Part shown: piece by piece, positions 1-24,141 of the stretch
How positions within the stretch are numbered: the first letter of the stretch is position 1
Layout: each line of letters begins with the position of its first letter
NCBI GenBank assembly: GCA_018241865.1
Contig: JAFECY010000236.1
Span: 1 to 24,141 of the forward strand
From: Pseudomonadota bacterium
Lineage (GTDB): Bacteria > Pseudomonadota > Gammaproteobacteria > Burkholderiales > Burkholderiaceae_D
Length of the DNA stretch: 24,141 nt
Direction of reading: 5' to 3'
Notes under the pieces: model-generated
The model's database searches: none
Seen by the model: only the letters and a program-made list of their open reading frames with translations
Told to the model about the DNA's origin: nothing
Program-made: the position numbers and the translations under genes

Positions 1-22
1 AGTATATCCAATTAAAATCAAC

Positions 23-40
23 ATAAATCACACGATTTAT
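23..40. promoter_or_regulatory. Palindromic operator candidate upstream of the LysR gene
   Basis: The sequence is ATAAAT, six bases, then ATTTAT: a perfect 6+6 interrupted palindrome 37 bases before the LysR start, in an AT-rich leader. LysR-type regulators commonly bind interrupted dyads near their own start and a divergent target gene. That this is such a site is inference. No clear -35/-10 pair was resolved in bases 1-76. Confidence 0.35.
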
Positions 41-76
41 CACATAATTATTGCGTTTAAGTAAAAAATAGCCGTC

Positions 77-982
77 ATGGATCAATTCAAACAAATCTCC
101 ACCTTCGTCGATGTCATCGCCAAGGGCAGCTTGTCGGCGGCCGCGCGAGCCGAAGGCATCGCGCCCGCCATGATCGGCCGCCGGCTCGATGCGTTGGAAG
201 AACGCTTGGGCGTGAAACTGCTACAACGCTCGACCCGCAAGATCGCCCTAACCGATGAAGGCACGGCTTTTCTCGAAGATTGCCAGCGTATCTTGGCCGA
301 TCTGGAAGATGCGGAATCGGCCGTTTCCGAACGCAGTGCGCGTGCCAGCGGTCATCTGGCCATCTCCGCGCCAGCCGGTTTCGGCCGCTGGCATGTCGCT
401 CCACTCATCCCTTCCTTCTTGGCCGAGCATCGTGCACTCAGCTTGACGCTCAGCCTGAACGACCGCGTGGTCGATCTGCTCGGTGAAGGCATCGACGTCG
501 CGATCCGCATCGCCGCCCTCACCGACTCCAACATGGTCGGCATCAAACTGGCCGACAACCAGCGCGTGGTGGTCGCCGCGCCTGATTACATCAAACGTCA
601 CGGCACACCCCAAACCTTGGCTGATTTGGCAAAGCATAACTGCCTCGCCATCAGCAGCGACGGCAGCCAGCGCGGCTGGACTTTTCGCCAGAGCGGCAAG
701 AACGTCACGTTGAAAGTCGCGGGCAACATGGAATGCAACGACGGCGAAGTGCTGCACCATTGGGCGCTCGCTGGCAAAGGTCTAGCGTGGCGCTCGATGT
801 GGGAAGTCGGCAGCGAAATCGAAACCGGCAAATTGGTGTCCGTGCTAGACGAATACGCCGCGCCGGGCAATGACGTGTATGCCGTGTTCGCCCAGCGCCG
901 GCACCTGCCTCTACGCATCCGCGCTTTCGTGGATTTTTTGCGGCGCGCCTATGCGCGGCCGGATTATTGGCGCAGGACGTAA
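77..982 (+). CDS. LysR-family transcriptional regulator (CrgA-like)
   Basis: This 301-residue protein has the standard LysR length. Residues 1-60 form the winged helix-turn-helix (FVDVIAKGSLSAAARAEG, then RRLDALEERLGVKLLQRSTR). From about residue 90 to the end is the periplasmic-binding-protein-like effector domain, opening with GHLAISAPAGFGR. That opening, together with a C-terminus of the form FVDFLRR, is typical of the CrgA/DsdC-like group, whose effectors vary widely. The ATG at 77 follows an AT-rich leader with no good Shine-Dalgarno sequence. The gene lies directly after a palindrome at 23-40. Its target cannot be read from this window and may be a divergent gene left of position 1. The family call is firm; the regulon is unknown. 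Confidence 0.93.
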   Translation: MDQFKQISTFVDVIAKGSLSAAARAEGIAPAMIGRRLDALEERLGVKLLQRSTRKIALTDEGTAFLEDCQRILADLEDAESAVSERSARASGHLAISAPAGFGRWHVAPLIPSFLAEHRALSLTLSLNDRVVDLLGEGIDVAIRIAALTDSNMVGIKLADNQRVVVAAPDYIKRHGTPQTLADLAKHNCLAISSDGSQRGWTFRQSGKNVTLKVAGNMECNDGEVLHHWALAGKGLAWRSMWEVGSEIETGKLVSVLDEYAAPGNDVYAVFAQRRHLPLRIRAFVDFLRRAYARPDYWRRT

Positions 983-993
983 CAGAGCATCAT

Positions 994-1019
994 TTCGGCA
1001 TGGTTTTTGAATTGCCGAA
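994..1019. repeat. Inverted repeat between the LysR and permease genes
   Basis: TTCGGCA at 994-1000 is the exact inverse of TGCCGAA at 1013-1019, with a 12-base loop. There is no T-run on either side, so it is not a classical intrinsic terminator. It may be a weak transcription stop for the LysR gene or part of the permease leader. Confidence 0.35.
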
Positions 1020-1128
1020 TTGCCAGACGCGCAGCGCATAAGGTCGCCATTTGCACACCAGCGGCATTCGTCAATCCCGGCAAAATGCGCTACATTCCTG
1101 CATCTCCTATCACGCGAGTCGCAAACAC

Positions 1129-2142
1129 ATGACAACCCAGTCCCGCCCCAGTCCTTCCGCAATCGCGTCTTACATCCTGATGGCACTCGGCCTGTGGCTG
1201 GTGATGAGCCACGGTCTGCTGGCTGCGTTATTTGCCGGCTTGCTGGTGTTTGCGCTGGTGCACATGCTGGCGCCGCTGCTGGCGAAAAAAATCAGTAGCA
1301 ACCGCGCCCGGATGCTGGCCGTTGCCGTGCTGTCGGTGCTGATCGTGACGCTGCTGACGGCGGCGATCTGGGCTGCCGTGTCTTTCTTCCGCAGCGATGC
1401 CGGCAGCATCGAGATACTGCTGCAAAAACTGGCCGACATCATCGAAGCGTCGCGCGGTCAGATGCCAGATTGGGCTATACAGTACCTACCGGGCGATGCC
1501 GATGCCTTGCGTACGGCGATCATCGGATGGCTGCACACACATTCGCTCGAAGCCAAAACGCTGGGGCAGGAAGCCGGCCGCGCCGCCGCGCATTTGTTGG
1601 TCGGCATGATTATCGGCGCGATGGCCGCCATGTACGACAGCACCGAAGCGCCCCCCTTCCGCCCTTTGGCCGTCGCCCTACGCGAACGCGTCGCCGGGCT
1701 GGAAAAATCTTTCCGTCAGATCGTGTTCGCCCAAGTCCGCATCAGTGCCATCAACACGGCACTGAGTGCGCTTTACATCCTAGTCATCCTGCCGCTGGCC
1801 GGCATCCATCTGCCGCTAGCCAAGACGCTGGTGGTCATTACCTTCGTCGCCGGCCTGCTGCCGGTGATCGGTAACCTAGTCTCGAACACGGTGCTGGTGA
1901 TCGTGGCGCTGTCGCACTCGCTCAACATCGCCATCGCCTCGCTACTGTTCATGGTTGTGATCCACAAGCTGGAATATTTCCTGAACGCGCGCATCATCGG
2001 CTCCCACATCAATGCCCGATCATGGGAATTATTGACCGCGATGCTGGCGATGGAGTCGGTGTTCGGCTTGCATGGCGTGGCGGCAGCGCCGGTGCTGTAC
2101 GCTTACGTCAAACATGAGCTGGCGCTGCGAGAATTGGTGTAA
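1129..2142 (+). CDS. AI-2E/PerM (UPF0118) family membrane transporter
   Basis: From the ATG at 1129 the protein has 337 residues. It has an N-terminal hydrophobic pair, a soluble middle region (about residues 85-170) and a C-terminal cluster of helices. The C-terminal GLLPVIGNLVSN and the later FLNARIIGSHINARSWELL stretch are the family hallmarks. The family contains the E. coli TqsA exporter and various permeases; the substrate here is unknown. The frame stays open upstream to a TTG at 1051, but the extra 26 residues do not look membrane-like and are rich in His, Ser and Arg. I chose 1129 because the first helix follows as expected. Its own ribosome site is weak. The next gene starts 17 bases after the stop, so the two may be co-transcribed. 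Confidence 0.88.
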   Translation: MTTQSRPSPSAIASYILMALGLWLVMSHGLLAALFAGLLVFALVHMLAPLLAKKISSNRARMLAVAVLSVLIVTLLTAAIWAAVSFFRSDAGSIEILLQKLADIIEASRGQMPDWAIQYLPGDADALRTAIIGWLHTHSLEAKTLGQEAGRAAAHLLVGMIIGAMAAMYDSTEAPPFRPLAVALRERVAGLEKSFRQIVFAQVRISAINTALSALYILVILPLAGIHLPLAKTLVVITFVAGLLPVIGNLVSNTVLVIVALSHSLNIAIASLLFMVVIHKLEYFLNARIIGSHINARSWELLTAMLAMESVFGLHGVAAAPVLYAYVKHELALRELV

Positions 2143-2159
2143 CACGGCATCCATCCACC

Positions 2160-2543
2160 ATGAAGAATCCTTACCTGCCGCCTGCCACCCCGATAACAGT
2201 AGTACCGGGAGACGACGATACTCCCGGAACCGGCTTACTAGCCGCCGGCCTCATCTGTGCCTTGCTCACCGCCATCGTGCCCATGTTTGTCGTGCCGGCA
2301 TTCACAAAAGTCTTCGACTCCTTTGGCAGCGATCTACCCTTCCTGACGATCACCGTACTACGTTACTACCTAGCATTCTGGTTATTGCCAGTGCTGGTAC
2401 TGATCGTCCGCCTGTTTTGGCCAGTTCGTCGAAATCGCGCCAAGGTGTCATGCCTGACTGGCGTCATCGGCATGCTGCTCGCACTGCTGGTGTCAGCGAT
2501 CGCGCTTTATCTGCCGATTTTTAAAATGGGAAGCGTGGTGTGA
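2160..2543 (+). CDS. Small three-helix membrane protein with a GspF/PilC-like motif
   Basis: This 127-residue protein has a proline-rich N-terminus and three predicted membrane segments, at about residues 25-47, 66-88 and 99-121. The stretch VVPAFTKVFDSFGSDLPFLT, between helices 1 and 2, resembles the signature around the last helices of type II secretion/type IV pilus platform proteins (GspF/PilC), where a conserved VP..F...F..FG..LP..T pattern occurs. The protein is far too short to be a platform protein, which needs about 400 residues. It may belong to a standalone family of small inner-membrane proteins sharing that motif. It lies 17 bases downstream of the permease gene and converges on the ImmA-like gene. 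Coding status is well supported by composition; function is unknown. Confidence 0.7.
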   Translation: MKNPYLPPATPITVVPGDDDTPGTGLLAAGLICALLTAIVPMFVVPAFTKVFDSFGSDLPFLTITVLRYYLAFWLLPVLVLIVRLFWPVRRNRAKVSCLTGVIGMLLALLVSAIALYLPIFKMGSVV

Positions 2544-2557
2544 CGTAGCGACGGCCG

Positions 2558-2589
2558 AAAAAAACGGGCTGACAACAAGGTATCAGCCC
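2558..2589 (-). terminator. Rho-independent terminator of the ImmA-like gene
   Basis: GGGCTGA (2566-2572) pairs with TCAGCCC (2583-2589) across a 10-base loop. On the minus strand the stem is followed by C and then seven T (2558-2564 as A on the plus strand). It sits about 60 bases after the stop of the minus-strand gene and serves that gene. On the plus strand there is no T-run. Confidence 0.8.
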
Positions 2590-2647
2590 ATCCAAATGCC
2601 ACAAAGTACTACTAGGAGACAAAACCGAACTACACGATTCCTACTGC

Positions 2648-3178
2648 TTACGCTGCCTCGGCATGCACCGGCACGCCGAGCGATTCGAGGCGGGACAGCA
2701 TCACATCTTCGCCCACGCCGAAATGTTCCGCCATAGCGACCGGCGTCACGCCTTGCCGCAGCATGTCTTGCACCGCGTGCTCCGGCATGAGTAGCGACGC
2801 GCCGAAATAATTCGCAAAGACTGCATCCGCGCCAGCCTGAAAACCAGCCTGCTGCGCACGGAAATCCACATACCGGTAGCAATCCTCATCGTGCTGGCTG
2901 AGATCGACGTAATGGCCGATCTTCTGCGCGCAACTAATGCGCTTGTGATCCGGGGTTTCGATCTGATTCAACAAAATCACCGCGTCTTTGTCGGCATCTT
3001 TGAGCAGTCCGCCGAGTACGTTACTCGGCAAATCCGCCTCCAGCACCGTCATGCCCAGTTCCTCGGCAATCCACACTGGATCGACCGGGAAACCGCGCTC
3101 GCACCATACGGTATCGAGCAGATGGCATGCCGATTTGCCTGCCTCCAAATTCATCGCTGCGAACGCTGTATTTTGCAT
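2648..3178 (-). CDS. ImmA/IrrE-like protein with a degenerate metalloprotease site
   Basis: This 176-residue protein has the ImmA/IrrE (DUF955-type) layout. An N-terminal helical part (DPVWIAEELGMTVLEADLP) and a beta segment ending LGGLLKDADKDAVILLN precede the region where the zinc motif should be, RISCAQKIGHY (residues 80-90). Then come ANYFGASLLMP (122-132) and a C-terminal helix-turn-helix-like tail (VTPVAMAEHFGV). The family consensus at the active site is AHELGH. Here His and Glu are Q85 and K86, only H89 remains, and the later ligand Glu before the AN.F motif is F121. I infer that it is not an active metalloprotease and may act as a sensor, adaptor or regulator. No Xre gene or toxin is adjacent. 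The start is supported by GGGAG about 9 bases upstream. It has its own promoter and terminator. Confidence 0.75.
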   Translation of the reverse strand: MQNTAFAAMNLEAGKSACHLLDTVWCERGFPVDPVWIAEELGMTVLEADLPSNVLGGLLKDADKDAVILLNQIETPDHKRISCAQKIGHYVDLSQHDEDCYRYVDFRAQQAGFQAGADAVFANYFGASLLMPEHAVQDMLRQGVTPVAMAEHFGVGEDVMLSRLESLGVPVHAEAA

Positions 3179-3219
3179 GGCGCTGCTCTCCCGGGATCGT
3201 GATCGAATTTGCCGAACCT

Positions 3220-3276
3220 AAAAATGTTGCCGTACGCCAAGATATTAGCAGGCTATTGCCGCATGTCAACATTTTT
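3220..3276. repeat. 10-bp inverted repeat bracketing the ImmA-like promoter
   Basis: AAAAATGTTG at 3220-3229 is the exact inverse of CAACATTTTT at 3267-3276, with centres 47 bp apart. One arm overlaps the -35 box and the other lies just past the predicted transcription start. The placement suits two operator half-sites that could hold a repressor loop or dimer pair. Function is inferred. Confidence 0.45.
3242..3269 (-). promoter_or_regulatory. Near-consensus sigma-70 promoter for the ImmA-like gene
   Basis: Read on the minus strand, TTGACA (3269-3264) and TAATAT (3247-3242) are separated by 16 bp: a perfect -35 and a 5/6 -10. The predicted start near 3235 gives a leader of about 57 bases. 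For the plus-strand OmpA gene I could not find an equally good promoter in 3277-3472. That remaining stretch holds nothing else I can support. Confidence 0.7.
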
Positions 3277-3472
3277 CTGTAACCTGCGGTATGACAACTT
3301 TGCCAATTCGATCCATCGCACTACTCCCTGATTATTACAATAGGCCGCTGAAGCCTGAACTGCAATGCGAGGCAGAAACACGATGCAATACGCGACAGAC
3401 GGCAAAGAGAAAAAGCACTACACTTTGCATGTTCCCCACCCACAATGACCGATTTTCACAAAGGAGAATTCC

Positions 3473-4126
3473 ATGAAAAAACTCACTACTCTTGCCTTGG
3501 TTGGTGCACTGACCGTATCCGGCTGCGCCAACATGAGCGAAACCGAACGTGGTACGGCGGGGGGTGCGGCCATTGGCGCCGTGGCCGGCGCGGTACTCGG
3601 CGCAGTAACCGGCGGTGGGCGTGACGGCGCGGCCACCGGCGCAGTGCTCGGCGGCGTGGCCGGCGCGGTGATCGGCAATGTCTGGTCCAGCAAGATGGAA
3701 AAACAGAAGCAAGATATGGAGCAAGCCACACAAGGCACTGGGGTTCAAGTCAGCCAGACTGCGGACAACCGTCTCAAGCTCGATATTCCATCCGACATTT
3801 CCTTCGACACCAATCGGGCGAATATCAAGCCGAATTTCCGTCCTATCCTCGATAAATTTGCCAGCACACTGGCAACCAATCCGGCAACCACTATTACCAT
3901 CGTCGGTCACACCGACAGCACCGGTAGCGACGCCATCAATGATCCGCTGTCGTTGAATCGCGCTGCTCACACGCGTGATTACCTGACCGTGCGCGGCGTG
4001 TCATCTGCGCGCTTCACGATCGATGGTCGCGGTTCGCGCGAGCCGATTGCTTCCAACGCTACCAGTGAAGGTCGCGCCCGCAACCGGCGCGTCGAGATTT
4101 ACGTGGCGGAACCACAACGTCGTTAA
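3473..4126 (+). CDS. OmpA-family lipoprotein with glycine zipper (YiaD-like)
   Basis: This 217-residue protein begins with a lipoprotein signal peptide whose lipobox VSGC places the lipidated Cys at residue 18. Alanine at +2 suggests sorting to the outer membrane. Residues 27-67 are a Gly/Ala glycine-zipper segment (GGAAIGAVAGAVLGAVTGGG and a second copy), which probably inserts in or oligomerises at the membrane. The C-terminal domain (about 100-213) is the OmpA peptidoglycan-binding fold, with ISFDTNRANIKP, VGHTDSTGSD, LSLNRAAHTRDYL and GRARNRRVEIYV. The likely role is tethering the outer membrane to peptidoglycan. The start has a good Shine-Dalgarno sequence (AAGGAG, 7 bases upstream). The gene stands alone and converges on the kinase gene across a shared hairpin. 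Confidence 0.92.
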   Translation: MKKLTTLALVGALTVSGCANMSETERGTAGGAAIGAVAGAVLGAVTGGGRDGAATGAVLGGVAGAVIGNVWSSKMEKQKQDMEQATQGTGVQVSQTADNRLKLDIPSDISFDTNRANIKPNFRPILDKFASTLATNPATTITIVGHTDSTGSDAINDPLSLNRAAHTRDYLTVRGVSSARFTIDGRGSREPIASNATSEGRARNRRVEIYVAEPQRR

Positions 4127-4139
4127 ACGCTAGGCGAAC

Positions 4140-4174
4140 TGTTGGAAAGCGATTGCGCGAGCAGCTTTCCAACA
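4140..4174. terminator. Hairpin between convergent OmpA-like and ROK genes
   Basis: TGTTGGAAAGC (4140-4150) and GCTTTCCAACA (4164-4174) form a perfect 11-bp stem with a 13-base loop, 14 bases past the OmpA-like stop and 5 bases past the ROK stop. Neither strand has a T-run afterwards. Its position suggests a shared transcription end or mRNA 3' stabiliser rather than a textbook intrinsic terminator. Confidence 0.5.
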
Positions 4175-4179
4175 ATGCT

Positions 4180-5154
4180 TCAACTCTCCCACGGTCGGGT
4201 CGCACGCCAATGTGTGACCCATTCTGTCGGCATCACCTGACAAAGCGCGCCGATGTCGCCGACGAGTGAACCGAGCTCTGCGTCGATCAACCGCACCTCA
4301 GCGGTGAGTGCCGGCAATCTTCCTGCCAACTCTTGCAGCAACAAAGGACGCAGCCAATCGCCGTGGTGTTGCCAGATGCCGCCGCCGATCACGAAGGTGC
4401 GCGTGTCGAGCATGGCAGTCACGTTGTACAAAGCTCGCCCCAGCCAGCGCGCCGCCTCCGCCACCAACGCGTATTCTTCCGGGCTGCGTGCGCGCGCGGC
4501 GGCAAACAGCGCAGCCGTATCGCGGCCATGACGACGCGCCAAATTACGTCCCGATACCAGCGACTCGACATCACCGCGATTGCCGCAGCCGCAACGCGCA
4601 TCCGAAGCATCCGTCATCAACATGTGGCCCGCATGGCCGGCGTTGCCATGCTTGCCGTGCAGGATGCGGCCGTCAACGCATAGACCGAAACCGATGCCGG
4701 TGCTCCAAGTGACGTAGGCGCAATGATCTTCAGTCTGCACCGCGCCGAAAAACCGCTCTGCGTTCAAAGCGGCAACGGCATCGTTGCACATAACGACTTG
4801 TTCAAAACGGGAGAGCAGCATCTGCTGCAGTGGCACGGCGTCCCAGTCATTCGGCAAATCGCTGGCTCCCGACTGCCGACCGCACAGATTCGGCGAGGCC
4901 AGCGCAAGCAGGCCATCCCGTTGCACGAAAGGCCCGGTGGAACCGATGCCGACCGCGCACACCTGCGCCGGCGGCACGCCAGCCGCCGCGCACATGGCGT
5001 CGATCATGGCGATGCACTGCTGCGGCAAGGCCTGCTCCGTACCAGACAGCACAGTCGGCTGCGTCTGCCTTTGCAGCAATCCGTCACGGCCGGCCAGCGT
5101 GGCCGCGATTTTCGTGCCGCCGATGTCGAGTCCGGTAATGTAGTGCGCTGTCAT
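4180..5154 (-). CDS. ROK-family sugar kinase (probable glucokinase-type)
   Basis: This 324-residue protein carries the ROK/ASKHA kinase elements: the phosphate loop DIGGTK (10-15), the catalytic Asp in CNDAVAALNAE (D125), STGIGFGL (151-158) and a late adenosine-site VIGGGI (255-260). Two family positions differ. The sugar-contacting AGEIGH motif reads AGHAGH (172-177), and the zinc motif CxCGxxGC reads CGCGNRGD, so the third Cys is D195. The likely reaction is ATP-dependent phosphorylation of a hexose in the cytoplasm. In this operon glucose released by the GH15 enzyme is the natural guess, but fructose or an amino sugar cannot be excluded. Its ATG directly abuts the GH15 stop (TGAATG), implying translational coupling. 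It is the last gene of the trehalose cassette. Confidence 0.87.
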   Translation of the reverse strand: MTAHYITGLDIGGTKIAATLAGRDGLLQRQTQPTVLSGTEQALPQQCIAMIDAMCAAAGVPPAQVCAVGIGSTGPFVQRDGLLALASPNLCGRQSGASDLPNDWDAVPLQQMLLSRFEQVVMCNDAVAALNAERFFGAVQTEDHCAYVTWSTGIGFGLCVDGRILHGKHGNAGHAGHMLMTDASDARCGCGNRGDVESLVSGRNLARRHGRDTAALFAAARARSPEEYALVAEAARWLGRALYNVTAMLDTRTFVIGGGIWQHHGDWLRPLLLQELAGRLPALTAEVRLIDAELGSLVGDIGALCQVMPTEWVTHWRATRPWES

Positions 5155-6942
5155 TCAATAAGCCTCGTCCCAAGGAATGCTGAGCCGCGTCGCGCATTGG
5201 ATCAGCCCTACCATGCTATAAGTTTGCGGGAAATTACCCCACAGTTCGCCGCTCTCCGGTGCCACGTCTTCCGACAACAGGCCCAGATGATTACGTCGCG
5301 CCAGCACTTTTTCAAACAATTCGCGCGCCCGCTGTTTTTGCCCCATGCTGGCCAGCGCCAGTATCCACCACTGGGTACAAACCAGGAAAGCCGTTTCCGG
5401 CATGCCGAAGTCATCTTCTTCGTCGTAGCGCAACAGGAAATCGCCACGCCGCAAATGTTTTTCGATTGCTGCCACGGTGGAAACGAAGCGGTGATCGTTC
5501 GGCGGCAGAAACTGGAATTCGGCAATCAGCAACAAGCTGGCATCGAGCCGGTCGCCGCCGAAAGTGGAAACGAAACTATGCAGCGCCGGGTTCCAAGCCT
5601 GCTCGCAAATCGTGCGATGAATCACCGCCGCATGGCCGGCCCAGTAATCCGCACGATCCGACAAACCAAGCCTGGAGGCAATCGAAGCCAGCCGGTCGCA
5701 CGCAGCCCAACACATCATGCTGGAAAAAGTGTGGATGCGCTGCGCGCCGCGCAATTCCCAAATACCAGCGTCCGGTGTTTGGAACCGTTGAACCGCCTGC
5801 TCGCCGAGACGTTCGAGATCGTTGAAGATAGGATAGTCGGGTTGACGCTCCAGTCGCGTATCGAAAAAAGCGTGCGTGCCGGCTAGGATCGCCGCGCCGA
5901 ACACATCGTTCTGCACCTGACAGTAGGCGAGATTGCCGACCCGCACCGGCCCCATGCCGCGGTAGCCGGCCAGCGCCGACGCGACGCTCTCATCCAGCCG
6001 GGCTTCGCGCCGAATGCTATAAACCGGTTGCAACGGCGTATCGCGGCTGTCGGCGATGATGTTGAGGATGTAGCCGAGGTAACGTTCCATGGTGCCGGTC
6101 ACACCCAACTGGTTTAGCGCATGAATGACGAAATAGGCGTCGCGCAGCCAGCAAAATCGGTAGTCCCAATTGCGCCCGCTATTCGGCGCTTCTGGAATGG
6201 ATGTCGTCGTCGCGGCGATGATGGCGCCGGTGTCGTCGAAAGCATTGAGCTTGAGCGTAATCGCCGCGCGAATGACGACGTCTTGCCATTCAAACGGTAT
6301 CGCTAGGCTGCGCACCCAGCGGCTCCAATAGGCGCGTGTGTTTTCATAAAAAGCGCGGCCGACCTCATGTGGCGCACCATTGACCGTTTCATCCGGCCCC
6401 ATCAGCATGGTGATGCTGTCGTAAAGAAAAAACGCCCGCTCGTCGAGCACAGCCGCCACCGACGCATCGGTCGTCAAGCGCATCGCTTGTGTGCTGACGC
6501 CGTAGGAAATATGGTGCGCGCCAAATCGCGCCTCGGCGCTCTGTCGGCCATAGTCCGTTCCTAGACGCACGCGCAACGCGATGCGCGGCCGACCCGATAC
6601 GCGGCGAATGATGCGAACCAGCATCGACGGTGCGAACATTCTGCCGTGCTGATAAAACCGCGGCGCGAAGTCGATGACCTCGATGCCGTTGCCGTGCTCA
6701 TCTTCGAGTCGCGTACTGAGGATCGCTGAATTGCGTTGATAGCGCTGCTCCAGCACCCGCGCATTTTCAAGCAGCACATCGATGCGCCCTTGCTGTGATG
6801 CCGCTTCGCCATGTTGCAATAAGGCGTTGCACAACGGGTCGCTATCGAAATAGGGGTAACACCACCAGACGATCGCCGCCTTCTGGTCGATCAATGCGCT
6901 GGTACGGCCATTGCCGATGAGACCCATATCCAGTGTCGCCAT
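5155..6942 (-). CDS. GH15 family glycoside hydrolase (glucoamylase/trehalase-like)
   Basis: This 595-residue protein has the two-part GH15 build: an N-terminal beta-sandwich (about 1-220, opening with a short GLIGNGRTSALID and a WWCYPYFDSDP motif) and an (alpha/alpha)6 barrel. The barrel shows NWDYRFCWLRDA (258-269), the general acid in GIWELRG (E396) and the general base in LLSEDVAPESGE (E558), followed by GNFPQTYSMVGLI. All expected catalytic features are present. There is no signal peptide, so it should work in the cytoplasm. GH15 includes glucoamylases, dextranases and a mycobacterial-type trehalase. Beside otsA and otsB, trehalose or a short glucan is the likely substrate, but sequence alone does not decide. 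A strong Shine-Dalgarno (GGGGAG, 5 bases before ATG) supports the start. otsB ends 27 bases upstream. Confidence 0.9.
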   Translation of the reverse strand: MATLDMGLIGNGRTSALIDQKAAIVWWCYPYFDSDPLCNALLQHGEAASQQGRIDVLLENARVLEQRYQRNSAILSTRLEDEHGNGIEVIDFAPRFYQHGRMFAPSMLVRIIRRVSGRPRIALRVRLGTDYGRQSAEARFGAHHISYGVSTQAMRLTTDASVAAVLDERAFFLYDSITMLMGPDETVNGAPHEVGRAFYENTRAYWSRWVRSLAIPFEWQDVVIRAAITLKLNAFDDTGAIIAATTTSIPEAPNSGRNWDYRFCWLRDAYFVIHALNQLGVTGTMERYLGYILNIIADSRDTPLQPVYSIRREARLDESVASALAGYRGMGPVRVGNLAYCQVQNDVFGAAILAGTHAFFDTRLERQPDYPIFNDLERLGEQAVQRFQTPDAGIWELRGAQRIHTFSSMMCWAACDRLASIASRLGLSDRADYWAGHAAVIHRTICEQAWNPALHSFVSTFGGDRLDASLLLIAEFQFLPPNDHRFVSTVAAIEKHLRRGDFLLRYDEEDDFGMPETAFLVCTQWWILALASMGQKQRARELFEKVLARRNHLGLLSEDVAPESGELWGNFPQTYSMVGLIQCATRLSIPWDEAY

Positions 6943-6969
6943 GCCTACTCCCCTATTCTGTCAATTCGA

Positions 6970-7761
6970 TCAAATTTTTCCTTCTGATCGCCGCTGCGTC
7001 AATGATCGCAGTCGGCGGATCAACTCGTCGAGCAGACGTGGCATGTCATCGTATGCCTCCACAAAAAAATCGGCCGCGCTCTCCTCGCTGCGTTCCACCC
7101 TCACCGTCATCACGTCTGGGCGTCGCAGACGAAAAACGTGTTCATCGGTCACATCATCACCAACATAGATCGCGCTGGGCGCGCCACTAAACAGTAACAG
7201 TTGTTCCAGCGCCTTGCCTTTATCGACGCTATCTTGTGGCAATAAATTGAAAACGCACTTACCTGCTATCACGCGCGGAGGTGGCTGTAACTCGGCAAAT
7301 AAATCCATCAAGCGGCGTTCCATCAAAACTGGATCCACAACGTCGCGATAATGCAGCGAAAGCGTATAGCGTTTATCTTCGATCCAGATGCCCGGCATGA
7401 AGCGCGCGCCGTCTATCAACGCCGCCTGCAATTGTGCATGCCATGCACGGCAACAGATTTCGTGATGCGGTGATGGTCGCCAGCCCGGCACGCCTTCCAA
7501 ACCATGATTGCCGACCACATAGGCAGGCGAAAAATCGAGCCTTGGCCGAATATCTGCAACTGCGCGCCCGCTCAAAATCGCCACCGGCGCACAAGCGGAC
7601 AAATCACGCAATCGTGCCAGCATGTCTTGCGCTAAGCTCGCCTCTTCTGGACGCGCGGTGATGGGCGTCAACGTGCCGTCGAAATCAAACACGCACAACA
7701 TGCCGATGCGCATGGTTTCATCTAACCGCTGCTGCCCTGTCGCTGAAAAAAAATCTTGCAT
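6970..7761 (-). CDS. otsB: Trehalose-6-phosphate phosphatase
   Basis: This 263-residue HAD-superfamily phosphatase is of usual OtsB length. Motif I is FDFDGTLTP, with nucleophile D26 and acid/base D28. Motif II is ILSGR (62-66). The lysine of motif III lies in SVDKGKAL (178-185), and motif IV is GDDVTDEHVF (201-210). The small cap domain carries GNHGLEG and SLHYRD, as in other trehalose phosphatases. It removes phosphate from trehalose 6-phosphate to give trehalose. The ATG comes 2 bases after the otsA stop (TAGCAATG), so the two biosynthetic genes are tightly coupled. Confidence in family and role is high because of both motifs and context. Confidence 0.95.
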   Translation of the reverse strand: MQDFFSATGQQRLDETMRIGMLCVFDFDGTLTPITARPEEASLAQDMLARLRDLSACAPVAILSGRAVADIRPRLDFSPAYVVGNHGLEGVPGWRPSPHHEICCRAWHAQLQAALIDGARFMPGIWIEDKRYTLSLHYRDVVDPVLMERRLMDLFAELQPPPRVIAGKCVFNLLPQDSVDKGKALEQLLLFSGAPSAIYVGDDVTDEHVFRLRRPDVMTVRVERSEESAADFFVEAYDDMPRLLDELIRRLRSLTQRRSEGKI

Positions 7762-7763
7762 TG

Positions 7764-10025
7764 CTATACCACCCGGCGCAAAGGTTGATGGCTGTGCGAA
7801 TGAATTTTGTGCATGATACGCTCGCGCCGACGTAAGCGCGAAGCGTCGAGCAGCATACGCCCAGCCCAGCGATAGACATTGAAATCTTTGACCAGAGAAC
7901 GCATGCTACGCATGCGCTCGCGTTGTTCGATTTCCGGCATCGTCAGCGCCCGATGCAAGGCCTCCGCCCCTTGCTCGATATGATAAGGGTTGACGATCAA
8001 CGCCTCATGCAATTCGCGTGCCGCGCCGGTGAACTGGCTCAGGATCAACACGCCACGCTCATCATCGCGCGCAGCGATAAATTCCTTCGCTACCAAATTC
8101 ATGCCGTCATGCAGACTAGTGACGACGCACACATCAGCGGCGCGATAGTAATCGTTGACCTGCTCCGCGTTATGGTGCGCGACTTTCAGAATAATAGGCG
8201 CGCAAACTTTGTTGGCGAAGCGCTGGTTGATCCGCTCTGCCAATGCGCGTACGCGCGCTTCAAAATTTTGATACTCGTCGAGCGAAGAACGGCTAGGAGC
8301 GGCGATCTGCACAAGAGAAAATCTGCCGATCAAATTCGGCTCCTGTTCCAGCAAACGTTCGACCGCCTGAAAGCGTTCAATGATGCCCTTGGTGTAATCG
8401 AGTCGATCAACACCGAGAGCGAGCAAGTGATTTTCCGGCAATCCCAGTTCTTGTCGAATCGCACTTCGGCATTGCGCCACACTCGGGCGATCGCTATCGT
8501 GCTCTGGCCAGGTAATCGAGATCGGATAGCTCTCCACCTGCGTCAGTTTGCCTCCATAGAAAATCGTGGACGCCTCGGATTCGATGCGGGTCTCCATATA
8601 ACGATCCACCGTTTCCAGAAAATTTTTACAATGAAACGGCGTGTGAAAACCGAGTATGGTGCTGCCCAGCAAACCTTCGAGGATGTCTTCGCGCCACGGG
8701 CAAATACCGAAGGATTCTGGATTCGGCCAGGGAATGTGCCAGAAGGTGATGATGGTCGCTTTCGGTAAGGCCTCGCGCACCATGCGCGGCAACAGCGCGA
8801 AATGGTAGTCCTGTACCAGCACGACGGGATCGTCGGTATGGGCTTCTTTGATGACCGCATCGGCGAAGCGCTGGTTAACCTCCACATATTGTTCCCAATC
8901 GGCGGAACGAAACACCGGCCGCACATGAGCGATATGACACAAGGGCCACAAGCCTTCATTGGCAAATCCATAGTAAAAACCTTGCTCCTCTTCTTCCGAC
9001 AGCCAAACCCGGCGCAAGGTATAACTTGGACGTCCCGGCGGCACCTGCACACGATCGTTGCGATCCACTGTCTCGTGATCGGCCGATCCGCTGCCATGCG
9101 CGATCCAGGTGCCAGAACAGGCGCGCATGACCGGCTCGACCGCCGTCACCAATCCGCTCGCCGGGCGACTCACTTGCACGCCCTTGTCTGTGCGGGCATG
9201 GATGTAAGGCTCACGATTGGAAACGACCAACACTTCGTCGCCGGCCAGATCATCGTGCAATAAAGTGCGCAATTTTTCAGGCGTCCACATATGCGACGTA
9301 TCATCACTCGCACGCTGATCGGCATTAAATTCGCGCAGCATGGCGCGCAAGTCGCCAACCAGTGGTTGAATATTCGCGGACGATGGCTCGTTAAAGCCAA
9401 ACAGAGAGCGTCGCCGCGCATCTTTTCTCAGCATTTCCTTCACCGCATGAATCACACCGCGCCAACTCAAGTGCGCAATAATCACCGTTAATAGCGACAT
9501 GATTAGCGCCAGCACAACAAACAGCGCAATCACGTATTTGCGTGCATCAGCGTTGCGATGATCGATAAATTTCATATCGTGCACGAGGATCAATTTCCCC
9601 AAATATTGGGTATCGATCTGTACCGGGCTTTCCATCACATGCATGGAGCCTTGCGGCAAACGCAGCAAGGAACGCTTGGCGTCGTGATCGCCCGGCTCCA
9701 AACATGCCAGAGAAGTTGGATAGGTTTTTGTTTTGTAGAGCAGCTTGCCGCTGGCGTCGCAGAATGCCAGCGCGTATAGCCGTTCATCCTGAATCGCGCG
9801 ATCGAACAATTGCGTGATTTTTCGTTTATCTCTGGTCGGCACATATTCTTGCAAAGGGCTTTGCAAGGCGCCGGCGAGTAATTGCGAGCGCGTATCAAGA
9901 TCGCGCATGAACCAGCGCAAGGTCATGTCATCTACCAACGGCACGACGCCATAGGCCAATAATCCCAATATCAAAGCGACTGGAAAAATAAAACGTAGCG
10001 ATAAGCGGATCGATCCCAATTGCAT
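7764..10025 (-). CDS. otsA: Membrane-anchored trehalose-6-phosphate synthase with sensor-like N-terminus
   Basis: From the ATG at 10025 (GGGGA six bases upstream) the protein has 753 residues. The frame stays open to a GTG at 10121, which lacks a good ribosome site. Classical OtsA is about 470 residues and soluble. Here residues 12-31 and 164-186 are membrane helices enclosing about 130 extracytoplasmic residues, and residues 188-260 are a HAMP-like, helix-rich linker. The GT20 domain starts near 263 (LVVSNREPY). It shows [12 protein letters not shown] (353-364), QDYH (405-408), the nucleotide-sugar site DRLDYTKG (540-547, R541 and K546) and DGMNLVAKE (640-648). It should join glucose from a nucleotide donor to glucose 6-phosphate on the inner face of the membrane. 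The phosphate loop reads PASGLV rather than GG, and SLHDGMN replaces the usual PLRDGMN, so donor or acceptor preference could differ. It is the first gene of the operon. Confidence 0.9.
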
Positions 10026-10132
10026 GCTGTTCCCCGGTGTCGAATGGATGGCACGAAACTGTATTGCGCTTCGCGTGTGTGCACTGTCGAGAGGTACAAG
10101 CCTGACAAATGCAAGCGGCACTTGAGCCGCAT

Positions 10133-10147
10133 AGTCACTCGGTGACT
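10133..10147. repeat. Short hairpin in the otsA leader
   Basis: AGTCAC, three bases, then GTGACT: a perfect 6-bp inverted repeat about 110 bases upstream of the chosen otsA start. It lies next to a larger inverted repeat at 10150-10190. No T-run follows on the minus strand. The remainder of the 10026-10320 gap shows no gene I would support and no convincing -35/-10 pair. Confidence 0.4.
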
Positions 10148-10149
10148 GT

Positions 10150-10190
10150 TAATAAGTATTTACCGGTTCCCGGTAAAAATTTTCTTATTA
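10150..10190. repeat. Two-tier inverted repeat between the methyltransferase and otsA
   Basis: The inner stem is TTTACCGG / CCGGTAAA (10159-10166 and 10170-10177, 3-base loop). An outer stem TAATAAG / CTTATTA (10150-10156 and 10184-10190) encloses it with a small asymmetric internal loop. It lies 130 bases beyond the methyltransferase stop and 125 bases before otsA. On the minus strand it is followed by an AT-rich tract but no T-run. It may be a terminator of the long operon, an attenuator, or an operator for otsA. Confidence 0.5.
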
Positions 10191-10320
10191 GATTGATGAG
10201 CATGCATGAAGTTCCCCGCATGACTGATTTTTTTGACGTACTCAATGATCGTCATGTTGTATTTTTCCGAGCGACGTAGCCGCGTAATCAACGCAGCAAA
10301 TCCATCTGGCAACGTGCCGA

Positions 10321-11112
10321 TTATCGCTGCTGCAGCGTTTGCCGAACTTGCTCGAAAAAACACACTGCCGCACTAGCAGCGACATTCAGCGATTCCATTT
10401 TTCCCACATGTGGAATAGCGACATGCTGTGTCGCCAGTTGCATCAACGCTTGCGACACGCCTTGCCCTTCATGGCCGAACAACCAAGCATGTGCTTGCGC
10501 TAGATTGATTTCATACACCTGCCGCGTTGCATGCGAACTGGTAGCCAGCACCGGCACCGAAGCAGACGCCATCAGCGCCGCAAGGTCAACGTTCTCATGA
10601 ATCGTCAGCAGAAAATGGGCGCCCATACCAGCGCGCAGCACTTTCGGCGACCAAGCGAATGCCGTGCCGACGCTGCAGAATACTTCTGTGATCCCGGCGG
10701 CAGCGGCACTGCGCAAGATGGAGCCGAGATTACCGGGATCCTGCAAGCCATCCAGCAACACGGCGGATGTCGTCAGCGCCGCTTGCGCCGACACTTGCGG
10801 CGTATCAATCACGAACAACAAGCCAACGCCCTGCTCCACCTGGCTCAGTGCGTGATAGAGCGCATCCGGTAGGATGATGTTTGCTACGCGACCGGTTTCG
10901 CATTGCGCCAAAATAGCGGCGACTTCGCCATGCTGTCGCGCCGATTCGCTGGCCACGCACATGACAGGCATGCCCAGATGCTGCAGATAAGCCTCGCACA
11001 AGTGCACGCCATCGAGCAGCGTGCGACCTGCTTTGCGCCGCGCTTGCGAACTGTCGGCGAGTTGCTTGAGTTCTTTGTATCGGGGATTGTCGCGCGAGAT
11101 GATTGATTTCAT
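10321..11112 (-). CDS. TrmH/SpoU-family RNA 2'-O-methyltransferase
   Basis: This 263-residue SPOUT methyltransferase has an N-terminal substrate-binding part ([18 protein letters not shown], then [15 protein letters not shown]). Its three SpoU motifs are [28 protein letters not shown] and the knot motif [18 protein letters not shown]. The family transfers a methyl group from S-adenosylmethionine to ribose 2'-OH in rRNA or tRNA. The architecture matches the RlmB/YsgA-like group, but the exact nucleotide cannot be assigned. Its ATG overlaps the rnhB stop by four bases (ATGA), so it is the last gene of the lipid A/rnhB operon. In E. coli dnaE follows rnhB instead. It ends about 300 bases before otsA. 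Confidence 0.92.
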
Positions 11113-11723
11113 GCCGCACCTTCCAGCAATGCTTTGACCGGCGCGTAAGATTTGCGATGCACCGGCGACACACCATGCAAACTCAGCCGTTCTAGATGCA
11201 GCACAGTGGGATACCCCTTATGCTGATCGAAGGCGTAATGCGGATAGTGCTGATGCAACACGAGCAAGGCGGCATCGCGCGCGGTCTTGGCCAATATGGA
11301 TGCCGCCGATATCGCCGTTACCTTGTCGTCACCCTTGACGATGGCTTCGGAACGCACCGTCATCACGGGACAGCGATTACCGTCGATCAGCGCCAGCGTC
11401 GGCTGCACCGTCAATGCTTCCACCGCACGCCGCATCGCCAGCATGCTGGCTTGCAGGATATTGATGGTATCGATCTCTGCTTCCGAACATTGCGCGACTG
11501 CCCAAGCCAATGCATGCGACTTGATCTCGATAGCAAGTGCATCGCGCCGCGCTTCGCTCAATTTTTTGGAATCGCGTAAACCGTCTATCGGCCTATTCGG
11601 ATCGAGAATGACGGCAGCAGCAAATACCGGCCCCGCCAGCGGACCACGCCCGGCCTCATCGACGCCGCAGACGATTTCATCGGCATAATCGAACAATGGC
11701 AGGCTGTGGTCGCGCGTCTTCAT
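11109..11723 (-). CDS. rnhB: Ribonuclease HII
   Basis: This 204-residue protein carries [14 protein letters not shown], with D22 and E23, plus D114 in LIDGN and D132 in [17 protein letters not shown]. The spacing of the four acidic residues (92 and 18 apart) equals that of E. coli RNase HII (D16, E17, D108, D126). The C-terminal [20 protein letters not shown] and HRKSYAPV are also characteristic. It cuts RNA in RNA/DNA hybrids and single ribonucleotides embedded in DNA. It overlaps lpxB upstream and the methyltransferase gene downstream by four bases each, as expected for a coupled operon. Confidence 0.96.
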
Positions 11724-12907
11724 GCCACATGTCTCCCGCTAGTTTGCGCGATCAGATTCAACACTGCTTGCGCACTTTCTTGTGCGGTATTGCGCAAGAG
11801 TGTGTGATGCATGTCGGTGAAGCGCTGCTCCAAGGTGAAGCGCGCAGCCGTATCGATGAGTTGCCGCCATAATGCTTCGGCCAATGTTTGTGGCGACGCG
11901 TCATCCTGCAACAACTCCGGCACGACAAAATCGCGCGCCAGAATATTCGGCAAGCCAACCCACGGCTGATACCCCATGTGGCGCATGATGTGCCAGGAAG
12001 CGCGCATCATCTTGTAGGCAATGACCATCGGCTTTTTGAACAAGGCCACTTCCAGCGTCGCCGTGCCGGAGGCAACCAACACTGCATCGGCCGCTGCAAT
12101 GGCCGCGTGCGATTGCCCATCGGTGATATGCAGCGTGACATCTTGCAAGCCGGCCTGCGTCAACAATTGCAAGAAATACGCTTGCTGTTTTTCACCCGCC
12201 ATCGGCACGACAAATTGGATCGATGCGTCACGCTGTGCCAGCAGGCGGGCTGCGCCGATAAAAGCAGCGCTGTTGTACTTCAGTTCCGACATGCGGCTGC
12301 CGGGCAGGATCGCCACTACCGGCGCATCCTGCTTCAATCCCAGCGCGCCGCGCGCCGCTTGCACATCCGGCTTGAGCGGAATGACTTCAGCCAACGGATG
12401 ACCGACATACGTCGCAGGAATGCCGGCCTCGCGATAAATTTTTTCTTCAAAAGGAAAAATGACCAGCATGTGCGACACGGCTCTGGCGATTTTTTTAATG
12501 CGGCCGCCGCGCCAGGCCCAGATCGATGGGCCGATGAAATGCACGGTCGGTATGCCGGCATCCTTCAACTGCATTTCCAGACCGAGATTGAAATCGGGCG
12601 CATCGACGCCGATGAAAGCCGCCGGCTTTTCAATCAACAGACAATCGCGCAACGCGATCTGAATACCCTTGATTTCACGATAATGCGCCAACACCTCGAA
12701 CAGGCCGCGCACGGATAATTTTTCCATCGGCCAGTCGCTGACAAAGCCATGCTGTTGCATGGCCGAGCCGCCGATGCCGTGGATATGCGCGTCTGGCAAT
12801 TGCGGCCGCAGACCGGACAAGAGGCGGCTCGCCAGAATATCGCCTGATGTTTCGCCGGCGACCATGGCAAGCGCAATGCTGCCAGATGCGTCAGCGGATG
12901 ATGCCAC
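11720..12907 (-). CDS. lpxB: Lipid-A-disaccharide synthase
   Basis: This 395-residue GT19 enzyme joins UDP-2,3-diacylglucosamine and lipid X into the lipid A disaccharide at the inner membrane. Markers are the N-terminal [57 protein letters not shown], the UDP-binding half starting [11 protein letters not shown], and [18 protein letters not shown]. The start is a GTG at 12907, which lies 17 bases inside the end of lpxA. It is chosen because it gives the usual short lead before VAGE and has GGAG 10 bases upstream. The next ATG, 14 codons later, would leave almost no N-terminus. It sits between lpxA and rnhB, as in many proteobacteria. Confidence 0.96.
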
Positions 12908-13679
12908 GCGTATTGGACTCCAGAAATTCGCGCAGCAGGCGAATGTGTGGCGCGGCGTCGGGTGACTTGTGCTCTTCTTCCTTGAGCGCGGCTTTTGCCT
13001 CGTCGAGCGGCAGGCCGGCGCGGTAGATCAGTTTGTAGGCGCGCTTGATGGCGGCGATCTGTTCCGGCGTGAAGCCGCGCCGTTTCAAACCTTCGGAATT
13101 GATGCCGGCCGGCACAGCGCGATTACCGGCTGCGGTAACGAAAGGCGGCACGTCTTGACTGACGGCAGCGGTGAATGCCGTCATGGCATGCGCGCCGATG
13201 TGGCAAAACTGGTGCACCGTGGTGAAGCCACCGAGAAATACCCAGTCGCCCAGATGTACATGGCCGGCCAAGGTCGCATTGTTGGCGAGGATGATGTTGC
13301 TGCCGAGCTGGCAATCATGCGCCAGATGGACATAGGCCATGATCCAGTTGTCATTGCCAACCCTTGTTGCACCGGCGTCCTGCGCGGTGCCACGATTGAA
13401 GGTGCAAAATTCGCGGATCGTGTTGCGGTCGCCGATTTCAAGCCGCGTCGGTTCGCCGGCGTATTTTTTGTCCTGCGGTGCTGCGCCGATCGAAGCAAAT
13501 TGAAAAATATGATTGTCGCAACCGATCGTGGTATGGCCTTCAATGACGGTGTGCGGTCCGATTTTCGTGCGCGCACCGATCGTCACGTCGGGGCCGATCA
13601 GCGTATAGGCACCGACCTCGACCGATGCATCCAACCTAGCCTTGGGGTCGATAATCGCCGTCGGATGAATGCGCTCCAT
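12891..13679 (-). CDS. lpxA: UDP-N-acetylglucosamine O-acyltransferase
   Basis: This 262-residue protein matches the E. coli LpxA length. It has a left-handed beta-helix of hexapeptide repeats (from [13 protein letters not shown] to about residue 190) and a helical C-terminus ([20 protein letters not shown]). The catalytic His lies in HLAHDC (H121), with H118, H140 (LAGHV) and H156 (VHQFC) at the positions expected from E. coli H122, H144 and H160. It transfers a 3-hydroxyacyl chain from ACP to UDP-GlcNAc, the first step of lipid A synthesis. Its ATG overlaps the fabZ stop by one base (TAATG). The frame is open much further upstream, but that sequence is the fabZ gene read out of frame. Confidence 0.97.
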
Positions 13680-14164
13680 TACACCCCCGCAGATTGGCTC
13701 GCGTCGGCAGCGTTGCGCATGGTGCACATCAGTTCGGCTTCGACTGCAACCTGGCCATCGACGCTGGCAACGGTTTTGTATTTCCAGATGCCGCGCGCAT
13801 TGCGCAGGATTTCCACTTCCATCTTCAGTTGATCGCCGGGTCCGACCGGGCGTTTGAAGCGCGCGCCATCGATACCGAGGAAATACACCACCATGTTGGC
13901 GTCGGGCTTGATGCCTACCGTCAGGAAAGACAGCAAGGCAGCAGTCTGCGCCAAGGCTTCGATCATCAGCACGCCGGGCATGACCGGCTTGTTCGGAAAA
14001 TGGCCGTTGAAAAATTCTTCGTTGGCAGTCACGTTCTTGATTGCCGTCAGCGATTTGCCCGACTCCCAATCCAGCACACGATCCACCAGCAACATCGGAT
14101 AACGATGCGGCAGATATTCCTTGATCTGGTTGATGTCGAGCGTTTTCTTTTCTGGAGTAGTCAT
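13679..14164 (-). CDS. fabZ: 3-hydroxyacyl-ACP dehydratase FabZ
   Basis: This 161-residue hot-dog-fold dehydratase begins with [22 protein letters not shown]. The active site is in [23 protein letters not shown], read in two pieces, giving H55 and E69. It dehydrates 3-hydroxyacyl-ACP in fatty acid elongation and competes with LpxA and LpxD for 3-hydroxyacyl-ACP, which explains its place between their genes. It overlaps lpxD by four bases (ATGA) and lpxA by one base. It is slightly longer at both ends than the E. coli enzyme (151 residues), with no sign of damage. Confidence 0.97.
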
Positions 14165-15222
14165 TTTTTATCTTCGTTGTGTTCAACTAGCGATTTGATG
14201 GTTTTTTCGAGTTCCCGGATTTTCTCACGCATCGCGGGGAGATTACGCACGATGACGGCGGATTTTTCCCAATCGGCGTTTTTGCTCAGCGGGTAAAAAC
14301 CCGTATAAAAACCGGGTTCACTGATGGAGCGAGATACCAAGGTGCCGGCAGAGATGACGGCATGATCGACAATCGAAATGTGTCCATGAATCATGGCGGC
14401 ACCGCCTATGGTGCAATGTTTGCCGATGATTGCGCTGCCGGCTATGCCCGTGCAGCCGGAAATCAAGGTATGGTCGCCGATTTGACAGTTGTGCGCGATC
14501 TGTATTTGATTGTCGAGTTTGACACCATTGCCGATCACGGTGTCCGTCATGGCGCCGCGATCGATCGTGGTGTTGGCACCGATCTCGACATCATCGCCGA
14601 TCACAACCCGGCCGGTCTGTGGAATCTTTACCCAGACACCGTTGTCGTTGGCAAAACCAAAACCATCGGCGCCAATCACCGTACCGGAATGCACGATGCC
14701 GCGTGCCCCAATTTCGCAATCGGCGTGGCACACCACATGCGCATAAAAATGCGTGTCTGCCCCGATTCTCGCGTCACGTCCGATGAACGAGCCCGCATCG
14801 ATACGTGCGCGATCGGCAATCATCGCGCCTGCCTCGATCACGACTTGCGGGCCGATCACTGCCGTCGCGGCGATACTGGCGGCGGGATCGACACAGGCTG
14901 TCGGATGGATGCCGGGCGTTGCCGGCAACGCGGTCTGTTCAGCAAACAACTGTGCCGCTCGCGCAAAATACGCATAGGGATTGGTCGTTAGAATGCGCGC
15001 GCCATGATATGTCGCGCCTATCGCCTCGCTATCGGCTGACGACAAAATCAGCGCAGCCGCTTCAGTCTGCGCTGCCTGTGAACGGAATTTCGGGTTGGAC
15101 AGAAAGGTAATGTGTGCGGCTTGTGCATCGCTCAAAGGCGCAATGCCACTTACCGCGATTTTGCCATCACCGATCAACTGGCCGCCCAAGCGTTCGACCA
15201 GTTCTTCAAGCCGAGTGCCCAT
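14161..15222 (-). CDS. lpxD: UDP-3-O-(3-hydroxyacyl)glucosamine N-acyltransferase
   Basis: This 353-residue protein has the three LpxD parts. An N-terminal uridine-binding domain (about 1-100, [12 protein letters not shown]) is followed by a long left-handed beta-helix of hexapeptides (about 105-300) and a C-terminal helix ([20 protein letters not shown]). The catalytic His lies in [34 protein letters not shown] is a diagnostic stretch. It adds the N-linked 3-hydroxyacyl chain, the third step of lipid A synthesis. The ATG at 15222 has GAAGG six bases upstream. A 9-bp hairpin lies between this gene and skp. The stop overlaps the fabZ start (ATGA). Confidence 0.97.
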
Positions 15223-15244
15223 AGTGACCTTCGAGAGTTGCGGG

Positions 15245-15266
15245 GAAAGGCCGTGAGCGGCCTTTC
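15245..15266. repeat. Perfect 9-bp hairpin between skp and lpxD
   Basis: GAAAGGCCG (15245-15253) and CGGCCTTTC (15258-15266) flank a 4-base loop, 23 bases upstream of lpxD and 25 bases past the skp stop. On the minus strand it is followed by CCCGC rather than a T-run. It may therefore act as an mRNA stability or processing element, or a leaky stop that separates skp and lpxD levels. Confidence 0.6.
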
Positions 15267-15291
15267 TATGCTTACGCAGATACCTGCGGCA

Positions 15292-15810
15292 TTACTGATT
15301 GAGTGCCTTCAACACCTTGTCAGTAATATCGATGCGCGGATTGAAGTACACCGCTTCTTGGAACACGATATCGTATTTTTCGGCATCGGCAATCTGCTTG
15401 ATGACCTTGTTCGCACGCGCCAAGACCTGCGCCAATTCCTCATTGCGACGTTGGCTCAAGTCTTCACGGAATTCACGCTGCTTGCGTTGAAATTCTTTGT
15501 CCATGTCGGTCAGCTCGCGCTGGCGACGAATACGATCGGATTCGGACAGCACAGCCGCATCTTTGTCCAGCTTGTCTGATGCCGACTTGACGCGTGCCGC
15601 GATATCTTGGAGCTCACGGTCACGTCGGGCAAATTCCTGCTCGATCTTGGCCTGCGCTGCCTTAGCAGGCGCCGCTTCGCGCAAAATTCGATCGGTGCTG
15701 ACAAATCCGATTTTCGCTTCCTGCGCCTGTGCCGCGGCAACAGGTAGCAAACTGATCGCGCCGATTGCCAAGATTGCCAATGCATTTTTGGTTTTGCTCA
15801 TTGCCTTCAA
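15292..15810 (-). CDS. skp: OmpH/Skp-family periplasmic chaperone
   Basis: This is a protein of about 172 residues with a Sec signal peptide (SKTKNALAILAIGAISLLPV, cleaved after AQA), then KIGFVSTDRILREAAPAKAAQAK. A long charged coiled coil follows (about residues 60-130), rich in Lys, Arg, Glu and Gln, with a short C-terminal beta/alpha end (YDIVFQEAVYFNPRIDITD). Skp trimers hold unfolded outer-membrane proteins and pass them to BamA, encoded just upstream. Start choice: TTG at 15810 has GGAGA 7 bases upstream. The ATG three codons later (15801) has only an AAGG 2 bases away, and GGAGA lies 16 bases away, so I favour TTG. The mature protein is the same either way. Confidence 0.93.
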   Translation of the reverse strand: MKAMSKTKNALAILAIGAISLLPVAAAQAQEAKIGFVSTDRILREAAPAKAAQAKIEQEFARRDRELQDIAARVKSASDKLDKDAAVLSESDRIRRQRELTDMDKEFQRKQREFREDLSQRRNEELAQVLARANKVIKQIADAEKYDIVFQEAVYFNPRIDITDKVLKALNQ

Positions 15811-15858
15811 GATTATTTCTCCGCCAATCAAAATACTATCAGTCGCTATTATGCCACC

Positions 15859-18300
15859 TTAGAAGCCCGTGCCGAGCTGGAACTGGAAGCGCTGGATTTG
15901 GTCTTGCGGCTTCGCATTCAAGGGCTTGCCAAAAATCAATTTCAACGGCCCCATAGGCGAAATCCAGCTGATCCCCAAGCCTGCCGAATAACGTAGATCC
16001 GACATACGCATTTTGTCGTTTTCACCAAAGACATTGCCCGCATCGAAGAAGGTAAACCAGCGCAAGCTACGATCATTACCCGAACCTGGGAAGGGAAATT
16101 GCAACTCGCTATTCAGCACGATGCGCTTGGAGCCACCAACCGGATCGCCAAACGGACTGGTTGGCGTGGGGGTGGAACGGGGGCCGAGCGAGGAGCCTTC
16201 AAAACCGCGTATCGAACCAACGCCACCGGCAAAATTATTTTTGAAAATCGGGTATGGCTTCCCACCCAGTCCATGGCCATAATTCAACTCGCCATTGAGC
16301 GCCAATGTGATCCCGCTGAACAAGGGTTGGAAAATTTGGTGCTGATAAGCCGTGCGGTAATAACGCTGACTGCCCAGTGCGCCCAATTCCAAATAGGCGC
16401 GCTGATAAGTGCCCGTACTTGGAATCAACACACTGTCACGGCTGTCCCGCTGCCAAGCAACCGACAATGGGAACGTCGTCGTCGTCGTGTCAGTAGTACA
16501 GTTAGAAGAGTTATTCGTAATAACCAAAGTGTTGGGGTCGGTAGTGGTACACCCGCCCCCCAATTTCTCGACATAGGTTTTATAAACCGATGGACTGTCG
16601 ATGTGCGAACCGTCGCCCGGCGGAGTGCCGGAAGTGCTATAGCCGGAATAGGTTGTAAGTTTGGTTCTTTCCACACCTAAGCCGAAGAAAACCGTATCCA
16701 CTTCCGTGAATGGCACGCCAAAACGGATGTTGCCACCCATCGTCTTGATCTGGTAATCGCCTGTACTGGACGACGGTGGATTCGTGGTGCGATAAAAAAC
16801 GTCAAAAGAACGGCTGACCCCATCGTCGGTAAAATACGGCGTCGTTTGGGAAATGGCGATGGTGCGGCTGATCTTGCTTGTATTGACTTCAACCGACAAG
16901 GCATTGCCGCTACCAAAAATATTCGCCTGCGAAATCGAGCCCGACATCGACAATTTTTCGCTGCTCGAAAAACCGGCGCCGAGATTCAAATTGCCTGTCG
17001 GCTTCTCAACCACGTTCAAGTTGACATCCACCTGATCGTTGGTCCCGGGGACTTCCGGTGTTTCGATATTGACTTCCTTGAAGTAATCAAGACGATTCAG
17101 TCGATCACGCGACAGTTTGATTTTGCTGCCGTCGTACCAAGAATTTTCGAACTGGCGAAGCTCGCGCCGGATCACCTCATCGCGCGTCACCGTATTGCCG
17201 CCGATATTGACACGACGAACATAGACGCGTTTGCCCGGATCGACGAACATCGTGAACGCCACTTCTTTCTTTTCACGATTGAGCGATGGATTGGCATTGA
17301 CGTTGGCGAATGCATAGCCGAAAGTACCCATGCGCTCGGAGATTTTTTTCACGCTTTCGGTCAGCTTTTCGCCAGAATACACATCGCCTTTTTTCAATTC
17401 GACCAAAGATTGCAGTTCCGCTTCGCGGCCGAACATCTCGCCTTCAAATTTCACATCGCTGACGGTGTATTTCTCACCCTCGCTGATGTTGATCGTGATG
17501 TAGATATCTTTTTTGTCTGGGGAAATCGATACCTGAGTCGAATCGACCTGCATTTCGATATAGCCGTTGTTCAGGTAAAAAGACCGCAACGCTTCCAGAT
17601 CGCCTGTCAGCTTTTGCTTGGAATATTGATCCGCTTTGCTGTACCAAGTAAACCAGCCGGATTTGCTGAGCTTGAGCAAATCGCGCAGACGGCCATCGCT
17701 GTATGCTTTGTTGCCAACGAAATTGATTTGCTTGATGCGGGAAACATCACCCTCTTCCACTGCAAAGGTAATGTTGACGCGGTTGCGCTCGATCGGCGTG
17801 ACCGTGGTCGTGATCTTGGCGCCATACAAGCCGCGAGAAAGATACTGGCGCTTCAATTCCTGCTCGGCGCGCTCGACCAGCGATTTGTCATAGATGCGCG
17901 ATTCAGCCAATCCGACTTCCTTCAGCGCCTTGGTGACGCCTTCCTTGTCGAACTCTTTCATGCCAGAAAAGTCGATCGACGCAATCGCTGGTCTTTCCTC
18001 GACGAACACCACCAGCACATTGCCTTCTGCCTCGATTCGCACATCCTTGAAAAAGCCGGTCGCATACAAGGCCTTGATGGCGCTGGCGGCCTTGTCGTCA
18101 TCGAAGGTTTCACCGACACGCACCGGCAGATAGCCAAAGATGGTGCCGGCCTCGGTTCGCTGCACGCCTTCGACACGAATGTCCTTGACGACAAAAGGCT
18201 CGATCGCCAGCGCCTGCCCGGAACACAGAGCAAACACGGCAGCGGCAATCAGACGGCGGGGGGAAACAGGCAGGGCAATACTCGCGGAATGTAATTTCAT
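15859..18300 (-). CDS. bamA: Outer membrane protein assembly factor BamA
   Basis: This 813-residue protein has a signal peptide ending near ALA (residue 32), five POTRA domains (about 35-430, starting PFVVKDIRVEGVQRTEAGTI) and a C-terminal 16-strand barrel. The conserved barrel-lid motif reads GSIRGFEG (IRGF, 697-700, Ile for the common Val), and the chain ends in the aromatic beta-signal (FQLGTGF). It inserts beta-barrel proteins into the outer membrane with Skp and other partners. An extracellular loop at about 580-610 is Thr-rich and holds two Cys (584 and 601). A good Shine-Dalgarno is lacking; a four-codon reading frame ends on the start codon (TAATG). It lies between rseP and skp, as in most betaproteobacteria. 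Confidence 0.97.
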   Translation of the reverse strand: MKLHSASIALPVSPRRLIAAAVFALCSGQALAIEPFVVKDIRVEGVQRTEAGTIFGYLPVRVGETFDDDKAASAIKALYATGFFKDVRIEAEGNVLVVFVEERPAIASIDFSGMKEFDKEGVTKALKEVGLAESRIYDKSLVERAEQELKRQYLSRGLYGAKITTTVTPIERNRVNITFAVEEGDVSRIKQINFVGNKAYSDGRLRDLLKLSKSGWFTWYSKADQYSKQKLTGDLEALRSFYLNNGYIEMQVDSTQVSISPDKKDIYITINISEGEKYTVSDVKFEGEMFGREAELQSLVELKKGDVYSGEKLTESVKKISERMGTFGYAFANVNANPSLNREKKEVAFTMFVDPGKRVYVRRVNIGGNTVTRDEVIRRELRQFENSWYDGSKIKLSRDRLNRLDYFKEVNIETPEVPGTNDQVDVNLNVVEKPTGNLNLGAGFSSSEKLSMSGSISQANIFGSGNALSVEVNTSKISRTIAISQTTPYFTDDGVSRSFDVFYRTTNPPSSSTGDYQIKTMGGNIRFGVPFTEVDTVFFGLGVERTKLTTYSGYSTSGTPPGDGSHIDSPSVYKTYVEKLGGGCTTTDPNTLVITNNSSNCTTDTTTTTFPLSVAWQRDSRDSVLIPSTGTYQRAYLELGALGSQRYYRTAYQHQIFQPLFSGITLALNGELNYGHGLGGKPYPIFKNNFAGGVGSIRGFEGSSLGPRSTPTPTSPFGDPVGGSKRIVLNSELQFPFPGSGNDRSLRWFTFFDAGNVFGENDKMRMSDLRYSAGLGISWISPMGPLKLIFGKPLNAKPQDQIQRFQFQLGTGF

Positions 18301-18314
18301 TAGCGTACGTTCAT
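18300..18314 (-). other. Possible four-codon leader frame coupled to bamA
   Basis: ATG AAC GTA CGC TAA (Met-Asn-Val-Arg) ends so that its stop overlaps the bamA start by one base. The bamA start has no clear Shine-Dalgarno sequence of its own, and this frame has only a purine run (AAGAAAA) nearby. It may be a coupling element or coincidence. Confidence 0.2.
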
Positions 18315-18336
18315 TGTCAATTTTCTTGCCAGAGAA

Positions 18337-18351
18337 TGCGCGAATCGCGCA
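18337..18351. repeat. GC-rich palindrome in the rseP-bamA gap
   Basis: TGCGCGA, one base, TCGCGCA: a perfect 7+7 palindrome in the 61-base gap, 37 bases upstream of bamA. The loop is too short for a full RNA hairpin without opening some pairs, so a protein site or a small hairpin is possible. No T-run follows. Confidence 0.35.
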
Positions 18352-18361
18352 ACAGGCAGGC

Positions 18362-19723
18362 TTACGGAATATGGCGAGAGATATCGTTGAATATCGCTAC
18401 CATCATCAGCGCCATCAGGATGCCGACCCCCGCGCGCTGGGCAATTTCGCCAAACCGCTCAGAAAGTGGCTTTCCTGTCAAAACTTCCAGCGCATAATAC
18501 AGTAAAAGCCCCCCATCCAGCACAGGTATCGGCAGCAAATTCATCACGCCTAGGCTGAGGCTAATGAGCGCCATATAGGTCAAATAACTAATCATGCCGA
18601 TGCTGGCCGTCTTGCCGGCATATTCGGCGATGGTGATCGGGCCGGTAATATTCTTCCAAGACACCTCGCCGATTAGCATTTTACCAAGCATTTTCAACGT
18701 AAGAACGCTGGTTTCCCAAGTACGTTCGATGCCCTTACCCAGCGCGCCGATCGGCGAATAAGTGGCGGTCGCCATTTCGATGCCCGCCATTTCCACCTTG
18801 ATTTGCCCTATCACATGGCCATCGACCTCAGCCCGATTGGGCGTCACCCGAATATTGACTTCCTCCCGACCACGCAAAACGCGTAGCGCGAGATTTTTTT
18901 CTGGCGAAGCGCGCATCAACTCGACAAAGGCCACGCCATCGGCAATCGGTTTGTCATCTACCGCCAGCACCACATCGCCATCTTGCAATCCGGCGCGCAT
19001 GCCCGGTCCATCCGGCAAAACTTTGTTCAATATCGCTTTCGGCCGCGCCAAATCGATACCCAGCTTGAGCAGAAAATCGGCTTCCAAGTCTTTGGTGGAC
19101 AAACTGGCGAGTGCCAGCGAAACCGGATAACTCACCGTCTTGCCGGGTTCATCGGCCGGACGCTGCACCTCAAGTTGGACGGTTTTTTTCTCCAGCGCCG
19201 GCTGCAGCAATGTCCAGCGCAAATCCGACCATAGTTTTACCGACTCGCCATTGACGGCGGTGATCAATTCGCCGCCTCGCAAACCAGCGTCATAAGCAGC
19301 GGATTTTTCCGGCACGGCGCGCAGGCGCGGCGCGGGTTCGGGAATGCCGTAGCTGTACAGGCCGGCGAAAATGGCAATCGCCAACAGGAAATTGGCAATC
19401 GGTCCGGCAGCGACAATCGCAATCCGCTTCCAGACGTTTTGCCGAGTGAATTCCCGTTTCAGATCGGCTTCGGAAAGGATTCCCAAATCTTCCTCGCGGG
19501 AATCGAGCATTTTGACGTAGCCGCCAAAGGGCAAAATGGAAATCGCCCATTCGGTTTGATCTGGACCGATGCGACGCGAATAAATCACTTTGCCCATGCC
19601 GACCGAGAAGCGCAGCACTTTGACGCCGCACCAACGCGCCACCCAATAGTGTCCGAGTTCGTGTATGACGATCAGGACGCCAAGTAGAACGACGAATGCC
19701 AGTATGGTTTGTAACAAAGACAT
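18362..19723 (-). CDS. rseP: RseP site-2 intramembrane zinc metalloprotease
   Basis: This 453-residue M50-family protease has the zinc motif HELGH at 21-25 in the first helix, a second helix after KRIAIVAAGPIANFLLAIAI, two periplasmic PDZ domains (about 125-220 and 225-310), and NLLPIPVLDGG near 394-405, where D403 is the third zinc ligand. It cuts anti-sigma factors such as RseA within the membrane, and leftover signal peptides, releasing the envelope stress response. It follows dxr by 2 bases and precedes bamA by 61 bases. The two PDZ domains and total length agree with E. coli RseP (450). Confidence 0.97.
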   Translation of the reverse strand: MSLLQTILAFVVLLGVLIVIHELGHYWVARWCGVKVLRFSVGMGKVIYSRRIGPDQTEWAISILPFGGYVKMLDSREEDLGILSEADLKREFTRQNVWKRIAIVAAGPIANFLLAIAIFAGLYSYGIPEPAPRLRAVPEKSAAYDAGLRGGELITAVNGESVKLWSDLRWTLLQPALEKKTVQLEVQRPADEPGKTVSYPVSLALASLSTKDLEADFLLKLGIDLARPKAILNKVLPDGPGMRAGLQDGDVVLAVDDKPIADGVAFVELMRASPEKNLALRVLRGREEVNIRVTPNRAEVDGHVIGQIKVEMAGIEMATATYSPIGALGKGIERTWETSVLTLKMLGKMLIGEVSWKNITGPITIAEYAGKTASIGMISYLTYMALISLSLGVMNLLPIPVLDGGLLLYYALEVLTGKPLSERFGEIAQRAGVGILMALMMVAIFNDISRHIP

Positions 19724-19725
19724 AA

Positions 19726-20892
19726 TCAGATCAAAGAGTGAGCGATTTCCCGCGCCCGTCTATCCTGCTCCAGCAAGGAGCCGATGTTGGGAATTTCGCA
19801 AGACGGCATGGCATCCATCACGCGTGCAATCAGCTGGTCAATAACCCGAAAACCAATACGTCGCGTTAGGAAAGCTTCAACCGCCACTTCATTGGCCGCA
19901 TTCAATACGGCCGGCGCGGAGCCGCCTTGCTCAAGGGCATGATACGCCAGTTTCAGACAGGGGAAGCGGCCGAAATCCGGCGCAAAAAAATGCAACTGAC
20001 CAACTTTAACTAGATCGACCGGACCGACACCGGAAGCAATCCGTTCAGGGAAGGCCAAAGCATGGGCAATCGGCGTACGCATATCGGGATTGCCAAGTTG
20101 CGCCAATACCGAGCCATCGACATAAGACACCATCGAATGAATCATGCTTTGCGGATGGATCACCACCTCGATCTGGCTGGCGGACGCGCCGAACAACCAA
20201 TGCGCTTCGATCACCTCCAACCCTTTGTTCATCATGGTGGCGGAATCCACCGAAATTTTCCGGCCCATGACCCAGTTCGGATGCGCCACTGCCTCTTCCG
20301 GCGTGACAGCTTCCAGCGTATCGACTGGACGTTTTAGAAAAGGTCCGCCAGAGGCGGTCAGCAAAATTTTCGCCACGCCATGCTGTATTGGCACACGCCG
20401 ATAATCCTGCGGCAGGCATTGAAAAATTGCATTGTGTTCGCTGTCGATCGGCAGCAGGGTTGCGCCATTGTCGGCGATGGCGTCCATGAATAACTGGCCG
20501 GACATCACCAACGCTTCCTTGTTGGCCAACATGACTTTCTTACCTGCCTTGGCCGCCGCCAGTGTTGGTGCCAATCCAGCTGCACCGACGATGGCTGCCA
20601 TCACGGCATCGCACTCGGCAGCCGATGCCACCGCACACAGGGATTGTTCGCCGTAGGCGACCTCGGTATTACTCCCCTGCTCGCGCAGCAAGGCACTCAG
20701 GCGCTTGGCGGCCTCGGCGCTGCCGACCACGGCAACGCGCGGACGGAATTGCTGGCATTGCGCCGCCAATTCTTCCACCCGACTGTGCGCGGTCAAAGCA
20801 TAGATAGTGTATTGACCGGGATGCCGTGCAATCACATCGAGCGTCGATACGCCAATCGAGCCGGTGGAGCCGAGTATGGTGATACCTTGCAT
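19726..20892 (-). CDS. dxr: 1-deoxy-D-xylulose 5-phosphate reductoisomerase
   Basis: This 388-residue NADPH-dependent enzyme begins with the Rossmann motif [17 protein letters not shown]. The metal and substrate site includes [15 protein letters not shown] and ASGGPF. The flexible loop is [23 protein letters not shown], read in parts, followed by [14 protein letters not shown]. It converts DXP to MEP, the committed step of non-mevalonate isoprenoid synthesis, feeding UppS encoded in the same run. It starts 4 bases after the cdsA stop without a visible ribosome site, so translation is probably coupled. In E. coli dxr lies before uppS; here it lies after cdsA. Confidence 0.97.
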
Positions 20893-20896
20893 GGAA

Positions 20897-21715
20897 TTAA
20901 AAACGGGCAGACAGTAATGCCGCCAACGGCAATACCGGAATCAGGGCGTCGATACGATCCAGCACGCCACCATGACCGGGCAGCAAATTGCTGCTGTCTT
21001 TCATGCCAGCGCGGCGCTTCAGTTGCGACTCGACCAAATCACCAACAATGCTGGCAGCGACCAGCAAACTCATGGCGGCGATAAAGCCAACCCAGCCCCA
21101 CTTCGCCAGTAGCTGGACAGCAAAGCTATCCTGCAGCCACGGCGCAGCGGTCGATGCAGCGGCGATCAACAGCACGCAGACCCAGCCACCCATCGCGCCT
21201 TCCCAAGATTTACCGGGTGAGATCGAAGGCGCCAACTTGCGCTTGCCGCAAGCTTTGCCGACAAAATACGCGCCAATGTCGGCAATCCAGACGATCGCCA
21301 TAACCGACAGCAGATACGTCGGCGAATGCTGAAACAGAACAAAAATAGCGAGGAAACAACCGAGGATGGCAATGCCGTAAATACCGTTCAGCAGACGATT
21401 GCGCCAACCTTCCAGCGACGGCAAACCAGTCGCCAGCGATGGAATCAGGCGCACCATCCAGATCGCCACGCAAACAGCGAACAACAGAGGCAAGGAAAAA
21501 TTTCTTTGATTAAACAGGATGAAAATAAAGGCAGCCGTCCAAATTGCCGCACCGGGGATAGCTTGCTTGTTCTGAAACAGGCGAAAGCATTCCCACATTG
21601 CCGCCGCGAAAAATACCGCCAAGCCAATCTGGAAAGCCAACAGTGAGCCGGAAAACAAAATAGCCAGCAACACCGCCAGCAACACCACCGCTGTGATAAC
21701 GCGGGTTTTCAGCAT
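20897..21715 (-). CDS. cdsA: Phosphatidate cytidylyltransferase
   Basis: From the ATG at 21715 the protein has 272 residues. It has several membrane helices from residue 8 on ([18 protein letters not shown]) and the C-terminal CDP-diglyceride synthetase signature, [14 protein letters not shown] then [13 protein letters not shown], which matches the family pattern exactly. Further markers are [20 protein letters not shown] and [12 protein letters not shown]. It makes CDP-diacylglycerol from phosphatidate and CTP at the inner membrane. The ATG overlaps the uppS stop by one base (TGATG). The frame is open for 113 more codons upstream, but that stretch is uppS read out of frame and has none of the expected character. 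Confidence 0.96.
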
Positions 21716-22473
21716 CAGGATGCTTTCTTGTGTTCGACCAGTTGCGCGCTGGTGCGGCCGAAGCGACGTTCTCGTTGCTGGTACGAGGCGATGGCCAGAT
21801 CGAGCGCGGCTGCATCGAAGTCTGGCCAGAATGTATCGGTGAAGTACAACTCGGCATAGGCCAGTTGCCACAGCAGGAAATTGGAGACGCGCTGCTCGCC
21901 ACCGGTGCGAATGAACAAGTCCGGCTCCGGCGCGTAAGCCATAGACAAATACGGTGCCAGTTGTTCTTCGGTATAAGGAGTTGCACTTGGATTGGCGGCG
22001 GTCATCTTGTTGACCGCTTGCAGTACATCCCAACGGCCGCCGTAGTTGGCGCAAATCGTCACAGTCAAGCGAGTATTGCCGGCGGTCTTGCGTTCGGCAT
22101 CGGCAATCATTTTCTGCAGCTTCGGATCAAAGCGCGACAGGTCGCCGACCACTTTCAAGCGAATGCTGTTAGCGTGCATCTTCGCCACTTCGCGCTCCAG
22201 CGCGCTGACGAATAGCTTCATCAGAAAGGACACTTCGTCAGCCGGACGCCGCCAATTTTCCGAACTGAAGGCGAACAGAGTCAGAAACTCGACGCCGCGC
22301 GAGGCGCAGGCCTCGACGATGCCGCGCACCATTTCCACGCCCTTTACATGCCCGGCCACACGCGGCAGAAAACGCTTGGTCGCCCAACGGCCATTGCCAT
22401 CCATGATGACCTCGATATGGCGCGGCACCAAGGGGATGTGCGGTATCGCTTGCGTGGAACTGGAATGGGTCAT
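21715..22473 (-). CDS. uppS: Undecaprenyl diphosphate synthase
   Basis: This 252-residue cis-prenyltransferase has the diphosphate site [12 protein letters not shown] (Asp at the start of the DGNGRWA motif), [30 protein letters not shown] and the C-terminal [19 protein letters not shown], then [15 protein letters not shown]. It extends farnesyl diphosphate with isopentenyl diphosphate to the C55 lipid carrier used for peptidoglycan and O-antigen. The usual RTSGEQR reads RTGGEQR, a common tolerated variant. It follows frr by about 63 bases, a gap with no visible hairpin and no strong ribosome site. It overlaps cdsA by one base. Confidence 0.97.
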
Positions 22474-22536
22474 GGAAGAGTCAACAACAAAAATTTCCGA
22501 AAAGACACAGTGGGTACTATACGCCGCTTTTTTGGC

Positions 22537-23097
22537 CTATACGGTCATCAACTCTTTTTCTTTTTCCGCCACGAGCTTATCGACTTCGGCGACGAATTTG
22601 TCGGTCAGCTTTTGCACATCGTCTTGGGCACGACGTTCATCGTCTTCCGAACACGCCTTGTCCTTGACCAGTTTTTTCAAGCCCTCGTTGGCGTCGCGAC
22701 GGATATTGCGTATGGCCACCTTGGCGGTTTCCGCTTCGCTCTTGACCAGCTTGGCCATTTCCTTGCGGCGCTCTTCGGTCAAGGGCGGTGTCGGCACGCG
22801 AATCAGATCGCCATGCGTGGCCGGGTTGAGGCCGAGATCGGATTCGCGTATGGCTTTCTCGATTACGCCAACCATTTTCTTTTCCCACGGTTGCACGCCG
22901 ATGGTACGCGCATCGACCAAAGTCACGTTGGCGACTTGGGCGATATGCGGTGGCGTGCCGTAATAATCGACCATAACGTGATCCAGAATGCCGGTGTGGG
23001 CACGGCCAGTGCGCACCTTGGCCAGATCCGCTTTCAGCGTATCGATGGATTTGTTCATCTTTTGTTCGGTATTTTTCTTGACGTCAGCAATGCTCAT
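22537..23097 (-). CDS. frr: Ribosome recycling factor
   Basis: This 186-residue protein is of family length. It has the two RRF domains: a three-helix bundle (residues 1-30 and 105-186) and a small beta domain (about 31-104, [22 protein letters not shown]). Landmarks are [33 protein letters not shown] and [13 protein letters not shown] [15 protein letters not shown]. With EF-G it splits the post-termination ribosome. A strong Shine-Dalgarno (AAGGAG) precedes the ATG. It is separated from pyrH by 52 AT-rich bases holding a 13-bp tandem duplication. Confidence 0.97.
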
Positions 23098-23111
23098 GCC
23101 GCACTCCTTAC

Positions 23112-23137
23112 TTACTTAATATTCTTACTTGATATTG
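23112..23137. repeat. 13-bp imperfect tandem duplication in the frr leader
   Basis: TTACTTAATATTC is followed directly by TTACTTGATATTG, with 11 of 13 positions identical, in the gap between pyrH and frr. It looks like a local slippage duplication in non-coding AT-rich sequence, just upstream of the frr ribosome site. Confidence 0.6.
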
Positions 23138-23149
23138 AATGATGAATCA

Positions 23150-23866
23150 TTACAGATGAACGAGCGTACCTTCATCTTCGCCCATGACGACGCGCTTCAG
23201 CGCACCCGGCTTGACGATGGAAAACACTTTAATCGGCAATTTCTGGTCGCGGCACAACGCAAAGGCGGTGGCATCCATCACTTGCAAATGCTTGGCGATG
23301 ACTTCGTCGAAAGTGATGGTAGCGTAGCGGGTGGCGCTGGCATCTTTTTTCGGATCGGCGCTATAGACGCCATCGACCTTGGTCGCCTTCAGCACGATCT
23401 CGGCACCGATTTCGGAACCACGCAGGGCAGCGGCGGTATCGGTGGTGAAGAACGGGTTGCCGGTACCGGCGGCGAATACCACGATCTTGCCCTCTTCCAA
23501 GTATTGCAAGGCTTTCGGACGAACGTAAGGCTCGACCACCTGCTCGATACCGATGGCCGACATCACGCGCGCGGTCATGCCGCCTTGACGCATGGCGTCG
23601 GCCAAGGCCAGCGAATTCATCACCGTAGCAAGCATGCCCATGTAATCGGCCGTAGCGCGATCCATGCCCTGCGCGCCGGGCGCGACGCCGCGGAAGATAT
23701 TGCCGCCGCCGATCACGATTGCCAGCTCCACGCCCAGCTTCGCCACCTCGGCGACATCGGCCACCATGCTCTCGATGGTGGCGCGGTTGATGCCGTAGGC
23801 ATCGTCGCCCATCAGGGCTTCACCGGAAAGCTTGAGGAGGACGCGCTTGTACGCTGGTTGGGACAT
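23150..23866 (-). CDS. pyrH: Uridylate kinase
   Basis: From the ATG at 23866 the protein has 238 residues, the family's usual length. It is an amino-acid-kinase-fold UMP kinase with [78 protein letters not shown] and [15 protein letters not shown]. It phosphorylates UMP to UDP for RNA and for UDP-sugars, including those used by LpxA. The start is fixed by AAGGAG 8 bases upstream. An open frame 11 codons further up has no ribosome site and is not family-like. It lies between tsf and frr, as in most bacteria. Confidence 0.97.
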
Positions 23867-23932
23867 GAACTGGGCTCCTTGTGTGTGTCCGATTTTCAAA
23901 AATAAGCACTACTTTAGCGCATCCGCCGCCTA

Positions 23933-23957
23933 GCAGTTTGTCGCAGGACAAACCTGC
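23933..23957. repeat. Inverted repeat in the tsf-pyrH gap
   Basis: GTTTGTC (23936-23942), loop GCAG, GACAAAC (23947-23953). With one bulged base the arms extend to GCAG and CTGC. It lies between the tsf terminator and pyrH, where a pyrH promoter would be expected. I see no convincing promoter boxes there. It could be a protein site or leader hairpin. Confidence 0.4.
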
Positions 23958-23966
23958 CATTCGGCC

Positions 23967-23994
23967 AAAAAAACGGGCCTTTCGGCCCGCTTTT
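23967..23994 (-). terminator. Rho-independent terminator after tsf
   Basis: CGGGCC (23974-23979) and GGCCCG (23984-23989) form a 6-bp GC stem with a GAAA loop on the minus strand, followed by seven T. The plus strand also has TTTT after the stem, so it may work both ways. It lies directly after tsf and would separate the rpsB-tsf transcript from pyrH. Confidence 0.88.
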
Positions 23995-24002
23995 CATTGC
24001 GC

Positions 24003-24141
24003 TTACGACTGTTTGGCTGCGGCGACCTGAGCCGCCACCTCGGCGGCAAAGTCATCCTGTTTCTTTTCGATGCCTTCGCCGACAACGAACATCGTGAACG
24101 ATTTCACGGTGGTGTTGGTCGCCTTCAGCATCTGACCGACG
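24003..24141 (-). CDS. tsf: Elongation factor Ts, C-terminal end (cut by the window edge)
   Basis: The last 45 codons and a TAA stop are present, reading [20 protein letters not shown], then [19 protein letters not shown], and ending AAAKQS. This is the typical EF-Ts C-terminus. EF-Ts reloads EF-Tu with GTP during elongation. The 5' part lies outside the window, so no domain analysis is possible. It sits just before pyrH, as in most bacteria, and ends in a strong terminator. Confidence 0.92.

Follow-up and report, generated by a model that had tools for sequence, protein, structure and literature searches.

The window, i.e. the whole stretch of 24,141 nucleotides analysed here, carries on its minus strand a gene that encodes a sensor-like transmembrane module and a GT20-type trehalose-6-phosphate synthase within one and the same protein (Table 1). 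The gene, referred to below as the otsA fusion, runs from an ATG to a TAG stop in the window translation and accounts for the single GT20 match in the source genome, which is 87.6% complete. The genes for OtsB, a GH15 protein and a ROK kinase lie on the same strand, so that synthesis and possible breakdown share one gene row. The latter two proteins could provide a breakdown route from trehalose via glucose to glucose phosphate, and the row 4180-7761 may, together with otsA, constitute a built-in synthesis/breakdown cycle. In the loci that were fetched for the best 80 of the 124 stretches from named genomes encoding a relative (up to 7 kb per side, some being ended by the contig), a relative of OtsB was encountered in 74, one of the GH15 protein in 57 and one of the ROK kinase in 26. 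The otsA-otsB-GH15 order is like that in Ramlibacter tataouinensis, where TPS, TPP and an intracellular GH15 trehalase are encoded together in an operon-like cluster (Rta_36480-36500; PMC3164672); in the passages on that cluster the synthase is not credited with a membrane or sensor portion. Between the otsA fusion and the gene for a SpoU-type methyltransferase there is a 19-base inverted repeat (10159-10177; 8-bp arms, 3-base loop), a possible terminator or operator.

Table 1. The otsA fusion, its parts and the genes that follow it (positions in the window)
Feature	Residues	Position	Strand	Basis or remark
Sensor-like transmembrane module and GT20 trehalose-6-phosphate synthase in one protein (otsA fusion)		7764..10025	-	753 aa
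TM1	12-31	9933..9992	-	Hydropathy
Presumed periplasmic PDC/Cache-like domain	32-163	9537..9932	-	AF2 model, match to TIGR01386 input half, Cache matches in the sister clade
Cys89, invariant in clade 1		9759..9761	-	Alignment; presumed disulfide with Cys108
Cys108, invariant in clade 1		9702..9704	-	Alignment
TM2 (inside helix 152-203)	164-186	9468..9536	-	Hydropathy, AF2
HAMP-like linker	187-246	9288..9467	-	AF2, alignment; two members align with TIGR01386 as far as 231 and 234
W-x4-LR helix, bridging the linker and GT20 strand 1	247-262	9240..9287	-	Alignment
GT20 catalytic domain	264-726	7848..9236	-	Pfam
otsB, trehalose-6-phosphate phosphatase		6970..7761	-	TIGR00685 over cut-off; starts 2 bases past the otsA stop
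GH15 glucoamylase/trehalase-like gene		5155..6942	-	Family matches
ROK-family sugar kinase		4180..5154	-	Family matches

The first-pass annotation of this DNA, made from the letters alone, had read the C-terminal part of the protein as a complete GT20 domain with the motifs DRLDYTKG and DGMNLVAKE. Both motifs are indeed present, Pfam Glyco_transf_20 covers the domain (E 4.6e-122; 408.6 bits vs a cut-off of 32.5) and the enzyme part has the OtsA fold. The residues R271, D406, H430, R541, K546 and E648, which we take to be the GT20 active-site residues, are invariant in all 87 aligned rows. The equivalog cut-off of TIGR02400 (trehalose_OtsA) is missed (419.7 vs 564.85 bits), and the protein is therefore classed as a GT20 synthase-like enzyme and not as an equivalog OtsA; its motifs and the adjacent otsB nevertheless suggest that it makes trehalose-6-phosphate. 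Trehalose_PPase is not matched in the 753-aa protein, OtsB being a separate gene.

The reading frame remains open upstream of the start at 10025 as far as a GTG at 10121, which could be taken to mean that the unusual N-terminus is an artefact of the gene model, i.e. a separate upstream gene or the product of an over-extended start. We consider this highly improbable because no stop separates the module from the GT20 part in the window, because the two are contiguous within one ORF in each of the best 80 of the 124 named loci, and because W247, L252 and further residues are conserved as far as the junction. In addition, most relatives recovered with residues 1-262 are about 750 aa long, in agreement with a start at 10025. 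The C-terminal motif pattern was found in 78 of these 80 loci; one of the others (L061) runs off the contig end and the second (L077) fails the pattern.

Residues 1-262 by themselves match 878 proteins at E<=1e-3, and all 120 that were listed carry PF00982, which implies that the layout extends far beyond chance. The earlier suggestion that long forms may exist in other Burkholderiales was right, yet too narrow. Named relatives beyond the Oxalobacteraceae come from records of Geothrix, Geobacter, Syntrophus, Bdellovibrionales, Gemmatimonadetes and Rhodocyclaceae, and the rows of the tree described below stem also from records of Acidobacteriota, Thermodesulfobacteriota, Gemmatimonadota and Bdellovibrionota, i.e. 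four phyla besides Pseudomonadota; several of these rows are MAGs, as are many of the relatives' records, so that contamination is possible. Within the same family (245 genomes surveyed) the N-terminal profile matches 78 genomes and GT20 is present in 130, among which are 77 of the 78; the remaining one (G179) has a genome completeness of 76% and matches the profile in part. For three of the 77 (G060, G047 and G242) the match is limited to the final portion of the profile. In G024, G039, G058, G078, G088, G097, G100, G115, G140, G205, G214 and G223 the module is matched completely or almost completely at two places, and these twelve family genomes may thus hold paralogous long forms with diverged sensors.

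At the level of the class (369 genomes surveyed) GT20 was found in 53 genomes, in 49 of them over the cut-off, and the N-terminal profile matched 15, of which 13 represent the fusion. Counting G490 (L112), which was missed by the first profile scan, at least 14 of the 53 carry the fusion. Several candidates were rejected: a histidine kinase (L021, G319:C50) that is matched only over TM2 and the linker (143-236) and is not fused to GT20, a 95-residue frame with a stop (L023) that is likewise not fused to GT20, and the long frames of other GT20 genes from the window's own family (L136, L141 and L142), which have no module match and hence were not counted as long forms. The L021 kinase carries the AS2-like stretch EVQPLVSEVNHLL. 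A profile search for shorter proteins with the module, in which scoring covered the 7999 candidates with the most words in common, gave 237 proteins; the 120 listed span 152-500 aa, and of those that bear a name many are called 'trehalose-6-phosphate synthase, partial' and some 'hypothetical protein'. We take these short matches as truncated synthases, but stand-alone modules may occur among a few that lie on long contigs.

Besides the clade of the window (clade 1) there is a sister clade (clade 2; Sulfuricaulis limicola and others), found by a search in which the 7995 best candidates were scored, whose members have the same layout as the window's protein. The mean identity of clade 2 to the window is 22% for residues 1-163, 19% for residues 164-262 and 50% for GT20 (44 rows), and a profile-profile comparison of the N-termini of the two clades gave a probability of 98 and an E of 1.7e-13 over 176 columns. 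Within clade 1 the mean identity to the window is 57% (1-163), 50% (164-262) and 80% (263-730; 42 rows). The lower identity of the N-terminus as compared to the enzyme speaks for a reading in which the N-terminus merely targets the protein to the membrane, i.e. a former sensor that tethers the enzyme, perhaps along with OtsB and a protein that uses or exports trehalose, to the inner membrane or maintains it as a dimer.

The two hydrophobic helices proposed earlier, residues 12-31 and 164-186 with 132 residues in between, both coincide with hydropathy peaks (values over 19 residues exceed 1.5 in windows that begin at 3-18 and 159-174). TM1 (hydropathy above 1.6) was recovered in 43/43 clade-1 and 43/44 clade-2 rows and TM2 in 42/43 and 44/44 rows, respectively, the clade-1 exception being a form without TM2. 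The flanks preceding TM1 and following TM2 carry net charges of +2.6 and +2.7, as against -0.3 and +0.7 for the opposite side (50 rows), while K+R counts alone (2.6 and 4.3 vs 2.9 and 3.7) distinguish the two sides less well. The net charges of the flanks suggest that the N-terminus of the fusion is cytoplasmic and, by the same token, favour a location of residues 32-163 outside the cytoplasm.

An AF2 model of the whole 753-aa chain, built with alignment A3, had a mean pLDDT of 85.7 (single-sequence AF2 gave 42.5). Residues 32-163 are modelled as a helix up to 64, a helix at 67-77 and strands at 83-90, 95-98, 118-123, 126-137 and 140-150, so that the order of elements (a long helix, a second helix and five strands ahead of the TM2 helix) is that of the PDC/Cache family. 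Every clade-1 row (43/43) has exactly two cysteines in this domain, namely Cys89 and Cys108, whereas the pair is found in none of the 44 clade-2 rows, 42 of which have no cysteine there and two of which have one. The two cysteines presumably form a structural disulfide, and the presence of the pair throughout the clade fits with such a disulfide being located outside the cytoplasm. H129 and H149 are shared by both clades (74/87 and 81/87 rows, respectively). The confident fold and the 878 matching proteins are at odds with the outcome that had been named earlier as refuting the sensor reading, a plain anchor lacking fold and conservation. Moreover, a domain of some 130 residues that has kept invariant residues and a Cys pair across several phyla argues against targeting as its sole role, as a plain anchor needs none of these.

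The sequence relationships of the module point in the direction of the input halves of sensor kinases. NCBIfam family TIGR01386 (the CztS/SilS/CopS heavy-metal sensor kinases) matched 10/10 clade-1 N-termini at E<=1, with a best E of 1.4e-9, and the five alignments displayed are co-linear and run from residue 5-7 to residue 190-234 (E 1.4e-4, 6.4e-5, 1.4e-9, 1e-4 and 2e-6); the displayed scores of 20.9-37.5 bits are for partial matches and lie below the family cut-off. Among the 61 full-length proteins of the sister clade, 23 matched the same family at E<=0.01. Reversed controls of the ten N-termini, in which composition and TM spacing are unchanged, gave no TIGR01386 match at E<=1 (0/10), their best match to any family having an E of 0.019. 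The divergent clade-1 N-termini of L010, L012 and L013 do not match TIGR01386 at E<=0.1 (0/3), nor is the family among the NCBIfam matches of the full-length window protein at E<=0.01.

Matches to other input domains were scattered. The DgcN/YfiN family weakly matched 3/10 clade-1 N-termini; CHASE4 (Pfam) matched 4/10 at E<=10 and 2/50 at E<=0.1; and in the sister clade the Pfam families dCache_1, PAS_4 and sCache_3_2 matched 11/61, 5/61 and 4/61 proteins, respectively, at E<=0.1. The Cache, PAS and kinase matches with displayed scores are all under the curated cut-offs. N-terminal profile A2 retrieved no chain from the PDB sequences at E<=10, and the 50 matches listed for the whole-chain AF2 model against the PDB are taken up by GT20 and related glycosyltransferase chains. 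Pfam matches of MRAP and Adeno_E3B to the N-terminus were rejected as chance hydrophobic-helix matches. Pfam lists no kinase family for the 753-aa protein, the module being followed by GT20. Altogether, the comparisons lend good support to a kinship of the module with sensor-kinase input modules, while they fall short of supporting its membership of a particular named sensor family.

In principle, descent from a CusS/CopS-type kinase could imply that the module senses metal ions or envelope redox and not osmotic state, and the heavy-metal label of the family that most members match, as well as the two histidines common to both clades, are in line with this. We nevertheless regard such a signal as improbable, given the low TIGR01386 scores, the fact that the CusS sensor domain (PF21085) was matched by one of the ten clade-1 N-termini at an E of 0.19 at best, and the Cys pair, which is equally explained by a structural disulfide; moreover, this alternative names a signal and leaves the machine unchanged.

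The segment between TM2 and the enzyme had been described as a HAMP-like linker, a description that holds in part. In the AF2 model the helices 152-203 and 220-243 are joined by a low-confidence connector (201-218, pLDDT <50), and the second helix has the consensus PLxGDLRALLHExNxERR, which to our eye resembles HAMP AS2. Yet Pfam HAMP (PF00672) is absent from the matches listed at E<=10 for the 10 clade-1 N-termini and from those listed at E<=0.1 for 50 clade-1 proteins taken in full length; it touches 2/61 sister-clade proteins at E<=0.1 (best E 0.027). In the window's own clade a true HAMP domain is therefore no more than a possibility. In clade 2 the mean entropy of the linker (0.75-0.76 bits) comes close to that of GT20 (0.69), a degree of conservation that goes beyond the needs of a spacer and argues against mere targeting. 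In clade 1 the linker is variable (entropy 2.05 and 1.58 vs 0.66 for GT20), which makes the conservation argument weaker there and, like the missing HAMP match, is in favour of targeting. At the junction itself W247 and L252 occur in 87/87 aligned rows and R253 in 84/87. The resulting W-x4-LR pattern was found in 75 of the 80 named loci as well as in three proteins that have lost parts of the module (L114, L115 and L111; see below). It is missing from one long form (L152), in which the W and L are retained and the R is not, and from all 30 rows of the tree that bear the label short or TPS-TPP fusion, L139, L140 and L143 among them.

The phylogeny of the GT20 domain was reconstructed from 60 rows with a midpoint root, clade 1 being represented by 20 chosen loci and the window; L146 and L147 were left out since they are the same genes as L116 and L117. 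All 27 long forms (21 of clade 1 and 6 of clade 2) are held by one branch with a support of 100/100, together with three short proteins (L139, L140 and L143) and three shortened ones, and on the opposite side of that branch are 26 short GT20 proteins and one TPS-TPP fusion. The tree has four long end branches, and long branches meet at its base, as the tool warned. L139, L140 and L143, two of which have an odd composition, are placed within clade 1 at a support of 84/62 and may instead be sister to it. The simplest reading is that there was probably one old fusion, followed by several losses. In L114 (G060) and L115 (G047) TM1, sensor and TM2 are gone, while the W-x4-LR helix and GT20 remain; their GT20 domains share 80% and 77% identity with that of the window, and upstream of these two genes no convincing remnant of the module was found. 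L111 (G457:C53, ORF 6182-8311) has retained TM1 and its periplasmic domain, whereas TM2 and the greater part of the linker are missing. The genome of L111 also carries a clade-2 long form (L110). Since some relatives have the enzyme and not the module, the module is not needed everywhere, and the persistence of such relatives is a further point in favour of targeting; weighing this with the domain and linker conservation described above, we think that a role in targeting only is rather unlikely, though a serious alternative.

We favour, with a probability of roughly 60%, the reading that the protein is a receptor-like inner-membrane trehalose-6-phosphate synthase that is gated from the periplasm, so that an extracellular signal may directly set the trehalose output. 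The domain between the two TM helices would act as an input half of the sensor-kinase type, which the long TM2 helix, the HAMP-like linker and the W-x4-LR helix would couple to the first GT20 strand. In the AF2 model this strand (265-268) ends two residues short of R271 in the SNR motif, which we take to be part of the sugar-phosphate-binding N-loop that closes over the substrate in OtsA structures, and hence the path from a movement of the TM2/linker helix to the active site is short. Binding of a ligand, or a change in the envelope, would shift the TM and linker helices, probably within a dimer, and the shift would alter closure of the N-loop and thereby how fast trehalose-6-phosphate is made; the product would then be handed to the OtsB encoded 2 bases downstream. 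Topology, dimer, signalling and direction of regulation are in this proposal what we infer from the sequence and the model. The short path, the kinship to kinase input halves and the conserved clade-2 linker are the reasons why gating is preferred over anchoring.

Several known systems resemble the fusion in part. The OtsA/GT20 synthases of known structure (E. coli 1gz5, M. thermoresistibile 5jio and Burkholderia xenovorans 5v0t) lack its approximately 262 N-terminal residues, and thereby the two TM helices and the sensor-like domain. The CusS/CopS/SilS/CztS kinases (TIGR01386) are co-linear with it over TM1, periplasmic domain and TM2, and in two members into the linker, but have a kinase half where the fusion has a glycosyltransferase, and the fusion scores far under their cut-off. 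The diguanylate cyclase DgcN/YfiN consists of a TM helix, a periplasmic PAS-like domain, a second TM helix, a HAMP-type linker and an enzyme. This is a receptor-like order similar to that of the fusion (compare the weak match noted above), but the product of DgcN/YfiN is a second messenger, whereas that of the enzyme in the fusion is a bulk-metabolite precursor. One relative (P0200) bears the JGI name 'trehalose-6-phosphate synthase/HAMP domain-containing protein', which indicates that the architecture has already been glimpsed by annotation; Pfam HAMP does not match P0200 at E<=1. In the titles and abstract starts of the open-licence PMC literature we found no description of a membrane- or sensor-fused trehalose-6-phosphate synthase. 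Receptor-like enzymes are thus already known as a kind, and it is GT20 as their output that appears to be new. We see even odds for the broader view that the fusion is an old and widespread receptor enzyme, in which a periplasmic sensor gates trehalose synthesis without a kinase, regulator or transcription step and with GT20 as a new output domain.

If gating holds true, the protective sugar would be adjusted straight from an outside signal, i.e. faster than by gene regulation, and a glycosyltransferase of primary metabolism would join the outputs of input modules of the sensor-kinase type. The fusion would in that case also represent a compact, reconstitutable system for finding the envelope signal that controls trehalose, for which the sister clade, the shortened relatives (L114 and L115) and the TM2-less form (L111) constitute natural controls.
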